Origin: Rhodospirillales bacterium | GTDB lineage: Bacteria > Pseudomonadota > Alphaproteobacteria > Kiloniellales > JACOMY01 | Reading direction: 5' to 3' | DNA length: 64,000 bases | Assembly: GCA_014324045.1 (NCBI GenBank) | Contig: JACOMY010000011.1 | Span: forward strand, 1-64,000 | Shown here: positions 1 to 64,000 of the stretch, piece by piece | Layout of the letters: each line of letters begins with the position of its first letter | Numbering within the stretch: the stretch's first letter is position 1 | Position numbers and translations under genes: made by a program | Notes under the pieces: model-generated | Told to the model about the DNA's origin: nothing | Database searches by the model: none | The model's input: only the letters and a program-made list of their open reading frames with translations

Positions 1-777
1 GTTCTTCACGAACATGCCGGTCATGGTCAGGCTGGGGTTGGACTCTTCCGGCGGGATCTCGACCAGCGCGCCGTCGATCCCGGTCCGGGCCAGGAAGTCG
101 GTCACGGTGGACCCGCCGATCAAGCGCTGGCGATCGTAGGGGATCGGCAGCATGTTCTCAAGACCGACCTCGCCGATCCAGGCCGACAACCGCTCCCTGT
201 TCAGCGGCACGGTGTCTATTCCCTCCAGGCTCTCCAGGCGTTCGATCACACGGGACTCAGGATACGTCCCTATGGTTCCCACCTGTATCTTTTGCCGAAT
301 CACCCCGACGGTGAAGTCGAAGGGGTTCCTTACATAGGCACAGACCGTTATCTTGTTACAGTATTGGCTAAAGTACTCTACGACCTTGCGGCAACCCTCT
401 CGACCGAGGCGATCGCACAGGAGGCGATCGAACACTTCCGCCGAAACGATCATGACATCGCCGCAGAAGGCTTCGATCTCTCGCTCCATTTCTTCCCTGC
501 CGATTTTCGTCCGTTTACGCCTCCGTTTACGCCTCGGCAAGTTCGTTATTTCCCACACCCCAAGGGATAGCGGATGGCTTGTTCGTGTCGGTTGAAATGT
601 TGGCAGGTTCGCCAGTTCGTAGGCCAGAAATTTATGATTGGGGGAGTCGCTTCCCGGATAGAGGATACCGTTTTCGCGCAGCTTCCCGCGCGAATGGGCC
701 AAGGACCTCTGGAGCGATGTGGTGCCGGTTTTCGAGAAACCGATATGGAGATAGCACGTCTCTATCTTTTTCTGCAT
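1..777 (-). CDS. Sulfotransferase-like protein, copy A (3' end beyond window)
   Basis: The frame is open from an ATG at 777 to the window edge, giving 259 residues with no stop, so the gene is partial only because the window ends. The N-terminus reads LHIGFSKTGTTSLQ, the 5'-phosphosulfate-binding loop of PAPS-dependent sulfotransferases, and residues near 145 read CAYVRNPFDF, the 3'-phosphate-binding motif. It should transfer sulfate from PAPS to a hydroxyl or amine; the acceptor cannot be told. It is a close paralogue of the gene at 1245-2327 and lies directly downstream of it on the same strand, so the pair arose by tandem duplication. It carries a small in-frame 12-bp duplication that adds a basic RRKRRRKR stretch absent from the other copy. 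Confidence 0.8.
   Translation of the reverse strand, partial: MQKKIETCYLHIGFSKTGTTSLQRSLAHSRGKLRENGILYPGSDSPNHKFLAYELANLPTFQPTRTSHPLSLGVWEITNLPRRKRRRKRTKIGREEMEREIEAFCGDVMIVSAEVFDRLLCDRLGREGCRKVVEYFSQYCNKITVCAYVRNPFDFTVGVIRQKIQVGTIGTYPESRVIERLESLEGIDTVPLNRERLSAWIGEVGLENMLPIPYDRQRLIGGSTVTDFLARTGIDGALVEIPPEESNPSLTMTGMFVKN
511..534. repeat. 12-bp tandem duplication inside sulfotransferase copy A
   Basis: The 12-mer ccgtttacgcct occurs twice in direct succession. It is in frame, so it lengthens the protein by four residues without breaking it. It is one of many short tandem duplications in this window. Confidence 0.85.
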
Positions 778-1244
778 CTCTCCCCGCAAAACCGTCTGTT
801 CGGAAAATCGTTGCGATTGCCGGCGCCGGACCGCCATTCGGGAACAGCAAGCTGCACTTGCCGGAGAATGGCACCGCAGCCTTGGACTGTCAACGTCAAG
901 CGCCAATCTGCTCAAGGGTCCCTTGGACCGGTCCCGGCTCCCCCCGCCCGGCGGGTTCGCGTTCCTCCTCGCCCAGGCCGCGACCGGGCTCGGGCCGGCA
1001 CGCTTCTTCGAGTTGGTACTTCCCCAATTCGGCCCATTCAGCGGCGTTGCACTCGGCGCGACGGACCCTGGGCAGGGGCGATCTCTTTCTCGATGCGCTT
1101 AGCCTTTCCGGTGAACATCGCGAAGAAAGCGGCCAAGCCTTCGGGCCGCCGATCATCCCTGGGCGGCTTCCTCTGCGGCGCGGTGCAGCTGACGCTCTTT
1201 TTGGGTTCTGCCGCTCCCGTCCTCGACGGCCTTCCGGCGCTCCA
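778..1244. other. Gene-free spacer between the two sulfotransferase genes
   Basis: This 467-base stretch has several overlapping frames on both strands, but none shows a recognisable motif or a convincing start. The long plus-strand frames that cross it are the antisense of the sulfotransferases. I see no gene, RNA or repeat here; it may hold a promoter for copy A. Confidence 0.5.
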
Positions 1245-2327
1245 TCAGAACTTCCCAGGCCTCACCCGGTTCTTGCGGGCGAAGATCCGGCCGCTCAAGA
1301 TGCCCTCGCCTACCTTCCGAAAAGCTTGCTCCTCTATTGCCGAGCCAAAGCTGCAGCCCCGGTCCAGCATGTCCTTCAAGACGGTCTTCACCTCATCGGT
1401 GAAATAATCTTGCCAAGGCCCCCGATGGCCTCCGCTATTGTTGGCAAGGTCGATAGCGAAGGTTGCGGACAGCCAAGCGAGGTCTTCCCGGCAGCGCTCC
1501 TGCATTGCTTCGGCAAAGCGCTTGGACGGCAGAAACCTGGGGCCCGGCAGCGAGAGCAAGTAGGGGATCTTTCCCAGCCTGTAACCCTTCGAGTTAGTGC
1601 GCTTGTTCATCTCGTTCTTCACGAACATGCCGGTCATGGTCAGGTTTTGGTTTAACTCCTTCCACGGGCTCTTGACCAGCGCGCCGTCGATCCCGGTCCG
1701 GGCCAGGAAATCCGTCACGGTGGACCCGCCGATCAAGCGCTGGCGATCGTAGGGGACCAGCAGCATGTTCTCAAGACCGGCTTCGTCGATCCAGCCAGAC
1801 AATCGCTCCTTGTTCAGCAACAAGGTATCTATTATCTTCGGTCTCTCCAGGTCTTCAAGAGTTCTGTGCGAATTCTTCATAGTGTACTGCATCAAGCTTA
1901 CGATGAAGTCCAAGGGGTTCCTTACATAGGCACAGACCGTCATCTTGTTACAGTATTGGCTAAAATACTCCACGACGTTGCAGCAATTCTCCCGATCGAG
2001 GCGATCGAACAGTTCCGCCGAAATGATCATGACATCGCCGGAGAAGGCTTCGATCTCTTGCTCCATTTCCCGGCGAAATTCCGGCGCTTTGTCGAGATCA
2101 GGCGGATTTTTGCGGACCCACTGACCATCTTTCTTCGGTTGAAAGTTTGGCAGTTTCGTCAGTTCGTAGGCCAGAAATTTATGATTGCGAGAACTCCTGC
2201 CCGGATAGAGAATGCCGTTCCTGCGCAGCTTCTCGCGCGAATTGGTCAAGGCGGCCTGGAGCGACGTGGTCCCGGTTTTCGAGAAGCCGATATGGAGATA
2301 AGCCGTCTCTATCTTTTTCTTCTGCAT
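1245..2327 (-). CDS. Sulfotransferase-like protein, copy B
   Basis: This is a complete 360-residue protein. It carries the PAPS 5'-phosphosulfate loop LHIGFSKTGTTSLQ close to the N-terminus and the 3'-phosphate motif CAYVRNPLDF near residue 140, both standard for the cytosolic/Golgi-type sulfotransferase fold. The length suits bacterial members that modify polysaccharides, lipids or small molecules, but nothing indicates the substrate. It differs from copy A by substitutions spread along the length and one small indel, so the duplication is not recent. There is no adjacent polysaccharide or PAPS-synthesis gene. The start at 2327 is the first ATG and aligns exactly with copy A. Confidence 0.85.
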   Translation of the reverse strand: MQKKKIETAYLHIGFSKTGTTSLQAALTNSREKLRRNGILYPGRSSRNHKFLAYELTKLPNFQPKKDGQWVRKNPPDLDKAPEFRREMEQEIEAFSGDVMIISAELFDRLDRENCCNVVEYFSQYCNKMTVCAYVRNPLDFIVSLMQYTMKNSHRTLEDLERPKIIDTLLLNKERLSGWIDEAGLENMLLVPYDRQRLIGGSTVTDFLARTGIDGALVKSPWKELNQNLTMTGMFVKNEMNKRTNSKGYRLGKIPYLLSLPGPRFLPSKRFAEAMQERCREDLAWLSATFAIDLANNSGGHRGPWQDYFTDEVKTVLKDMLDRGCSFGSAIEEQAFRKVGEGILSGRIFARKNRVRPGKF

Positions 2328-2875
2328 TACATACGCAACTTCTCAAGCGGGTACCGTTCGTAAGGACAGGTTACGTCTGGAGCGCCGCCGAGCATAATGT
2401 TTTCGGGCCGTGGCAAATGATCGCGCGGCAGTCTTCAGCCTGTCCGGCAGCGCCGGGCGCGCTGCAAGCGCCGGATCGTCCGAGGTCAAGCGGTTCAGCT
2501 TGCCGGGACGATCCGGCGTCAGTGTTATTGTTATAAAGCCCATCCGAGACCGGGATACCAGGATCGTCTTATTCGCTCATGCCGCGTTCCCTCTTACCGA
2601 AGAGTTGTCTATAAGGCACAATCCAATATAATCCTATTAAGAATCGACCGGACGGTTTATCTTACATTAGGATCGTATCGAAGAGTTCGGAGTGCAATCC
2701 GCGCCCGGATGGAGGCATGCTATCGTCCGGGGCAGATCCGTTGCACAAGAGCCTGCGGCCTGTCTGTTCGGCGGCGGCCTTAGCAGCCCCTGCTTTCGCC
2801 GGGTGGGCCGGCAAGAATGCGCTGCGGACCTGGGGCTGCCTTATACCGCCAACAGACCGATCTTAGGAGGATTCG
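2328..2875. other. Intergenic region with one long hairpin
   Basis: There is no supported gene between the divergently oriented sulfotransferase and TPR genes. A 66-codon minus-strand frame at 2343-2543 has no motif and overlaps the hairpin listed separately. The region must hold the promoters of both flanking genes, but no clear -35/-10 pair stands out. Confidence 0.5.
2469..2518. repeat. Inverted repeat, 13-bp perfect stem
   Basis: CGCCGGATCGTCC at 2469-2481 is repeated as its exact reverse complement at 2506-2518. Inside the loop, CAAGC and GCTTG can form a second stem of 5 bp. No U-run follows on either strand, so a classical intrinsic terminator is unlikely; a REP-like or Rho-dependent structure is possible. 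Confidence 0.6.
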
Positions 2876-4192
2876 ATGCCCAACGCCCAAGATCGCCAAG
2901 GCCTTGGCATGAGCGGCGCCGACAGCGATTGCGCCGAGGCCTACGACCGAAGCTGCGAAGACTTCCTCTGCTACCGCGGCGATCCCATCGGCCGCATGAA
3001 AAAAGCCTTGGCGGCGCGGCCCAACTTCGTCATGGGCTACCTCTTCATCGCGCTCTTGAACCTCACCGGCATGGAGCCCAAGAGTTTCCGGCGGGCCGCC
3101 CGGAAACTGGACCAAGCCGAAGCATACCCGATGAACGGGCGCGAGCGCCTGTTGCTCGCCGCCGGGCGCGCCTATGCCGCCGGCAGGTTCCATCAGGCCT
3201 TGCAACGAATCGAGACCCTGCTGCTGGAATGGCCGCGGGACATCCTGGCCCTGCAGCTGGGCCAGTTGCTCGACTTCTACCGGGGCGACAGCCGCAGCCT
3301 GCGCGACCGCGTGGCCCGGCGCCTGCAGGCCTGGTCGCCCGAGGACCCTGCCTACCACGGGGTCCTGGGCTTGCATGCCTTCGGTCTGGAAGAATCCGGC
3401 CTTTACGCACAAGCGGAAGCGGCCGGTCAGGCCGCCATCGGCTTCAACCCGGAGAACGCCTGGGCCGCCCACGCCGTCGCGCACGTCTACGAAATGCAGG
3501 CCCGCCCCGACGCCGGTATCGCCTGGCTGCGCGGAACCCAAGAGGGCTGGACCCGCGACAACTTCTTTCAGGTTCATAACTGGTGGCACCTGGCGCTCTG
3601 CCATCTGGAGCGCGACGAAGAGGCCAAGGCCCTGGCCCTTTACGACGGCCCCATCCGGGCCGCCTGGAACAACGTGGTGCTGGAGTTGACCGACGCCTCC
3701 TCGCTACTGTGGCGCCTGCATCTGCGCGGCAACGGCGCCGGCGATCGCTGGCAGGCGGCCGGCGAGGCCTGGCTGCCCTTCGTCGAGAGCGACATTCACG
3801 CCTTCAACACGCTGCACGCCGTCATGGCCTTCCTGGCACTCGGCTGGGAGAAGGAGCTGGACGCCCTGGTAGCCCGCATGGAGGCCTGCGCGGCCGGCGA
3901 TGCGGACAATGCCGCCATGGAGCGCTTGGTCGGCCTGCCACTGGCGCGCGGATTTACCGCCTTCCAGCGCGGCGACTACGAGACGACCATCGCCGCGCTC
4001 ATCGATCTGCGCGGGCCGGCGCAGCACTTCGGCGGCAGCCACGCGCAGCGAGACATCATCGACTTGACCCTGCTAGAGGCCGCCGCGCGCGCGCCGAACC
4101 GCAGGCTGCTGGAGGCCTTGGTGGCGGAGCGCGCGGCCTTGCGGGCCGGCAGCGGCTGGGTGCGGCGCTATCGGGAGGCGGGCATAGCCTAA
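2876..4192 (+). CDS. TTC38-family tetratricopeptide-repeat protein
   Basis: The protein has 438 residues and resembles the TTC38 family, a helical-repeat family found in bacteria and animals whose biochemical role is not established. Helical pairs recur throughout, for example around residues 40-70, 100-150, 155-200 and 330-360, with the characteristic segments YHGVLGLHAFGLEESG, AAHAVAHVYEMQ and FQVHNWWHLALCHLE. An aggagg ribosome-binding site lies 6-10 bases before the ATG and fixes the start. No signal peptide or membrane segment is seen, so it is probably cytoplasmic. Its last 150 bases and the following about 65 bases are repeated at 5819-6047, on the far side of an AT-richer island. Confidence 0.85.
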   Translation: MPNAQDRQGLGMSGADSDCAEAYDRSCEDFLCYRGDPIGRMKKALAARPNFVMGYLFIALLNLTGMEPKSFRRAARKLDQAEAYPMNGRERLLLAAGRAYAAGRFHQALQRIETLLLEWPRDILALQLGQLLDFYRGDSRSLRDRVARRLQAWSPEDPAYHGVLGLHAFGLEESGLYAQAEAAGQAAIGFNPENAWAAHAVAHVYEMQARPDAGIAWLRGTQEGWTRDNFFQVHNWWHLALCHLERDEEAKALALYDGPIRAAWNNVVLELTDASSLLWRLHLRGNGAGDRWQAAGEAWLPFVESDIHAFNTLHAVMAFLALGWEKELDALVARMEACAAGDADNAAMERLVGLPLARGFTAFQRGDYETTIAALIDLRGPAQHFGGSHAQRDIIDLTLLEAAARAPNRRLLEALVAERAALRAGSGWVRRYREAGIA

Positions 4193-4256
4193 AGCGCTTA
4201 TTTAAACGGCCCCTTGCGGAAGGCCCCTTACCGGCCGAAGCGGTGACAGACCCCGG
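4039..4256 (+). repeat. Left copy of an imperfect direct repeat bracketing an island
   Basis: This copy covers the last 50 codons of the TTC38-like gene and about 65 bases after it. The matching copy is at 5819-6047. Shared blocks include ggctgggtgcggcgctatcg, ccgaaccgcaggctg and the trailing ccttaccggccg. The left copy is intact as coding sequence and is probably the parental one. Confidence 0.85.
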
Positions 4257-4426
4257 GGTAGCGGTCACTTTGGTAGTGGGTCACTTTAGGAAGTACGGTT
4301 TTTCGGTTGCCATCGCCATGTTCATAACGAAGGCATCTATTCCCCCCGCCGCGACCCCGGCCCACAGTCCCGTGCCCCCTTTCAATTTAGTTTGCTACCT
4401 TGCGCGCGTGCGGCTATCCTACACGC

Positions 4427-4582
4427 ATGATAGCTCATAGAGATGCAAACCAGCTTGCGAAGTCCATTGTGGATATCGTAACTCAAGGTGTGCCCAACGT
4501 AATTGATACATCTGCTCAGAGCGAAGCAGGCAAAAGGGATGATCAGATGTGTACAGCCAAGCTATTGTCAAAAAATTTGTAA
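4427..4582 (+). CDS. Small ORF, possibly a truncated conserved small protein
   Basis: The reading frame gives 51 residues starting MIAHRDANQLAKSIVDIVTQ. The opening RDxNQLAKSIVDI resembles a widespread family of small basic hypothetical proteins that continue with a Gly/Lys-rich half; that second half is absent here, so this may be a truncated or frame-shifted relic. Its base composition is AT-richer than the chromosome on either side and it lies inside the repeat-bracketed island. Confidence is limited because the match is from memory and the ORF is short. Confidence 0.35.
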   Translation: MIAHRDANQLAKSIVDIVTQGVPNVIDTSAQSEAGKRDDQMCTAKLLSKNL

Positions 4583-4616
4583 ATGAGACGAGTAGAAGCA
4601 GAGGAAAGATAGGGCA

Positions 4617-5498
4617 GTGGCAAAAACTCTTCCTCCTCTCGATAGGGTTATTTTTTCCACAGTTGAAGAATCTGAAGCGCAGGTAGAAGCGTTTCTTGAT
4701 TGCGATATTTTGTATTACTATGGGGAGCTGCGAATGGGGGCCGTTACTTATTTCCGGGATGTCGTTGAAATTCTTTCCGATCGGCAGAAAAAGCGCAATA
4801 CCCTAGGCTTGTGCCTGACCACGTCCGGCGGGCAAGCAGAAGTTGTGGAAAAGATGGTCGAGATCATTCGATATCACTACGATTATTTTTATACGATCAT
4901 TCCGCTGGCTGCGATGTCCGCCGGAACCATTCTGTGTATGGCTGCCGACAAAATCTTCATGGATTACGCTTCGTCCTTAGGACCAATCGATCCACAAGTG
5001 CCAGATCGAGAGGATAAATACCTCGTCCCAGCGCTCGGATATCTAGATAAAGTTAACGAAATGCTAGAAAAAAGTCAGGATGGTACGATCACGCCTGCGG
5101 AATTTCAGATTCTTCAAAATCAAGATTTGGCAATGCTGGCATTTTACGAACAATCTAAGAATTTGTCTATCTCTCTGCTTAAGAAATGGCTGACCGACTA
5201 CAAATTCAAGGACTGGCATACTCACCGAACAACAAATCCCGGCACGCCTGTGACTTACGATCAGAAGCAAGAGAGGGCAGAAGAAATTGCCGGAAAGCTG
5301 TCCGACAATCATCTCTGGCATTCACATGGGCGAATGATTGGCATGGAGAAGCTTAGAAACGAACTGAGGATTGAGATTGAGGATTATGGCTCGGTGTCGG
5401 ATCGACGGGAGGCGATCCGCCGGTATTGTGACACATTAACGGGCTACCTTGAGAGGCAAGGCTCTCCGTTCTATATCTTTAATCGTCACGTTCACTAG
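4617..5498 (+). CDS. SDH-type Clp-fold serine protease (membrane-free)
   Basis: The protein has 293 residues and belongs to the serine dehydrogenase proteinase family (Pfam SDH_sah), a branch of the ClpP/crotonase fold. The nucleophile motif reads PLAAMSAGTILCMAAD with Ser101 as the expected catalytic serine, followed by the family hallmark SSLGPIDPQVP near residues 119-129. An oxyanion-forming Gly-Gly pair occurs in LCLTTSGGQAE around residue 71. The start is GTG at 4617 with gaggaaag upstream. No signal or membrane segment is visible. It is followed 10 bases later by a 63-residue protein, and both lie in an AT-richer island bracketed by direct repeats. The substrate is unknown; its own regulation cannot be seen. 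Confidence 0.85.
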   Translation: MAKTLPPLDRVIFSTVEESEAQVEAFLDCDILYYYGELRMGAVTYFRDVVEILSDRQKKRNTLGLCLTTSGGQAEVVEKMVEIIRYHYDYFYTIIPLAAMSAGTILCMAADKIFMDYASSLGPIDPQVPDREDKYLVPALGYLDKVNEMLEKSQDGTITPAEFQILQNQDLAMLAFYEQSKNLSISLLKKWLTDYKFKDWHTHRTTNPGTPVTYDQKQERAEEIAGKLSDNHLWHSHGRMIGMEKLRNELRIEIEDYGSVSDRREAIRRYCDTLTGYLERQGSPFYIFNRHVH

Positions 5499-5508
5499 GA
5501 GTGAGAAT

Positions 5509-5700
5509 ATGTCTATCGTAGAGGAAGTGGCAACCGCTCTCAGTAGAGGAGACCGAAAAAAAAAGGAAATGTTCGAAGAGCAGTTAAGGGCTTACGAAGA
5601 ATTTCGCAAAAAAATGGAAGCGGCTGGTATTTCTCCAAAGAAGCGGAATTTCAGTATTCCCCTAATCGAACGAATCGGTACCCCCAGATTTTTAGACTGA
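5509..5700 (+). CDS. Small hypothetical protein downstream of the Clp-fold protease
   Basis: The ORF encodes 63 residues from an ATG at 5509 preceded by taggagtga, a good ribosome-binding site; a longer upstream frame exists but overlaps the protease and lacks a site. The product is charged, with a predicted helix rich in Lys and Glu (roughly residues 10-35) and the C-terminal tail IPLIERIGTPRFLD. No family is recognised. Its 10-base spacing from the protease gene implies co-transcription, so it may be a substrate, adaptor or inhibitor of the protease; this is inference from position only. Confidence 0.6.
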   Translation: MSIVEEVATALSRGDRKKKEMFEEQLRAYEEFRKKMEAAGISPKKRNFSIPLIERIGTPRFLD

Positions 5701-5818
5701 CTGAACTGTTTAACTTGAAGGTCAGTTTGAACTTATGTTGAGCTTATGAGAAAGCGCGACAGCGAAGCCCTTGCCTTGATCGTCCGCTTGCCAGCCGAAG
5801 GTAATAGTATCCGCGTCA

Positions 5819-6047
5819 CCACGCGCAGCGGGACATCATCGACTGACCCTGCGTTAGGCCGCCGCGTGCCGAACCGCAGGCTGTTCGAGGCCCCGGTGGC
5901 GAGCACGCGGTCTTTGCGGGCCGATAGCGGCTGGGTGCGGCGCTATCGGGGGCGGGCACAAGCCTAAGGCGCTTGTTCAAACCGCCCCTTACAAAAGGCA
6001 CCTTTGGAATAAGGCGCCTTACCGGCCGCGACGGTGACGGACCCCGG
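5819..6047 (+). pseudogene. Right copy of the direct repeat: decayed fragment of the TTC38-like gene
   Basis: The sequence repeats the 3' end of the gene at 2876-4192 with substitutions and small indels. Translated fragments read PNRRL and SGWVRRYR, as in the parent, but the frame shifts near 5857. There is no start or upstream portion of the gene, so it is a non-functional fragment. It marks the right boundary of the island that carries the Clp-fold protease. Confidence 0.8.
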
Positions 6048-6161
6048 CACGGGGTTGCGGCCAGCGGCTAACTCCGCCTTGCAAAGCCGCCTGTCCGGCG
6101 CTATGCGGGACGCATGGTCCTTCATGCTCCGGGTCAACGGGGGTTTGAGTCACGAGGTTGA

Positions 6162-7265
<1,104 letters not shown>

Positions 7266-7390
7266 CGGACTTTAAGCTGCATTTTGGGGCTTTATTTTGG
7301 CGATTATGCACTTGACTATGCCAATCGGCGCGCCTGTGCAGGTGGGTGCACGCTAGTTATGCCGATGAACCCGCTCCATCCACACAATGA

Positions 7391-7422
7391 AGACCGACTC
7401 GCCGGAAAGACCGACTCGCCGG
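7391..7422. repeat. 17-bp-period tandem duplication in the methylase relic
   Basis: agaccgactcgccgg at 7391 recurs at 7408, a period of 17 bases. The offset is not a multiple of three and so shifts the frame. Confidence 0.75.
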
Positions 7423-7577
7423 CTGGGGCCCTTGTCAATCGCGGTTTGAAGGGGTTGGTCCAAGGCGGGCAGGCCAAGAAGTGGCGGGCGTCGTTGCTGG
7501 AAAAGCATAGGCTTGAAGCGGTGATCCAGATGACCGGCTATCCATTGCAGCCTTACACGAGCGCGGCTACAGTCATC

Positions 7578-7603
7578 GTCTATCTTCGCAGTCTATCTTC
7601 GCA
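7578..7603. repeat. 13-bp tandem duplication that breaks the methylase frame
   Basis: gtctatcttcgca occurs twice in direct succession at 7578-7590 and 7591-7603. Thirteen is not a multiple of three; the frame upstream (ending AATVIVYL) and that downstream (PENKPVLFAKIEND) differ accordingly, so the duplication itself can explain the frameshift. Confidence 0.85.
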
Positions 7604-8612
7604 GGGGCGTCCCACATCCTGAGAACAAGCCGGTCCTTTTCGCGAAGATCGAGAATGACAGTTTCCGTTTCAAGAAAGGTGTGCGGATTGTTTGTGAAGA
7701 GGATCGATTGCCCCGCACGCCGGAGCATTCCGTGCTGGAGCATTTTCAGGGCGCAGCCAGCGGGGAAGGTTTATCGGTCCGGTCGGCACTTGACGGCAAA
7801 CTCAGCTTCGCCCCCGGAGCCTACATCCCGGCGCGCGAACTTTCTGAAATAGCGATTGACGCGGGAATACAACAGGTCATCCGGGAGCGTACCGCTTTCG
7901 TCGCGCTCCACGCTTCCGATCTTGTCGCGCTGAATAGCGAGGGCAGATTCGATCCCCGCGAGGCCAAGCAGGCCCTTCGCTTGGCGGCGCAGGGCAGCGG
8001 GAACATCAACAGTTATTTTGACATTGTCTACGCCCAGAAGGCGCTTTACAGCAAAGCAGAGCTGCTTCCCGGCAACTCTCTCGCGATCTCGCCGGGCGGC
8101 GTGGAGAGCGGCTGCTACGGCTTCTACGATTTCGATAGGCTGCTCGAACCGCCCTTTGTGACCGTGCCTTGCACCGGTTCCATTGCCATGGCCTAGGTTC
8201 AGGAATGGCCTTGCGGTGTAACGGAGGACTGCCTTCTGTTACTACCGAAGCCCTCGATAGTAACAGATGTTCCGCACGCAATGCTGTATGTCGCGGCGGC
8301 TGCAATCCGTAGCGAAGGCTGGCGGTTCAGCTACGGCCGCAGGGCTACCCCGGCGCGCATTACCAGCTTCCCACTACCTCATTCCCCGGAATTGATCGAG
8401 CGCGTCAACAGTTATCTCAAACGGGCGGCAAAGATCGAAGACCAGCTGCTTGCCGATGCAGAAGACGCACTCGATAGCCGGATTGCCCGCGAGCGCATCG
8501 ACGAGATTGCCAACGAGATTGTTAAGGGGGGCAATTGCGGGTTGTCTCCGGCACGGAGCTTGAGGCACGACTGGTCTGGTGCACGACTGGCGGCCATGCC
8601 AGACGGCTAATC

Positions 8613-8907
8613 GTGCCATATGGCGCACTCGCATATACAGAACGCGCGCTCGATTTTCTCGAAGGTCTGCCACCGAAAATCAAGAAGCAGTTAACCAAGC
8701 GGGTAAAAAACCTCCTGAATGATCCCTTTCCGCCTGCATCCAAGCGACTGGCTAAGGTAAAAACGCCAGAAGGTGATCCGGTATATCGAGAGCGGTCGGG
8801 CGACTATCGCATCCTATACATCGTCCGCTCAAAACCGGATGAGATTCTTATCCTCGACATAGGACATCGACTAGGGAATCTACCGCAAGGCCAAAACCAA
8901 GACCTGA
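8613..8907 (+). pseudogene. RelE/ParE-family toxin gene with C-terminal frameshift
   Basis: From a GTG at 8613 the frame encodes a typical RelE-fold toxin: ALAYTERALDFLEGLPPKIK, a lysine-rich helix, then DPVYRERSGDYRILYIVRS and ILILDIGHR. RelE proteins are ribosome-dependent mRNA interferases or, in the ParE branch, gyrase poisons. After IGHR the frame slips; the alternative frame reads IYRKAKTKT and stops at 8905-8907, the expected C-terminus of this subfamily. The catalytic C-terminal residues are therefore lost or altered. The small ORF beginning at 8920 is the likely antitoxin. The pair sits at the end of the foreign insert in the mre cluster. Confidence 0.65.
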
Positions 8908-8919
8908 TTCGCCGGCGGC

Positions 8920-9084
8920 ATGCGGAAGGGAACCGACCTCGACGCCATCATGGCGAAAGCGCTTGACACACCTCCACCGGAAGGCGGCAAGCTTGAGCGG
9001 CTAATCTCCTATCCTCGCAAGAAACAAGTATTGACAGATCGCCTGGATTGCTGTGGTTTGGCTACTTGGGGGCTGGCTGCTTGA
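8920..9084 (+). CDS. Small antitoxin-like protein downstream of the RelE relic
   Basis: The ORF encodes 54 residues beginning MRKGTDLDAIMAKALDTPPP. It starts 13 bases after the toxin stop, in the toxin-first order known for some RelE-type pairs. The short DLDAIMAKAL helix followed by a Pro/Gly-rich tail looks like a toxin-wrapping antitoxin, but no family is recognised with certainty. The last about 20 residues are unlike the rest and may be read-through into unrelated sequence. Confidence 0.4.
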   Translation: MRKGTDLDAIMAKALDTPPPEGGKLERLISYPRKKQVLTDRLDCCGLATWGLAA

Positions 9085-9262
9085 GCCTATAGATACCGCT
9101 AAAGGCACAATTGGCTTTATTCTGCCGGTTTGCCGATTGGACAGGGTAAAGCGCTGCGATAGAGTGCGCCAACTGATCGTGTATCGTTTCCTGGCCGGAC
9201 CGCCTGCCGGCCGATCGGACGTGGTACGCCGTAGGGAATTCGATTGAGGACTCCAGCCGATC

Positions 9263-10117
9263 ATGCAGCGGCCCCTGTCCGTAGCGCGACTTGCCACCCC
9301 GATGCGGGCCTGGGCCGGGCGACTGGTCTTCGGCCTGCTGATCGCCACGGCCCTTACCTTGATGCTGCTGGCCAAGGCCGACGTCGCCGTGATCGAGCGG
9401 GCACGGTCGGAGATCGACGACGCCATCGCGCCGCTGCTGGAGGCCCTGTCGCAACCCGTCGCCACGGTCAACGGCATCATCGACTATGCCGAAGAGATGG
9501 CCGCACTGCGCGCCCGGAACGCCGCTCTCAAGACCGAGAACGAGCGGCTGCGCAACTGGCAGGCAAGAGCGATGGAACTGCAGGCCGAAAACAGCCGGTT
9601 GGGGGCGCTGTTGAACTTCGTGCCCGACCCGGACGCCAGAAGCGTGACGGCGCGGATCGTCGGCGACCAGGGCGGTGCCTTCGCCCGCTCCCTGCTGACC
9701 AATGCCGGATCGGTACAGGGCGTCGGCCGCGGCCAAGCGGCCATGACCGGACAAGGGCTGGCCGGCCGCGTCGTGGGAACCGGCGAGCGCAGCGCAAGAG
9801 TGCTGCTATTGACCGACATCAACAGCCGCATTCCGGTGCTGGTGGGCGATCGGCGCCACCGCGCCGTGCTGGCCGGCGACAACTCGCCCAACCCGCATCT
9901 GCTCTATCTGGATCCGCACGTAGCGATTGCCGTCGGCGACTATGTCGTCACCTCCGGCGTCGGCGGCGTCTTCCCCAGCGGCCTGCCGATCGGGCGCGTG
10001 ACCGGCGTCAAGCGGAGCCACCCCACCGTGCGCCCCTTCGTCGATTGGGACCGCCTGGAGATCCTGCGGCTGATCGACTACGGCAGGGTGCGCGATAGCG
10101 ATCCGGCTCCGCAATGA
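9263..10117 (+). CDS. mreC: Rod shape-determining protein MreC
   Basis: The 284-residue protein is the periplasmic scaffold of the elongasome and links MreB to PBP2 and RodA. One membrane helix lies near residues 20-42 (LVFGLLIATALTLMLLAK), followed by a coiled coil around 75-110 (ALRARNAALKTENERLR, with leucine heptads), and a beta-barrel domain with VTARIVGDQ, GQGLAGRVVG, and the family motif DYVVTSGVGGVFPSGLPIG near residues 230-250. The length suits alphaproteobacterial MreC. Although mreB lies nearly 2 kb upstream behind a decayed cassette, mreD, mrdA and rodA follow closely. The first ATG at 9263 is chosen because it precedes a short cytoplasmic arm. Confidence 0.95.
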   Translation: MQRPLSVARLATPMRAWAGRLVFGLLIATALTLMLLAKADVAVIERARSEIDDAIAPLLEALSQPVATVNGIIDYAEEMAALRARNAALKTENERLRNWQARAMELQAENSRLGALLNFVPDPDARSVTARIVGDQGGAFARSLLTNAGSVQGVGRGQAAMTGQGLAGRVVGTGERSARVLLLTDINSRIPVLVGDRRHRAVLAGDNSPNPHLLYLDPHVAIAVGDYVVTSGVGGVFPSGLPIGRVTGVKRSHPTVRPFVDWDRLEILRLIDYGRVRDSDPAPQ

Positions 10118-10193
10118 GGGGCTCTAAACAGGTAAGAGATCAACGGGCAAGAGAGCAGATGCAGGCAAGGCAGAAACGCAGAAGGGTCAATCG

Positions 10194-10709
10194 GTGATCC
10201 CGGCGGCCCTAGAGAAGATCGACCGCTGGACCCGCATGCTGCTGCCGGGCTTGCTGGCGCTGGCCCTGCTGTTGATCGGCATGGTGCCGATCCGGCTGGC
10301 CGGCCTGACCCCCATCGCGCCTTGGGCAATGCTGATCGCGGTCTACTTCTGGACCGTCCACCGCCCCGGCCTGCTGCCGGTCTGGGCCATCTTCTGCCTA
10401 GGTTTGCTGGGCGACCTGATGAGCGGCGGTCCGGCCGGACCCGGCACCTTCACCCTGCTCCTGACCCATGCGGCGGTGAAGGCACAGCGGCGCTACATCC
10501 TGCCGCATGCCTTCGTTGTGCAGTGGATGGTCTTCGCCCTGGTGGCGGTCATGGCCGGGTCGATCCTGTTCTTGAGCGCGACGATCACCCAACGCGCGAT
10601 CCTGGCCGTCGAGCCCGCCTCATTTCAAGTCTTGATGACGATCGCCGTCTATCCGATCCTTGCCTGGGTCTTCGTGCAAACGCAGTTGACCTTCCTGAAG
10701 CAGCACTGA
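10194..10709 (+). CDS. mreD: Rod shape-determining protein MreD
   Basis: The 171-residue protein is a polytopic inner-membrane component of the elongasome. Hydrophobic segments occur around residues 15-33, 40-56, 62-80, 100-125 and 140-165. The tell-tale loop FCLGLLGDLMSGGPAGPGTF matches the MreD signature GLxxDxxxGxPxG. The start is GTG at 10194. The stop lies five bases before the mrdA start, so translation is probably coupled. Confidence 0.9.
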   Translation: MIPAALEKIDRWTRMLLPGLLALALLLIGMVPIRLAGLTPIAPWAMLIAVYFWTVHRPGLLPVWAIFCLGLLGDLMSGGPAGPGTFTLLLTHAAVKAQRRYILPHAFVVQWMVFALVAVMAGSILFLSATITQRAILAVEPASFQVLMTIAVYPILAWVFVQTQLTFLKQH

Positions 10710-10713
10710 CGCC

Positions 10714-12618
10714 ATGGCCCTTCGCCAACACAGCGAGGACCCGATACGCGGCCTGACGCGGCGCGCCCTGGTGCTGGGCGGGCTGCAGCTGGGTCTCTTC
10801 GGCATCCTGGGCGCGCGGCTTTACCAGCTGCAGATCTTGCAGCAGGAACGCTACAGCCTGCTGGCCGAGGAAAACCGGGTCAACATGCGCCTGCTGGCAC
10901 CGCCGCGCGGCCGCATCCTCGACCGCTTCGGCACGGCGCTGGCGATCAACCGGCAGAACTACAAGGTCATGCTGGTGCGCGAGCAGATCCGGAACCTGAA
11001 GGACACCCTGCTGCGCCTGCAGCAGATCGTCTCCCTGGAGGACACCGAAATCGAGCGCCTGTCGCGCGACCTGCGCCGGACCCGCGCCTTCGTACCGGTC
11101 ATGGCCGCCGAGAACCTGACCTGGGATCAGGTGAGCCGAATCGAGGTCAATGCACCGGAATTGCCCGGCCTTTCCATCGACGTCGGCCAGACCCGCATCT
11201 ATCCTCTACGCGAGAGCATGGCCCATATCGTCGGCTACGTCGGCCCGGTTTCCGGGCCGGAGTTGACGGCCTCGGCCGATCCCCTGCTACAGCTGCCCGA
11301 TCTGCGCATCGGCAAGAGCGGCGTGGAAAAGACCTACGACAAGCCCCTGCGCGGCCGGGCGGGTACGCTGGAGTACGAGGTCAATGCGCACGGCCGCATC
11401 ATCCGCGACCTGGCCCGCACCCAGGGACAGCCGGGCAAGGACCTGGTGATCTCCATCGATTCCCGCCTGCAGCGCTACGCCCACGAGCGGCTGGCCGGCG
11501 AGACCGCCGCCTCGGCCGTGGTCATGGACGTACACAACGGCGACCTGCTGGCCCTGGCCTCGGTCCCGACCTACGATCCAATGGCCTTCGTGCTGGGCAT
11601 CTCCGGCGCCGAGTGGAACCGCCTGATCCACGATCCGCTGAAGCCGCTGTCGAATCGCTCGACCGCCGGGCTCTATGCGCCGGGCTCCACCTTCAAGACG
11701 GTCGTCGCACTGGCCGCGCTGGAGGCCGGCGTGGAACCGGACCGGACCGTCCATTGTCCGGGCCACTACAGGCTGGGCAGGGCGCGCTTCCACTGCTGGC
11801 GGCGCTGGGGCCATGACCACATGGACATGATCGATTCGCTGAGCGAGTCTTGCGACGTCTACTTCTACGACGTGGCCCGGCGCATCGGCATCGAGCGCAT
11901 CGCCGCCATGGCGCGCAAGCTGGGGCTGGGCGCGCCCTCCGGCCTGGATCTGGCCGGGGAACAGGCCGGCGTCGTCCCGACCGAGGCCTGGAAGCTGGAG
12001 CAGACCGGCCAGCCTTGGCAGACCGGCGAAACCTTGATCTCGGCCATCGGCCAAGGCTTCGTGCTGACCACGCCCTTGCAGCTGACGGTCATGACCGCGC
12101 GTATGGCTAACGGCGGCAAAGCGGTGCATCCGCGCCTGCTGCGGGGTCTGCGCGACGAAGATGCCCCGCTGCACATCGTTCGGCCCCCGGAGGACCTGGG
12201 CATCCCCCGGGCCCACCTGGCGATCGTGCGCGAAGGCCTGGACCGGGCGGTCAACGACAAGCGCGGCACCGCCTACTCCTCCCGCATCAAGAAGTCCGGC
12301 TGGGAGATGGCCGGCAAAACCGGCACCAGTCAAGTGCGCCGCATCTCCATGGCCGAGCGTGCCCGCGGTGTCATCCGGAACGAAGACCTGCCCCGGCATC
12401 GCCGCGACCATGCGCTTTTCGTCGCCTTCGCGCCGGTAGCCGAGCCTCGCTATGCCTGCGCCGCGGTCGTCGATCACGGCGGCAGCGGCGCCCGGGCCGC
12501 AGCGCCCATCGCGCACGACCTGCTGCTTGAGACCCAGCGCCTGGCGCCCCTGAACAGACCGGCCCTGCCGATGGCGGCCGTCCCGGATCCGGGCCGCGAC
12601 TCCCGGCGCGAGGGCTAG
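10714..12618 (+). CDS. mrdA: Penicillin-binding protein 2 (class B transpeptidase)
   Basis: The 634-residue protein is the peptidoglycan DD-transpeptidase of the elongasome. A single N-terminal membrane helix lies at about residues 18-40. The pedestal domain contains RGRILDRFGTALA. The transpeptidase domain has the acyl-enzyme serine in STFK (Ser325, Lys328), the second motif SCD (Ser379-Asp381, the usual PBP2 variant of SxN), and KTG at 535-537. RodA, its glycosyltransferase partner, is encoded five bases downstream. No anomaly is seen. Confidence 0.96.
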   Translation: MALRQHSEDPIRGLTRRALVLGGLQLGLFGILGARLYQLQILQQERYSLLAEENRVNMRLLAPPRGRILDRFGTALAINRQNYKVMLVREQIRNLKDTLLRLQQIVSLEDTEIERLSRDLRRTRAFVPVMAAENLTWDQVSRIEVNAPELPGLSIDVGQTRIYPLRESMAHIVGYVGPVSGPELTASADPLLQLPDLRIGKSGVEKTYDKPLRGRAGTLEYEVNAHGRIIRDLARTQGQPGKDLVISIDSRLQRYAHERLAGETAASAVVMDVHNGDLLALASVPTYDPMAFVLGISGAEWNRLIHDPLKPLSNRSTAGLYAPGSTFKTVVALAALEAGVEPDRTVHCPGHYRLGRARFHCWRRWGHDHMDMIDSLSESCDVYFYDVARRIGIERIAAMARKLGLGAPSGLDLAGEQAGVVPTEAWKLEQTGQPWQTGETLISAIGQGFVLTTPLQLTVMTARMANGGKAVHPRLLRGLRDEDAPLHIVRPPEDLGIPRAHLAIVREGLDRAVNDKRGTAYSSRIKKSGWEMAGKTGTSQVRRISMAERARGVIRNEDLPRHRRDHALFVAFAPVAEPRYACAAVVDHGGSGARAAAPIAHDLLLETQRLAPLNRPALPMAAVPDPGRDSRREG

Positions 12619-12623
12619 GCCCC

Positions 12624-13775
12624 ATGTCCCTCCTGAGCAGCCACGGCAGCGAGCCCGACCGCCGCCTGGGGCAGAAGCTGTTGCAGGTGAATTGGGTCCT
12701 GGTGCTGCTGCTGTCCCTGCTGACCGGCGTCGGCCTCCTGATGCTCTATTCGGCCGCCGGCGGCCATGCCGAGCCCTGGGCCGTTCGCCAGTCCATGCGC
12801 TACGGCTTTGCGCTCCTGGCGCTGCTGACGATCGCGGCGATCGACATCCGCTTCTGGTTCCGCATGGCCTATCCCATCTACGCCGTCTCCCTGGCTCTGT
12901 TAGCGGCGGTGGAGGTGGCTGGCAGCAGCGGCATGGGCGCGCAGCGCTGGATCGACCTCAAGATCTTCCAGCTGCAACCCTCGGAGATCATGAAGGTCGC
13001 CCTGGTGCTGGCCCTGGCCCGCTACTTCCACAGCCTGACCGGCGATGCCCTGGGCCGCCCGGCGCGCCTCGTCGTCCCCTTGGTCCTGGTGCTGGTGCCC
13101 ACCGGGCTGGTGCTGAAGCAGCCGGACCTGGGCACCGCCGGCATGCTGCTGGCGGCCGGCGGCGCGGTCTTCTTCTGTGCCGGTGTGCGCTATTGGATGT
13201 TCGCCGCCATGCTGATACTGGCCGCCGCCGCGGTGCCGGTGGCCTGGGACATGCTGCACGACTATCAGCAAGCCCGCATTCTCATCTTCCTCGACCCCGA
13301 GAGCGACCCGCTCGACAGCGGCTACCACATCCTGCAGTCGAAGATCGCACTGGGCTCCGGCGGGCTCTGGGGCCAAGGCTTCATGCAGGGCACCCAAAGC
13401 CATCTGAGCTTCCTGCCGGAAAAGCAGACCGACTTCATCTTCACCATGCTGGCCGAGGAACTGGGCCTGGTCAGTGCGCTGGGCCTCTTGCTGCTCTACG
13501 CCCTGGTGCTGGCTTACGGCTTCGCCATCGCGCTGTCCGTGCGCAGCCAGTTCGCCCGCCTGCTGGTCCTGGGCATTACCGCCAACCTCTTCCTCTACGT
13601 CTTCGTCAACATCGCCATGGTGACCGGCCTGATCCCGGTGGTCGGCGTGCCCCTGCCGTTGATCTCCTATGGCGGCACGGCGATGCTGGCGGTCATGATC
13701 TCCTATGGCCTGGCGATCTCCGCCTACGTCCACCGCGAGGTAAAAATCGCCCGGCGCGGCCCCGGCGATGCGTGA
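12624..13775 (+). CDS. rodA: Rod shape-determining peptidoglycan glycosyltransferase RodA
   Basis: The 383-residue SEDS-family polytopic membrane protein polymerises lipid II in the elongasome together with PBP2. About ten membrane segments are apparent. Seen motifs are the conserved LQPSEIMKVALVLALARYF, KQPDLGTAGMLLAAG (with the catalytic-region Asp), the large-loop QSKIALGSGGLWGQGFMQGT, and the C-terminal GVPLPLISYGGTAML. The ATG at 12624 follows the mrdA stop by five bases. It is the last gene of the rod-shape cluster; tRNA-Lys follows 133 bases later. Confidence 0.96.
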   Translation: MSLLSSHGSEPDRRLGQKLLQVNWVLVLLLSLLTGVGLLMLYSAAGGHAEPWAVRQSMRYGFALLALLTIAAIDIRFWFRMAYPIYAVSLALLAAVEVAGSSGMGAQRWIDLKIFQLQPSEIMKVALVLALARYFHSLTGDALGRPARLVVPLVLVLVPTGLVLKQPDLGTAGMLLAAGGAVFFCAGVRYWMFAAMLILAAAAVPVAWDMLHDYQQARILIFLDPESDPLDSGYHILQSKIALGSGGLWGQGFMQGTQSHLSFLPEKQTDFIFTMLAEELGLVSALGLLLLYALVLAYGFAIALSVRSQFARLLVLGITANLFLYVFVNIAMVTGLIPVVGVPLPLISYGGTAMLAVMISYGLAISAYVHREVKIARRGPGDA

Positions 13776-13908
13776 AAAGTCTTAAAATACCGGGAAGACG
13801 AACGGCAGATCTTTGCGCAGCGGCGCGCAATGGGCAGAAATTCCTTGTACACCGCGAAATTCCTTGCACATCGCCTGGGGCTTTGCTAGGTTCGGTCCTC
13901 TCTGAGGA

Positions 13909-13974
<66 letters not shown>

Positions 13975-13984
<10 letters not shown>

Positions 13985-14023
13985 AAGACGTAGGGTACCC
14001 GGATCCAAATACTTGGTGGGCGC
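13975..14023 (+). repeat. Inverted copy of the tRNA-Lys 3' end (11-bp stem)
   Basis: GCGCCCACCAA at 13975-13985, which spans the 3' acceptor strand and CCA of tRNA-Lys, is repeated as its exact reverse complement TTGGTGGGCGC at 14013-14023. In the precursor transcript it would form an 11-bp hairpin with a 27-base loop that competes with the tRNA acceptor stem. No U-run follows. It may be a maturation or attenuation element or a scar of integration at the tRNA. Confidence 0.8.
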
Positions 14024-14077
14024 GACGAACTCATGGCCGACGCCGGGCAGCGCGGCGATGTGCAACAAGCAGGGGAC

Positions 14078-14407
14078 ATGACGGACGGCATGAAGGAGAT
14101 CCGTAAAAAGGTCCTCGATCTCGCCAAGCAAAACCTGTCGCTGACCGACATTGCGCGGGAATTGGAAACCACAACTTCGACCGTCTCCTACCACATTACC
14201 AAGCTAAAAGAGTCGGGCCACGTGACGGCGCCCTTGCCGCGCAAGATGGGCAAGAGGGCCAAGAAGAAGATGTCCCCCACGCGCAAGAAAGTCCTTGCAT
14301 TGCTGGGGCAAGCGCTGTCGCAAGCCGACATTGCGCGTGAACTCGGCATATCCCGGCAAGCCGTGTCTCAGCACGTGCAGAAGATAAGGACCGAAGAACC
14401 GCGTTAG
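14078..14407 (+). CDS. Small protein with two helix-turn-helix motifs
   Basis: From the ATG at 14078 (AGGGG just upstream) the protein has 109 residues made of two related HTH units. Unit one reads LSLTDIARELETTTSTVSYH, unit two LSQADIARELGISRQAVSQH; a Lys/Arg-rich linker (KMGKRAKKKM) joins them. Each unit has the DIARELxxxxxxVSxH pattern of DNA-binding HTH domains. No effector domain follows, so it may act as a small DNA-binding protein or be a detached DNA-binding part of a larger regulator or recombinase. It sits 94 bases after tRNA-Lys. An upstream ATG at 14033 is possible but has no ribosome-binding site. Confidence 0.7.
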   Translation: MTDGMKEIRKKVLDLAKQNLSLTDIARELETTTSTVSYHITKLKESGHVTAPLPRKMGKRAKKKMSPTRKKVLALLGQALSQADIARELGISRQAVSQHVQKIRTEEPR

Positions 14408-14466
14408 AGGGGCCGCGTTACAGGGTCTGACGGCTTTTGCAGCCAAATCTTGCGGCTCAATCTTGG

Positions 14467-14502
14467 ATCCAGACACCGATCTAGACACTCATCTAGACAC
14501 TC
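14467..14502. repeat. 12-bp tandem repeat, three units (first imperfect)
   Basis: The unit atctagacactc occurs twice exactly at 14479-14490 and 14491-14502; atccagacaccg at 14467-14478 is a diverged first unit. There is no coding frame across it. Confidence 0.8.
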
Positions 14503-14544
14503 ATGGAGGGGGGGAGCCGGCTCCTGCCGTACGGCGACCGCCCG

Positions 14545-14592
14545 CCGTCATGCAAGCGGGCCGTCATGCAAGCGGGCCGTCATGCAAGCGGG
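14545..14592. repeat. 16-bp tandem repeat, three perfect units
   Basis: The unit ccgtcatgcaagcggg occurs three times at 14545, 14561 and 14577 with no mismatch, suggesting recent slippage or unequal exchange. It lies about 135 bases before the phnA start, where it may lie in or near the promoter. Confidence 0.95.
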
Positions 14593-14727
14593 AAGGTGTA
14601 GCCGACCCCGCCCGAAGCGGAGGTGGCGATTTGCAGCCCGGCAGCAGGCATCTGCGGCGGCCCGGCGGCCGGTGAAAGCTTCGCCGAAAATGGCTGCCGC
14701 CCGAACCCGGCCCGAAGGAAAGAGACC

Positions 14728-15969
14728 ATGGCCCTGTCCGCAAGCCTTAGGGTCAATGCCCGCGATTACCCCCTGCCCAAGGTTTGCGCCGTCGTCATCT
14801 GCCTGGACGGCTGCGAGCCGGCCTACCTTGACGAGGCCGCTGCCGCTGGCTGCATGCCGGCGCTGAAGCGCATCCGCCAGACCGGCAGCGACCGCCTGGC
14901 GCAGGCCGTGGTGCCGACCTTCACCAACCCCAACAACCTCTCGATCGCCACCGGCCGACCGCCCAAGGTGCACGGCATCTGCGGCAACTTCTTCTTCGAT
15001 CCGGAGAGCGGGCAAGAGGTGACGATGGACGAGGTGCGCTTCCTGCGCGCCCCGACCCTGTTCCAGCGCTTCTACGAGGCCGGGGCCAAGGTGGCGGCGA
15101 TCACCGCCAAGGACAAGCTGCGGGCGCTGCTGGGGGCCGGTCTGCGTTTCGACCAAGACCGGGCGCGCTGCTTCTCCGCCGAACAGGCCGACAGCAGCAC
15201 CCGGACCGGCAACGGCGTCGAGCGCGCCTCGGCCTGGCTCGGCCGTCCGCAGCCTGCGGTCTATTCCGCCGCTCTTTCCGAGTTCGTCCTGGCTGCCGGG
15301 GTCAAGCTGCTGCGGGAGTGGCGGCCGGACCTGCTCTATCTGACGACCAGCGACTACGTGCAGCACAAGCATGCTCCGGGCACGCCCGAGGCCAACCGCT
15401 TTTACGCCATGTTCGACGGCTATCTGGCGCAGCTGGACGGGCTGGGCGCCAGCATCGCGATCACTGCCGACCACGGCATGAAGCCGAAGCATAAAGCCGA
15501 CGGCAGCCCCTCCGTGCTCTACGCGCAAGATCTGCTGGACGGCTGGCTGGGCAAGGGCGCGGCCCGGGTGATCTTGCCGATCGCCGATCCCTATGTCCTG
15601 CACCACGGCGCCCTGGGTTCCTTCGCCACCGCCTATCTGCCGGAGACGGCTGACCGGGCGGCCATCGCCCAGCGCTTGGCCGGCCGCGACGACCTGCTGG
15701 CCGTCCTGACCGGGGAAGAGGCGGCCGAGCGTTTCGAGTTGCCGGCCGACCGCATCGGCGATCTGGTGCTGATCTCGACCGAGAACGCCACCATCGGCAC
15801 CTCGGCCGAAGGCCATGACCTGGCGGCATTGCAGGAACCCTTGCGCTCGCACGGCGGCCTGACCGAGCAAGTCGTCCCCTTCGTCATGAACCGGGCTTGT
15901 GATCTGCCCCCGGCCCCGGTCTTGCGGAACTTCGACGCCTTCTTCTACGCCATCGCCGCCGCCGAGTGA
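14728..15969 (+). CDS. phnA: Phosphonoacetate hydrolase
   Basis: The 413-residue enzyme of the alkaline phosphatase superfamily cleaves phosphonoacetate to acetate and phosphate using two zinc ions. By comparison with the characterised rhizobial PhnA, the metal ligand Asp27 in CLDGCEP and the nucleophile Thr66 in PTFTNPNN are present, as are [18 protein letters not shown] and the late HGGL histidine. The start at 14728 has the ribosome-binding site aaggaaaga. The gene for phosphonoacetaldehyde dehydrogenase begins 11 bases after its stop, so together they turn phosphonoacetaldehyde into acetate and phosphate. No signal peptide is visible; the enzyme should be cytoplasmic. Confidence 0.92.
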
Positions 15970-15980
15970 GGGGAGCCCGC

Positions 15981-17432
15981 ATGAGCAGCCTACCGATCGA
16001 ACCCCGCCACGAGGCCATGCGCATCGCCGGCCGCAAGGTGAACCTGAAGGAGCGCGTGCCGGTCCGCTATCCCTACAGCGATGCCGTGATCGGCTCAGTA
16101 CCGGCAGGCAGCGCCGCGCATGCCTGCGAGGCTTTCGACATCGCCGCCGCCTACGAGCCCAAGCTCACCCGCTACCAACGCCAGCAGATCCTCTGGGCCA
16201 CCGCCCGGATCCTCGAGGCGCGCAAGGAGGAACTGGCGCGGATGGTTACGGCGGAGCTGGGGGTTGCGCTCGCCGATTCGCTGCACGAATGCGGACGGGC
16301 CTGCGAGGTCTACAGCCTGGCCGGGCAGCTGTGCCTGCATGACGACGGCGAAATCTTCTCCTGCGATCTCACCCCGCACGGCACGGCCCGCAAGATCTTC
16401 ACCCTGCGCGAACCCTTGCGCGCCATCTCCGCCATCACGCCCTTCAATCACCCGCTGAACACGGTCAGCCACAAGATTGCGCCGGCCATCGCCACCAACA
16501 ACTGCATGGTGGTAAAGCCGTCCGAGCTTACGCCCCTGACCGCCCTCTGGCTGGCCGATGCGCTTTACGAGGCGGGCCTGCCACCGGAGATGCTGTCGGT
16601 CGTGACCGGCTGGCCGCAGGACATCGGCGGGGAAATGATCGCCAACCCGCATATCGAGCTGATCACCTTCACCGGCGGCATTGCGGCCGGCAGGACGATC
16701 GCCGCCGAGGCCCTCTGCAAGCGGCAGGTGCTGGAGCTGGGCGGCAACGATCCCTTGATCGTGCTGAACGACCTGACGGAGGAGGATTTGGCAAAAGCCG
16801 CCGGGCTGGCCGTGGTCGGCGCTACCAAGCACTCCGGTCAGCGCTGCACGGCGGTGAAGCGCATTCTCTGCCAGGAAAGCATCGCTGATGTCTTCGCCAC
16901 CCTGGTGCTGGAGCGCGCCAAGGCAATCCGCTTCGGCGATCCGATGGATCCGGCAACCCAGCTGGGCAGCGTTATCGACGCCAAGGCAGCCGAGATCTGC
17001 GAACGGCGGGTCTATGCCGCCGCCGCGCGTGGCGCGGCGGTGCTCTACGATCCCGGCCGCCGGGGCGCGCTGCTGCCGCCCATCGTCGTCGACCGGGTCG
17101 GCCACGACAGCGAATTGACGATGGAGGAGACCTTCGGGCCGGTCATCCCCATCGTCCGCGTCCCCGACGACGACGATGTGGTGCGCAAGATTGCCAACGC
17201 TACGGTCTACGGTCTGTCGGCTGGGGTCTGCACCAACGATTTCCACCGCATGCAAGCCTTCATCGCCGGCCTCAAGGTTGGCAGCGTCAACATCTGGGAG
17301 GTGCCGGGCTTCCGCATCGAGATGTCACCCTTCGGCGGCATCAAGGACAGCGGCAACGGCTACAAGGAGGGCGTGATCGAGGCCATGAAGAGCTTCACCA
17401 ACGTAAAGACCTTTTCCCTGCCGTGGAACTAG
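15981..17432 (+). CDS. phnY: Phosphonoacetaldehyde dehydrogenase
   Basis: The 483-residue NAD-dependent aldehyde dehydrogenase is expected to oxidise phosphonoacetaldehyde to phosphonoacetate. The nucleophile Cys289 lies in [10 protein letters not shown], the general base Glu in LELGGNDP (near residue 252), and the cofactor-binding lysine in VVKPSELTP. The substrate assignment rests on the directly adjacent phnA gene and on family resemblance; in isolation it would be called an aldehyde dehydrogenase. The ATG at 15981 follows a gaggggag site. The transaminase that normally starts this pathway (phnW) is not in the window, nor is a phosphonate transporter. Confidence 0.88.
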
Positions 17433-17523
17433 AGCCTTTCGGCGCGGGGAACGCGGATTACAGCGGCCCGGTGCGGCTGTTCCTGGCCTAGTGTCAAGAA
17501 ACAGAAAAATTCGAGGTAATCCT

Positions 17524-17822
17524 ATGCAGCCCTTGACCCCTGAAAAACTACGCGAAGCGGCGGCAGCCTTCGCCTTGCTCGAAAGCAAGTATGACGAGCC
17601 TGCTCTCTAGGGTGTTACAGACGGCAAAGCCGCCGGTACATATCTTGTTTATTGGAGATCGTAGCCTGCCTGTCGATGAAATCGAGGCTGGGAACATCGC
17701 CGAGGAACTTCTCACAAAAGCAGCCTTTGCAGGGCTATCTCACCATCTCCAATGCCCTCCAGTGGCGGCTGCAATACACGCGCGTCATCGACGAAGCCGG
17801 CGCGGTTGAAGGTATTCATAGG
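17524..17822 (+). pseudogene. Broken type II restriction endonuclease gene
   Basis: Pieces of one endonuclease family are seen in order. MQPLTPEKLREAAAAF opens the gene, an in-frame TAG at 17608-17610 follows EPAL, and the same frame continues GVTDGKAAGTYL. After a large internal deletion, DEIEAGNIAEELL appears in another frame, and then YLTISNALQWRLQYTRVID in a third. The core with the catalytic residues is gone. The intact adenine methyltransferase gene that follows was probably its partner. Recognition of the family is from memory of proteins that begin with the same N-terminus. Confidence 0.65.
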
Positions 17823-17823
17823 G

Positions 17824-17868
17824 TAGTATGATGGGGGGTAGTATGATGGGGGGTAGCATGACGGCACA
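17824..17868 (+). repeat. 15-bp tandem repeat, three units, spanning the methyltransferase start
   Basis: Units start at 17824, 17839 and 17854, each resembling tagtatgatgggggg; the third has two substitutions. Because 15 is a multiple of three the repeat encodes MMGGS in frame, and each unit supplies an ATG with a G-rich Shine-Dalgarno-like run before the next one. Copy number could change without loss of the reading frame. Confidence 0.9.
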
Positions 17869-19366
17869 AAGGAAAGAGGCAAAGACATGGGAGTTCGGCG
17901 ACTTCCAGACACCTGACGCTCTGGCTTACAAAGCCATGGCACATTTGAGAAAACTTGACCCGGACTTCCAGCCTGGAACGATCGTCGAGCCGACTTGCGG
18001 GGCCGGCGCATTCCTGCTCGCCGCTGCCGATGCATACCCCGATGCAGAAAGGGTTGTCGGCCTGGAGATCGAGGCAGCTTATCTCGATGTCCTTCGCCCG
18101 AAAGTGGCAGCACGACAGGATGCCGGCCGCTTCGATCTGCGGGCGGCCGACTTCTTCAAGACAGAATGGGAAAGCCTGCTGGCAGGTCTTGCCGAACCTT
18201 TCCTGATCGTAGGCAACCCGCCATGGGTCACAAGCGCCGATATCGGCCGCTTGAAGGGCCGCTTGCAGGGAAGCAACCTGCCGCAAAAATCGAACTTCCA
18301 GAAATACTCAGGGTTCGAATCCGTTACGGGTAAAGCCAACTTCGACATATCCGAATGGATGCTGATCCAAAATCTGCAGTGGATTAGCGGACAGAGCGGC
18401 TGTCTGGCGATGCTCTGCAAGACCGCCGTAGCCAGAAAGCTGCTGCGTCATGCCTGGAAGGAGGATCTGCCCATCACAGGAAGCCGCATGGTGCAGATCG
18501 ATGCCATGCAGTACTTCTCGGCGGCGGTGGATGCCTGTTTCTTCTCGCTCAAAACCAACGCTGGGCAAAGTTGCAGGGATTGTGCACTCTTCGACGATTT
18601 CGAGGCGCGCTCCGCCTCGAAGGTCTTCGGCTATCACCAAGGAACGATGCTCGCTCACGCCGATGGGTTCCATAAGCGCAAGGCTTTTCTCGGCAGCGAC
18701 AGATACTACAGCTGGCGGTCGGGGGTGAAGCATGACTGTAGCAAGGTCATGGAGCTGCGCAAAACAGAGAACGGCCTGAAGAATGGATATGGCGAGCTGG
18801 TCGAGATCGAAGATTTGTGCAGCTTTCCCTTGCTGAAAAGCTCCGATCTGGGCAACCGCCGGGTGCGCGAAACACGACTGGAAGCCATTGTAACCCAACA
18901 GAGAATCGGTCAAGCGACCGACTACATTCGGGACCGCGCACCTTTGACATGGTGCTATCTGCAAAGACACGCCGCTGCCTTGGACGGCCGTAAAAGCGCA
19001 ATCTACCGCAACAAACCCAGGTTCTCTGTCTTCGGCGTCGGCGACTACACCTTCACCGATTGGAAAGTGGCCATATCGGGATTCTACAAGTGCTTAAAAT
19101 TTCAAGTCGTCAGCCCGATAGAGGGTAAGCCCGTCGTGTTCGACGATACGGTATATTTTCTAAGCGCCAAGACCGAAGCCGAAGCGCAGTTCTTGGCCGA
19201 TCTCCTCAACTCGAAGCCATGCCAGGAATTTCTGCAATCCATGGTTTTCTGGTCTGATAAACGACCGATAACTGCCGATCTTCTAAAACGTGTAAACCTC
19301 GAAAAAGTGGCTAAATGCTTGAATAGGGGTGACGAGTACCGGAATTTCACCGATCAGCCGATTTAA
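17828..19366 (+). CDS. Adenine-specific DNA methyltransferase (type II-like), orphan
   Basis: The protein has up to 512 residues. The SAM-binding motif I reads IVEPTCGAGAF (about 52-62) and the catalytic motif IV is NPPW at 130-133, typical of N6-adenine methyltransferases of the gamma class; the C-terminal half should hold the target recognition domain. Three in-frame ATGs at 17828, 17843 and 17858 fall within a 15-bp tandem repeat, so the true start is uncertain by ten residues. Base composition is less GC-rich than the housekeeping genes around it, which suggests transfer. Its likely restriction partner immediately upstream is dead, leaving the methyltransferase as an orphan. Confidence 0.85.
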   Translation: MMGGSMMGGSMTAQRKEAKTWEFGDFQTPDALAYKAMAHLRKLDPDFQPGTIVEPTCGAGAFLLAAADAYPDAERVVGLEIEAAYLDVLRPKVAARQDAGRFDLRAADFFKTEWESLLAGLAEPFLIVGNPPWVTSADIGRLKGRLQGSNLPQKSNFQKYSGFESVTGKANFDISEWMLIQNLQWISGQSGCLAMLCKTAVARKLLRHAWKEDLPITGSRMVQIDAMQYFSAAVDACFFSLKTNAGQSCRDCALFDDFEARSASKVFGYHQGTMLAHADGFHKRKAFLGSDRYYSWRSGVKHDCSKVMELRKTENGLKNGYGELVEIEDLCSFPLLKSSDLGNRRVRETRLEAIVTQQRIGQATDYIRDRAPLTWCYLQRHAAALDGRKSAIYRNKPRFSVFGVGDYTFTDWKVAISGFYKCLKFQVVSPIEGKPVVFDDTVYFLSAKTEAEAQFLADLLNSKPCQEFLQSMVFWSDKRPITADLLKRVNLEKVAKCLNRGDEYRNFTDQPI

Positions 19367-20018
19367 AATATAAAAATAAGGACGTTATGACTGTATTACC
19401 GTTTCTGTAAAAAATAGAGCAGACTGTCGAACATAGGACTGCCTGGGCGGCCACGCCAGACAGCGCCGGTCTCAAGTACGGCCGCTACCGCAGCAGCCTC
19501 AAAGACGGCCAAGCACCCGCCCGCGCCGAGGCCGGCCGCGCGCCGGGCTTCTTCGCCTGCCTCCCGAAGCGGCGCTAAGGCGCAAGCCCCGGACGCCCCC
19601 GCGGACAGCTCCGGCAAGCAGCCTGCACGGCCCCTGCACGATCCTTGCACGGCCCCTGCAAGAGCCTTGCAGGGGCCGTGCAGCACCCCTGCCGCCACCC
19701 TCCCGGCAAAACAAATAGCGGTGCGCCCGAACCTTCCAAGTCTTCCGCAGCTGGCCAATCTCGACCGTAAAACCGCGTTTCCAGCCCCTGAAGCGGCCCG
19801 ATTGCAGAAGATTGCTTCGCTGCACAGCCGAGCCTCAGCGGTTTGCGGCCGGGGGCCAGGTTTTGGGGGACTGGGATTTTGGTCCGGCCTTGCGGACAGC
19901 ATGGCAATCGCCGTGCTGCCGGCGCGCCGATGCCGCTTGCCGGCTGCCACAGCATTCCGGGTACCTGCTCGACACTTGGCGGCACCGGCCCCCTTGACAA
20001 GGCCAAGGCAGTCCCTTG
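19367..20018. other. GC-rich gene-free region with hairpin repeats
   Basis: Long overlapping frames on the minus strand are Gly/Ala/Arg-rich and show no motif, so they are taken as chance frames in GC-rich DNA. The notable content is the inverted-repeat cluster at 19624-19682. The sequence separates the convergent methyltransferase and DUF2889 genes. Confidence 0.6.
19624..19682. repeat. Perfect 17-bp inverted repeat with an extra half-site
   Basis: TGCACGGCCCCTGCAAG at 19646-19662 is followed after three bases by its exact reverse complement at 19666-19682. A further direct copy of tgcacggcccctgca lies at 19624-19638. The hairpin would be very stable on either strand, but there is no U-run. 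It lies between convergent genes, so a role in transcription termination is possible. Confidence 0.85.
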
Positions 20019-20651
20019 TCAGGCGGACCCGGAGTGCGTGCGCGCCTTGTGCAGCCGTGCCGCCTCGGCGGCTTCGGGCCACCTTCGCCGCGCGATCTCA
20101 CCGTCGTGTGCGTAGGCATGGCAAGAATCGATCAAGGCAGGCCAACTGGCCGTTGTTCCGGTGGGCGTCCCGGCCGGCGCATCGTCCGCTGCGGCCGGCC
20201 GGGCGCGGCGCTTTCTGGAAAGGGCCGGCATGATGCCCTGGAAGGCCGGTGTCGCCATGGCATAAAGCAGTTCTACCAGATGCGTACAGCCCTCGGCGCC
20301 GGCCAGACGCGAGGCCACTGCACGCCGCCATCCCGGCCCGATCCGGACGCCGAGCATACGCTGGAAGTTCGGTACAATGGCCGGACAGACGCGATAGGGC
20401 GCGGCGTCGGTTACTGCCTCGATCGCCACGACGGTCAGGCAATCGTCCAGAGTGAGGCGGATCGACATGTGGTGAATCGCCTCGCCGGCCGCCACCCAGC
20501 CGGCCGGGCGATCCCCGTTCTCGAAACTGTAAGGCTTCTTGTCGGCGATGCGTCCTTCCAGATCCCAAAGGCCGTCCGCCCGAGCGTAGGCCTGGAACCG
20601 ATACTCGCGGGTGTGCAGAAGATCGCGCGGTTCGGCGGGCGGCAGCGGCAT
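20019..20651 (-). CDS. DUF2889 family protein
   Basis: The 210-residue protein belongs to the DUF2889 family, whose function is not known. The conserved N-terminal core is seen: HTREYRFQAYARADGLWDLE, IADKKPYSF, and HHMSIRLTLDDCLTVVAIEA, followed by PNFQRMLG and CTHLVELL. The C-terminus is extended with an Ala/Thr-rich stretch. The ATG at 20651 overlaps the stop of the upstream CorC-like gene by one base (TGATG), so they form one operon with translational coupling. No membrane segment or catalytic motif is visible. Confidence 0.8.
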   Translation of the reverse strand: MPLPPAEPRDLLHTREYRFQAYARADGLWDLEGRIADKKPYSFENGDRPAGWVAAGEAIHHMSIRLTLDDCLTVVAIEAVTDAAPYRVCPAIVPNFQRMLGVRIGPGWRRAVASRLAGAEGCTHLVELLYAMATPAFQGIMPALSRKRRARPAAADDAPAGTPTGTTASWPALIDSCHAYAHDGEIARRRWPEAAEAARLHKARTHSGSA

Positions 20652-21967
20652 CAGGCGGCTCCGTCGGAGGGGGTAGCCTCCGCGGCCGGGGAATCGCCGC
20701 CGGCTTCGCGCGGCAGCGGCGTGACCTTGATCTCGGCGATCTGATTGCGAATGCGCTGCAGGACCTCGAAGCGCAGCCCTTCGAACGCAAAGCTCTGCCC
20801 GGCTTCGGGAATGGTCCGGGTCTGATAGATGAGGAGCCCGGCAAGGGTGGAGGCATCGTCGTCGGGCAGGTGCCAATCGAACTGCCGGTTGAGGTCGCGC
20901 AAGGTCACCCGTCCGTCCACCACCATGCTGCCGTCGGACTGACGCTTCACGCCTTCGATGACCTCGTCGTGCTCGTCGGCGATATCGCCCACGATTTCCT
21001 CCAGAATATCCTCTAAGGTGACGATGCCCTGTTCGACACCGTACTCGTCCACCACCACGGCGAAGTGCTGGTGCCGCTGACGAAAGGCCTGAAGCTGCGA
21101 TAGCAGATCGGTGGTATCGGGAACGAACCAAGGGCGGCTTGCCACCGCGATCGCGTCGAGCGGCTGGCCGTCGTCTTCCGCCTTGTTGAGCGCGCGCAGC
21201 AGACGCTTGGCGTGGATGATACCGACGATGTTGTCGGGGTTGCCCTGCCACAGCGGAATGCGCGTGTAGGGACTGTCTAGAACCTGGCCGATGATCTCCG
21301 CTAGCGGCAGGTCGGCATCGATGGTCACGACGTCGCCGCGATGGGTCATGATCTCTGAGACCTGGACGTCGGCAAGGTCGAGGATCGAGCGCAGCATGGC
21401 GCGCGCTTCGCGGTCCTGCGACCCGGCGTGAAGGTCGATGGCGCCGCGCAACTCCTCCTCCCGCTCCTCGCGATCGGGGGCGTTCTCGATACTGCTGACC
21501 CCGACGATCCTGAGCGATCGGCGGACGGCGGCGTTGAGCGCCTTGGTAGCCGGCGTCAGTACGACGACCAGGGCACGCAAGACCGGGGCCATCGCCAAGA
21601 TGGTGCGGTCGGCATTGTTGATCGCATAGGTCTTGGGCAGGATCTCGGCAAAGATCACGACCAGGACGGTCATCGTCAAGGTCGCATAGGCGATGCCGGC
21701 ATCGCCGAACCAGCTAATGAAAAGGCTGGCGCTGAGCGTCGAGGCCAGGATGTTCACCAGATTGTTGCCGATCAGGATGGTGCCGATCACCCGCTCCCGG
21801 TCCTGCCAGAGGTTGCCGACCAATGCCGCCCGCCTTAGACCTTGCTGCGCCAAGGTATGCATGCGATGGCGCGACGACGCGGTCAAGGCGGTTTCCGTGC
21901 CGGAGAAAAATCCCGATAGGATCAGTAGAAGCAGAATGCCCGCCGCAAGCAGTATGTCGCTGTTCAT
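20651..21967 (-). CDS. CNNM/CorC (HlyC) family membrane protein with CBS domains
   Basis: The protein has 438 residues from the ATG at 21967, which has a GGGGAA site just upstream. An N-terminal CNNM transmembrane domain (about residues 1-180; LLAAGILLLLILSGFFSGTE opens it, with the conserved SGxFSGTE motif) is followed by two CBS domains (about 200-330) and a C-terminal CorC_HlyC domain (about 345-425). Family members export magnesium or other divalent cations or influence their resistance; the older haemolysin name is misleading. It is co-transcribed with the DUF2889 gene downstream, and aroB lies upstream on the same strand. Confidence 0.9.
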   Translation of the reverse strand: MNSDILLAAGILLLLILSGFFSGTETALTASSRHRMHTLAQQGLRRAALVGNLWQDRERVIGTILIGNNLVNILASTLSASLFISWFGDAGIAYATLTMTVLVVIFAEILPKTYAINNADRTILAMAPVLRALVVVLTPATKALNAAVRRSLRIVGVSSIENAPDREEREEELRGAIDLHAGSQDREARAMLRSILDLADVQVSEIMTHRGDVVTIDADLPLAEIIGQVLDSPYTRIPLWQGNPDNIVGIIHAKRLLRALNKAEDDGQPLDAIAVASRPWFVPDTTDLLSQLQAFRQRHQHFAVVVDEYGVEQGIVTLEDILEEIVGDIADEHDEVIEGVKRQSDGSMVVDGRVTLRDLNRQFDWHLPDDDASTLAGLLIYQTRTIPEAGQSFAFEGLRFEVLQRIRNQIAEIKVTPLPREAGGDSPAAEATPSDGAA

Positions 21968-22026
21968 TTCCCCACTTCGCGCCGGGACGTGACCGCCCGG
22001 ACGCTCCTTTCGGACCAAAGCCCACC

Positions 22027-23220
22027 CTATAGACCCAGACGTTCGGCACGCAACCAGTCGTCAAGCAGAGCCTCGACCTCGGCCGGATCGACATCCCCGG
22101 AGACGAAGGCGTCGCCGATCGCGCGCGCCAGAACGAAGTTTATGCGCCCTGCCGCAACCTTCTTGTCGCGCTGCATTAGGGCCAGCAGCTGCCTGGCGTT
22201 CAAGGCGGATTCCGCGAGGAGACCGGCCCCGGTCGGCAAGCCCAGGCGATCGAGGTGTTCGCGCACCAGGCGGGCCTCGCCGGCGGCGCAGAGCCCCAGC
22301 CGTGCGGAAAGGTCGAAGGCCAGCCGCATGCCGATGGAAACGGCCTCGCCATGCAGCAAGCGCCCGTCGTAGCCGACTGCGGCTTCCAGAGCATGGCCGA
22401 AGGTGTGACCCAGATTCAACAGCGCCCGCTTGCCTGCCTCGCGCTCGTCTTCGGCGACGATTGCCGCCTTCGCCCGGCAGGAGCGCGCCACCGCCTGCTG
22501 CAAGGCCGCGGCCTCGCCGGCGATCACCGCGGCGCCTTCGGCCTGCAACCAATCGAAGAACGCGCGATCGCCCAGCAGACCGTATTTTACCACTTCGGCA
22601 TAGCCGGCGCGCATCTCGCGCCGGGGCAAGGTCCGCAGCAGATCGCTGTCGGCGACGACGAGCCGTGGCTGATGGAAGGCGCCGACCAGATTCTTGCCCT
22701 CCGGCACATCGATCGCGGTCTTGCCGCCGACCGAGGAGTCCACCTGGGCAAGCAGGGTCGTCGGCAGCTGGACGAAGTCGATGCCGCGCAACAGGATGGC
22801 CGCAGCAAAGCCCACCAGATCGCCGATCACGCCGCCACCCAGGGCAAGCAGCAGATCGCTGCGCTCCAGCCCGCGCCGGATGAGATCCCGGCAGAGGTCT
22901 TCCAGATGGGCGAAGCTCTTGGTCTCCTCCCCGGCAGGCAGAATAAGGCTCTCCACCGCGATACCCGCAGCGCGCAAGGCATGCTCGACTGCGGGCAGAT
23001 GGTATGCCGCCACCCGCTCTTCGGTCACCAAAAGGACCCGGGGCCGGGTCAAGATCCCGGCAAGACGCGCGCCCAGTCCGGCAAGCAGCCCGCGGCCGAC
23101 AAGGATTCGGTAGGTCCGCGCCCCCAAGGCGACCTCGACGATCCGCTCCGCCTCGCCGCTGCCGGTCTCTGCATCTGCAGGCTCTCGATTTGGGGGACGG
23201 CTCCGCCTCGCAGTTGTCAC
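22027..23220 (-). CDS. aroB: 3-dehydroquinate synthase
   Basis: The 397-residue enzyme converts DAHP to 3-dehydroquinate, the second step of the shikimate pathway, using NAD and a divalent metal. Seen are the NAD-binding LALGGGVIGDLVGFAAA, PTTLLAQVDSSVGGKTAID with the active-site lysine, metal ligands in AGYAEVVKYG and LNLGHTFGHALE, and LHGEAVSIGM. The first about 25 residues before EVALGARTY are an unusual polar extension, so translation could begin later. aroK lies 46 bases upstream, the standard aroK-aroB pairing. Confidence 0.95.
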   Translation of the reverse strand: MTTARRSRPPNREPADAETGSGEAERIVEVALGARTYRILVGRGLLAGLGARLAGILTRPRVLLVTEERVAAYHLPAVEHALRAAGIAVESLILPAGEETKSFAHLEDLCRDLIRRGLERSDLLLALGGGVIGDLVGFAAAILLRGIDFVQLPTTLLAQVDSSVGGKTAIDVPEGKNLVGAFHQPRLVVADSDLLRTLPRREMRAGYAEVVKYGLLGDRAFFDWLQAEGAAVIAGEAAALQQAVARSCRAKAAIVAEDEREAGKRALLNLGHTFGHALEAAVGYDGRLLHGEAVSIGMRLAFDLSARLGLCAAGEARLVREHLDRLGLPTGAGLLAESALNARQLLALMQRDKKVAAGRINFVLARAIGDAFVSGDVDPAEVEALLDDWLRAERLGL

Positions 23221-23265
23221 GTAACTAGACCAACCTTCCCGGATGTCCTACTCATGACGGGCCAC

Positions 23266-23847
23266 TCATGACGCAACCGGCTGGACAGGATGCTTCTCCA
23301 GAGCGGCCAGGATGGCATCGGCGGTCACTGCTGCAGGGCCGCCGGTGCTCTCGACGCAGATATCCGACAGGGAATAGATTGGATCCCGTTCGGCCTGCAA
23401 GCGCGAAAGAACCGCCTTCGGGTCACCCTGCCGCAAGAGCGGCCGCGTGGTTTTGCGGGCCGTGCGCCGCAAGAGCAAATCGAGGGCGGCCTTGATCCAG
23501 ACCGAAACCCCGCGCCGGGCGATCACCGCGCGGGTTTCGGGATCCATGAAGGCGCCGCCGCCGGTCGCCAGAACGCAGGGCGCATCGTGCATAAGCCTGG
23601 CTATTACCCGCCGCTCTCCGTCGCGGAAATGCGCTTCGCCATAGAGTTCGAAGATCTCGCCGACGCTGCAGCCGGCTGCGGCCTCGATCTCGACATCGGC
23701 ATCAAGGAAGGGCATCTGCAAGCGCGGTGCCAACGCGCGCCCTACGCGGGTCTTGCCGCAGCCCATCAGCCCAACCAGCACGACACTGCGGCCGCTGCTT
23801 GCAAAAGCGGACACCCGGTGGCTATGCAAGGGGCCTATGTCACGCAC
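23266..23847 (-). CDS. aroK: Shikimate kinase
   Basis: The 193-residue enzyme phosphorylates shikimate at the 3-hydroxyl. The Walker A loop is GLMGCGKT at residues 26-33, the shikimate-binding Asp lies in FLDADVEIE, and the Gly-rich LATGGGAFMD and lid residues KTTRPLLRQGD are present. It precedes aroB on the minus strand. The reading frame begins with about 19 residues before the first strand, which may be a genuine extension. Confidence 0.95.
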   Translation of the reverse strand: MRDIGPLHSHRVSAFASSGRSVVLVGLMGCGKTRVGRALAPRLQMPFLDADVEIEAAAGCSVGEIFELYGEAHFRDGERRVIARLMHDAPCVLATGGGAFMDPETRAVIARRGVSVWIKAALDLLLRRTARKTTRPLLRQGDPKAVLSRLQAERDPIYSLSDICVESTGGPAAVTADAILAALEKHPVQPVAS

Positions 23848-24088
23848 TCTGTTACCCTATCGAGATCTGGTTCCAGCATAGCACCTCCGGGCGCCTCCGG
23901 CGCCGCACCGTAAAGCCGCCGTAGTGATAAGGATAGCGGCAAGGATAGCTTAACGCGACAGGGCAAAAAGGCTACTCTGCGAAAAGGCGGCGGCGGGCAC
24001 CGAAGGTTGGCGCCCAAACGACTGCGCGGCGCCACTTCAAGCAAGCCCAGTTCAACAGGATATTGTCAAGCAAATGGAGTTCTAAGCG

Positions 24089-24277
24089 GTGGCAAGACGC
24101 GGGTCGCAGTACGGAGCGCCCGGATCGGGCAAGATAGCGGGCAAGATGACGCTGGTCTATGTTGTACTGGGGCTCCTGGCCCTGTCGGTGGGCGGTCTCT
24201 ATGCCTTGACCTTCGAAATGGAGCCGGCTTCGCAAGCGGTCGAGAAGGTCTTCCCGGACGATCGTTTCCCACGCTAG
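24089..24277 (+). CDS. Small single-pass membrane protein upstream of xerD
   Basis: The ORF encodes 62 residues from a GTG at 24089. A single membrane helix lies at about residues 21-41 (TLVYVVLGLLALSVGGLYAL), preceded by a basic N-terminus and followed by a tail ending VEKVFPDDRFPR. Small proteins with the ending VEKVxPDxRFPR are found between aroK and xerD-like genes in other alphaproteobacteria, to my recollection, so it is probably real. The function is unknown. Topology would place the tail in the periplasm. Confidence 0.7.
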   Translation: MARRGSQYGAPGSGKIAGKMTLVYVVLGLLALSVGGLYALTFEMEPASQAVEKVFPDDRFPR

Positions 24278-24280
24278 ACG

Positions 24281-24328
24281 CTTCCCCCTCTGGGCGTTTC
24301 CCCCTCTGGGCGTTTCCCCCTCTGGGCG
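24281..24328. repeat. 16-bp tandem repeat, three units
   Basis: The unit tttccccctctgggcg occurs at 24297 and 24313; the first unit at 24281 differs by one base. The array begins just after the stop codon of the small membrane protein gene. Confidence 0.92.
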
Positions 24329-24396
24329 CGGTAGCGGCAGGCGATCGCGCCGGGTTTCCTTGCCAATTCGCCCGGCGATCAAGGCAGGCTCCATAG

Positions 24397-24429
24397 GGCA
24401 GGCCCATGAGGCAGGCCCATGAGGCAGGC
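24397..24429. repeat. 13-bp tandem repeat, two and a half units
   Basis: The unit ggcaggcccatga occurs at 24397-24409 and 24410-24422, with a partial third copy to 24429. It lies about 75 bases before the xerD start. Confidence 0.9.
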
Positions 24430-24503
24430 ATTGAAACCTTTGTACGCCACCCGGCCTCTTCCTATCCTGTAGCGCCCCATACACAGGACCCCATGCATAG
24501 CCC

Positions 24504-25418
24504 ATGCACAGAGACCTCGAAGCCTTCCTGGAGATGCTGGCAGCGGAGCGTGGAGCGGCGGCGAACACGCTGGCTGCCTATCGCCGCGATCTGGACGATG
24601 CCGCCGCCTTCCTCGGCGGCGGCCCAGGGCTGGTCGGCGCCGATGGCGAAGCCTTGAGGGGCTATCTGGCCGATCTCTCCGCCCGCAGCATGACGCCGCA
24701 AACCCAGGCCCGGCGCCTCTCCTGCCTGCGCCAGTTCTTCGCCTTCCTGGTCAGCGACGAACGCCGCGGCGACGATCCCTGCCAAACCCTGGAGAGCCCG
24801 CGGCGCGGCAAGAGCCTGCCGAAGGTGCTCGGCATCGAAGAGGTCGGGCGGCTGCTCGACACCGCGCAACAGGATCGGACCCCGGAGGGCCTCAGACTGA
24901 CCGCCCTGGTCGAACTCCTCTATGCCGGCGGCCTTCGGGTATCGGAGTTGGTGACGCTGCCCGACAGTGCACTGGCACGCGATCCCGATCTGCTCCTGAT
25001 CGCCGGCAAGGGACGCAAAGAGCGCCTAGTGCCGCTGGGCGAGGCCGCACGCCAAGCGGTGGCCGACTATCGGGCCGTCCGCCCGGGGTTTCAGCCGCCG
25101 GGCCGGCCCTCGCTCTATCTATTCCCGGCGCGCAGCGCGACCGGTCACCTGTCGCGCCAACAGGTGGGACGCGCCCTCAAGACGCTCACCCTTCGATCCG
25201 GCCAGGACCCGGCACGGGTCTCCCCCCACGTGCTCCGGCACGCCTTTGCCACCCATCTGGTGGAGGGCGGCGCCGATCTGCGTGCCGTGCAAAGCCTGCT
25301 GGGTCATGCCGACATCGCTACGACACAGGTCTACACCCACGTCGCAGCGGCCAGGCTCAGACAGTTGATCGAACGCCATCATCCGCTGGCCAGACGCAGG
25401 CCGCACAGCGATCTTTAG
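24504..25418 (+). CDS. xerD: Site-specific tyrosine recombinase XerD
   Basis: The 304-residue recombinase resolves chromosome dimers at dif together with XerC. The SAM-like N-terminal domain (about residues 1-85) is followed by the catalytic domain with Arg145 (GGLRVSEL), Lys169 region (AGKGRKERLVPL), His242 and Arg245 (HVLRHAFATH), His268 and the nucleophile Tyr277 (LGHADIATTQVYTHV). All catalytic residues are in place. It is chromosomal housekeeping rather than an integrase: it is flanked by aro genes and mcl1 and has no mobile-element context. Confidence 0.93.
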   Translation: MHRDLEAFLEMLAAERGAAANTLAAYRRDLDDAAAFLGGGPGLVGADGEALRGYLADLSARSMTPQTQARRLSCLRQFFAFLVSDERRGDDPCQTLESPRRGKSLPKVLGIEEVGRLLDTAQQDRTPEGLRLTALVELLYAGGLRVSELVTLPDSALARDPDLLLIAGKGRKERLVPLGEAARQAVADYRAVRPGFQPPGRPSLYLFPARSATGHLSRQQVGRALKTLTLRSGQDPARVSPHVLRHAFATHLVEGGADLRAVQSLLGHADIATTQVYTHVAAARLRQLIERHHPLARRRPHSDL

Positions 25419-25581
25419 GAAGGGTGACTTAAACAAAAGTTCACATTGACAAGAGCCTGCCCAGCGATCCAGTAACCATACCGGTAATCACTGGCCACTT
25501 CGGACCGGATTCGAATCGGGTCCGGACTCCCGATAGAACAACGCCGCCTCAGGAGCCATCTCAGGAGAAGGACCGGATCCC

Positions 25582-26562
25582 ATGAGTTTCACCATCGCCG
25601 AGCAAGCCCAGGCACGTCTAAACCGTTCCGAACTGGCCGTGCCGGGCAGCAACTACCGCTTCATCGAAAAGGCCGCCGATTCCGCTGCCGACATCGTCTT
25701 TCTCGACCTCGAAGATGCGGTCGCCCCCGACGACAAGCCGCAGGCCCGCATCAACATCGTCAAGGCCCTGAACCAGATCGACTTCGGCAGCAAGAGCGTC
25801 TCGGTGCGGATCAACGGCCTGGACACGCACTACATGTACCGCGACGTCGTCGACATCCTCGAGCAGGGCGGCGAGCGGTTGGACCTCATCATGATCCCCA
25901 AGGTCGGCACGGCCGCCGATGTCTACGCGCTCGACATGCTGACCACCCAGATCGAGGATGCGGTCGGCCGCGAGAAGCGCATCGGCTTCGAGCTGATTAT
26001 TGAAACCGCCCTGGGCATGGCCAATGTCGAGGCCATCGCCGGCGCCAGCAAGCGCCTGGAGAGCCTGCACTTCGGCGTTGCCGACTACGCCGCCTCGACC
26101 CGGGCGCGCACTACGGTGATCGGCGGCCCGAACCCCAAGTACGGCGTGCTGACCGACAAGACCAGCGAGAACAGCGAGCGCGAATACCACTGGGGCGACA
26201 TGTGGCACTATGCGATCGCCCGCATGGTGGTGGCCGCCCGCGCCAACGGGCTGCGTCCGATCGACGGCCCCTTCGGCGACTTCTCCGACCCGGACGGCTA
26301 CCGGGCACAAGCCTACCGGGCAGCGATCCTGGGCTGTGAGGGCAAATGGGCCATTCACCCCTCGCAAATCGATCTCGCCAACGAGGTCTACAGCCCCAGC
26401 GAGGAAGAGGTGGCCAAGGCCCAGCGCATCCTCGACGCCATGGAACAGGCGCAAAAGGAAGGCAAGGGTGCCGTATCGCTCGACGGGCGCCTGATCGACA
26501 TCGCGTCCATCAAGCAGGCCGAGAACCTGGTCCGCAAGGCAGCGCAGATCGCCAGCGCCTGA
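25582..26562 (+). CDS. mcl1: L-malyl-CoA / beta-methylmalyl-CoA lyase
   Basis: The 326-residue enzyme of the CitE-like TIM-barrel family reversibly cleaves malyl-CoA to acetyl-CoA and glyoxylate, and beta-methylmalyl-CoA to propionyl-CoA and glyoxylate. Seen are the metal and CoA-site motifs FLDLEDAVAPDDK, VRINGLDTHYMYRD, IMIPKVGTAADVY, FELIIETALGMANVE and GKWAIHPSQIDLANEV, which match Mcl1 of Rhodobacter closely. The start has an aggagaagg site. In alphaproteobacteria it serves the ethylmalonyl-CoA pathway or glyoxylate assimilation; no other gene of that pathway is adjacent, but a mesaconyl-CoA hydratase-like gene is at 56921. Confidence 0.9.
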   Translation: MSFTIAEQAQARLNRSELAVPGSNYRFIEKAADSAADIVFLDLEDAVAPDDKPQARINIVKALNQIDFGSKSVSVRINGLDTHYMYRDVVDILEQGGERLDLIMIPKVGTAADVYALDMLTTQIEDAVGREKRIGFELIIETALGMANVEAIAGASKRLESLHFGVADYAASTRARTTVIGGPNPKYGVLTDKTSENSEREYHWGDMWHYAIARMVVAARANGLRPIDGPFGDFSDPDGYRAQAYRAAILGCEGKWAIHPSQIDLANEVYSPSEEEVAKAQRILDAMEQAQKEGKGAVSLDGRLIDIASIKQAENLVRKAAQIASA

Positions 26563-26878
26563 GGGCGAGCGTGCGGCCGGGCGATGCCCGCTCAAGCCGC
26601 CGCCCTGTAGACTGTCTTGGGCAGGCGGTAAGCCCGTCCGCTTCCGGGACCGGCTTACCGCCTAGCGCGCGGAGATCGCACGGCCCCAGCGGTGCCGCCC
26701 TTCTCCGATCCGTAGGCCGCAGGCTTGCCGATCCGGCTGGCGCCTTCGCATCCTATAGCGGACTTGCCATAACGGACTTAAGCGTCCGGATTGGCCAGCC
26801 AAGGCTGGTCTGCTGGCGGTATCCAACCTGCTCTGCTAGAGCAGGTCGTCTTATTTTGCATCGTATCACGAGGCCCCG
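26563..26878. other. Intergenic region between mcl1 and accA with a hairpin
   Basis: No gene is supported. It contains the 12-bp inverted repeat at 26623-26663 and presumably the accA promoter. Confidence 0.6.
26623..26663. repeat. Perfect 12-bp inverted repeat after mcl1
   Basis: AGGCGGTAAGCC at 26623-26634 is repeated as its exact reverse complement at 26652-26663 with a 17-base loop. It lies 60 bases after the mcl1 stop and has no U-run, so it may stabilise the mRNA 3' end or aid Rho-dependent termination. Confidence 0.75.
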
Positions 26879-27835
26879 ATGCGCCGATTCCTGGATTTCG
26901 AGAAGCCGATTGCAGATCTGGACGGCAAGATCGCCGAACTGCGGCATCTAGCGGAGAGCGACGGTGTCAATATCGGGGAAGAGGTGCGCCGCCTGCAAGC
27001 CAAGTCGGAAAAGCTGCTGCGCAGCACCTATGCAACGCTGACGGCCTGGCAGAAGACCCAGGTCGCACGCCACCAGGACCGCCCGCACCTGACCGATTAT
27101 CTAGACGCCCTCATCGCCGACTTCACGCCGCTTGCGGGCGACCGCCTTTATGGCGAAGACCGTGCCGTCGTCGGCGGTATGGGACGCTTCCACGGCCGTG
27201 CCGTCATGGTCATGGGTCAGGAGAAAGGCTCGGATATGGAAAGCCGGGTCCGTCACAACTTCGGCATGGCCCGGCCCGAAGGCTACCGCAAGGCGCAACG
27301 CTTGATGAAGCTGGCGGAACGTTTCGCCCTGCCCCTGATCGCCTTCGTCGACACCGCAGGCGCCTACCCAGGCATCGGCGCCGAAGAACGCGGCCAGGCG
27401 GAAGCCATTGCCCGCTGCCTCGACATTTCCCTCTCGCTCAAGGTTCCGGTCGTTGCCGCGGTCATCGGCGAAGGCGGATCCGGCGGCGCAATTGCCCTGG
27501 CGGTGGCCGACCGGGTGTTGATGCTGGAGCACTCCATCTACTCCGTGATCTCGCCCGAAGGCTGCGCCTCGATCCTCTGGCGATCCGCCAAGCAAAGCAA
27601 GGAGGCGGCCGAGGCCCTGCGCCTCACCGCGCAAGACCTGGAGCGGCTGCGGGTGATCGACGAAGTCCTGGCGGAGCCCCTAGGCGGCGCCCACCGCTCG
27701 CCCGTCGAGGCTATCGCCGCCGTCGACGCGGCTCTCAAGCGCTGTCTGGACATCCTGGCCGGCAAGTCCCCGGAACAACTGGTCTCCGGCCGGCGGCAAA
27801 AATTCCTAACCATGGGGAAGGCCGGTTTTGGTTGA
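26879..27835 (+). CDS. accA: Acetyl-CoA carboxylase carboxyltransferase subunit alpha
   Basis: The 318-residue subunit combines with AccD to transfer the carboxyl group from biotin to acetyl-CoA, giving malonyl-CoA. The family start FLDFEKPIADLDGKIAELR, the central FVDTAGAYPGIGAEERGQAE, and the oxyanion-hole region GEGGSGGAIALAVAD with SVISPEGCASILW are present. The length is usual. It stands alone, as is common in alphaproteobacteria, where accA is unlinked from accD. Confidence 0.96.
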   Translation: MRRFLDFEKPIADLDGKIAELRHLAESDGVNIGEEVRRLQAKSEKLLRSTYATLTAWQKTQVARHQDRPHLTDYLDALIADFTPLAGDRLYGEDRAVVGGMGRFHGRAVMVMGQEKGSDMESRVRHNFGMARPEGYRKAQRLMKLAERFALPLIAFVDTAGAYPGIGAEERGQAEAIARCLDISLSLKVPVVAAVIGEGGSGGAIALAVADRVLMLEHSIYSVISPEGCASILWRSAKQSKEAAEALRLTAQDLERLRVIDEVLAEPLGGAHRSPVEAIAAVDAALKRCLDILAGKSPEQLVSGRRQKFLTMGKAGFG

Positions 27836-28049
27836 ACCCGACTTGGGCTAACCCCGTCTAGGCTGACCCCGAAAGGAAACACCCTTTTCTTGCGATCGGG
27901 AGACGATCGGGACTTGCCACCGGCGCGGTTATTTTTGCAAGAGTGCGGCGCAATCGCGGAAAAAGCGCGCGGCGGCTATCTTGTTTTCACTGCACGATTG
28001 ACGGACGCGGGCGGCTGGCATAGGGTCCCCGGCCGTGGCGACGGCCACA

Positions 28050-28124
28050 GCCGGTGTAGCTCAGCGGTAGAGCAGGGCTTTCGTAAAGCCAAGGTCGGGA
28101 GTTCAAATCTCTTCACCGGCACCA
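28050..28124 (+). tRNA. tRNA-Thr (anticodon CGT)
   Basis: The 75-base sequence folds as a cloverleaf: acceptor gccggtg pairs with caccggc, the D arm is gctcagcggtagagc, the anticodon loop TTCGTAA carries CGT, and the T arm contains gttcaaat. The CCA end is encoded. It reads ACG codons. Confidence 0.95.
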
Positions 28125-28133
28125 GGCCGCCAG

Positions 28134-28424
28134 TTATTCCACGCCGTCGAGGATGCGGAGGCTGCCCTTGGAGACTGACCGGCGGAGCGGCAGAATCTTT
28201 CGATAGGCGGCCGATTTGTAGAAGCGCTCGGCTGCGGCCCGGTCGTCGAAGGCGATCAGCACCATGCGCGGCGCAGGAAGCCTGCGCTCCAAGGCCTACG
28301 GGTTTCCCCCGCACACGACGAAGCGGCCGCCGTACTACGCGACCACGCCGGGGCGTGGTGCCGCATCGCGGCGGTAGCTCTCCGGATCCTTCACATCGAT
28401 CTGCGCAAGACTGTAGGCGGTCAT
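28134..28424 (-). pseudogene. DUF1330 family gene with two in-frame stops
   Basis: The frame from an ATG at 28424 to a TAA at 28134 spells a whole DUF1330 protein (small ferredoxin-like fold, function unknown): MTAYSLAQIDVKDPESYRR at the start, YGGRFVVCGG in the middle and FDDRAAAERFYKSAAYRKI near the end. Two TAG codons interrupt it, at 28335-28337 and 28296-28298, so no full product can be made. Otherwise the frame is preserved, which points to recent loss. It lies just after tRNA-Thr in the opposite direction. Confidence 0.75.
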
Positions 28425-28436
28425 GATCGTCCTCTT

Positions 28437-28765
28437 TCAACTGGCTTCGGTGCTGCGGCCGAGAGAGCCCAGGCAAATGGAAAGATCGACCGGCTGTCCT
28501 TCCAGGTCGCGTGCCTCAAGATGCACGACCTGGCTGCCGCGGTTCCCTTGTACAGAAAGACGTCTTATAGGAAGAAGTCCGAGACGCAGGCTGGCCCGGC
28601 ATACTGCCAAATCTGGGCGCTTGCCTGACGCCGGATGCGATTGGGATCACCTAGGGCCTTCTGCACCGCAGGCCCGCTGCGGCCGACGAGCACCGATCCC
28701 TCTTCAACCTCAGCTGCACAGGCCGTCAGAAATGCGGTCGCCAGAAGAAGGGTGGCCTGCGGCAA
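28437..28765 (-). pseudogene. Small lipoprotein gene broken by duplication and frameshift
   Basis: The TTG at 28765 (with TGGAGG upstream) opens a lipoprotein signal with the lipobox LTAC, then GRSGPAVQKALGDPNRIRR and IWQYAGPACV, as in small alphaproteobacterial lipoproteins of the SmpA-like kind. At DFFL a TAA stop occurs within a 15-bp near-tandem duplication (28550-28564 and 28565-28579), and after FLYKG the frame slips; the rest of the protein, QVVHLEARDLEGQPVDLSIC, continues in another frame to a TGA at 28437. The gene lies 15 bases after the bactofilin stop and was probably in its operon. Confidence 0.65.
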
Positions 28766-28780
28766 GACCGGCAGCCTCCA

Positions 28781-29269
28781 TTACCGCTCCACGTCGCCGG
28801 GAGAGACTGCCGGGGTCTCGGTCTCGACCCCTGACTCCAAGGCATCGACCTGGCCGGCCAAGCGCCCGCCGGCCTCGATATAGAGATCGCGGTAGCGCAC
28901 CCGGCCCGTCACCCGGCCGCTGGAGCGGATAATCAGCTGCTTGGTGATCGTCAGGTTGCCGTCGACCCGGCCTTGAATGTCGGCTAGTTCCACCTCGGCA
29001 TTGCCGACAAAGCTGCCGCTTTCGGCGATCTCCAGGGTCCTGGTGCCGTGAATATCGGCTTCCAGGCGTCCCTCGATGGTCAGCTCTTCTGCTTGGCGGA
29101 TCTCGCCGGAGATGGTGACCGCAGGGGGAATCGTCAGCCGATGCACCGTCTCTTCCTGTGCCATGGTACTGCGTGCGCCCTGCATCCGCCGGGCCAAAGC
29201 CGGCGGCAACGCACCCGGGCGGCGTGGCGCATCGGGCGTCCGCCCGGCTATCGGTGGTCTCGCATTCAT
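28781..29269 (-). CDS. Bactofilin (polymer-forming cytoskeletal protein)
   Basis: The 162-residue protein has the bactofilin beta-helix core at about residues 45-135, with the repeated strand pattern seen in ISGEIRQAEELTIEGRLEAD, VGNAEVELADIQGRVDGNL and SGRVTGRVRYRDLYIEAGG. Bactofilins form filaments without nucleotide and localise wall-modifying enzymes or stalk and polar structures. The first about 40 residues are Pro/Arg/Ala-rich and probably disordered; a later start at MAQEETVHRL (residue 36) is possible. No M23 peptidase gene is adjacent, although that is the usual partner. A dead lipoprotein gene follows. Confidence 0.9.
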   Translation of the reverse strand: MNARPPIAGRTPDAPRRPGALPPALARRMQGARSTMAQEETVHRLTIPPAVTISGEIRQAEELTIEGRLEADIHGTRTLEIAESGSFVGNAEVELADIQGRVDGNLTITKQLIIRSSGRVTGRVRYRDLYIEAGGRLAGQVDALESGVETETPAVSPGDVER

Positions 29270-29546
29270 GTCACTGCCTTGCCTTGCCCGGACCAGCCCG
29301 GCGCCATGCTCGCGATGCAGCCGGCGGCCACACCTCTTTATCTTGTTTCACTTTAGCGGACTGCGTCAGCGCCGCACCAGCGTTTCGCGACCGGTCTTCT
29401 TGCAATTGGCCCCCTTGCAAGCGGGCGGCCACGATACGAACTACTGTTGCAAAGCAACGAAACCTCTTGACGGGACGCGCCGGGCCGGTGCGCTTGCCGC
29501 TTGGGTGTGCCGATAAGTATCCAGACGCAACAGAGAAACCAGCGAC

Positions 29547-30539
29547 GTGAGCGCAAAGAGCTACGATGTCTGTGGCATCGGCGATGCCATTGTCGATGTC
29601 TTGGCCCAAGCCAAGGAAACCTTTCTGGCCGAGCAGAACCTCGCCAAAGGCACCATGAGTCTGATTGACGGCCATCGCGCCGAAGAACTCTATCGCCTGA
29701 TGGAACCGGGCCGCGAGGTCTCCGGCGGATCGGCAGCCAACTCCATGGCTGGACTGGCCGCGCTGGAAGGCCGTGCGGCATTCATCGGCAAGGTGCGCAA
29801 CGACCGGCTGGGCGGGATCTTCGCACACGACATTCGGGCCGCCGGGGTCGATTTCACGACCCCGCCGGCCGAATCGGGCCCGCCGACTGCGCGCTGCCTA
29901 ATCCTTGTGACGCCGGACGGAGAGCGGACCATGAATACCTTCCTGGGCGCCTGCACCGGACTGGGACCGGAGGACGTAGACGGCGAGACCCTGCAAGCCT
30001 CCAAGGTGACTTATCTCGAGGGCTATCTCTTCGATCCGCCAGCAGCCAAGGAAGCCTTCCACAAGGCCGCCGAACTGGCCCATGCCGCCGGCCGCAAGGT
30101 CGCCTTGACCCTCTCCGACCCCTTCTGCGTAGAGCGCCACCGTGCGGACTTTCGCAGCCTCATCGAGGGGCACATCGACCTGCTCTTCGCCAATGAGGCC
30201 GAGGCGATCGCCCTGACCGGGACCGGGGATCTGGCCAGTGCCCTTGCCACTCTGGAGGGTAAGCTGGACATAACCGTCGTCACACGCAGCGCCGAGGGTG
30301 CGGTCATCCTGGTCAGGGGCGCGCGCCACGAGGTTGCGGCCTTCCCGGTGCCGCGGGTGGTCGACACCACCGGGGCCGGCGACCTCTTCGCCGCCGGTTT
30401 TCTGGCCGGCTACACCAGGGGCAAGCCCTTGCCCGACTGCGGCCGCCTAGGCGCGCTGGCTGCTTCCGAGATCATCAGCCACTTCGGCGCACGGCCAGAA
30501 GCCGACCTGACCGCGCTGGCTCGCCGTGCGCTGCCTTAA
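29547..30539 (+). CDS. PfkB-family carbohydrate/nucleoside kinase (adenosine kinase-like)
   Basis: The 330-residue protein is a ribokinase-fold kinase. The first substrate motif region SGGSAANSMAGLAALEG (residues about 59-75) and the ATP/anion-hole motif DTTGAGDLFAAGFL with the catalytic Asp are clear. The N-terminus YDVCGIGDAIVDVLAQ and the overall sequence resemble bacterial proteins annotated as adenosine kinase, but sugar specificity cannot be read from the sequence. The start is GTG at 29547. The typA gene begins 14 bases after its stop, so both may be co-transcribed. Confidence 0.88.
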   Translation: MSAKSYDVCGIGDAIVDVLAQAKETFLAEQNLAKGTMSLIDGHRAEELYRLMEPGREVSGGSAANSMAGLAALEGRAAFIGKVRNDRLGGIFAHDIRAAGVDFTTPPAESGPPTARCLILVTPDGERTMNTFLGACTGLGPEDVDGETLQASKVTYLEGYLFDPPAAKEAFHKAAELAHAAGRKVALTLSDPFCVERHRADFRSLIEGHIDLLFANEAEAIALTGTGDLASALATLEGKLDITVVTRSAEGAVILVRGARHEVAAFPVPRVVDTTGAGDLFAAGFLAGYTRGKPLPDCGRLGALAASEIISHFGARPEADLTALARRALP

Positions 30540-30553
30540 GGACCCTACCAACC

Positions 30554-32416
30554 ATGAGCCTAGACCAACTGGCGCTGCGCAACATCGCCATCGTTGCGCA
30601 CGTCGACCACGGCAAGACCACCCTCGTCGACGAGTTGCTGAAACAGTCCGGTGCTTACCGCAGCAACCGGCGCATTGCCGAACGGGCCATGGACTCGAAC
30701 GACCTGGAGCGCGAACGCGGGATTACCATCCTGGCCAAGTCGACCTCGGTCGAATGGAAGGGCAAGCGCATCAACATTGTCGACACCCCGGGACATGCCG
30801 ACTTCGGCGGCGAGGTAGAGCGCATTCTCTCCATGGTCGACGGCGCGCTGCTGCTGGTGGATGCCGCCGAAGGGCCGATGCCGCAGACAAAGTTCGTGCT
30901 GGCCAAGGCCCTAGCGCGCGGCCTGAAGCCCATCGTCGTCATCAACAAGGTCGACAAGCCGGAGGAGCGCGCACAGGCAGTCGAGAGCGAGGTCTTCGAC
31001 CTCTTCGCCTTGCTCGACGCCAGCGAAGAGCAACTCGACTTTCCCTGCCTCTTCGCCTCGGCCAAACAGGGCTGGGCCTCAGACAGCCTGGACGGTCGCC
31101 GCGAGAGCCTGGCGCCGCTGTTCGAGCGCATTGTTGCGCATGTGCCAGCACCTGAGGCCGACAGCAACGGCCCTTTCGCCATGCTGGCGACGACCCTGGA
31201 AGCGGATCCCTATCTGGGCCGTATCCTGACCGGGCGCATTCAGTCCGGCGTCGCTCGGGTCAACGCCCCGGTCCGGGCACTGGGCGCCGACGGCAAGGCG
31301 ATCGAACAGGGCCGCCTCACCAAGCTGCTGGCCTTCCGCGGCCTGGAGCGTCAGCCGATTGAGGAGGCCCTTGCCGGCGATATCGTCGCCGTCGCCGGGC
31401 TGGCGGCGGCCAACGTCGCCGACACCCTGGCAGCCCCGGAGGTCGAGACGCCGATCCCGGCCCAGCCGATCGATCCCCCGATCCTGGCCATGACCTTCTC
31501 GATCAACGATTCGCCTCTGGCAGGCCGCGAGGGCAACAAGGTCACCGGCCGCCTGATCCGCGCCCGCCTGCTGCGCGAGGCCGAGGGCAACGTCGCGATC
31601 CGGGTGCGCGCAACCGGGGAGAAGGACGCTTTCGAGGTGGCCGGCCGCGGCGAGTTGCAACTGGGCGTGCTGATCGAGACCATGCGCCGCGAGGGCTACG
31701 AACTGTCGATCAGCCGCCCGCGCGTGGTAATGCGCAGCGGCGGCGGGCAGACCCTGGAGCCGATGGAAGAGGTCGTGATCGACGTCAACGAAGAGCACTC
31801 CGGCGCGGTGGTGGAGAAGCTGTCCCTGCGCAAGGCGGAACTCAAGGACCTGCGGCCTTCCGGCGGTGGCAAGCAGCGCCTGACTTTCCTCGCCCCCTCG
31901 CGCGGCCTGATCGGCTATCACGGCGAGTTCCTGACCGATACGCGCGGCAGCGGCATCATGAACCGCGTGTTCCACGGCTATGCCCCCCACAAGGGTCCGA
32001 TCTCCGGCCGCCGGGCCGGCGTGCTGATCGCCATCGGCCGCGGCGCCGCCGTCTCCTATGCGCTGTGGAACCTGGAGGAGCGTGGCCAGCTCTTTATCGG
32101 CGCTGGCGCCGAGGTCTACGACGGCATGATCATCGGCGAGCACAGCCGCGAGAACGATCTGGAGGTCAATCCGCTGAAGGCCAAGCAGCTGACCAACATC
32201 CGCGCCGCCGGTAAGGACGATGCGGTCAAGCTCTCGCCGCCGCGTAAGATGAGCCTGGAACAATCGCTGGCCTACATCGCCGACGACGAGTTGGTCGAGG
32301 CGACGCCCAAGACGGTGCGCCTGCGCAAGCGCACCCTGGACGCCAACCGGCGCAAGAAGGAAAGCCGTCTAAGGCAAGCACGGCAAGCCTGCGGCAGGCG
32401 GTTAGTGCTTTATTAG
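30554..32416 (+). CDS. typA: Ribosome-associated GTPase TypA/BipA
   Basis: The 620-residue translational GTPase binds the 70S ribosome and aids 50S assembly and stress adaptation. G1 is [10 protein letters not shown], the switch-II motif is [14 protein letters not shown], and G4 is [11 protein letters not shown]. Elongation-factor-like domains II, III and V follow, and the C-terminal BipA-specific domain includes [33 protein letters not shown]-like sequence ([16 protein letters not shown]) and [12 protein letters not shown]. Its 3' end overlaps that of a convergent lipoprotein gene by 15 bases. Confidence 0.96.
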
Positions 32417-32998
32417 GGTGTAGTCGTAGGTCCGGCCGCGGTCGATCCTGATCGTGTGGCGAGTGATCTTGCCGCCGTGGCTGGCCTCGACGGTGTAGAA
32501 GCCCTGCGGTAGGGTAATGCGTGGGCGGGCACCAGCCGGCACCGCCAAAAGCTTACGCTTGCCGTTCCTATCCTTGCGCCAGGAGAATACACGCCAAGCG
32601 ACATTACGGCGATAGGCGTCAGCGCCGTTCTGCGGGATCAGGGCCAAAGTGGCGAGACCGACGTCCAGAACCACCTTCTGGTTCGTCGGCCCGTTCACGG
32701 AGAAGCGCTTCTCTTCCGTCCACTGGTCCAGTTGCACCCGCATCCTATAGCGGCCTTCCGGCAGCAACACCTGGCCCGGTCCGATCAGCGAGATCGATTC
32801 GGCAACGCCGCCTTCCTTGGCCAGAGGCTCGATCGTCAGCCGGACGTCGGCCAGGCGATGGGTTTGCCCCCCGTTCATATCGATGTCGATATCGACCGGC
32901 TGAAGCTGCGCCGGCACACATCCAGCCGGTAACACCGGTAGCGCCGACACCAGTAAAAACACAACGAAATACCGTCTGGCGAGCGCGTTAGCGGTCAT
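32402..32998 (-). CDS. Predicted outer-membrane or periplasmic lipoprotein
   Basis: The 198-residue protein begins with a signal peptide (YFVVFLLVSALPVLPAGC) whose lipobox LPAGC places the lipidated cysteine at about residue 27. The mature part looks beta-rich, with a pattern like PEGA-type or carboxypeptidase-regulatory repeats: VLLPEGRYRMRVQLDQW, FSVNGPTNQKVVLDVG and TLPQGFYTVEASHGGK. No family is recognised with confidence. It converges with typA and overlaps it by 15 bases, so transcription of the two is antagonistic at the ends. Confidence 0.75.
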   Translation of the reverse strand: MTANALARRYFVVFLLVSALPVLPAGCVPAQLQPVDIDIDMNGGQTHRLADVRLTIEPLAKEGGVAESISLIGPGQVLLPEGRYRMRVQLDQWTEEKRFSVNGPTNQKVVLDVGLATLALIPQNGADAYRRNVAWRVFSWRKDRNGKRKLLAVPAGARPRITLPQGFYTVEASHGGKITRHTIRIDRGRTYDYTLIKH

Positions 32999-33109
32999 CC
33001 TGCTTTCCCTCTTAGACGCTTGCCGGCTGCGTCGCGCGCCTCGTTAATTCCCTGCATCGTAGTGCTCTTGGCTGCATTGCAACAAGGCCGGGGCTGCCGG
33101 GACGTAAGA

Positions 33110-34527
33110 CTATGCAATTGCCTTGGACGGCAGGGCAGCCAAGCGTCGGCCGGCAAAAATAGCCAGCGCGGCAAAGGGGATAAATGCTGCAAAGAGACCC
33201 TGCACGGCGATCGCCGACTGCGCCTTGTCCCCCATCGGCTCCAGGCCCTGCGAATTGATGGCAATACCCGCTATGGCCGCTCCCAGGGAGTAGCCGAGCA
33301 TCTGCACCGCCGCTACCGCGCCGGCCGCCTGCTCTCGTTCGCCTTCCGGCGCCGCGGTGACAACCCTGCGGACAATGAAAGCATAGGCCAGCCCGTAGCC
33401 GGCCCCCTGCATTGCCACCCAAGGCAACACCATCCAAGAGGGCCCGAGCGGCAAAAAAACGGCAATGCCTAACAAACCGCAAAACACCGTTACCGGACCC
33501 AGACGCAGATAGAGCGGCTCTCCCTCCGGCTGCACACGCCCAACCGCCAGCGCCGCCAAAGTCCAGGCAATGGATTCGCTCGCTACGAAATAGCCAGCTC
33601 GAAGCGCGCCAATCCCGTAGAAAGTTTCCAGTAGAAAGGGCCCGTAGATCAAGAAGGCTATGGTGGAAACCGACAACAAGAGAGTCATTGCAAGGCCGCT
33701 GCGCACGGCAGGCGACGTCCTCAATCCGGCGCTTGGCAAGAGACTGCCGGAGGCAAGGATTTCCGCCCTCAACATCGACAGGAGAAGGGTCAATCCTACT
33801 GCGACGAGCCCGAAACCGGCCCATACCGACGGGACCACGCCCGCCGCAGCGACCGCCAACACGCCGAGCGTGAGCAGCGTCAAGGAATGCCAGGGTACAC
33901 GATGGCTACCCAGGGCGCCCGGGCTGCGGTTCATCCGGGACGACAGCCCCATCCGGGACAACATCCAAGGGGCCGCCAGCGCAATGAGCAATCCCTTGCC
34001 GGCAAACACCAGAAAGGCGCCACGCCACCATCCGGCCTCGGCAAAGAGTCCGCCAATCAACGGACCGGCCAGCGAGGACAGGCCCCAAACCCCGGAGATG
34101 AGGGCGAAGAGGGAAGTCCAGTTCCGCTCAGGGAAACCCTTGGTCACAGCCACATGGCTCAGCGCCATCAAGGCGCCGCCGCCCAGACCCTGCAGCACAC
34201 GCCCCGACAGCAGCAGCCCCATCGTAGGTGCAACGGCGGAGCAAAGGCAGCCGAGGGCAAAGATCCCCGCAAAAACTGCCAAGGACCGGCCGACGCCGAT
34301 TCGAAGCGAGGCCAGCCCCGCCAAGACGCCGGCCACAATCGAACCCAACTCGTAGAGGGCAAAGGCCCAGGGGATCCAGGCGATCCCCCCAGACTGCGCA
34401 CCACCGACGGCATCACCGTGGCGACGACCAAACTATCGGCCGCATGCAGCCAGATAGCGCCGCACAGCAGAAGAAAGAGGTTTAAGCGTCCCGCACCCAG
34501 GATTTTCTGCCAGGTCTCCCGCTTCAT
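33110..34527 (-). pseudogene. MFS transporter gene with one frameshift in a G-tract
   Basis: The ATG at 34527 (AGAGAGG upstream) starts MKRETWQKILGAGRLNLFLL and the first helix with the MFS-like ADSLVVATVMPSVVRSLGG. At the run of six G (34385-34390 on the plus strand, as C) the frame slips by one; the remaining 413 residues continue in the frame that reads WAFALYELGSIVAGVLAG and hold about twelve more hydrophobic segments, including GRVLQGLGGGALMALSHV. Seven G would restore a complete 470-residue transporter. The protein resembles drug-resistance transporters of the 14-helix type. The break may be real, phase-variable or a sequencing error. A divergent regulator gene is next to it. Confidence 0.75.
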
Positions 34528-34586
34528 GCAACCTCTCTTCTTAGACTCGATTCCGTGCCAGACGGCATTGAGTTCACTAAGCCTTT

Positions 34587-34614
34587 CGTTTAAAAACAAA
34601 TTTTTTTTTAAACG
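34587..34614. promoter_or_regulatory. Palindromic candidate operator between MFS and regulator genes
   Basis: CGTTTAAAAA at 34587-34596 is repeated as its exact reverse complement at 34605-34614. The site lies in the AT-rich intergenic space between the divergent MFS gene and the SufR-like regulator, 68 bases before the regulator start. Such a position is typical of an autoregulated operator; binding is inferred. Confidence 0.55.
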
Positions 34615-34681
34615 ATCTTGAACCAGCCTTGCATCGAGAATCGCAGAAGATATTTTTCTAAAGTGCGATGGAGGCGGGGCG

Positions 34682-35311
34682 ATGGCGCTTAGCGATTCCG
34701 ACATTCTCTCGACAGTGAAGCTCGCCGGGCCGATGACAACGGCGTCGCTCAGTGAGACCTTGGGCATCACCCGGCAAGGTGCCCGCCGGCGCTTGGCCCA
34801 GTTGGCCGACGCTGGCCTGCTGCTTGAAGAGCGGGAGAAGAGAGGTGTCGGCCGACCCAGCGCCCTCTGGTCCTTGACCGCCTCCGGACATGCGCGCTTT
34901 CCGGATGGTCATGCAGACTTGACCGGAGCACTGATCGAGGAGGTCAAAGCCCTTTTCGGCAACGACGCTGTTGAGCGCCTGATCGCGCAGCGGGAGAGGA
35001 CGCAAGCAACCCGCTATCGTGCAGCCCTAGATGGCAGCACGGGCTTGGAATCCCGTTTGGCAACCTTGGCGGCGCTACGAACGAAAGAGGGCTATATGGC
35101 CGCCGTGGAGCGCCAGGACGACGGGAGCTTCCTGTTGACCGAAAGCCACTGCCCGATCTACGCGGCAGCCCAAGCTTGCCAAGGCTTTTGCCGCTCGGAA
35201 CTCTCGCTCTTCAAGAGCCTGCTGAGCGCCGGGGCTTCGATAGAACGCTGTCGTCATCTCTTGAGCGGCGGCCAGCGCTGCGCCTACCGCGTAACGCCGC
35301 TACAAAGGTAA
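34682..35311 (+). CDS. SufR-like winged-helix regulator with cysteine cluster
   Basis: The 209-residue protein has an N-terminal winged helix (residues about 5-70; MTTASLSETLGITRQGARR is the recognition part) and a C-terminal region with Cys-rich motifs HCPIYAAAQACQGFCRSE and CRHLLSGGQRCAYRV. This arrangement matches the COG2345/SufR family, in which three or four cysteines bind an Fe-S cluster that senses iron or oxidants. It is divergently transcribed from the MFS gene and shares with it a palindromic AT-rich intergenic site. It probably represses the transporter and itself. No suf operon is in the window, so its target is not necessarily suf. Confidence 0.82.
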   Translation: MALSDSDILSTVKLAGPMTTASLSETLGITRQGARRRLAQLADAGLLLEEREKRGVGRPSALWSLTASGHARFPDGHADLTGALIEEVKALFGNDAVERLIAQRERTQATRYRAALDGSTGLESRLATLAALRTKEGYMAAVERQDDGSFLLTESHCPIYAAAQACQGFCRSELSLFKSLLSAGASIERCRHLLSGGQRCAYRVTPLQR

Positions 35312-35371
35312 GCCCCCCGCCCCGGATCACGCCGCGCCGGCACGATCCGGAAGCGGGAAAACTCCAGGTTG

Positions 35372-37045
35372 CTAGAACAGTCCTTCGATCTGGCCATCCT
35401 TGTTAAGGTAGATCTTGTTGGCGGCCGGCACACGCGGCAGGCCGGGCATGGTCATGATATCGCCGCAGATCGCCACGATAAACTCCGCCCCGGCCGAGAG
35501 ACGCACCTCACGGATGGTAACCGAGTGACCTGAGGGCGCGCCCTTCAGGTTGGGATCGGTCGAGAAGGAGTACTGTGTCTTGGCCACGCAGACCGGAAAG
35601 TGGCCGTAGCCCTGGTCCTGCAGCTCCTTGATGCGGTTACGGACGGCCTTGTCGGCCTGGACGTCATCGGCGCCATAGAGCTTGGTCGCAATAGTCTTGA
35701 CCTTGTCCCACAGCGGGAGGCCGTCGTCGTAGATCGGCGAGAACTGGTCGATACCGCTGTCGATCAACTCTACCGCGTGACGGGCCAGATCCTCAGTGCC
35801 CTTGCCGCCTTCGGCCCAATGGTTGCAGCGGATCGCGATGGTGCCCAGGTTCTCGGCCACTTTCTGCACCGCGGCGGCCTCGGCGTCGGTGTCGGTGATG
35901 AAACGGTTGATCGCGACCACCGCCGGCACGCCGAAAGACTTCACGTTTCGGATGTGACGCGCCAGATTCTCGCAACCCCTCTTCACCGCTTCGACGTTCT
36001 CCTCGCCCAACTGCTCCTTAGAGACACCGCCATGCATCTTCAGCGCCCGGATGGTGGCGACGATAACTGCAGCGTTGGGCTTAAGGCCCGCCTTGCGGCA
36101 TTTGATGTCGAAAAACTTCTCGGCCCCCAGGTCGGCACCGAAGCCGGCCTCGGTGACCACGTAGTCAGCCAGGCGCAACGCCGTCTCGGTAGCGATCACG
36201 CTGTTGCAGCCATGCGCGATATTGGCGAAGGGACCGCCGTGAATGAAGGCCGGATTGTTCTCCAGGGTCTGCACTAGGTTCGGTGCCAGTGCGTCTTTCA
36301 GCAGCACCGCCATGGCGCCGGGGGCGGAGAGCGCGGCCGCAGTAACCGGCTTTTTCTCACGGGTGTAGGCCACCACGATCTTGCCTAGACGCTCTGTCAG
36401 ATCCTTCAGGTTCTTGGACAGGCAGAAGATCGCCATGATCTCGGACGCCACGACGATGTCGAAGCCATCCTCGCGCGGGAAACCGTTGGCGATGCCGCCC
36501 AGCGAGGCGTTGATAGCGCGCAGCGAGCGGTCGTTCATGTCGACCACGCGGCGCCAAGCCACGCGGCGGCCGTCGATGCCCAGCTGGTTGCCCCAGTAGA
36601 TGTGGTTGTCGATCAACGCCGACAGCAGATTATGAGCAGCGCCGATGGCATGAAAGTCGCCGGTGAAGTGAAGGTTGATGTCCTCCATCGGCACCACCTG
36701 GGCATAGCCGCCGCCGGCGGCCCCGCCCTTGACACCGAAGCAGGGGCCCAGCGAGGGTTCGCGCAGGCACATGATGGCCTTCTTGCCGATACGGTTCAGG
36801 CCGTCGCCCAGCCCGACGGTGGTCGTGGTCTTGCCCTCGCCGGCCGGAGTCGGATTGATCGCGGTGACCAGGATTAGCTTGCCGCGCGGGCGCGCTCCCA
36901 ACTCTTCGATGAACTCCAGAGAGACTTTGGCCTTGTAGGGACCGTAGTTCAGCAGGGCTTCGGCAGGAATATCGACCTTGGCACCGATCTCGTGGATCGG
37001 CTTCATGGTCGCTTCGCGGGCAATCTCGATATCGCTCTTCAGCAT
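35372..37045 (-). CDS. fhs: Formate--tetrahydrofolate ligase
   Basis: The 557-residue enzyme makes 10-formyl-THF from formate, THF and ATP. The ATG at 37045 is chosen because it gives the usual start [12 protein letters not shown]; upstream codons lack a site, whereas GGGGAAACACC precedes this ATG. Seen are the ATP loop [40 protein letters not shown] and the monovalent-cation/folate regions. It lies immediately downstream of the sarcosine oxidase genes on the same strand, linking methyl-group oxidation to the formyl-THF pool. Confidence 0.96.
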
Positions 37046-37204
37046 GGTGTTTCCCCATTCGTACGGAGGCTTCAAGTAAGCGGACACAAGCGGTTTAAGG
37101 TGTCTGCACCCTGGGGGACCGCCAGGCCCTTGCGATGTTCTGGGACGACCGGAGAAGGCTTCATTTCCGTCATTCTCGACCGGCCCGCCACCTCCTTGCC
37201 AACT

Positions 37205-37906
37205 TTAAGTGGCCGGCAGTGCACGCACGGCAGTGAGTCCGACGGGACCGCCCTGAAACTCCGTCATGGCGTCCAAGAGGCAATCCCAGAGATAACAAGC
37301 TGACGCGCTGTCCGCCAACAAGTGGTAGACTAGGGTCGCACCGAGATCTTGGCGGCAGATCACGCCGTTCACGCGGGCCAGCGAGGTCTGCGCGACCGTC
37401 AGGTTGGCGAACTTGGCGGGACGAAGATCTACCCCGCAGAGTTTGGCCAGCATGGAATCGGCTGCTTCGCCGCTGACCAAGAACCAGGCATGGGTTTCCT
37501 GGCGCGGCAAGGGATAGCCGCGCGGCTTGGTGCGGGCCACCTGCCAGCGGTTGCAAAGATCGCCGGGGTCTGGCGCACCCTCGGCCAGACCGCCCAGCAG
37601 CAAGAGCTCCTCCCGTGCCAAGCGCAGGGCCAGCGCACCGTCGGTCTGCGGCGCCGCCCGGTTCGGAGCTTCCGGGATCTTCAGCCTCCGACTCTGCAAC
37701 CAATTGCAGGTACCGGCCCCCTTGAAGCCGACTCGCGGTAACGGCGAGAGATCGGCCAAGCCCATGCGCTTTGCAGTCGCCATCTCGTCGGCCGCATTGC
37801 GATAGCTGACCGCGATCTGGAAATCGCCCAGCGCCTCGAAACGGGCTCCGGCGGCTTCCAGCTTGGGCAGCGCGAAGGAGCGGCGCACGGGGTTTGCGGC
37901 TGCCAT
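37205..37906 (-). CDS. soxG: Sarcosine oxidase subunit gamma
   Basis: The 233-residue protein fits the SoxG family, related to the C-terminal part of aminomethyltransferase-like proteins. Seen are LADLSPLPRVGFKGAG near residues 50-66, HAWFLVSGEAADSMLAKLCG and DLRPAKFANLTVAQTSLARV, which are family hallmarks. It begins five bases after the soxA stop. It completes the heterotetramer with SoxB, SoxD and SoxA. Confidence 0.9.
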   Translation of the reverse strand: MAAANPVRRSFALPKLEAAGARFEALGDFQIAVSYRNAADEMATAKRMGLADLSPLPRVGFKGAGTCNWLQSRRLKIPEAPNRAAPQTDGALALRLAREELLLLGGLAEGAPDPGDLCNRWQVARTKPRGYPLPRQETHAWFLVSGEAADSMLAKLCGVDLRPAKFANLTVAQTSLARVNGVICRQDLGATLVYHLLADSASACYLWDCLLDAMTEFQGGPVGLTAVRALPAT

Positions 37907-37911
37907 CGGAC

Positions 37912-40842
37912 CTAGCCCTCCTGCCGCTTGTTACCGGGATCGTAGAAATGCGGCGCGCTGGCCGCCGCTTGCAGCAAGCGGCCGTCGCTGTACTTGATGG
38001 TCAGTTCCTCTCCAGGCTTGGTAGCGGCCGGCGCATAGGCCAGACCGATCGCCGCATCGCAGACCTCGGAGCGGGCCGCCGAGGTGACGAAGCCCGCCAT
38101 CTCCCCGGCATCGTCCAGCAGGATGTTGCTTTCCAGCGGTAGCGGTCCGTCTAGCGGCAGCGTGAAGCCGACGAGCTGGCGCTTGGAAGGATTGCGGCGG
38201 CGCAGTTCGATCGAGCGCTTGCCGACGAAGAAGGGTTTCTTGGCCGATACCGCCCAAGCCATCCCTACCTCGTCCGGAGTGGTCATGCCGTCGGTGTCTT
38301 GGCCGATGATGATGTGGCCCTTTTCTAAGCGCAGAACGCGCTGAGCCTCGACGCCGAAGGGCCTGATGCCCTCGGCCTTGCCGGCCTCCAACAGCAGGGT
38401 CCAGAGGCTCTCTCCGTAGCTGGCCGGCACATGGATCTCGTAGCCCAACTCGCCGACGAAACCGACGCGCAGGAAGCGGGCCGGAATGCCGGCCAAGTAG
38501 CCGCTACGCAATCTCATGTAAGGGAAGGCCTCGGCAGAGAAATCGACATCGCTTTCCAAGCGCTCCAGCACCTGACGCGACTTCGGACCGGCGATGTTCA
38601 CGCCCGCATAGGCCGCAGTCACGTTGGCGACGTCAAGGTCAAGGCACCACTGCGTATTCCACCAGAGCATCTGCCGGTATACCCGGTCAACGCCGCCGGT
38701 CGTGGCGGTGACGTAGTAGTGGTCTGCGTCGAAGCGGCAGGCTACACCGTCATCGATAACCACGCCTTGCTCGTTGGTCATCAAGAGGTAGCGGGAGCGG
38801 TTTACCGGCTGCTTCTTGTAGGTGAAGGTATAGAGCCGGTTCATGAACTCGGCCGCATCGGGACCGCGCACTTCCAACCCCCCCAAGGTCGAGACGTCGA
38901 TCAGGCCGACGTTGTTGCGCACGTTGCGCACCTCGGCCGCAATCGACTCCTCACGCTTGGCCTTGCCGCCGTAGTAGGCTGGGCGCCACCAAAGGCCCGC
39001 CGTCATCATAACCGCTCCCGAGGCCTTGTGCTTGTGGTGCATGGGCGTGAAGCGCTCGGGTTCGAAGATCCGTCCTCCCAGGACGCCCAGAGTCTCGGCA
39101 CTGAAAGGCGGGCGGGCGGTGGTGACGCCGGTCTCGGCGACGGTGCGGCCAGTGGCCTTGGCGACCAGGCGCGCGGTCGCCAGCGCCGAGTGTCGGCCCT
39201 GGCTTGGCCCCATGCCTACAGTGGAGAAGCGCTTCACCAACTCCAGTTCGTTGTAACCCTCAGCCACCGCGTTCTGGATGTCCTGCACCTGCAAATCCTC
39301 ATCGAAGTCGACGAAGTCCTTGCCGCGGCGGTGCTGGAAGATCGGCCAGGGATGGTTGACGCCGGCGGCGCCGCGATCCTCCGGAACGGCCGGCTCCGCA
39401 CCGGCTTCCAGCCCGAGGGCGGTGGCGGCCCGCCAAGCGGTGTGCGCCCCTTCCGCCTCCGCTGCACTCAGATCGTAGGTCGAGTTGAGCGAACCGGCGA
39501 GCTGCAAGCCGGACGGCAGCTGCGCGATGGTGAAGTGCGCCGCGCGATCGTCGTAGGAAAGCTTGCCGCCGGACTGCAGCGCCAACTGATAAGTCGGCGT
39601 ATAGCCCACCGACATGGCCAGCAGATCGCAATCGATGCCGACGCTGCCGGGGTCGAAGATACCAGGTCCGTCGATCCTTGAGACACGGACGGCGCCCAAA
39701 TGCTTGCCGCCGCGTGCCGGCACGGCTTCCTGCACGCAATGGCCTGCCATTACCGCGATGCCCCGGTCCTGCGCCGCTGCGGCCAGAGGGCCGGAGCCCG
39801 CGTCCTCGCGCAACTCGACGATAGCCGACACATCGGCACCGGCGTCGTTCAAGTCCAAAGCCACGCCGTAGGCATGATCGTTACCGGCCAGCACCACTGC
39901 GGTCTTGCCCGGCCGCACGCCGTAGAGGCGAATCAAGCGCTGCGCCGCCGAGCCCAGCATGACACCGGGCAGGTCGTTGTTCCGGAACTGGGCCGGTTGC
40001 TCGATCGAGCCTTGCGCCAGGATCAGTTGCTTGGCGCGCACCTTGTAGAGGCGGTCGCCCTTGATCACCGGCACATAGTGATCGGCGAACCAGCCGTTGC
40101 ACAGCGCATCGGTCATGACCGTCAGATTCGGCTCGGCTTCTGCGGCCGCGATCAACTCCTGCCGCCGCCGTTCGCCGGCCATGCCCTCGGCATCGAAGCG
40201 GGCATAGGCGAGAGCGCCGCCCAACGCCGGGTTCTCCTCAATCAGCAGCACCTCGGCACTGGCTTTGGCGGCCGTGATCGCGGCGCTGAGGCCGGCCGCA
40301 CCGCCGCCGATGACGACCAGATCGTAGAAGAGATAGGCCTTGTCGAAGTAGCCCTGCCCGGCCCCAAGATCGATCTTGCCAAGACCCGCCATGCGGCGGA
40401 TCGTGGGTTCCCAATAGCGGTCGAAGCGGGGCTTGTTGAAACTGCGGTAATAGAAACCCACCGGCATGAAAGCGCCGAAGCAGTTCAGGAAGCCGTTACG
40501 GTCCTTCTCCAAGCTGCCTTTGTAGTTCTGCCCCCAAGCTGCCAGGCCCTCGCGGATCGCCAGACGGTCGGCCGGCACGTTGGGCTCGCCAGGCAATTGG
40601 ATCAGTGTATTGGCATCCTGTCCGGCCATGGTCAGCACACCGCGCGGGCGATGATACTTGAAAGAGCGCGAAAGCAGCCAGACGTCGTTGGCGGCCAAGG
40701 CCGAAGCCAATGAGTCGCCAGCCAGGCCTTTGTAGCGCTTGCCCTCGAAGGAGAAGGAGACCGGCTTGTCACGATCGACCCAAACGCCGGCCGGCGCGGT
40801 CATGCGGTTGGCGCCGCCGGATGCGGTTGCTTGCTTGGCCAT
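37912..40842 (-). CDS. soxA: Sarcosine oxidase subunit alpha
   Basis: The 976-residue large subunit of heterotetrameric sarcosine oxidase has an N-terminal 2Fe-2S-like domain (residues about 15-95, FSFEGKRYKGLAGDSLASAL), an NAD-binding Rossmann fold (DLVVIGGGAAGLSAAITAAK near 175), and a C-terminal GcvT-like domain (from about residue 590) that takes the one-carbon unit to THF. The complex oxidises sarcosine to glycine and forms 5,10-methylene-THF. The start overlaps the soxD stop by one base, as in related operons. Confidence 0.95.
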   Translation of the reverse strand: MAKQATASGGANRMTAPAGVWVDRDKPVSFSFEGKRYKGLAGDSLASALAANDVWLLSRSFKYHRPRGVLTMAGQDANTLIQLPGEPNVPADRLAIREGLAAWGQNYKGSLEKDRNGFLNCFGAFMPVGFYYRSFNKPRFDRYWEPTIRRMAGLGKIDLGAGQGYFDKAYLFYDLVVIGGGAAGLSAAITAAKASAEVLLIEENPALGGALAYARFDAEGMAGERRRQELIAAAEAEPNLTVMTDALCNGWFADHYVPVIKGDRLYKVRAKQLILAQGSIEQPAQFRNNDLPGVMLGSAAQRLIRLYGVRPGKTAVVLAGNDHAYGVALDLNDAGADVSAIVELREDAGSGPLAAAAQDRGIAVMAGHCVQEAVPARGGKHLGAVRVSRIDGPGIFDPGSVGIDCDLLAMSVGYTPTYQLALQSGGKLSYDDRAAHFTIAQLPSGLQLAGSLNSTYDLSAAEAEGAHTAWRAATALGLEAGAEPAVPEDRGAAGVNHPWPIFQHRRGKDFVDFDEDLQVQDIQNAVAEGYNELELVKRFSTVGMGPSQGRHSALATARLVAKATGRTVAETGVTTARPPFSAETLGVLGGRIFEPERFTPMHHKHKASGAVMMTAGLWWRPAYYGGKAKREESIAAEVRNVRNNVGLIDVSTLGGLEVRGPDAAEFMNRLYTFTYKKQPVNRSRYLLMTNEQGVVIDDGVACRFDADHYYVTATTGGVDRVYRQMLWWNTQWCLDLDVANVTAAYAGVNIAGPKSRQVLERLESDVDFSAEAFPYMRLRSGYLAGIPARFLRVGFVGELGYEIHVPASYGESLWTLLLEAGKAEGIRPFGVEAQRVLRLEKGHIIIGQDTDGMTTPDEVGMAWAVSAKKPFFVGKRSIELRRRNPSKRQLVGFTLPLDGPLPLESNILLDDAGEMAGFVTSAARSEVCDAAIGLAYAPAATKPGEELTIKYSDGRLLQAAASAPHFYDPGNKRQEG

Positions 40843-41138
40843 CAGGCGCCCTCCTCCCGCGCGTCGAAGTCCACGCGCTCCCGGAAGAATTCGTTGGCGG
40901 GATAGGTCTTCAGGATCTCGTCGCTGCCCGTGTGGCGCTCAGCGATGAACCAGTAGCTGCTAGGCGTGTGGCACCACCACTCGCGCACCACGCCCAGGCT
41001 GTTGTTGGCAAGGAACAGGTGATCGGCCCAATCTGCGTCGGAGAGGTCGCGCGGGTCGGGCTGCAGGACCGCCTCGCCGGCGCAGTGAAATTCGGATATG
41101 TTGCGGGGCCCGTTCAGCGGGCAGGTCATGATCTTCAT
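40842..41138 (-). CDS. soxD: Sarcosine oxidase subunit delta
   Basis: The 98-residue zinc-binding subunit begins MKIMTCPLNGPRNISEFHC, carrying the first metal ligands Cys and His, and continues with LFLANNSLGVVREWWCH, the family signature, where the last Cys-His completes the site. A start three codons later is equally possible. It lies between soxB and soxA with an 11-base gap and a one-base overlap. Confidence 0.92.
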   Translation of the reverse strand: MKIMTCPLNGPRNISEFHCAGEAVLQPDPRDLSDADWADHLFLANNSLGVVREWWCHTPSSYWFIAERHTGSDEILKTYPANEFFRERVDFDAREEGA

Positions 41139-41149
41139 CGGCTGCGTCC

Positions 41150-42391
41150 TCAGTGGCTGGCGGCCGTAGCGCCCATCTCGTTGACCAGATCGAAGGTCTT
41201 GAAACGGGCAAGGCGGAAGGGCTCCAGGATGGCCGGCATTTTCTCGTTGGCAACGCACTCGGCCATGCGCTTGCCGCTGACCGGGGTGGCCTTGAAGCCC
41301 CAGGTGCCCCAACCGGCGTCCAACCAATAGTTCCGGACCGGGCTCTCACCCATGATCGGGCTGTAGTCCGGCGTCATGTCGGTGATGCCGGCCCACTGGC
41401 GCAGCAGGCGTACGCGGGCCAGGAAGGGGAAGAGTTCGACCGTGTGGCCGATCAGGCTCTCCTTCAAATCCAAGGTCGAGCGGGTGGAATAGAGCTCGTA
41501 GGGGTCGGAACCGCCGCCGATCACCAGCTCGCCGCGCGAGGTCTGCGAGACATAGGCATGCAAGCCGGCCGAGGAGACCAGCGGGTCCAGGAAGGGCTTC
41601 AGGGGCTGGGTCACCATGGCCTGCAGCGGGTAGCTGCGGATCGGCAGGCGGAAGCCCGCCATCTTGGCCAACACGCTGGAATAACCGGCGACGGCCTGGA
41701 CGATATTGCCGGCGTGGACGGTACCGCAGTTTGTTTCCACCGCAACGGCGCGGTCGCCCTCCTTGACGATGCACTGGGCTTCGGTGCGCTGATGCACCTC
41801 CACACCCTTGTCCATCGCTCGCGCGGCATAGCCCCAGGCGACGGCGTCGTGCCGGCCGGTGGCGCCGTCGGGATGCCAGAGTCCGGCAAGAACCGGAGAG
41901 CGGTGCTCTTCCGGCATGTGTAGCTGAGGAACGATCTCACGGATCTGCTTGCGGTCGACCAGTTCGATGTTGGTGCCGCAGTGCTTGCCAACCTCGGCGC
42001 GCATGCGGAAGGTCCGGACCGTGGCGTCGGAGTGCGCCAAGGTCAGCTGTCCGCGCTGCGTGAAGAGCATGTTGTAATCGAGCTCGTCGGACAGGTCCCG
42101 GTAGAGTTCGACGCTCTCTTTGTAGAAGCGCACCGATTCCGGCGTGATGTAGTTGGAACGTATGACCGCCGTGTTACGGGCCGTATTGCCGCCGGCCAAG
42201 TAGCCCTTGTCGATCACGCAGACGGAGCGGATGCCATGGTAGTTCGAAAGATAGTAAGCTGTGGCCAGCCCATGACCGCCGGCACCGATGATGACGACGT
42301 CGTAGGACGGCTTGAGATCCGCCGCATGCCGGAAATCGGGCCGCGGCCTATAGCGGCCCTTGAGACCATACTTGAGGAGCGCGAATACCAT
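41150..42391 (-). CDS. soxB: Sarcosine oxidase subunit beta
   Basis: The protein has 413 residues from the ATG at 42391, the usual length; a longer form from 42463 has a better ribosome-binding site (GAGGGGG) and cannot be excluded. The FAD-binding motif is YDVVIIGAGGHGLATAYYLS, followed by the GGNTARNTAVIRSNY segment typical of SoxB. In characterised homologues FMN is attached to a histidine of this subunit. Towards the C-terminus GWGTWGFKATPVSGKRMAE is seen, where family members bind substrate. It is first in the operon soxB-soxD-soxA-soxG-fhs; the promoter should lie in the 42392-42504 interval, shared with divergent ogt. Confidence 0.94.
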   Translation of the reverse strand: MVFALLKYGLKGRYRPRPDFRHAADLKPSYDVVIIGAGGHGLATAYYLSNYHGIRSVCVIDKGYLAGGNTARNTAVIRSNYITPESVRFYKESVELYRDLSDELDYNMLFTQRGQLTLAHSDATVRTFRMRAEVGKHCGTNIELVDRKQIREIVPQLHMPEEHRSPVLAGLWHPDGATGRHDAVAWGYAARAMDKGVEVHQRTEAQCIVKEGDRAVAVETNCGTVHAGNIVQAVAGYSSVLAKMAGFRLPIRSYPLQAMVTQPLKPFLDPLVSSAGLHAYVSQTSRGELVIGGGSDPYELYSTRSTLDLKESLIGHTVELFPFLARVRLLRQWAGITDMTPDYSPIMGESPVRNYWLDAGWGTWGFKATPVSGKRMAECVANEKMPAILEPFRLARFKTFDLVNEMGATAASH

Positions 42392-42504
42392 AACGGCCGA
42401 TATTGTCTTGCGGGAAAGCAACCGGAAGACTGCAATCGACGCAAACAGCCGCCGAAGCGTCATGACGGCCCCCTCGGAAGAACTCGGAAGGATCTTCACA
42501 GCCC

Positions 42505-42960
42505 ATGCCCAGCGCCAGCATGATCACGCCCCTCGGCGGCTTCGGCCTGATCGAGCGCGGCGGCGCCATCGTCGAGGCCTATTGGTGCGACCGCGAGGAA
42601 GCGCCGGCGACGCCGCTGTTGACCTCCGCGATGCAACAGTTGAAGGCCTACTTCGACGGCAGTCTAAGGCAATTCGGCCTGCCGCTGGCACCCGGCGGCG
42701 GCCCCTTCCAGCAAGCCGTCTGCACTGCGCTCTTGGCCATACCCTACGGGCGGACTAAGACCTACGGCGAAATCGCTAGGGACCTCGGCAGCTATGGCCA
42801 GCCAGTCGGCGCGGCCTGCGGCAGAAACCCCATCCCGCTTCTCATCCCCTGCCACCGCGTGCTGTCAGCCCAGGGACTCGGTGGTTTCTCTGCCCGCGGC
42901 GGTGTGGAAACCAAGATCGCGCTTTTGCAGCACGAAGGAGCTTATCCCTTTCTATTTTAA
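42505..42960 (+). CDS. ogt: Methylated-DNA--protein-cysteine methyltransferase
   Basis: The 151-residue protein repairs O6-alkylguanine by transfer of the alkyl group to its cysteine. The active-site motif is IPCHRVL with Cys116, preceded by the DNA-binding helix region YGEIARDLGSYGQPVGAACGRNP and followed by LGGFSARGGVETKIALLQHE. The N-terminal domain is shorter than in E. coli Ada-type proteins. It is divergent from soxB. Loss of formaldehyde or methyl stress control cannot be judged from the sequence. Confidence 0.92.
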   Translation: MPSASMITPLGGFGLIERGGAIVEAYWCDREEAPATPLLTSAMQQLKAYFDGSLRQFGLPLAPGGGPFQQAVCTALLAIPYGRTKTYGEIARDLGSYGQPVGAACGRNPIPLLIPCHRVLSAQGLGGFSARGGVETKIALLQHEGAYPFLF

Positions 42961-43234
42961 AGCGAAAAAGCGAACCACTGAATTCGGATCGCATTCACCG
43001 AGCATTTGGTGTGGCGCACCGCGCGTGCGATGTTGAGCTCCAGCAGCAATTCCGTCAAGGCTCGCGCGGTGAGCCCCGGTCATGCTGTCCGGATCGACGA
43101 TCCCCCCAGATGCCGATGCCAACTGCACAGGGCGTGGAGACGATGAAGACGGTGTTGATGGTCACACTTTTACGCCGTTCCTAGCCGTCCCTTCCGCCCA
43201 GATTTTTGCTTTATGGCAGGCGTTCATCCATGCC

Positions 43235-43690
43235 CTCTGCAGCCGCTTTTACCGAACGATAGACGAGGCAAAGCTCCATGCGATGATGGGCGAGCGATCA
43301 GTGGCATTTCCATGTCTTGCAGTCAGGTGGTCGCTGGAGCGCTGCGCCGGACGTTTAGGAACCCGAGAAAACTCCCATACAACCGCTTGGTACATCAGTC
43401 GGAAAGTCGCAAAGAATGTCTGGACGGGTATCTTCGATGGACGGTCGCAAACCGGAAGTCCTGCGCTTGAAGTGATGATCGATAGCACAGCTGTTGGGGC
43501 GCACCGGGTGGCTCGAAGCCCATGCCTTGGGCCGAGTTCGCGGTGGTACGGGAATCGAAATTTATGCCCTGAGCGACACAGGGGCCGGCCAATCGCCTGC
43601 CATCTCACCGGAGCCAATGTTTCAGACTTTACTGGAGCGGAGGCACTCTTACCGCTTGTTCCGAAAAACGGCATTCTGCATGGCGGCAAC
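43235..43690 (+). pseudogene. IS5-family transposase relic
   Basis: Fragments in three frames can be joined to an IS5-type transposase: PLLPNDRRGKAPCDDGRAISGI around 43230-43300 in one frame, HVLQSGGRWS in the next, then NVWTGIFDGRSQTGSP with the first catalytic Asp in VMIDSTAVGAHR near 43470-43510, and HLTGANVSDFTGAEALLPLV near 43600. The rest of the DDE domain is missing, and no terminal inverted repeats were found. It borders the R-M island that begins at 44203, so it may mark how that island arrived. Confidence 0.65.
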
Positions 43691-44202
43691 CGTTTGCTAA
43701 TGGTTATCAGTCCGAAGCCTAGGGCAGTGGATAAGTTTGAAGTTTCCAGCTGAGTTTCTGTACGGGACGCAACGTCTTCGAAGCATTCGCCTTTCCGTCA
43801 ATTAGCGCAATACGCTGGGCAATGTTCGACAGTTGATCAGACAAGCCTGCAGCCATCGCCAAGGAGGCCCACAACGTCTGATGAACCTTGACGAATTTTA
43901 GTACATGAAATGCAGCGTGATCGCGTATGTGTAGTTTTCGACCTCCTTATGAATGTGCGTTTGTGAGATAGGCGAACCTGCGCATGGAAATCCGCATAGT
44001 TATGTCCTGGCGCTGAACATGTGATGTGCTCTAATCGCTACTTTGTCTGGCTGGCTGGCCTTCCGCTTGACACGGGCTGCGCTCGCGCCTATGGCGTTGG
44101 GAGAAAATTAGGCACAGAGTCCGGTGCCGGACCCAATCTTTGGCGATGCTCGTATGCTAGCGGCTCCGGTAATCCGACACATACAATGGCCGGGCGGCGA
44201 AG
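43691..44202. other. Gene-free spacer before the R-M island
   Basis: No gene is supported. The base composition is less GC-rich than in the flanking housekeeping genes. The promoter of the methyltransferase operon should be in its 3' part, but I could not identify a convincing one. Confidence 0.5.
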
Positions 44203-45138
44203 ATGGATGAATACTACAGCACAGAATTGGGTACGGCGTATCGCGGTACCATCGAAGCGTTTCTTAAAAGTAGTCACACAGATCGCATCAGGGGCAAATT
44301 CGACCTGATCTTCACCTCTCCGCCTTTTCCGCTCGTTCTTAAGAAGAAGTACGGCAATCAGACAGGAGAGGAATATCTCAAATGGCTTGTCGCCGTTATC
44401 AGCCAGCTTTCAAAGCTTCTGCAAAAAGACGGTTCCCTCGTCATCGAGATCGGCAATGCGTGGCTCAAGGGATCGCCAGTTATGTCCACATTGTCGTTAG
44501 AGACCTTACTAGCGATCAGCAAGGAAACGAATCTGCACCTATGCCAACAATTTATTTGCCATAATCCGGCAAGACTTCCAGGCCCAGCGCAATGGGTCAC
44601 GATTGAACGGATACGCGTGAAAGATAGCTTTACGCATGTGTGGTGGTTTTCACCGAGCAAACGACCCAAAGCCTGCAATCGCAAAGTCCTCCAGCCTTAC
44701 GGAAAATCTATGCAGAGGCTCATGGCCGCCAAGCGCTACAATGCTGGGCCGCGCCCGTCCGGCCATAACATCAGTGAAGAGTCGTTCTTCGTCGATAACG
44801 GCGGTGCAATCCCACCCAATGTGCTGCAGTTCTCCAATACCTCCTCGAAAGCGGCCTACACCAAATGGTGCAAGAAGCATGACGTTTCGCCGCATCCGGC
44901 ACGCATGGCTCAAGGCCTGGTCGAGTTCTTCACGTCCTTCCTGACCGATGAAGGCGACCTCGTTCTCGATCCCTTTGCTGGCAGCAACACGACGGGCGCA
45001 ACCGCCGAAAAAATGCAGCGGCGTTGGATCGCTATTGAGAGCAATGAACCGTATCTCTTGGGATCGATGGGTCAATTTGACGATCCGGAATGCCTGCTTT
45101 CCAACTGTGCGCACGCACAAAGCCATGCTGCTGAATGA
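44203..45138 (+). CDS. DNA methyltransferase of a MORC-type R-M island
   Basis: The 311-residue protein has the order of a beta-class amino-methyltransferase: catalytic motif IV TSPPF at residues 38-42 comes first, and the SAM-binding motif I DPFAGSNTTG at 256-265 comes last. The motif TSPPF rather than DPPY suggests N4-cytosine or N6-adenine specificity. The region near 120-180 is probably the target-recognition part. The stop overlaps the helicase start (ATGA), the first of three translational couplings in a four-gene cluster. Composition is below the chromosome's GC level. Confidence 0.88.
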   Translation: MDEYYSTELGTAYRGTIEAFLKSSHTDRIRGKFDLIFTSPPFPLVLKKKYGNQTGEEYLKWLVAVISQLSKLLQKDGSLVIEIGNAWLKGSPVMSTLSLETLLAISKETNLHLCQQFICHNPARLPGPAQWVTIERIRVKDSFTHVWWFSPSKRPKACNRKVLQPYGKSMQRLMAAKRYNAGPRPSGHNISEESFFVDNGGAIPPNVLQFSNTSSKAAYTKWCKKHDVSPHPARMAQGLVEFFTSFLTDEGDLVLDPFAGSNTTGATAEKMQRRWIAIESNEPYLLGSMGQFDDPECLLSNCAHAQSHAAE

Positions 45139-46340
45139 GTGCTCCTGCTCTCAAATTTGGTCCCCGCGCCTGGCAGAAGAATGCCCTGCGCGCATGGGAG
45201 AAAGCCAGTAGACGTGGCATCGCCAAAGTCGTTACCGGTGGCGGTAAGACAGTTTTTGCCGAGCTTTGTATGTCGCGCGTGCTAGACGATTACAACGCGG
45301 CACACTTCGTCATTCTTGTTCCAACCATCTCCCTTCTCGACCAATGGACTCTCAGCCTTGAAGACGATTTTGGTGTCGAGGCCGATGACATCGCCCTTTG
45401 GTCCGGTGGCAAGAAGCCCAAAGAGGCCAGGACCTTCAATATCGCTGTGATCAACTCTGCCAGAGCGTTCATCGGCAAGATCGCCGGAGGCAATCATCCG
45501 ACCATGCTGATCGTGGACGAGGTGCACCGTGCGGCCAGTGAACAGAACGCCAAGGCGCTTGAAGGCGATTTCATTGCCACGCTCGGCCTCTCTGCAACAC
45601 CGGAACGCTAGTTCGACGATCTCTTCGAGGAAGTGCTGCAGCCGCGTATCGGCCCGATCATTTTCGACTATGACATTATCGCTGCCGCTAAGGATGGCAT
45701 CTTATCGCGCTTCGAGATCATCAATGTCGAGTTCGATCTTCTTGCTGACGAAGCCGATACCTACAATGATCTCACGGTCAGAATTGCCCGTCGCAGAGCC
45801 ATGGTCTCCGGCGATAACGATGAAGTGCTCGAAGCCTTGCTCCGCAAGCGTGCCCGCGTCTCGGCCATGGCCACCATGCGTGTTCCGCTCTCAGCGCGGA
45901 TTTGCGAACAGCATCAGAGCGCACGGACCTTGATCTTCCACGAAGATATCGGCGGGGGACGGAAGATATGTCAGACACTGATCGCGCGCAACCATTCCGT
46001 CACACTATATCATAGCCGAATTGCAGGTCCGAGGCGGCGCGAGAACCTCCGTATGTTCAAAAAGGGGATATTCGACGTTCTCGTGTGTTGCCGCGCCCTT
46101 GACGAAGGGTTAAACATCCCCGAAGTGGAAGTCGCAATTATTGCCAGTTCGACATCCAGCATGCGTCAGCGCATCCAGCGGCTTGGAAGGGTTCTACGAC
46201 CCCATGCCAGCAAGGAAAAAGCCAGCATATACACGCTATTTGCCACCAGTGCAGAAAGAGACAGGCTCACCGCAGAAGCCGTAACCCTTCAGGAGATCGC
46301 CGACATTCGCTGGGCCAGGGCGGGCAAATCCGATGGCTAG
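45135..46340 (+). pseudogene. SF2 DEAD/DEAH helicase gene with one amber stop
   Basis: The frame from the ATG at 45135 to 46340 has 402 codons and is open except for TAG at 45609-45611 (codon 159). Helicase motifs are I GGGKT (35-39), II DEVH (128-131), III LSATPER (just before the stop), and VI QRIQRLGRVLRP near the C-terminus. The second half reads FDDLFEEVLQPRIGP directly after the TAG, so a single substitution of Tyr or another codon is the likely cause. The downstream frame is otherwise intact, which implies a recent event, readthrough or a sequencing error. It overlaps the next gene by eight bases. It is predicted to translocate along DNA for the endonuclease. Confidence 0.8.
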
Positions 46341-47121
46341 ATTATTGTTTGATGGTCAGTGGTTCAATCCGGTGCAGGCAGATTCCATCTACGAGTCCGA
46401 TCTTGAGGATCTGATCATCAAGCAGGCCCCTGTGATCTACCCGAACTATTGGGTGATCAAATACAAGCGGGTCATCGCCTCCGAATATGGAACCGCTATC
46501 CCCGATCTGGCCTTCATCGAGAAGAGCTACCGTGCCTGGTATCTCTGTGAGGTAGAGCTTGGCTCCCATGATCTCTTCGCCCATGTCATGCCGCAAGTTT
46601 CGGTTTTCTGCAATGCCCTTGTCGGCCGCGCCGAAGCATGTTACCTCGCAAAAAAAGAAACCATGTTGGACGTCTCGCAGCTTACCGCCATGATGCAGGG
46701 TGTGCGGCCCGGTGTCCTTGTTCTTGTCAACGCATTTGATCCTCGGTGGTGGCGCGCCCTCACCGAATCGGGCGCGCTGGTGGGCTTAATCGAGCTTTAC
46801 CGTGATTCCGGCCAACGTTTCATCATGCGGATCAACGGAGATGACCTGCACATCCCCGAACAACTGATCAGTGAGTGCGTACGCGATAAGCTCCTGCCCA
46901 ATGCCTTGCGAGTCAGTGCTCCTGCGCCCATCGATCAACTGGCAAATCCTGATCTTGAGCTTTGGTACGAGGGCGGGCGCACGGTCTGGAAAGTACTGCG
47001 CACCGGCGGCTCGTGCTGGCTCCTGCCCAAGGAACGATGCCCGCTTAGGGTAAAAGATCAACGCTATATCATCACGCGCGATACCAATGCGCGCGTCAGA
47101 TTGGAGAGGGCCAAAAAATAA
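46333..47121 (+). CDS. PD-(D/E)XK-like predicted nuclease of the R-M island
   Basis: The 262-residue protein shows a plausible restriction-endonuclease-like core: an early acidic residue in SDLEDLI (about 22-28), then IPDLAFIEKSYRAWYLCEVEL at about 57-76 with Asp58 and Glu73-Val-Glu75. That gives PD...ExE rather than the usual ExK, so the catalytic lysine could be replaced or supplied elsewhere. The C-terminal half has no recognised domain. It overlaps the helicase by eight bases and the ATPase by one, so all are expected to be made together. Assignment is by motif and context. Confidence 0.65.
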   Translation: MARLLFDGQWFNPVQADSIYESDLEDLIIKQAPVIYPNYWVIKYKRVIASEYGTAIPDLAFIEKSYRAWYLCEVELGSHDLFAHVMPQVSVFCNALVGRAEACYLAKKETMLDVSQLTAMMQGVRPGVLVLVNAFDPRWWRALTESGALVGLIELYRDSGQRFIMRINGDDLHIPEQLISECVRDKLLPNALRVSAPAPIDQLANPDLELWYEGGRTVWKVLRTGGSCWLLPKERCPLRVKDQRYIITRDTNARVRLERAKK

Positions 47122-48647
47122 TGAGCCTCACTTTTATAATCGAGAATAACGTTGTTCTGTCCTACCGTCGCCTGTCCTACACGCATTGGCACGCTTTGGC
47201 TGAGTTTGTGGACAACTCCACACAAGCTTATTTCAACAGCCGCGACGAGCTTGATCCGCGCCTCAAAGAGGAAGGCGAAAGGCTCGAAGTGCGTATAACT
47301 TATGATCGGAACACCGCTTCTTTGCGCATTGCGGACAACTCCATCGGGATGTCCTACGAAGAGTTGGATCGCGCCCTGAAGATCGGCAAGCCGCCACCCA
47401 ACACATCGGGGCGCTCGCAGTATGGCATGGGAATGAAAACGGCCGCATGCTGGTTCGGTGAGGGCTGGGAGATTGTCACCAAGCGCTTGGGCGAGAACGT
47501 CGAGCACAGCGTGTTCATCGATGTTTCCAAGGTGGCTTCCGGCAACAACGCGCTCGAATACACAACAAAACCCAAGCAAGAAAATGCACACTACACCTAT
47601 ATCACAGTCAAAAAACTGCATTCCAAGATTTTGGGACGAACGATCTGGAAGATAAAGGACTTCCTGCGGTCCATATACCGTGTTGATTTGCGCGAAGGGC
47701 GTTTGCGCCTCTGGTTCCAGGATGAAGAACTTGTTTGGCAGGACGAAACGATCTTCCTGCAAAAGCCTGATGGCACACTCTACAAGCGGGATTTTAAGTT
47801 TCAGGTATATGGCAAGGACGCCCATGGCTGGTTCGGTATTCTCGGAAAAGGCCGGACGGGCCGTGCCAATGCCGGTTTCTCTATCCTACGGCGGAAACGC
47901 ATGGTGCGTGGCCACCCTGCGGCGTGGAGGCCGGAAGACATTTATGGCCCCGGCGGTAGGAACGACCTGATCAATCAGCGGCTCGTTGGTGAAATTCACC
48001 TTGATCAGTTCTCCGTCTCCCACACAAAGGACGACATCCAATGGGAGAATGACGAGGAAGAAAAGGTCGAAGCGGCTCTGGCGCAAGAATGCGCTGATTT
48101 CACCACCTTCATCAAAGCTTCAGGCAAGCGTCAGGGCGGCGACACGCGAGGTCCCACAGCTGTCGAGGTTCAGACCGCGACAGACGAACTACGCCAAGAA
48201 ATGGAATCCAAGGAATTCGTGGACTCGATCACCATCGATGATGCACCGCCCCCTGAAATCGTTGCTGCGGCAAATGCACAGATCGTCGCCAAAGCCTCGG
48301 AACACGAACCGGATCTCACACTTCGCGTTGGCGACCGTCAGTGCAAGATATTCATCTCCGACGATCATTCCGTGAACGACCCCTATTACGTTCACGAGAT
48401 CACCAAAGAGAGCACGGTGGTGGTAGTAAACAAAAACCATCCTCACTGGACCGAACTTCAAGGATCGGAAGGTGTTTTCAACTACTTACGTCATTGCGTC
48501 TATGACGCAATCGCAGAGTGGAAGGCCTCATTGCGAACCTCGCCAATCCGTCCCGAAACAGTGCGCACCTATAAAGATAAACTTCTACAACTACCAGCCG
48601 AAATTGAAGATATATATAGTAAAGATGCCAATCAAGAACTTGAATGA
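47121..48647 (+). CDS. MORC/MutL-like GHKL ATPase of the R-M island
   Basis: The 508-residue protein has the GHKL ATP-binding fold at residues 20-120. Motif I is ALAEFVDNS with Glu28 (general base) and Asn32 (Mg ligand), motif II is ADNSIGM, and the lid is QYGMGMKTAA at 100-109. The S5-like transducer half follows (about 200-330), and a charged, possibly coiled C-terminus. Such ATPases, close to eukaryotic MORC proteins, were reported in bacterial R-M clusters with methyltransferases and SF2 helicases. ATP-driven clamp closure around DNA is the suggested role. The start codon overlaps the preceding stop (TAATG). Confidence 0.85.
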   Translation: MSLTFIIENNVVLSYRRLSYTHWHALAEFVDNSTQAYFNSRDELDPRLKEEGERLEVRITYDRNTASLRIADNSIGMSYEELDRALKIGKPPPNTSGRSQYGMGMKTAACWFGEGWEIVTKRLGENVEHSVFIDVSKVASGNNALEYTTKPKQENAHYTYITVKKLHSKILGRTIWKIKDFLRSIYRVDLREGRLRLWFQDEELVWQDETIFLQKPDGTLYKRDFKFQVYGKDAHGWFGILGKGRTGRANAGFSILRRKRMVRGHPAAWRPEDIYGPGGRNDLINQRLVGEIHLDQFSVSHTKDDIQWENDEEEKVEAALAQECADFTTFIKASGKRQGGDTRGPTAVEVQTATDELRQEMESKEFVDSITIDDAPPPEIVAAANAQIVAKASEHEPDLTLRVGDRQCKIFISDDHSVNDPYYVHEITKESTVVVVNKNHPHWTELQGSEGVFNYLRHCVYDAIAEWKASLRTSPIRPETVRTYKDKLLQLPAEIEDIYSKDANQELE

Positions 48648-49483
48648 TCTTGTACCAATAATGATTTATTCCGATAACTGCGCCAAAAAACGGTTTATCC
48701 ATAACAAAATAATTTATTGCCCCAATGAATCACGCCATTCAGATAATGCTTGGTTGGTAACTTCCTGACAATTTATCTCAGACGCGAGCAGAAAAAGAAA
48801 CTGCGAAGGCTATCCGGTTACAAATTCTAGAACGCGCGCTTGAAAATTCCTGACAAGGATCCGATCATAATCGTGTCGAGGGGTACCTAGTCACCGAGCC
48901 AATATAGTACGTAATTGCCTACACAAATAAAAGTTGTGGTAGGCACGATCCAATTGCAGCAGGAGGACACAAATAGAATGGCGTGCTGTAGCTCGCGGAT
49001 GACCTGACGGTTGTCGGCGGGCCGAACTGATCAGTCTGACTACGCGGCAGGAAGGTTTACGACGGGATCGTCGCAGACTATGGCAAGGGCCATGCCGAAA
49101 CCGCAGGGACCTTCGAAGAATTCGGCGTCATCGGAGCTTTCGGCGCCAAGCAGGTGACGAATCGACGGCAAGCCGGGCGCAGGCTGCCCCCCGGCTTCGC
49201 CACCCCTGACCCCTGTGATCCAACTGCCGCACCTTGCCGGCTGCGGCTGCCGGAATTAGACCCGGCAATGCAGGTGCAAGGGGGTAGCAGTGTAGCCACT
49301 CAGCCAGATCTCGCCGAGGCGGATAGAGGATGGTGACGAGCCAAACGCCTAGACCATCGTTAACCTGAATTCGGCGGCAGGTGTCGGAGAGGCAAGACCT
49401 TGTCCTCAACCCGAGCACCGGTGCCTCTCGGCTCCGACGTCGGGCTACGCTAACCGCTGCTGCAAAGAGCGCGCGATCGGAAT
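48648..49483. other. Gene-free region after the R-M island
   Basis: The first about 300 bases are AT-rich and hold no frame with a motif. A short translated stretch near 49060-49160 (VYDGIVADYGKGHAETAG) looks protein-like but is isolated between stops and I do not recognise it; it may be a gene remnant. No repeats or RNA genes were seen. Confidence 0.5.
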
Positions 49484-50714
49484 CTAGGCCGCCTTGCGCC
49501 CGCGGGCGCTGACCACGGCCTCAAGCGAGGTTTCGAGCACGTCAAGCGCTTCCTGCAACTGATTCATCGGGATGGTCAGCGGGGTCAGGAGGCAAATCAC
49601 ATTGCCCTTGGTGCCGCAGTTCAACAGCAGCACACCACGCCGTTCTGCCTCGGCCATGAGGTCGGCGGTCAGCACCGGGGCGGCCTCCTTGGAAGCACGG
49701 TCAGTAACCAACTCGAAGGCCACCATGGCGCCGAGGCCGCGCACATCGCCGATGCACTCCATCCCTTGACGCGCGGCGATCGACTGCAGGCGGTCGGTCA
49801 TGATCTTACCGATTTCGGCTGCGCGCGCACAGAGGTTTTCCTCCTCGATCACGTCCAGGACGGCATGAGAAGCGGCGACGGAGATCGGCGGTCCCGCATA
49901 GGTGCCGCCGAAGCCCGCCAGGATTGGGGGCGTCCACAATCTCCTTGCGCCCGGTGACGGCCGACAGCGGGAATCCGCCGCCCAGGCCTTTGGCCATGGT
50001 TACCAGATCGGGCTGCACGCCGTAGTGCTCGAGCGCCAGCATCTTGCCGGTGCGCGCGATGCCGGTCTGAATCTCGTCCAGGATCAGCAGAATGCCGTAC
50101 CGGTCGGCGATCTCGCGCAGGCCCTCGAGGAAGGCCTTGGGCGCAACGTTGAAGCCACCCTCGCCCTGCACCGGCTCTACCGGGATATCGTGGAAGGGGT
50201 GCGGGAAGGGCGCATGGATCACCTCCGCCGGCATGGCGCCGAAGCCCTTCTTGTAGGGCACCAGCTTACCGGTCAACGCCATGCCCATCAGCGTCCGTCC
50301 GTGAAAACCGCCGTAGAAGGAGATGACAGCAGAACGACCGCTGTAGGCCCGCGCCATCTTGATCGCGTTCTCACCGCCTCGACGCCGGTGGTGACCAGCA
50401 TGGTCTTTTTCTCAAAGTCGCCGGGGACCAGCTCGTTCAGACGCTCGGCCAGACCGATGTAACCCTCGAAGGGACTAACGTTAAAGCAAGTGTGGGTGGA
50501 ATTTCTCACACTGCTCGGCGACCGCGGCCATCACCTTGGGATGACGGTGACCGGTATTCAGAACCGCAATGCCGGCGGCCATGTCGATGTAGCGCTTGCC
50601 GTCTACATCCCAAATCTCGGCATTCTCCGCACGCTCCGCATAGATTCTGCGCGTCGCGATCCCCTCCGCCACAGCGTCCTTGTGCCGCGCTGTCAGATCC
50701 TCACTTGCAGCCAT
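49484..50714 (-). pseudogene. gabT: Broken 4-aminobutyrate aminotransferase (gabT) gene
   Basis: The sequence is clearly GabT: HKDAVAEGIATRRIYAERAE, DMAAGIAVLNTGHRHPKV, MARAYSGRSAVISFYGGFHG, LILDEIQTGIARTGKMLA and MAKGLGGGFPLSAVTGRKE (with the PLP lysine). At least three single-base indels shift the frame: after CEKF near 50495, after GVEAV near 50370, and at GG/TYAG near 49925. A block between FHDIP and VEPVQGEGG (near 50170) is also missing, roughly 20-30 residues compared with intact family members. No full-length product is possible. The divergent regulator upstream (50826) is broken too, so GABA or polyamine catabolism has been lost here. Confidence 0.9.
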
Positions 50715-50825
50715 TATGCACGGCCTTTCCCGAAAATACTTAACAATACAACTGCCTACGCCTGTGCAAGATCCTGAGCAACAGCTTTATGTGATATCAC
50801 CGCGTTCGACAGAACAGCGGGTACC

Positions 50826-51149
50826 TTGGTGTTGGCAGAATTCGATGCCGGCGCGCGTCTGCGCCAAGCTAGGCAAGCTGCCGGCCTGACCCAGCGTAAA
50901 TTGGCCGGGCGGGCGGGCGTTCCGCACAGGCAGATCTCTACCATCGAGCAAAACCGCAACAGCCCCCGGTTGCGCCGTTGTACAATATCCTGGGTTGCAC
51001 AAAATCCTGGGCGGAATCTTCATGACAACGGCAGAATGCTTCGAACCGGATCAGGGCCTTAAAGAGCGAATTTTCTTTTCCTCTAAGGAACTTCTGGATT
51101 TTACTTCGCGCCTGTCGCAGCAGAACTCGTATCGGCCTGCACGCCTCCC
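50826..51149 (+). pseudogene. Broken XRE-cupin regulator (PuuR-like), partner of gabT
   Basis: The start encodes an HTH: LRQARQAAGLTQRKLAGRAG followed by VPHRQISTIEQN, as in PuuR-type regulators of putrescine or GABA genes. A 17-bp tandem duplication at 50977-51010 then shifts the frame. In the new frame the expected sequence ILGGIFMTTAECF and KERIFFSSKELLDF follows, and the cupin domain is absent. It is divergent from gabT, so it probably regulated it. Confidence 0.65.
50977..51010. repeat. 17-bp tandem duplication that breaks the XRE-cupin gene
   Basis: gttgtacaatatcctgg at 50977-50993 is followed by gttgcacaaaatcctgg at 50994-51010 (two mismatches). Its length is not a multiple of three, and the reading frame changes exactly across it. 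Confidence 0.85.
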
Positions 51150-51188
51150 TATTTGCAGGCATCGGGACCGCAACTCGGAGAGGACGGC

Positions 51189-52031
51189 ATGAACCGGACC
51201 ACGGGAAGACTTAGTGCCATCCAGTTGGTCAAGGAAGCTTATCGTGGGTGGAGCGCCAATCGAGGCGCCTGGTTAATAGCCTTGGCCTTACCCGCGGCTA
51301 TAGATGTGGTGGTGAACGCCGCTTTCTGGCGCCACACTGCAAGCTTGGTGGATCAAGTGCAACAAGGCACGGACCGGGAGGCCGATCTGGAAACCTTGCA
51401 TCTGGAAACCTTCCTCGGCGACGAAATGCTGCTAAGGTTCCTGGCGCTGGTGGCGGTCAACATCATTGCCATGACGCTCTTTGCGGTCTCCTGGCACCGG
51501 CTGGCCTTGCTCGGCGAGCGGCCCAGGCTGATCCCGGAGGTGAGGTCGGAGCACATACGCTTCGCCCTCGTTGCCTTCGCTTTGGTGTTCGGCCTCAGCA
51601 GCATCTTGATGGTCGGTTTCGCTTTTACGCTGGTCCAGCCTGCCGGCATGGCGACGATTTTGGCCCTGATCCTTGCCCTGCTTGTCTATATAAAATTGAG
51701 CATGCTGTTGCCGGCAGCGGCCGTCGGCGTGCCCTGCCGCATCCAAGATGCCTGGCGGATGACATCCGGCCAGGTCCTGCCCTTGTTCTGGGCGAGCCTC
51801 CTGGCCCTGCTGCCGATTATTTTCGGCTCCCTCCTGCTGACGTTCCTGCTATCCGGAGCTCTGCCCAAACTTTTCGGAGAGGGGCTTCTGGCAAATCTCG
51901 TGCTGCTGGCCGTCAAGACCTTGCTGAACTATTTTGCCTTGGCGGTGATGGTCGCCATCATCTCCCTCGCCTACAAAGAGATTACCAGACTGCCGCTGGC
52001 CGGAAACAAGAACCCGACGCATGGCACTTGA
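51189..52031 (+). CDS. Polytopic membrane protein of unknown function
   Basis: The 280-residue protein has about six hydrophobic segments: near residues 28-44, 83-105, 125-150, 155-180, 195-225 and 235-262. It resembles the general class of YciC/DUF975-like or glycerophosphoryl-diester-type membrane proteins with the motif QDAWRMTSGQVLPLFWASL, but no family is certain. The ATG at 51189 is used because gagagga precedes it. Its stop overlaps the trpF start by 11 bases, so it is translationally coupled with trpF. Confidence 0.75.
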   Translation: MNRTTGRLSAIQLVKEAYRGWSANRGAWLIALALPAAIDVVVNAAFWRHTASLVDQVQQGTDREADLETLHLETFLGDEMLLRFLALVAVNIIAMTLFAVSWHRLALLGERPRLIPEVRSEHIRFALVAFALVFGLSSILMVGFAFTLVQPAGMATILALILALLVYIKLSMLLPAAAVGVPCRIQDAWRMTSGQVLPLFWASLLALLPIIFGSLLLTFLLSGALPKLFGEGLLANLVLLAVKTLLNYFALAVMVAIISLAYKEITRLPLAGNKNPTHGT

Positions 52032-52668
52032 ATGCAAGATCTGCGGTCTGAAGGACCCGGCGGCAGTCGAGGCCGCGGTCGCCGGCGGAGCCGCTTTGCT
52101 GGGCTTCGTCTTCTTTCCGCGCAGCCCGCGCAGTGTCGCCCCAGCAGTGGTCGCGAGCCTCAGCCAGCACATTCCAGAGAGGTGCCTCAAGGTCGGCCTG
52201 CTGGTCGATCCCGACGACGAGACCTTGTCCGGGATTCTGCGTCAGGCACCGCTCGACATGCTTCAGCTACACGGCAGCGAGCCGCCAGCGCGGGTGGCCG
52301 AGATCAGAATGCGTTTCGGCAAGCCGGTGATGACGGCAGTGAAGATCGCCACACGCGACGACCTTGCCGCGGCCCGCGCCTACGAGCCAGTCGCCGACCG
52401 CCTGCTGTTCGACGCCAAACCGCCGGCCTCCATGAAGAACGCGCTGCCGGGCGGCAATGCCGTGGCCTTCGACTGGCGCCTGCTGGCCGGCTTCAACTGG
52501 TCGCGCCCCTGGATGCTGGCTGGCGCCTTGAAGGCGGAAAATCTGGCCGAGGCTGTCTCCACCTCCGGCGCCCGTGCAGTCGACGTCTCCTCCGGCGTCG
52601 AAAGCGCGCCCGGACAGAAGGATCCGGCCATGATCCACACCTTCTTGGAAAAGGCCCGCAGCCTTTAA
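52021..52668 (+). CDS. trpF: Phosphoribosylanthranilate isomerase
   Basis: The 215-residue TIM-barrel enzyme performs the Amadori rearrangement in tryptophan synthesis. The general-base Cys lies in CKICGLKDP near the N-terminus, LLGFVFFPRSPR follows, LLFDAKPP holds the general-acid Asp, and LAGALKAENLAEAV with GVESAPGQKD ends the phosphate-binding part. trpB and trpA, which usually follow in alphaproteobacteria, are absent; an Hpt-domain remnant follows instead. Confidence 0.94.
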   Translation: MALECKICGLKDPAAVEAAVAGGAALLGFVFFPRSPRSVAPAVVASLSQHIPERCLKVGLLVDPDDETLSGILRQAPLDMLQLHGSEPPARVAEIRMRFGKPVMTAVKIATRDDLAAARAYEPVADRLLFDAKPPASMKNALPGGNAVAFDWRLLAGFNWSRPWMLAGALKAENLAEAVSTSGARAVDVSSGVESAPGQKDPAMIHTFLEKARSL

Positions 52669-52729
52669 ACGAAGGCCAGGTAAACGAAGATCGGGGTTTC
52701 CTTGAACCAACGACGACATCATGGAGGCG

Positions 52730-52941
52730 CACAGTGGCAGGGACCGTCTGTTCGGCACCGTCGCTGCGGCCCGCCTATCTCAGCTTGCCAACGCTTTGGA
52801 AGAGCAAGCCAAGGGCGGCAAAACGCGGGCCTCGCCACGGGAATCGCCGAGCTCACGCCGTTCCACGAACGCTCTCTCGCTGCCATCGAGACCCCGATGG
52901 CGCATCTCGAAGCCTCCGGGGAACAGGCGGCTGCTCCCTAA
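52730..52941 (+). pseudogene. Remnant of an Hpt (histidine phosphotransfer) domain gene
   Basis: The piece LFGTVAAARLSQLANALEEQ resembles the C-terminal half of an Hpt domain, where GAxxLSxLCxxLE follows the phospho-histidine helix. After EEQAKGGKT the frame shifts and continues IAELTPFHERSLAAIETPMA to a stop at 52941. The phospho-histidine helix itself and any upstream domain are lost. It lies between trpF and the convergent enzyme gene. Confidence 0.5.
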
Positions 52942-52949
52942 AGCCCCCG

Positions 52950-53816
52950 CTAGTCCGGCCTCACAGCGGCATAACGCGCTTCTTCCTCGTAGTAGGAATC
53001 GAAGCCGACGCGCCGGCGCAGTTCGGCAAAGCCCAGCAACTGGGCTGGGTGCGTCTGCCCCTTCAGGGCTTCCAGCGCCTCCAGCATGGCACGCATCGCC
53101 GCCGACATGAGGGTCAGGGGATAGGCGGCGACGGCAAAGCCGATTGCGGCGAGCTCGGCAGGCGGCAGGATCGGCGTGGTTCCGCCCTCGACCATGTTGG
53201 CCAGATGATGGCCCGGCACTTCGCGGCAGATTCGCTCCATCTCCTCGCGCGAACGCGGGGCCTCGACGAAGAGGATGTCGGCGCCGGCCTCCTTGAAGGC
53301 GGCGGCACGCGCCAAGGCCTCGTCGAGACCGTGACCGTGATTGGCATCGGTACGCGCCAGGATGAGAATGTCGTCGCCCTCCGCCCGGGCATCGGCGGCA
53401 GCCTTGATGCGGTCGAGGGCCTCCACCCGGTCCACCACCAGCTTGCCCTTGGTGTGGCCGCAGCGTTTGGGCGCCAGCTGATCCTCGATCATGATCGCTG
53501 CGGCGCCGGCACGGGCATAGCCCTTGACCGTGCGCTTGACGTTCAAGGCATTGCCGTAGCCGGTGTCGCCGTCGCAGAGAACCGGCAGGCTGACCGCAGC
53601 ACAGATGTTGCGCACGCTGTCGAGCATCTCGCCGTAGGAAATGAGGCCGGTGTCGGGTTGGCCGATGCGGCAAGCAGAGACGGCGAAACCCGACATGAAG
53701 GCGGTCTGGAAGCCCGCCTGCTCGATCAGCTTGGCGCTTAGGGAATCGGCGCAAGAGGGTGTGACCAGCAGACGTTCCGCCGATAGGAGATCGCGCAACC
53801 TCTGGGCCCGGGTCAT
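52950..53816 (-). CDS. Isocitrate lyase/PEP mutase superfamily enzyme
   Basis: The 288-residue TIM-barrel protein carries the superfamily signature: LCDGDTGYGNALNVKRTVKG with the metal-binding Asp pair, IMIEDQLAPKRCGHTKGK (the catalytic loop, with Lys-Arg-Cys-Gly-His as in methylisocitrate/2,3-dimethylmalate lyases), and LILARTDANHGHGLDEAL. It probably cleaves a 2-hydroxy dicarboxylate or decarboxylates oxaloacetate; the exact substrate cannot be told. The ATG at 53816 overlaps the dctM stop by four bases, so it is made with the TRAP transporter, whose substrate it may metabolise. Confidence 0.85.
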   Translation of the reverse strand: MTRAQRLRDLLSAERLLVTPSCADSLSAKLIEQAGFQTAFMSGFAVSACRIGQPDTGLISYGEMLDSVRNICAAVSLPVLCDGDTGYGNALNVKRTVKGYARAGAAAIMIEDQLAPKRCGHTKGKLVVDRVEALDRIKAAADARAEGDDILILARTDANHGHGLDEALARAAAFKEAGADILFVEAPRSREEMERICREVPGHHLANMVEGGTTPILPPAELAAIGFAVAAYPLTLMSAAMRAMLEALEALKGQTHPAQLLGFAELRRRVGFDSYYEEEARYAAVRPD

Positions 53817-55087
53817 AGGGCGTAGGGAAGCCATAGCACGATGTCCTTGAAGAGGGCGATCAACAGGACAGCAAACAGCATCAACAATAGAAAGGGCAGC
53901 ACGCCCCGCGCGACCTCGCCCATCTTCGCCTTTGCGATGGCCTGTATCACATAGAGGTTGAGGCCAACCGGCGGGGTGATCAAGGCACACTCCACCATGA
54001 TCACGAAAAAAATGCCGAACCAGACCGGATCGATACCCAGGGCCATCAGGGCACCGGCCAAGACCGGCACCATGATCAGCATCATCGAGAGCGCCTCCAT
54101 AAAGAGCCCCATGATCAGCAACACCAGAGCCACGGCCAGGATGAAGAGCCCTGCCGTCTCGACATTCTCGGAGATCGTCTGGGTAATGTCCTGCGGGATG
54201 CGCCACAGCGCGATCGCCCGGGCGAAGACCTTGGCGCCGGCGACGATCAGCAAGATTGAGGCCGTGGTCTTCATGGAGTCCCTGACCGCCTCGCGCAGGC
54301 CCTGCCAGCTGAGCGAGCGCAAAACCACCGCAGTGACGAAAAGCGCCCCGATGAAGCCGATGGCCGATGCCTCGGTCGGCGTGAACCAGCCCTGATAGAT
54401 ACCGGCGATGACGAAAGCTGCCAGTAGTACGGTCGGCAAGGCCCTCAGTCCGGTCTGCTTCCGGGTGGTCCAGTCGGCCCGCTGGTTATCGCGCGCAATG
54501 GCCTTGACGCGCGCGTAGATCATGGAAAAGCCTATAAAGAGGGCGACCAGCAACAGCCCCGGCCCCACGCCGGCCTCAAACAATGCCAGCACCGATTCTT
54601 CGGTAATGACGCCGTAAACGATCAGAATGATGGAGGGTGGGATCAGGATGCCCAAGGTGCCGCCAGCGGCCAGCAGACCGAAGACGAAGTGCCGGGGATA
54701 GCCGCGGTTCACCATCTCTGGGATCGCGACCGTCCCGATAGTGGCGGCAGTGGCAACCGAGGAGCCCGAGATGGCGGCGAAGATCCCGCAGGATATCACA
54801 GTCGCCACTGCCAGACCGCCCGGCCAATGGCCCACCCAGGCTTGCACCGCGGCGAAGAGATCGCGCCCCACCCCGCCCTTCAGCATGACGTTCGACATCA
54901 GGAGAAATAGCGGCACGGCGATCAGCACGAAGCTGTCCATGGTCGACAGCAGACCGGAGGCAACCATCATCGGCGAGAAACCGCCGACCGTCAGCAACAG
55001 CAGTCCCAGACCAGCGAGCACGAAGGCCACCGGCACGCCGGCCAGCAAGAGCGCGAAGAGCGCCGCAAGAATAAACAGGCTGTCCAT
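53813..55087 (-). CDS. dctM: TRAP transporter large permease subunit
   Basis: The 424-residue DctM-family protein has 12 or more hydrophobic segments. Family motifs are the N-terminal FVLIAVPLFLLMSNVMLKGG, ISGSSVATAATIGTVAIPEM and GGTLGILIPPSIILIVYG. It works with DctQ and a periplasmic binding protein to import organic acids with sodium. The ATG at 55087 lies two bases after the dctQ stop, and the stop overlaps the downstream lyase-like gene. Confidence 0.93.
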   Translation of the reverse strand: MDSLFILAALFALLLAGVPVAFVLAGLGLLLLTVGGFSPMMVASGLLSTMDSFVLIAVPLFLLMSNVMLKGGVGRDLFAAVQAWVGHWPGGLAVATVISCGIFAAISGSSVATAATIGTVAIPEMVNRGYPRHFVFGLLAAGGTLGILIPPSIILIVYGVITEESVLALFEAGVGPGLLLVALFIGFSMIYARVKAIARDNQRADWTTRKQTGLRALPTVLLAAFVIAGIYQGWFTPTEASAIGFIGALFVTAVVLRSLSWQGLREAVRDSMKTTASILLIVAGAKVFARAIALWRIPQDITQTISENVETAGLFILAVALVLLIMGLFMEALSMMLIMVPVLAGALMALGIDPVWFGIFFVIMVECALITPPVGLNLYVIQAIAKAKMGEVARGVLPFLLLMLFAVLLIALFKDIVLWLPYAL

Positions 55088-55089
55088 TG

Positions 55090-55590
55090 CTACCCGGCAA
55101 TCTTTCGATGCTCGGGCAGCGGCCTGCCGCCCACGGCGCGAACCAACTCCAGCAGGGTCTGCAGGGCAAGCAGAAGGAAGGCTAAGGGGATCGCTGCCTG
55201 CGCCCACCAATTCGGCAGATCCATCATGGTTCCGGTGGTCCGGCCGCGTTCCAGCGAATTGAGGGCGATGGGCGCGCCATAGAAAATGACCGCGACAGCC
55301 AAGGCCAATACGAAGATCAAGGTCACCACGCGCGCAACGCGCCGGCCGGCCGGTCCCAGCAGATCCGTTACCACCGTCACCCGGATGTGCTGATCGTGGT
55401 GCAACAGGGCCGCCATCGCCAAGAAGGTCGCCCAGACGAAGATCAGGCGGGAGAGTTCCTCGGCCCAGACGGTCGGCGCATTGAAGAAGTAGCGCGACGC
55501 AACCTCCCATGCCAGCATCAAGCCGATGGCGAAGTAGGCCCAGCCGGCGGCCAGGCCCACCGCGTCGGACAGACGATCGATCGCACGCAT
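55090..55590 (-). CDS. dctQ: TRAP transporter small permease subunit
   Basis: The 166-residue protein has four membrane segments, near residues 12-30, 48-65, 88-106 and 130-148. The DctQ landmark EVASRYFFNAPTVWAEELSR lies between the first two. It is the small integral subunit that bridges DctP and DctM. It lies 19 bases after dctP. Confidence 0.92.
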   Translation of the reverse strand: MRAIDRLSDAVGLAAGWAYFAIGLMLAWEVASRYFFNAPTVWAEELSRLIFVWATFLAMAALLHHDQHIRVTVVTDLLGPAGRRVARVVTLIFVLALAVAVIFYGAPIALNSLERGRTTGTMMDLPNWWAQAAIPLAFLLLALQTLLELVRAVGGRPLPEHRKIAG

Positions 55591-55609
55591 GGGTGCTGTC
55601 GCGGTCGGC

Positions 55610-56605
55610 TTACAGCTTCTCAGCGGCGTCCAGGACCTGCTTGCCCATTTCGCCGGAGGTCTTCAGCCACTCCTGAATTACCGGCGCGGAGGCCTTCTTC
55701 CAGGCCTCGATCTCATCGGCGGTCGGGATATAGACCGTCATGCCGTGGTCCTTGGCCGCTTGGAAGGCTTCGGCCTCGATCTCCGAGACGCGGTTGCGCA
55801 CATCCTCCTCCGCCTTCAGGGCGGCAGCCGCGATGACTTCACGCTGCTTGTCGTCCAGACCCTGCCAGAAGTCTTCGTTGATCAGCACGATGAATTCGAT
55901 GTCGGCGTTGTTGGTGACGGTGATGGTATCCATCACATCCCACAGCGAGCGGGATTTGACCCCGGAGACGCCGGTCATGCCGATATCCACCGTTCCACGC
56001 TGATAAGCCAGGAACTGCTCGGAGCCGGAAATCAGGGTCGGCACACCGCCCAGCACCTGAATCCAGGTACCCAGGGTCTTGCCGAAGACACGGACCTTCT
56101 TGTCCTTCACCGCCTCGGGCGTCTCAATCGGGCTGCCGTTGGACAGCAGAATCACGCCGCCATAGGCCTGCCACCACAGCGGCCGGGCACCCGTCTCCAG
56201 CATCGCCTTGTCGAGCGGTGCACGCACCGCGCTGCCCGGCGCCACGGCCTTGCGGACCTTCTCTTCGCTGTTCAGCACGAAAGGCATGTAGAAGACATCG
56301 ACCGCAGGGATCTCGCCGACGAAGCGGGTCAGCGAAGCCACCCCCATCTCAATCTGACCGGAGGCCACCGCTTCCGGCACCTCCTTGTCTTTGAAAAGCT
56401 GAGCCGAATCGTAGATCTCTACCGTCATGTCGGAGTTCGCTTCGACCGCCTCCTTGAACAGCAGCAGATTCTGTCCGAGGTGGCTCTTCAACGGCAGCTG
56501 CAGCGAAATCCGCAGGGTTTCCGAAGCATCGGCGGCGAAGGCGATGAAACTGCTGCACAGCCCCAGCGCAGCAGCGCCGGTAAACGCGGCCAGGCGGTTG
56601 GTCAT
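55610..56605 (-). CDS. dctP: TRAP transporter substrate-binding protein
   Basis: The 331-residue protein starts with a signal peptide (cleavage expected near AFAADAS, about residue 25) and has the DctP fold. Typical motifs are the conserved arginine-bearing KKVRVFGKTLGTWIQVLGG, where carboxylate is bound, and TDIGMTGVSGV-like (TVDIGMTGVSGVKSRSLWD). The ligand should be a carboxylate, but its identity is open. It is the first gene of dctP-dctQ-dctM-lyase, and its promoter should lie in the interval shared with the divergent hydratase gene. Confidence 0.92.
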   Translation of the reverse strand: MTNRLAAFTGAAALGLCSSFIAFAADASETLRISLQLPLKSHLGQNLLLFKEAVEANSDMTVEIYDSAQLFKDKEVPEAVASGQIEMGVASLTRFVGEIPAVDVFYMPFVLNSEEKVRKAVAPGSAVRAPLDKAMLETGARPLWWQAYGGVILLSNGSPIETPEAVKDKKVRVFGKTLGTWIQVLGGVPTLISGSEQFLAYQRGTVDIGMTGVSGVKSRSLWDVMDTITVTNNADIEFIVLINEDFWQGLDDKQREVIAAAALKAEEDVRNRVSEIEAEAFQAAKDHGMTVYIPTADEIEAWKKASAPVIQEWLKTSGEMGKQVLDAAEKL

Positions 56606-56920
56606 GACTGTCTCCCTAAAGCTGTTGTCTGCTTGTTTCTCTAGACTGCAAGGGACTTAAAGCGGCCGCCTTCAGCTTTGTCAACGACAGCCCCGCATCC
56701 TTTGCGAGCGCTTGCGGAATTGCAAGGATCGCCCGCCGCGCGCCAAGTCATCCACTCTGCCTCCGGTTATTGGAAAACGTCCTCAAGCTGGCAGACCCTT
56801 GGACCTCTACGCGGTCCCAGGCTGCATCCCAGTGCGATGCCGTCGCGCGTATCCCCCTTGACGGCCACCACGCAATGCCTCGTGCTTGTTGCTTTCGCCC
56901 GCAATTCGGAGGCCAAGCCG

Positions 56921-57811
56921 GTGCCGTATCCATCTCTCGATCCGGAGTTTCTCTCCCAATGGATCGGCCGCAGCGAAGAGCGCCGCGACCGCATCTCCCT
57001 GCGCCAAGCCCGCCTGATGCAGACCACCTTGGAACGGCCGGCCAGCCTAGCGGAGGGCGACCCCCTGCCGCCGCTCTGGCATTGGCTCTACTTCCCGGTT
57101 GAGGTGCCGCTGAGCGGTTTAGGCCGCGAGGGTCATCCGCAACTGGGCGGATTCCTGCCACCCGTCGCTCTGCCGCGGCGCATGTGGGCAGGAGGACGCT
57201 ATGCTTTTCATGCGCCTTTGCCCTTGGGCACAGACGTGCAGCGGCACTCCACTATCAAGACCGTGTCCGTAAAGGAAGGAGGCAGCGGGCCGCTGTGCTT
57301 CGTGACCGTCGAGCACAGCTTCTTCATCGCCAACCGCATCTGCCTGGTAGAAGAGCACGACATTGTCTACCGTGACGCCCCCAAGCCCGGTGCACCGCCT
57401 CCTAAACCGCAACCGGCCCCGCAGGACTGCGACTGGCAGCGCAGGGTTGAACCGAGCCCGATACAGCTGTTCCGCTATTCGGCCCTGACCTTCAACGCTC
57501 ACCGCATCCACTACGATCGCGACTATTGCCGCGATGTCGAGGGCTACCCCGGTCTTGTCTTTCACGGACCTTTAACCGGGACGCTGCTAGCGGATTTAGC
57601 AGCCAGCGCGGTCGGCCGGCCGCTGGCCTCCTTCTCCTTCCGGGCCGTGGCACCCTTGTTCGACACTGCGCCCTTCACCATACATGGTAAGCCTGCACAA
57701 GGCGGCGCCAGCCTCTGGGCAGCAACACCTGACGGCGGCCTGGCAATGACGGCAGAGGCCAGATTCGCCGAGGCCGGATTCGCCAAGAACGAGGTGCTTG
57801 AACCTGCCTGA
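56921..57811 (+). CDS. MaoC/HTD2-like hydratase (mesaconyl-C4-CoA hydratase-like)
   Basis: The 296-residue protein from a GTG at 56921 (GGAGG eight bases before) is a double hot-dog dehydratase of the HTD2/mesaconyl-CoA hydratase kind. Signatures are IGRSEERRDRISLRQARL, PLPPLWHWLYF, HPQLGGFLPPVALPRRMWAG, and the catalytic C-terminal LTFNAHRIHYDRDYCRDVEG, where Asn-His-Asp are seen. A longer upstream frame exists but lacks a site and family sequence. Members hydrate mesaconyl-C4-CoA or itaconyl-CoA to citramalyl-CoA. It is divergent from the TRAP operon; a link with mcl1 (25582) is possible. Confidence 0.8.
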   Translation: MPYPSLDPEFLSQWIGRSEERRDRISLRQARLMQTTLERPASLAEGDPLPPLWHWLYFPVEVPLSGLGREGHPQLGGFLPPVALPRRMWAGGRYAFHAPLPLGTDVQRHSTIKTVSVKEGGSGPLCFVTVEHSFFIANRICLVEEHDIVYRDAPKPGAPPPKPQPAPQDCDWQRRVEPSPIQLFRYSALTFNAHRIHYDRDYCRDVEGYPGLVFHGPLTGTLLADLAASAVGRPLASFSFRAVAPLFDTAPFTIHGKPAQGGASLWAATPDGGLAMTAEARFAEAGFAKNEVLEPA

Positions 57812-58072
57812 TACACTTGGCCCGATACACATGGCGAGCCAATCGAGTAGGGGCAGAGGCGTGGCGGTGTCTTCAAGCGCCTTCGGTTAAGGGTCAGTCC
57901 CAAGGCGGTGGCGGCCGCCATCGGGGCCTCGGGACACTCCAGAGGCGGATAGTGGCCCGTCAAGCGATGCGGGTGCAAAAACCCTTGTCCACAAGAATCA
58001 TGCCCAGCGGACAATTCCAATCGCGAAGCGGCTTGCCTATGGTTCGGGCGGGTATGCTTCAGGAGACCGTTC

Positions 58073-59116
58073 ATGTCTGACACCATTCACAGCCGCGTGG
58101 CGATTATCGGTTCCGGAGCAGCCGGTCTAACCGCAGCCATCTACGCCGCGCGCGCCAATCTCAAACCCCTGGTGATCGACGGCCTGCAGCCAGGAGGACA
58201 GATGACGATCACGACGGAGGTAGAGAATTTTCCAGGCTTCGCGGAGCCCATTCAGGGCCCCTGGCTCATGGAACAAATGCGCGCCCAAGCCAAGAACGTC
58301 GGCACCCGATTTGAAGCCGACCTGATCGCCTCGGTCGATTTCGCCAAGCATCCCTTCACTCTAGTCGGCGACAGCGGGCGGCACTACAAAGCCGATGCCG
58401 TGATCGTTGCCACCGGTGCCCAGGCACGTTGGTTGGGCCTGCCCTCCGAGCAACGCTTCAACGGCCGCGGAGTCTCCGCTTGCGCCACCTGCGATGGCTT
58501 CTTTTACCGTGGCAAGGATGTCGCCGTGGTAGGCGGCGGCAACACTGCGGTGGAAGAAGCGCTCTATCTAGCGCAGATCTGTCAGTCGGTCACCCTGATC
58601 CATCGCCGCGACTCTCTGCGCGCCGAGAAGATCGGTCAGGAGCGTCTGCTGGCCCACCCGAAGATCTCCGTCGTCTGGAATAGCGTAGTCCACGAGGTCC
58701 TGGGCGGCAGCGGCCCTATGGACGGCGTCACTGCAGTCGCGATCAAGGACGTAGTCACCGGAGGCGTCACCCAGCTTCCCGTCGAAGGTCTCTTCGTCGC
58801 CATCGGTCATGACCCGGCGACCGCCGTCTTTAAGGATGTGCTGGAGATGGACGAGAATGACTACCTGATCGCCGAGCCGAATTCGACCAAAACCGCGATT
58901 CCAGGCGTCTTCGCCGCCGGCGACTGTGTGGACAAGGTTTTCAGACAAGCCGTTACGGCTGCGGCCATGGGCTGTATGGCGGCTCTGGAAGCCGACCGCT
59001 GGCTGGGCACAGAAGCCCACCGCCTGACCAAACTGCCACCTAGCCGCAAAGGACTGGGCGTGAGCTCGGCAGGGTCGCGGCGGATCGCCGGACAACCCGG
59101 TCTGTCCGTAGTTTAG
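58073..59116 (+). CDS. trxB: Thioredoxin reductase
   Basis: The 347-residue flavoenzyme has the FAD motif VAIIGSGAAGLTAAIYAARA, the redox motif CATCDGFFYRG, the NADPH motif VVGGGNTAVEEALYLA, and the second FAD motif VFAAGDCVDKVFRQA. It reduces thioredoxin with NADPH. The ATG at 58073 has a caggagac site. The C-terminal extension beyond about residue 320 is longer than in E. coli. The adjacent regulator gene is an LsrB/VtlR type, the neighbour usual in rhizobia. Confidence 0.95.
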   Translation: MSDTIHSRVAIIGSGAAGLTAAIYAARANLKPLVIDGLQPGGQMTITTEVENFPGFAEPIQGPWLMEQMRAQAKNVGTRFEADLIASVDFAKHPFTLVGDSGRHYKADAVIVATGAQARWLGLPSEQRFNGRGVSACATCDGFFYRGKDVAVVGGGNTAVEEALYLAQICQSVTLIHRRDSLRAEKIGQERLLAHPKISVVWNSVVHEVLGGSGPMDGVTAVAIKDVVTGGVTQLPVEGLFVAIGHDPATAVFKDVLEMDENDYLIAEPNSTKTAIPGVFAAGDCVDKVFRQAVTAAAMGCMAALEADRWLGTEAHRLTKLPPSRKGLGVSSAGSRRIAGQPGLSVV

Positions 59117-59240
59117 TCCCCTGGCAATTCGGCCACACCCCGTGTCATTCTAGTCCGAACCGGCAAAATGAACGCAGCCGACCTAGGCGAATCTTCTATA
59201 TGACAACTGGACAATCTTGTCGAATGGACGGTAGATGGCA

Positions 59241-60131
59241 ATGGATTGGGATAAGTTGAGGATCTTTCATGCTGTGGCGGAGGCTGGCAGCTTTACGCAT
59301 GCTGGAGAGCAGCTGAACTTGAGCCAATCGGCGGTTTCTCGCCAGATTAGCGGACTTGAGGAAAGCCTGAGCGTTCCTCTGTTTCATCGTCACGCGCGCG
59401 GCTTGCTTCTGACCGAGCAGGGCGAACTGCTCTATCGAACCGCTCACGAGGTCTTCGGCAAACTCGCCATGATTGAGGCGCAGCTGACCGAAAGCAAGGA
59501 TCGACCGAAAGGCCCTCTGAAGGTTACGACGACGGTGGCCTTTGGCTCGACCTGGCTGGCGCCCCGGATACGCGATTTCATGGAGCTTTATCCCGAGATC
59601 GGGCTGCATCTCATCCTGGCCGATCGCGAGTTGGATCTGTCGATGCGCGAGGCTGACGTCGCTGTGCGGATGATGCCGCCGCGCCAGGCCGACCTGATTC
59701 AGCGCCACCTGATCACCATGCATGTTCAGGCCTACGCTTCCGCGGACTATCTAAAGCGCCACGGACCAGTGAACTCGGTCGAGGACCTCGACCATCACAA
59801 GCTAATCGTCTACGGCGAGGACAAGCGCCCACCGGTGCCCGACGTCAATTGGCTGCTACACAGCGGCCGTCGCGGTAGCGGGCCGCGCAAGCCGGCACTG
59901 AGCCTCAACAACGTCTACGGCATCCTGCAAGCCGTCATGGCCGGCGCAGGCATCGCCGCCCTGCCGGAGTTCATGGTGAACAAGCAAAGCGATCTGGTGC
60001 CCGTGCTGCCCGATATGGAGGGCCCGCAGATCGACACTTACTTCGTCTATTCCGAGGAACTACGCTCCACCAAGCGGATCGCCGTTTTTCGCGACTTCCT
60101 CCTGCGGAAAATCGCCGAGACCGGCTTCTGA
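59241..60131 (+). CDS. lsrB: LysR-family regulator (LsrB/VtlR-like)
   Basis: The 296-residue protein begins MDWDKLRIFHAVAEAGSFTH and AGEQLNLSQSAVSRQIS, essentially the N-terminus of LsrB of Sinorhizobium and VtlR of Brucella; a start two codons earlier at 59235 is possible. The HTH lies at about residues 15-45, and the co-inducer domain at 90-290. In those organisms it controls oxidative-stress and lipopolysaccharide genes and, as VtlR, activates an AbcR sRNA encoded next to it. It lies 124 bases downstream of trxB, the same order as in rhizobia, and an AbcR-like sRNA lies about 200 bases after it. Confidence 0.88.
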   Translation: MDWDKLRIFHAVAEAGSFTHAGEQLNLSQSAVSRQISGLEESLSVPLFHRHARGLLLTEQGELLYRTAHEVFGKLAMIEAQLTESKDRPKGPLKVTTTVAFGSTWLAPRIRDFMELYPEIGLHLILADRELDLSMREADVAVRMMPPRQADLIQRHLITMHVQAYASADYLKRHGPVNSVEDLDHHKLIVYGEDKRPPVPDVNWLLHSGRRGSGPRKPALSLNNVYGILQAVMAGAGIAALPEFMVNKQSDLVPVLPDMEGPQIDTYFVYSEELRSTKRIAVFRDFLLRKIAETGF

Positions 60132-60334
60132 GGATACTGGCATGGGAGCACGCAAACCTAAGGTCCCATTGCGCTCATACTGCCGGCCAAGCCCTTACCG
60201 GCAGCGGATTGCTTGCTGTGAGACGATTTCACCTGCATGCAGAGTTCGCATAGCACCCGTGAGATAAGACCGATGGACCGGGTCAGCAGCCAAGACTATC
60301 TCTCCAATCGTGATTGCTGCACAGTGCAGTGATC

Positions 60335-60452
60335 GTCGGGTTCCCGGACCTCCACCGGGAATTCAGGGCTCATTGAGGTGGGTCCTACGTCTCCCAGACG
60401 TGAAACCTCCCTGTTCAACTTGCCGGGAAGTCATGACTTCCCGGCATTTTTC
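60335..60452 (+). ncRNA. Candidate AbcR-like sRNA (anti-Shine-Dalgarno loops, intrinsic terminator)
   Basis: Three hairpins are seen. The first is TTCCCGG/CCGGGAA with loop ACCTCCA. The second is GAGGT/ACCTC enclosing ACGTCT/AGACGT with the loop rich in CCC, giving CTCCCAG. The third is a perfect 24-base palindrome followed by five T. The loops carry CTCC-type anti-Shine-Dalgarno motifs, as in the AbcR (alpha-r15) and mmgR families, and AbcR genes adjoin vtlR in Brucella and Agrobacterium. The 5' end is uncertain. A CTGCAC-A-GTGCAG palindrome at 60317-60329 just upstream may be a regulator site. A 3' half alone would be about 75 bases, like mmgR. Confidence 0.55.
60422..60451 (+). terminator. 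Rho-independent terminator of the AbcR-like sRNA
   Basis: GCCGGGAAGTCA and TGACTTCCCGGC form a perfect palindrome at 60422-60445, followed by A and five T. About ten base pairs with a short loop can form, a strong intrinsic terminator on the plus strand. Confidence 0.85.
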
Positions 60453-60839
60453 TTGCGCCCGGCAGGCTGTTACCCGGTGCACCCGCGTCGGCGCCTATCA
60501 GGTCTAGGCGGTATGGGGTTATTTCAAAACTACGATAAGGCTGGGCCTGATCGCTAACAAGCAGAGCGTCTGGAACTCCGTCCAATAATCAAGAAGCCGC
60601 TTTCGGGTTGCCAGCAGGCACTCAGGCTGTAGCGGAAACCAGCCGCCAAAGTGCAGCAGATGGAGCCCCATTGGCGGAATTGAATCGCTCTATGGCTTCT
60701 CCGGAGCAAGAATAACGGTGAAGATTGCCGTCTCCGCCAAAATCCAGAACCAGAATTCAAAAAATGGCTGCCACACCCGGTCGTCGACTGCTGCCGGTTT
60801 CCTCGCTCACCCAGGTTCCCGCCCCCTTATGCGCCCACC

Positions 60840-61373
60840 TTATGCGAAGGTCGGGTCGTGGCGGACCACGGCCGCATTCTCGACGCTGCGACCGGTCAGC
60901 CCGCGAATGAAGCCCCAATGCGAGACCACCAGGGTCTCGGGCCAGGCTGGATGCCGGACCGCCTCACTCCGAAAGTGGAAGCAGCGCTGCATCAACTCTC
61001 TCTCACTCTCGTCGGGATAGCGCCACCACTCCTCCGCTAGATCGCGAAAATCGACGGCTGGGAAACGCGCCTTCAGTTCGCTGCGCGGCGAACCGATGTC
61101 GCAAACGAAGAAGGCTCGCTCAGAGACCAGGGGCTCCACTTCGGTGGTGATATCAAGCGCCTCGGCCAAGATTTCCGCCGTTTCCAGCGCACGCCAATAG
61201 GGAGACGACAGCAAGCGGGTCACCCTCTGCCCGTCGGCGATCAGACGTTCGGTAGCCGCCCGAATCTGCCGGCGTCCCTCCTCCGTCAATCTTGGATCGA
61301 CGATCCCGGGGTCCACCCGCGTCTTGACGAAGTGATTGTTGAAATGCGATTGTCCGTGACGAATCAGCAGCAT
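60840..61373 (-). CDS. Histidine phosphatase family protein
   Basis: The 177-residue protein has the RHGQS motif near residue 5 (LLIRHGQSHFNN), LTEEGRRQIRAA, SSPYWRALETAEI with the second arginine, EP...SERAFF, and the second catalytic histidine in VVSHWGFIRGL near residue 158. These fit the phosphoglycerate-mutase-like phosphatase branch. The substrate is not indicated. The ATG at 61373 precedes the catalytic motif directly, as is usual, although a longer frame reaches 61421. Confidence 0.88.
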   Translation of the reverse strand: MLLIRHGQSHFNNHFVKTRVDPGIVDPRLTEEGRRQIRAATERLIADGQRVTRLLSSPYWRALETAEILAEALDITTEVEPLVSERAFFVCDIGSPRSELKARFPAVDFRDLAEEWWRYPDESERELMQRCFHFRSEAVRHPAWPETLVVSHWGFIRGLTGRSVENAAVVRHDPTFA

Positions 61374-61610
61374 TCCCGAAAACCTCGTAGCCGGCGGCGG
61401 GTTACCGCCCCTCCACCTCAAGTATAATTGCAGTGCCGGAATCTTCTTGTGCGCTTGCTCTTTAGCCGAAAGAGGCCTATCTTGCCAGTAACGGTAGGCT
61501 AGGCGTTTTGGACGCTCAAGACGGCGAACGAAGCGGTTGGCGAGGGCAGCAGGTCCTCATCTCCTAGAATCTCCAGCACGCGGCCATTGGCCGAACCATG
61601 GGGTAACGCC

Positions 61611-62318
61611 TTGGAATACTACGATCTCATTCTTTTGGCTGTTATTGCCGGCTTCATCATCCTGCGACTGCGCAGCCATCTCGGTCGCCGCACCGGCCAT
61701 CAGGAGCCGATGGATCCCTTTGCCCAGCAGGGCCGGGAACAAGCGGAGAGCCAAAATTCGGAGGAGCGCGTGCTACAGTTCCCCGATCGCTCGGCCGAGA
61801 CGGAGAAAGAGGATGAGCGTCTGCCCGACATCGGCCGCAACGACGTTCCCAGCCACTCGGTCCCAGCTGACAAGGGTGTAGCCGCCATCAAGGGCGTCGA
61901 CCTCAGCTTCGATGAGGCCGCTTTCGTATCGGGTGCCCGCATGGCCTTCGAGATGATCGTGAACAGCTATGCCGGCGGCGACATCAAGACTCTGCGTCCC
62001 CTGCTGGCCAACGAGATTTTCGAGGAATTCGCAAGCGCCATTCGCACACGCGAAGACGCTGGCGAATCATTGGAGACCACCCTAGTCAGCGTCACAGAGG
62101 CTGAAATCGTCGAGGCAGAGCTGCAAGGAAAGACCGCGTTCGTAACCGTTCGCTTCCGCTCGGAACAGATCAACGTGCTGCGCGACGGACAGGGCAAAAT
62201 CATCCAAGGCAGCGAACAGGGGGTCGATACCGTCACCGACCTTTGGACCTTCGCGCGCAACACCCGCAGCCGCGATCCGAACTGGACCTTGGTCGCGACC
62301 GATTCGCCGGAAGATTAG
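61611..62318 (+). CDS. Tim44/TimA-family membrane-associated protein
   Basis: The protein has 235 residues from a TTG at 61611; a TTG at 61587 would add eight. One N-terminal membrane helix (LILLAVIAGFIILRLRSHLG, about residues 4-23) is followed by LGRRTGHQEPM, a hydrophilic linker, and a Tim44-like domain from about residue 100 (AAFVSGARMAFEMIVNSYAGGD, LRPLLANEIFEEFASAI and AFVTVRFRSEQIN). The length and order match alphaproteobacterial TimA, ancestral to mitochondrial Tim44. Family members may help membrane insertion or stress, but the bacterial role is not clear. Confidence 0.85.
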   Translation: MEYYDLILLAVIAGFIILRLRSHLGRRTGHQEPMDPFAQQGREQAESQNSEERVLQFPDRSAETEKEDERLPDIGRNDVPSHSVPADKGVAAIKGVDLSFDEAAFVSGARMAFEMIVNSYAGGDIKTLRPLLANEIFEEFASAIRTREDAGESLETTLVSVTEAEIVEAELQGKTAFVTVRFRSEQINVLRDGQGKIIQGSEQGVDTVTDLWTFARNTRSRDPNWTLVATDSPED

Positions 62319-62384
62319 CCCTCCTCATTGGCGCGGGCCAAGCTAGCCGCTCATACTCGGCCATATGACTGGCAGAAGCCTTTC

Positions 62385-63025
62385 TACTAGCGCACCATGT
62401 CGGCGTCCGGAACGAGAGAACTAACCGGCGATCCAATGGGCACCCTCCGAGGCTAGGAACGCTACGGGCCGGGACAACGTGCTGCAGCAGTCCGCGACCC
62501 TTGACCGCCTGCGGCATCTCGATGAAGCCGAAGGCCTTTTCGTGGGGCGAGATCTGTCGCACGATATCGATCAGACCCGGCGCCACACAGTTGGCTGCGA
62601 TGGCATGGCATCCCAGGCTGCGTCGCGAAGGCGCGGATGAAGAACAGCACGCCGCCCTTGGAGGCCAGATAGTGGGCCATATTCGGCGTTCCGGCATGCA
62701 AGGAGTTGGAAGTGATGTTGACGATTCGCTCGTAGCCGCTCTTGCGCATGAGGTCAGAGCCCGCCCAGCACATCAGTAAGAGGCCGTCTAGGTTCATCCG
62801 CAACACGCGGTGTCACTCCCCGAAGGTCAGCGCATCCCAAGGAACGAAGGGCACGATGGCCGCTGCGTTCACCAGCACATACAACTAGCCGCAGCAACTT
62901 CGACCCGTGCGAAGAGAGTAGAGACCTGGTGCGGCTCGCCCACCGTTCAACGACAGCCCGGCCCAGATCTTGCGCCGCGCCGGAGACCAAGGCCACCCGT
63001 CCGGGGAAACGCTGCAGGTGACGCC
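62385..63025 (-). pseudogene. Broken pyridoxal 4-dehydrogenase-like SDR gene
   Basis: Fragments in three frames assemble to one short-chain dehydrogenase. The Rossmann part is VALVSGAAQDLGRAV near 63000-62950. The centre reads RMNLDGLLLMCWAGSDLMRK, IVNITSNSLHAGTPNMAHYL with the catalytic serine, and YLASKGGVLFF with the Tyr-x-x-x-Lys pair. Downstream, ISPHEKAFGFIEMPQAVKGR and AFLASEGAHWIAG are followed by a TAG. The SPHxxAFGFxEMxQAxKG stretch resembles pyridoxal 4-dehydrogenase of Mesorhizobium loti. It lies 21 bases after the aminotransferase gene, as expected for a vitamin B6 degradation cluster. Confidence 0.7.
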
Positions 63026-63046
63026 CCCTTCTTGTTTGCGGATTCT

Positions 63047-64000
63047 CTAAACCTCCCCGGCCACAATTTCGGCCAGAACCGCGGCCTGTCCGGCTGCCAC
63101 ATCCAGTGGTTTACCCAGCGTCGCGAAAGCGCCACCCAAGGCCGCAATCGCCACCGCAGCATAGATCGGCTCCGCCACTGGCCCCATGTGACCAATGCGG
63201 AAAAGCTTGCCTTCTGTGTTGGCCACACCGCTGGAGAAGACCACGCCGAACAACCGTCGCGCCGCTGCCAGCAGCTGGGCGCTCTCGATCTCCTCCGGCA
63301 GTGTTACTGCGGTACAGGTCGGGGCCGCAATTTCCTCCTGCGCAGCCCAGAGCTCAAGCCCCATGGCCTTGATTCCGGCCCGGCAGGCCCTGCCGGTCAG
63401 CGCATGGCGCGCCCAAACAGCTTCCGGTCCCTCTTCAAGGTAGCCCGAGATCGCTGCTTCCAACCCGTTGATCGCCGCCACCGAGGGTGTGAAAGGAAAA
63501 TCTTTACCGCTTCGCCAAGCCTCCTTCCAATCGAGCAGACTCAGAATCGAGGCGCGCGGCGCCGTCGGGTTGGCCTCCATATGCGCCCAAGCCGGTTCGC
63601 TCACCGCCAAGACCGAGAGGCTGGGCGGACCGCCGAGGCACTTGCCCGGTCCGGTGATGAAGACATCGGCCAGGCAGTCTTTTGGGTGGATCGGCATGCC
63701 GGCGAAGGAGGAGACCGCATCGACGATCAGGAGGGCGCCGCGATCGTGCACGATGCGCCCGATCTCCGCCACTGGGTTCAACGTGCCCGAAGGTGTGTCG
63801 TGATGGACGACCGAGACCACGCGGATCTCCGGATGGGCCTTGAAGGCAGCCTCTACTGCAGCCGGATCGATCGCCTCGTTGAAGGGAACCTCGATCTCCT
63901 CGACCCGCCTGGCCGTGCGGGCAGCCCAATAGCCGAAGCCCTTCCCGTAGACGCCGGAGGCCAGATTCAAGACTAAATCCTCATTGCCGATCAGGGACGC
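63047..64000 (-). CDS. ppaT: Pyridoxamine--pyruvate aminotransferase (5' end beyond window)
   Basis: The frame is open to the window edge and encodes the last 317 residues of a class V aminotransferase. The segment LNLASGVYGKGFGYWA, the PLP-site lysine in FITGPGKCLGGPP, and FTPSVAAINGLEAAI with GPEAVWARHALT match pyridoxamine-pyruvate aminotransferase of Mesorhizobium loti closely; alanine-glyoxylate or 2-aminoethylphosphonate transaminases fit less well. The reaction gives pyridoxal and L-alanine from pyridoxamine and pyruvate. The conversion of pyridoxal would be the next step, but its enzyme gene downstream is broken. Confidence 0.85.
   Translation of the reverse strand, partial: ASLIGNEDLVLNLASGVYGKGFGYWAARTARRVEEIEVPFNEAIDPAAVEAAFKAHPEIRVVSVVHHDTPSGTLNPVAEIGRIVHDRGALLIVDAVSSFAGMPIHPKDCLADVFITGPGKCLGGPPSLSVLAVSEPAWAHMEANPTAPRASILSLLDWKEAWRSGKDFPFTPSVAAINGLEAAISGYLEEGPEAVWARHALTGRACRAGIKAMGLELWAAQEEIAAPTCTAVTLPEEIESAQLLAAARRLFGVVFSSGVANTEGKLFRIGHMGPVAEPIYAAVAIAALGGAFATLGKPLDVAAGQAAVLAEIVAGEV

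Follow-up and report, generated by a model that had tools for sequence, protein, structure and literature searches.

Insertion sequences that carry passenger genes have been named transporter IS (tIS) in the ISsaga paper (PMC3129680). Members of the IS1 family generate target duplications of 8-10 bp (PMC3031569), but both one-ended IS1 insertion and much longer target duplications have precedent (PMC3031569; PMC1643837). The latter are exemplified by insertion with long target duplication (Nobusato et al. 2000, as cited in these two papers), which, in the accounts given there, concerns mainly restriction-modification genes in Helicobacter.

Here we describe a locus that touches upon all these categories. 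It lies in a 64,000-nucleotide stretch of a contig from a Rhodospirillales bacterium (hereafter the window), where a small island separates a TTC38-like gene from mreB and carries on its far side a second, decaying copy of the TTC38 gene end. We find it likely that the island represents the left portion of a right-truncated cargo transposon of an IS1-like (DDE) group, which probably arrived by an aberrant insertion and whose cargo may be a phage-exclusion module. If so, a puzzling repeat can be read as the fossil trace of a single transposition that went wrong.

The island and its flanking repeat

The initial annotation of this DNA had reported an AT-richer island bracketed by direct repeats of the TTC38 gene end and containing a Clp-fold protease and a small protein. 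The composition agrees with this description, with a GC content of 43-49% at about 4350-5700 against 65-71% in the flanks, and both genes, the protease being of the SDH type, are present (Table 1). The features that had been missed are the transposon end at 4272, the KGG-type pseudogene and the transposase stub.

The repeat was also borne out. In a local alignment of 4029-4257 with 5810-6047, 195 of 246 columns are identical and the score is 233, compared to a maximum of 31 in 300 shuffles. Because 5810-5818 is transposase-like, the start of the specific TTC38 repeat was set at 4039 in the left copy and 5819 in the right copy. The insert is flanked by a long direct repeat of target sequence (219-229 bp, 79% identity, far above chance), which comprises the final 151 bases of TTC38 and about 68 bases beyond it, in line with the 150 and about 65 bases of the initial annotation. 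No third copy of this length was found in the same genome, where the sole other match spans 34 bases. The right copy contains frameshifts and several insertions or deletions, and it differs from the left one at 3, 6 and 5 of 48 sites in codon positions 1, 2 and 3, respectively, i.e. with no third-position excess. The absence of codon-position bias together with the frameshifts indicates that the right copy has not been maintained as a gene, and to judge from its sequence it has drifted as non-coding DNA. It is displaced from the rest of the gene and frameshifted, and nothing is 'restored' by it. Excision via homologous recombination between the repeats, which had been anticipated, is possible in principle and should be rare, as the longest exact run common to both copies is only 25 bases.

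Table 1. Features of the island and related elements in the window
Feature	Position	Strand	Evidence
TTC38-like TPR gene, intact, insertion target	2876..4192	+	ORF; homologs in the order
Left repeat copy: TTC38 3' end and about 68 bases past it	4039..4257	+	alignment
Partial second copy of the transposon-end motif, GGTAGCGGTCACTTT	4257..4271	+	sequence; its start also aligns with the right repeat copy
Left terminal inverted repeat, GGTAGTGGGTCACTTT	4272..4288	+	same 20-bp end in the complete element L056
Broken KGG-type gene ('DANQLAK...')	4427..4582	+	comparison with L056: glycine pair lost, early stop
Cargo gene 1: SDH-type Clp-fold serine protease, 293 aa	4617..5498	+	Pfam PF01972, E 5e-12
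Cargo gene 2: 63-aa partner protein	5509..5700	+	identity to the L051, L053 and L056 partners
Internal copy of the inner inverted-repeat motif (GGTCAGTTTGAACTTA), before the transposase start	5720..5735	+	same box in L056 and L071
5' stub of an IS1-like transposase gene, about 25 codons, ending at the junction	5746..5821	+	alignment with L056 3904-3979
Junction microhomology CCA, common to the transposase and TTC38 sequences	5819..5821	+	alignment
Right repeat copy: decaying, frameshifted TTC38 3' end	5819..6047	+	alignment
mreB, gene beyond the insertion, undisturbed	6225..7265	+	PF06723, E 1e-151
Second relic, decayed right end: inverted-repeat-like sequence and transposase residues 190-291 with stops	43724..44066	-	sequence comparison

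Between the repeats, the island begins with the left end of a transposon, continues with the genes in the order listed in Table 1 and is truncated within the transposase gene: the transposase homology stops at 5821 and the TTC38 homology begins at 5819, leaving a three-base overlap, CCA. The window copy retains a terminal inverted repeat at the left end only, and its truncation hides any short target duplication. The motif at 4272-4288 occurs just once in the 2.8-Mb genome (the reversed-pattern control gave no occurrence). Given the second, partial transposon-end motif that precedes it, the insertion point can be placed only to within 4257-4271. An ORF at 4400-4582 gave a weak match to PSMbeta, which was rejected, the ORF being the broken KGG-type gene.

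The surroundings contain further irregularities. About 1.9 kb of foreign-looking DNA (7284-8970), with DNA-methylase-like fragments (recognized by eye) and a ParE-like toxin ORF (8535-8966, PF05016), lies between mreB and mreC, which indicates that foreign DNA has entered this cell-shape operon on more than one occasion. At the contig edge, 1-773 and 1614-2320 form a diverged tandem duplication (84-94%) that involves a sulfotransferase-like gene, assigned by eye with no Pfam match.

Complete relatives of the element

The identity of the island became apparent from an element on a phage contig, L056, which is complete. Its two ends, of which the left one lies at 2484-2503, are perfect inverted repeats of 20 bp, GGTAGTGGGTCACTTTGAAA, with an 8-bp target duplication, CGCGCCCT, outside them, and it encodes a KGG-type protein, a protease 85% identical to that of the window, a small protein, an IS1-like transposase and, in addition, an acetyltransferase. 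Its alignment with the window extends, in the same gene order, from the KGG gene through the first 25 codons of the transposase. The transposase of L056 matches PF03400 with 34.9 bits (cut-off 24.1) and stays below the NCBIfam IS1 cut-off (66.7 vs 100 bits). IS21-like ends, suspected earlier from a 'ggtcacttt' motif, were dropped, as this transposase is IS1-like. A further related island, in L053, is broken at nearly the same place as the window copy, a few codons into the transposase.

Five sister elements (L071-L075), found on plasmids and phages, exhibit matching inverted repeats and differ in cargo. Perfect 8-bp duplications flank L071, located on a phage contig (GTGCAGCT), and L073, L074 and L075, located on plasmids (CGCTGGTG, AAGCCGAG and GATGATTG, respectively), while L072 possesses both ends with no matching target duplication. 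Hence, both inverted repeats are present in all six complete relatives and a perfect 8-bp duplication in five of them, and the insertions are at unrelated sites rather than at one preferred gene end. The layout of the group comprises a left inverted repeat, a KGG-type gene, variable cargo, the transposase and a right inverted repeat. The KGG-type gene, beginning with 'DANQLAK' or 'DTNQLAK', adjoins the left end in four of the six elements (L056, L071, L072 and L073), and in L056, L071 and the window the inner end motif recurs internally, ahead of the transposase. The passenger genes, which are not needed for transposition, include the protease and the small protein in the window and, in the relatives, a HipA-like kinase with DUF3037 together with a PemK-like protein (L071), HTH and Peptidase_M78 proteins (L072, L073 and L075) and another SDH protease (L074). 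The neighbourhoods of the sister elements suggest that these often sit among defence genes. A Shedu nuclease gene and a RES-Xre toxin-antitoxin pair adjoin the plasmid elements (L072, 455-1633; L074, 4883-5721).

These comparisons define a group of small transposons with the inverted repeat GGTAGTGGGTCA(C/G)TTTGAAA and 8-bp duplications, which shuttles defence-like genes among chromosomes, plasmids and phages of alphaproteobacteria. The window contains a second relic of the group (Table 1), a decayed right end in the opposite orientation. To judge from their orientation, the left end at 4272 and the right end at 43724 might also derive from a single element that an inversion broke in two; as an account of the locus this was set aside, for it leaves the repeat unexplained. 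Next to the second relic, an IS5-like transposase relic was noted by eye at 43200-43720, and a DNA methylase-like ORF begins at about 44204.

Origin of the repeat

According to the initial annotation, the island was a foreign insertion that had duplicated the end of its target gene, and specifically a target-restoring integrative element that had lost its integrase. The first part of this proposal stands and the second does not, in view of the left inverted repeat and the start of a transposase. An integrative element that recombined into the 3' end of the gene, restored it with its own copy and later lost the integrase would leave an island bracketed by a direct repeat of the gene 3' end, and the left copy is indeed intact and the right one displaced; besides, the related island in L053 is located near tRNA-Phe, beside prophage genes. 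However, in place of attachment sites the island ends in a transposon inverted repeat on one side and in a broken transposase on the other, the relatives sit at unrelated sites with 8-bp duplications and share no common attachment site, and the right repeat copy is joined to the transposase via the three-base microhomology. No integrase gene or remnant was found among the ORFs of the island or in the complete relatives, the remnant present being that of a DDE transposase. The complete element L056 already largely refutes this explanation, which we regard as highly improbable.

The reading that we favour, with moderate confidence, is that a single aberrant, one-ended insertion produced the long target duplication. 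The transposase would have joined the left end to the sequence just past the TTC38 gene, while the right side of the insertion would never have been completed. Repair would then have switched template at CCA, from the interior of the transposase gene to a position on an uninserted sister chromosome that lies about 219 bases before the insertion. The element is no longer able to move on its own; selection has maintained the protease and the small protein, while decay has overtaken the KGG gene, the transposase and the extra gene end. A single event is the likelier origin of the repeat, but the identical final structure is also expected if a tandem duplication of TTC38 came first, the transposon inserted behind the first copy, and a single deletion then took away the transposon's right part along with most of the second copy. 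Such a deletion accounts for the junction with three-base microhomology inside the transposase, and a diverged tandem duplication does exist 2 kb upstream (1-773 vs 1614-2320). On the other hand, this scenario requires three events instead of two, the lack of third-position excess between the copies argues that the second one was not long maintained as a gene, and a tandem pair of TTC38 was found in none of the 58 genomes searched; we consider it the main rival, though rather unlikely.

Relatives within the order do not display the site before the insertion. Homologs of TTC38 occur in 43 of 58 genomes, but they adjoin mreB in this genome only: in none of the 57 others is TTC38 next to mreB, and there is no uninserted relative among them. 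Instead, leuA or a cysteine-synthase-like gene is found upstream of mreB. As TTC38 is never beside mreB in the relatives, the ancestral site is not visible.

The cargo pair and its place among known systems

The protease of the window was predicted with high confidence (AlphaFold2 pLDDT 93) to adopt a fold for which Foldseek returned NfeD-1510N, SppA and ClpP. It exhibits the Clp/S49 fold with a GG oxyanion turn (G71, G72) and a Ser nucleophile in SAGT (S101), and none of these residues, nor D111, D125 or H237, varies among 36 relatives. Close relatives, with 85-87% amino acid identity, come from Rhodobacteraceae (L051, L053) and the phage contig L056, while none of the 60 other genomes of the order has a match at E 1e-15. 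Compared with the relatives, silent sites are saturated and dN is only about 0.09, indicating that the gene has been kept. The 63-aa protein is 62-63% identical to its counterparts in L051, L053 and L056, with dN/dS of 0.17-0.28. In L051 (Pacificoceanicola, 7108-7623), the pair is chromosomal, located directly upstream of smpB and without transposon remains.

A profile scan detected 64 protease loci in viral contigs. A short ORF lies closely 3' of the protease in 64 of 68 loci inspected, although some of these may be chance ORFs. Homology of the small proteins exceeded shuffled controls among 19 prophage versions and, separately, among four of the window type, with no significant sequence similarity linking the prophage and the transposon versions. 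At least 27 of 46 same-strand ORFs upstream of the protease encode S24-type (CI/LexA-type) repressors. Among 5426 E. coli genomes, the pair was found in 19, with 17 of the matches covering most of the query. It directly follows a LexA/CI-type repressor on the same strand in a plasmid-borne prophage and in the four inspected chromosomal prophages that have both genes. In L078, as an exception, a short gene lies between the repressor and the pair. Another E. coli prophage (L082, 2179-3184) retains the small partner gene behind the repressor and has lost the protease gene. In phage lambda, this place beside the repressor, in the immunity region, is occupied by the exclusion genes rexAB.

Because its relatives adjoin the repressor on the downstream side in many prophages, we propose that the pair may act in phage exclusion, a defence role that is plausible on the strength of gene position. 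The protease family is recorded as PHROG 11747, of unknown function, and PADLOC contains no model for the window protease, three weak single-member matches elsewhere being unrelated. In the open-access literature searched, with subscription journals outside the search, we found neither a paper on the protease module nor a description of IS1-type elements with such cargo. Tentatively, then, an SDH/ClpP-like protease with a partner of about 60 aa could be an undescribed phage-exclusion module of many prophage repressor operons, which is also mobilised by a family of IS1-like transposons whose defence-like cargo, placed after a conserved KGG-type gene, is exchangeable. The pair might instead be an ordinary housekeeping or membrane-protein-quality protease of the NfeD/SppA kind with its neighbour, picked up by chance and with no phage role, in keeping with the structural matches to NfeD-1510N, SppA and ClpP and with the chromosomal pair beside smpB, free of transposon remains. 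That explanation seems doubtful to us, as 60 of the 61 genomes searched in the order lack relatives, which are rare in E. coli (see above) and recur downstream of prophage repressors, and as a second SDH protease is the cargo of L074, a member of the same transposon group. Should the proposed phage-exclusion role be true, the pair would constitute a new defence module, unmodelled in the defence library searched.

How do the element and its cargo compare with the described systems? Like transporter IS, the group combines a DDE transposase, short terminal inverted repeats and short target duplications with passengers unrelated to transposition. Here, however, the transposase falls short of the curated NCBIfam IS1 cut-off, the KGG-type gene recurs at the left end, the passengers are mostly defence-, repressor- or toxin-like, and the window copy is a right-truncated relic. 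With the IS1 family it shares the IS1-type DDE transposase domain, PF03400, above the cut-off, and duplications of 8 bp, close to those of IS1, but the elements are 2.6-4.2 kb long with cargo, the transposase is encoded in a single frame (294 aa) and the 20-bp ends are of other sequence. As in insertion with long target duplication, a block of foreign genes lies between long direct repeats of target sequence, but in this case the block is bounded by a transposon end on the left and by a microhomology junction on the right. The protease belongs to the same Pfam family as SDH-type serine proteases (PF01972, NF047768) and exhibits the Clp/S49/NfeD fold, yet its match to NF047768 (56 bits) is far under the NCBIfam equivalog cut-off of 250, and it is paired with a small protein. 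Relatives of the pair resemble lambda rexAB in being located directly downstream of a CI/LexA-type repressor on the same strand, whereas the proteins themselves (a Clp-fold protease and a protein of about 60 aa) are unrelated to it, the likeness being known from gene position. In sum, the island belongs to the cargo-bearing IS-like transposons, a known kind of element, and carries a cargo pair of possible defence function.

What the first reader, a model, noticed from the sequence alone, without database searches (positions are those of the whole stretch)
44203..48647. Four-gene MORC/MutL-type restriction-modification island
A beta-class methyltransferase, an SF2 helicase, a PD-(D/E)XK-like protein and a GHKL ATPase overlap by 4, 8 and 1 bases, so they must act as a unit. 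The GHKL protein has Glu28, Asn32 and a QYGMGMKTAA lid like MORC proteins. A link between MORC-like ATPases and bacterial R-M clusters has been proposed by comparative genomics (Iyer, Abhiman and Aravind, 2008), but the mechanism of such a four-protein set is, to my knowledge, little tested. Base composition and a nearby IS5 relic suggest transfer.
Basis: partly seen in the sequence, partly recalled or inferred. Interest (0 to 1): 0.85.

Follow-up and report, generated by a model that had tools for sequence, protein, structure and literature searches.

The report
MORC-type restriction module with broken helicase
Four tightly packed, apparently transferred bacterial genes encode a DNA-marking enzyme, a DNA motor, a probable DNA-cutting protein and a MORC-type ATPase that recur together in distant bacteria and, without the motor, in phages; the set fits a known class of predicted anti-virus systems, but its nuclease family is uncatalogued and the motor gene in this genome is interrupted by a stop codon.

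Summary
Searches with the MORC protein alone recovered complete sets in three other bacteria: two with the same gene order and one reordered. Two phage contigs carry methyltransferase, nuclease-like protein and MORC but no helicase. The unit is therefore genuine, and its core is three genes.

The methyltransferase is M.PvuII-like, hence probably N4-cytosine. The ATPase has every GHKL motif and the published MORC S5 motif. The third protein matches no Pfam, NCBIfam, PADLOC or PHROGs family; conserved E-D-ExE-Q residues and two AlphaFold models support a PD-(D/E)XK-like fold with a lysine-to-glutamate change, perhaps followed by a B3-like domain.

This is a new variant of the MORC restriction-modification operons predicted by Iyer et al. 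in 2008. Compared with the dcm-MORC-Z1-DUF4420 set it fills the same slots with a different methyltransferase, helicase and nuclease. Likely mechanism: methylation marks self and the MORC ATPase licenses cleavage of unmarked DNA, the helicase being accessory. The window copy may be impaired.

The parts
44083..44202 (+). Upstream stretch conserved with L004 at DNA level; probable promoter/leader of the cassette
   Evidence: blastn alignment window 44083-48611 to L004 4962-9491, 75% identity; homology does not continue into the flanks
44203..45138 (+). M.PvuII-like beta-class DNA methyltransferase, predicted N4-cytosine (311 aa; TSPPF motif IV, DPFAGSNTTG motif I)
   Evidence: Pfam N6_N4_Mtase 8e-31; PDB 1boo M.PvuII E 4.7e-86 over nearly full length with family profile
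45135..46340 (+). SF2 helicase gene (Rad25/PbeA/DndI-like), interrupted by an in-frame stop
   Evidence: ResIII 9.3e-22 in the first part, Helicase_C 2.2e-16 in the second; PbeA models 3.7e-28 and 1.1e-40; TIGR04095
45609..45611 (+). In-frame TAG separating RecA domain 1 (motifs I-III) from RecA domain 2 (motifs IV-VI)
   Evidence: relatives L004, L079 and L047 are uninterrupted
46333..47121 (+). PD-(D/E)XK-like protein of an uncatalogued family (262 aa): E21, E25, P57-D58-L59, E73-V74-E75, H79, H84, Q88; possible C-terminal B3-like DNA-binding domain
   Evidence: no family in Pfam, NCBIfam, PADLOC or PHROGs; invariant residues; AlphaFold mean pLDDT 76.0 and, for homologue L079, 86.6; Foldseek
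47121..48647 (+). MORC-type GHKL ATPase with S5 domain and a subfamily-specific C-terminal region (508 aa)
   Evidence: HATPase_c_3 1.5e-19; motif GFSILRRKRMV fits GhXhhpXXRhl of Iyer et al.; invariant E28, N32, D72, G76, K106, T159, K303
43082..43753 (+). Decayed IS5-family-like transposase remnant upstream of the cassette (frame-shifted)
   Evidence: three-frame reading shows MIDSTAVGAHR, ALGRVRGGTGIEIYALSDT and GRPIACHLTGANVSD in different frames; no Pfam hit in the one frame tested

Best explanation
A laterally transferred restriction-modification type defence module. The M.PvuII-like enzyme marks host DNA, probably at cytosine N4 of a short site. The MORC ATPase (a GHKL clamp, as in MutL) closes on DNA with ATP and, together with the PD-(D/E)XK-like protein, which probably also contacts DNA through its C-terminal domain, licenses cleavage of DNA lacking the mark. 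The SF2 helicase is an accessory translocase: present in bacterial versions, absent in phage versions. In this genome the helicase is cut in two by a stop codon, so the copy either works in the three-gene mode or has lost restriction strength. Shown: gene content, conservation of the set, motifs, folds with moderate confidence, the stop. Inferred: methylated base and site, complex formation, cleavage, defence.
For: Four-gene sets in L004 (same order, 77-86% identity), L079 (same order, 27-52%) and L047 (MT-MORC-HEL-NRE, 31-57%), all found by MORC searches; three-gene sets in phage contigs L039 and L057. M.PvuII match. PD-(D/E)XK-like invariants and folds. GHKL, S5 and MORC motifs. Parallel dcm-MORC-Z1-DUF4420 operons fill the same functional slots. 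Integrases beside the cassette in L004, L047 and L039. Low dN/dS against L004: MORC 0.049, NRE 0.068, helicase halves 0.078 and 0.029, with dS near saturation. The MORC/SF2/nuclease link was predicted in PMC2292703.
Against: No experiment on any member was found. The nuclease motif has E in place of the usual K, so it could be inactive. The window helicase is broken. M.PvuII-like methyltransferases also occur alone or with other partners, so the methyltransferase by itself is not diagnostic.
Confidence: 0.62

Rival explanations
1. Decaying remnant: the helicase stop has inactivated restriction here, and only the methyltransferase (an orphan modification enzyme) still acts; the other genes are on the way out.
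For: In-frame TAG in the helicase; a decayed IS remnant and a frame-broken aminotransferase gene flank the cassette; no usable start with a well-spaced ribosome site is obvious for the C-terminal part.
Against: The other three frames are intact and the helicase has no second lesion; phages keep a helicase-free version; PbeA, the nearest characterised helicase relative, is only partly required for defence in PbeABCD (PMC6459918).
Confidence: 0.3
2. Defence without cleavage: the ExE protein is a catalytically dead DNA-binding subunit, and the complex blocks replication or transcription of unmarked DNA, in the manner reported for PbeABCD.
For: Lys of PD-(D/E)XK is Glu in all six homologues; the helicase scores best with PbeA models; PbeABCD stops viral replication without cutting DNA (PMC6459918).
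Against: All acidic metal-binding positions and the following Gln are invariant in six divergent sequences, which a dead enzyme need not keep; ExE occurs in the active enzyme BamHI (general knowledge, not tested here). None of PbeB, PbeC, PbeD is encoded here.
Confidence: 0.2
3. Phage-type modification or superinfection-exclusion cassette: it spread from prophages, and its main role is to protect or favour the mobile element rather than to defend the host.
For: Two phage or prophage contigs carry the three-gene core beside integrase or terminase genes; L004 and L047 cassettes lie beside tyrosine recombinases.
Against: Most full sets found lie in bacterial chromosomes with a helicase; defence and element protection are not exclusive.
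Confidence: 0.2

Closest known systems
Prokaryotic MORC restriction-modification operons (Iyer, Abhiman and Aravind 2008, PMC2292703)
   Same: GHKL+S5 ATPase with the MORC motif, SF2 helicase, restriction-fold nuclease and DNA methyltransferase in one operon; patchy, mobile distribution; helicase-free minority also noted there
   Different: That text reports mostly cytosine (DCM) and rarely adenine methylases; here the methyltransferase is M.PvuII-like, the nuclease is stand-alone and of an unlisted family, and a phage-borne three-gene form exists
dcm-MORC-Z1 helicase-DUF4420 operons (Iyer third type; L005, L006, L042, L049, L050, L080)
   Same: Four functional slots in a row; MORC proteins about 31-38% identical over about 320-380 residues
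   Different: C5 methyltransferase, Z1 helicase and DUF4420 nuclease in place of N4 methyltransferase, Rad25/PbeA-like helicase and the unassigned ExE protein; the two nuclease families show no profile similarity
MutL-MutH-UvrD mismatch repair
   Same: GHKL ATPase working with a separate restriction-fold nuclease and a helicase under control of DNA methylation (analogy made in PMC2292703)
   Different: No MutS, no mismatch role implied; dedicated methyltransferase in the operon; SF2, not UvrD-type, helicase
PbeABCD / Dnd-associated systems
   Same: Helicase most similar to PbeA and TIGR04095; a plasmid (L074) pairs an M.PvuII-like methyltransferase with a PbeABCD-like set
   Different: No PbeB, PbeC, PbeD, no dnd genes, no PLD domain; MORC present
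Shedu type I-D such as VcSduA (PMC12137116)
   Same: GHKL ATPase controlling a PD-(D/E)XK nuclease in phage defence
   Different: VcSduA is one fused protein with a DUF4263 nuclease; here the proteins are separate and no DUF4263 was found

Membership tests
Prokaryotic MORC ATPase | Four GHKL ATP-binding motifs | tested here: met
   HATPase_c_3 1.5e-19; E28, N32, D72, G76, G102, G104, K106, T159 invariant in six sequences
Prokaryotic MORC ATPase | S5 domain with GhXhhpXXRhl motif | tested here: met
   Window GFSILRRKRMV fits at every position; subfamily keeps G252, S254 and R260, but L047 and L039 depart at hydrophobic positions; motif from PMC2292703
Prokaryotic MORC ATPase | Operon with SF2 helicase and DNA methylase or nuclease | tested here: met
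   helicase absent in L039 and L057
paraMORC2 | Conserved ExxxH in the C-terminal part of S5 | tested here: not met
   No ExxxH in the S5 region of the alignment, read directly
paraMORC3 / Shedu type I-D | Nuclease domain fused C-terminal to the GHKL protein | tested here: not met
   Only HATPase-type models give meaningful matches to the 508-aa protein; no DUF4263 or other nuclease domain
M.PvuII-type N4-cytosine methyltransferase | Full-length similarity to M.PvuII, motif IV SPPF before motif I | tested here: met
   1boo 4.7e-86, aligned 4-297 of 303
M.PvuII-type N4-cytosine methyltransferase | N4-cytosine product at CAGCTG | not testable with these tools
   Needs methylome data
PD-(D/E)XK nuclease superfamily | E-D-(D/E)xK active site | tested here: inconclusive
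   E25, D58, E73, Q88 invariant but the lysine is glutamate (E75) in all six
PD-(D/E)XK nuclease superfamily | alpha-beta-beta-beta-alpha-beta core fold | tested here: met
   Order of elements in both models; many Foldseek matches to PD-(D/E)XK proteins (NucS/EndoMS, MGME1, TT1808, YaeQ, MunI, viral nucleases), individually weak
Iyer third-type operon (dcm-MORC-Z1-DUF4420) | Z1 helicase, C5 methyltransferase, DUF4420 nuclease | tested here: not met
   None of these Pfam families in the window genes; present in the outgroup operons
PbeABCD | PbeB, PbeC, PbeD partners | tested here: not met
   Only the helicase scores with a Pbe model

The most novel reading that the evidence does not exclude
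The operon represents a distinct MORC restriction class in which the MORC dimer, not a helicase, is the essential ATP-driven licensing factor for a stand-alone ExE nuclease with a B3-like reader; the three-gene core moves between phages and bacteria and the helicase is an optional add-on, which is why the window copy tolerates a split helicase.
Probability: 0.35. Interest if true: 0.75.

Novelty: new variant of a known kind. Interest (0 to 1): 0.5.

Why it matters
MORC proteins silence transposons and compact chromatin in animals and plants, and their proposed bacterial ancestors in restriction systems have remained little tested: a 2021 paper calls the biochemistry of bacterial MORCs poorly understood (PMC8011034), and no test was found in the papers searched. 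A compact three-gene, helicase-free version with an M.PvuII-like methyltransferase would be a simple system to test whether a MORC ATPase gates a nuclease by DNA methylation. The nuclease-like protein belongs to a family absent from the four libraries searched, so these operons are likely to go unlabelled by current defence-finding tools.

Tried and rejected
NRE searches of plasmids, phages and viral contigs mostly found nothing; the MORC protein gave nothing in phage records. Direct PDB sequence search for NRE was uninformative. Homology of NRE with the DUF4420 nucleases of Z1 operons was tested and not found. Shedu, paraMORC2/3 and PbeABCD membership rejected (see membership table). A solitary-methyltransferase reading was considered because M.PvuII-like enzymes are common in viral contigs without the partners, but it does not explain the recurring neighbours. 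CAGCTG counts (33 in the window, about 21 expected from base composition, 1 in the island) say nothing decisive.

Full report
Observation. The window holds four same-strand genes at 44203-45138, 45135-46340, 46333-47121 and 47121-48647 with overlaps of 4, 8 and 1 bases, as reported. Upstream lie the Walker A and DEVH motifs (RecA domain 1); downstream, in the same frame, lies the second RecA domain with QRIQRLGRVLRP. The Roseovarius MAG relative (L004) has a sense codon there and one open frame. The first start in the downstream part is GTG 45633, with a purine-rich stretch placed too close to be a convincing ribosome site (my reading).

Is it a unit? Searches that used the MORC protein found relatives with full-length MORC similarity, and these came with the other genes: L004 (Roseovarius MAG), MT-HEL-NRE-MORC in the same order, identities 77, 84, 77 and 86%; L079 (genome G1143, same phylum, another class), same order, 52, 43, 27 and 44%; L047 (G101, same class), order MT-MORC-HEL-NRE, 57, 44, 31 and 36% (also found independently with the NRE profile). 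Two viral contigs, L039 (integrase immediately upstream, phage structural-type genes downstream) and L057 (terminase and portal-like genes downstream), carry MT-NRE-MORC with no helicase. The set is rare: apart from the window's own genome it was seen in 1 of about 385 genomes of the class and in 1 of 369 genomes of another class of the phylum.

Methyltransferase. A profile of four relatives matches M.PvuII (1boo) at 4.7e-86 over nearly the full length; the TSPPF motif precedes the DPFAGSNTTG motif, as in beta-class enzymes. By homology it methylates cytosine N4; the site may or may not be CAGCTG. Such enzymes are common on plasmids and phages with other partners.

Helicase. ResIII and Helicase_C domains, best models PbeA and TIGR04095, DNA phosphorothioation restriction; XPB/Rad25-like C-terminal part. 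It corresponds to the Rad25-like class of Iyer et al. but lacks a fused nuclease.

Third protein. No match in Pfam, PADLOC, NCBIfam or PHROGs. Six sequences as little as about 23% identical to the window protein keep E21, E25, P57-D58-L59, E73-V74-E75, H79, L81, H84 and Q88, that is E...PD...ExE...Q. The lysine of ExK is glutamate, as in BamHI (general knowledge). AlphaFold models of the window protein (mean pLDDT 76.0, pTM 0.60) and of the L079 protein (86.6, 0.67) give helix-strand-strand-strand-helix-strand order in the first half and a beta-rich C-terminal half. Foldseek matches are weak but repeatedly PD-(D/E)XK proteins: EndoMS/NucS, MGME1, R2 endonuclease, TT1808, YaeQ, MunI, and viral PD-(D/E)XK proteins, with the best viral match at 2.8e-4 (unnamed). 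B3-domain structures (LlaJI.R1 N-terminal domain, VRN1) also appear, suggesting a DNA-reading C-terminal domain; this is a lead, not a result. CglI and NgoAVII restriction proteins also join a nuclease to a B3-like domain (PMC4267653).

ATPase. All GHKL motifs are present, and the S5 motif GFSILRRKRMV fits the published MORC signature GhXhhpXXRhl. The paraMORC2 ExxxH and paraMORC3 fused nuclease features are absent. The nearest other MORCs lie in dcm-MORC-Z1-DUF4420 operons. Those operons fill the same slots with a different methyltransferase, helicase and nuclease; the two nuclease families show no profile similarity. This parallel argues that MORC plus methyltransferase plus nuclease is the functional theme.

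Transfer. Island GC is 53.7% against 62.2%. DNA similarity to L004 begins at 44083, 120 bases before the first gene, and ends at 48611, while flanks are unrelated. L004 has three tyrosine-recombinase-type genes upstream, L047 one downstream and L039 one upstream. An IS5-like remnant with several frame breaks precedes the window copy. Synonymous divergence from L004 is near saturation, so the two copies are not a very recent exchange; protein change is low (dN/dS 0.03-0.08 where computable). That selection mostly predates the stop codon and cannot show that the helicase is functional now.

Mechanism. Inferred, following Iyer et al.: methylation marks self; the MORC clamp with ATP organises DNA and licenses the nuclease; the helicase moves or unwinds DNA. 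The phage versions show that the set can be kept without a linked helicase, and PbeA, the closest characterised helicase relative, is only partly required in its own system (PMC6459918). The window copy is therefore either a three-gene-mode system or an impaired one.

Novelty. The idea is from 2008. New here: the M.PvuII-like methyltransferase pairing, an uncatalogued ExE nuclease-like family, the shuffled and helicase-free architectures including phages, and the nonsense codon. The papers searched held no test of such a set, but subscription journals and preprints were largely not covered, and figures of the 2008 paper were not readable, so an example of this exact gene set may be drawn there.

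Noticed in passing
G000 contig C15, locus L096:3623-10862: Second defence island in the same genome: a restriction endonuclease-like gene, a second M.PvuII-like methyltransferase (49% identical to the window one), then type III mod- and res-like genes.
   Followed up: partly
window 49484-50357 (-): Class III aminotransferase gene next to the island is split between two frames, so it is a pseudogene or a sequencing error.
   Followed up: partly
L074:1295-8297 (Aurantiacibacter atlanticus plasmid NZ_CP015441.1): M.PvuII-like methyltransferase (71% to that of L047) heads a PbeABCD-like set with a small 'DNA modification system-associated' protein, next to integrases: methylation rather than phosphorothioation partner.
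   Followed up: partly
L077:3596-7082 (Roseivivax marinus plasmid): Restriction endonuclease, M.PvuII-like methyltransferase and HNH endonuclease in a row.
   Followed up: no
L079:3439-7854: In this genome the whole four-gene set lies upstream of and opposite to murJ- and ribF-like genes, a possible insertion hotspot.
   Followed up: no
window 42505-42960 (+): Methylated-DNA cysteine methyltransferase (ogt-like) gene lies upstream of the island and the IS remnant.
   Followed up: no
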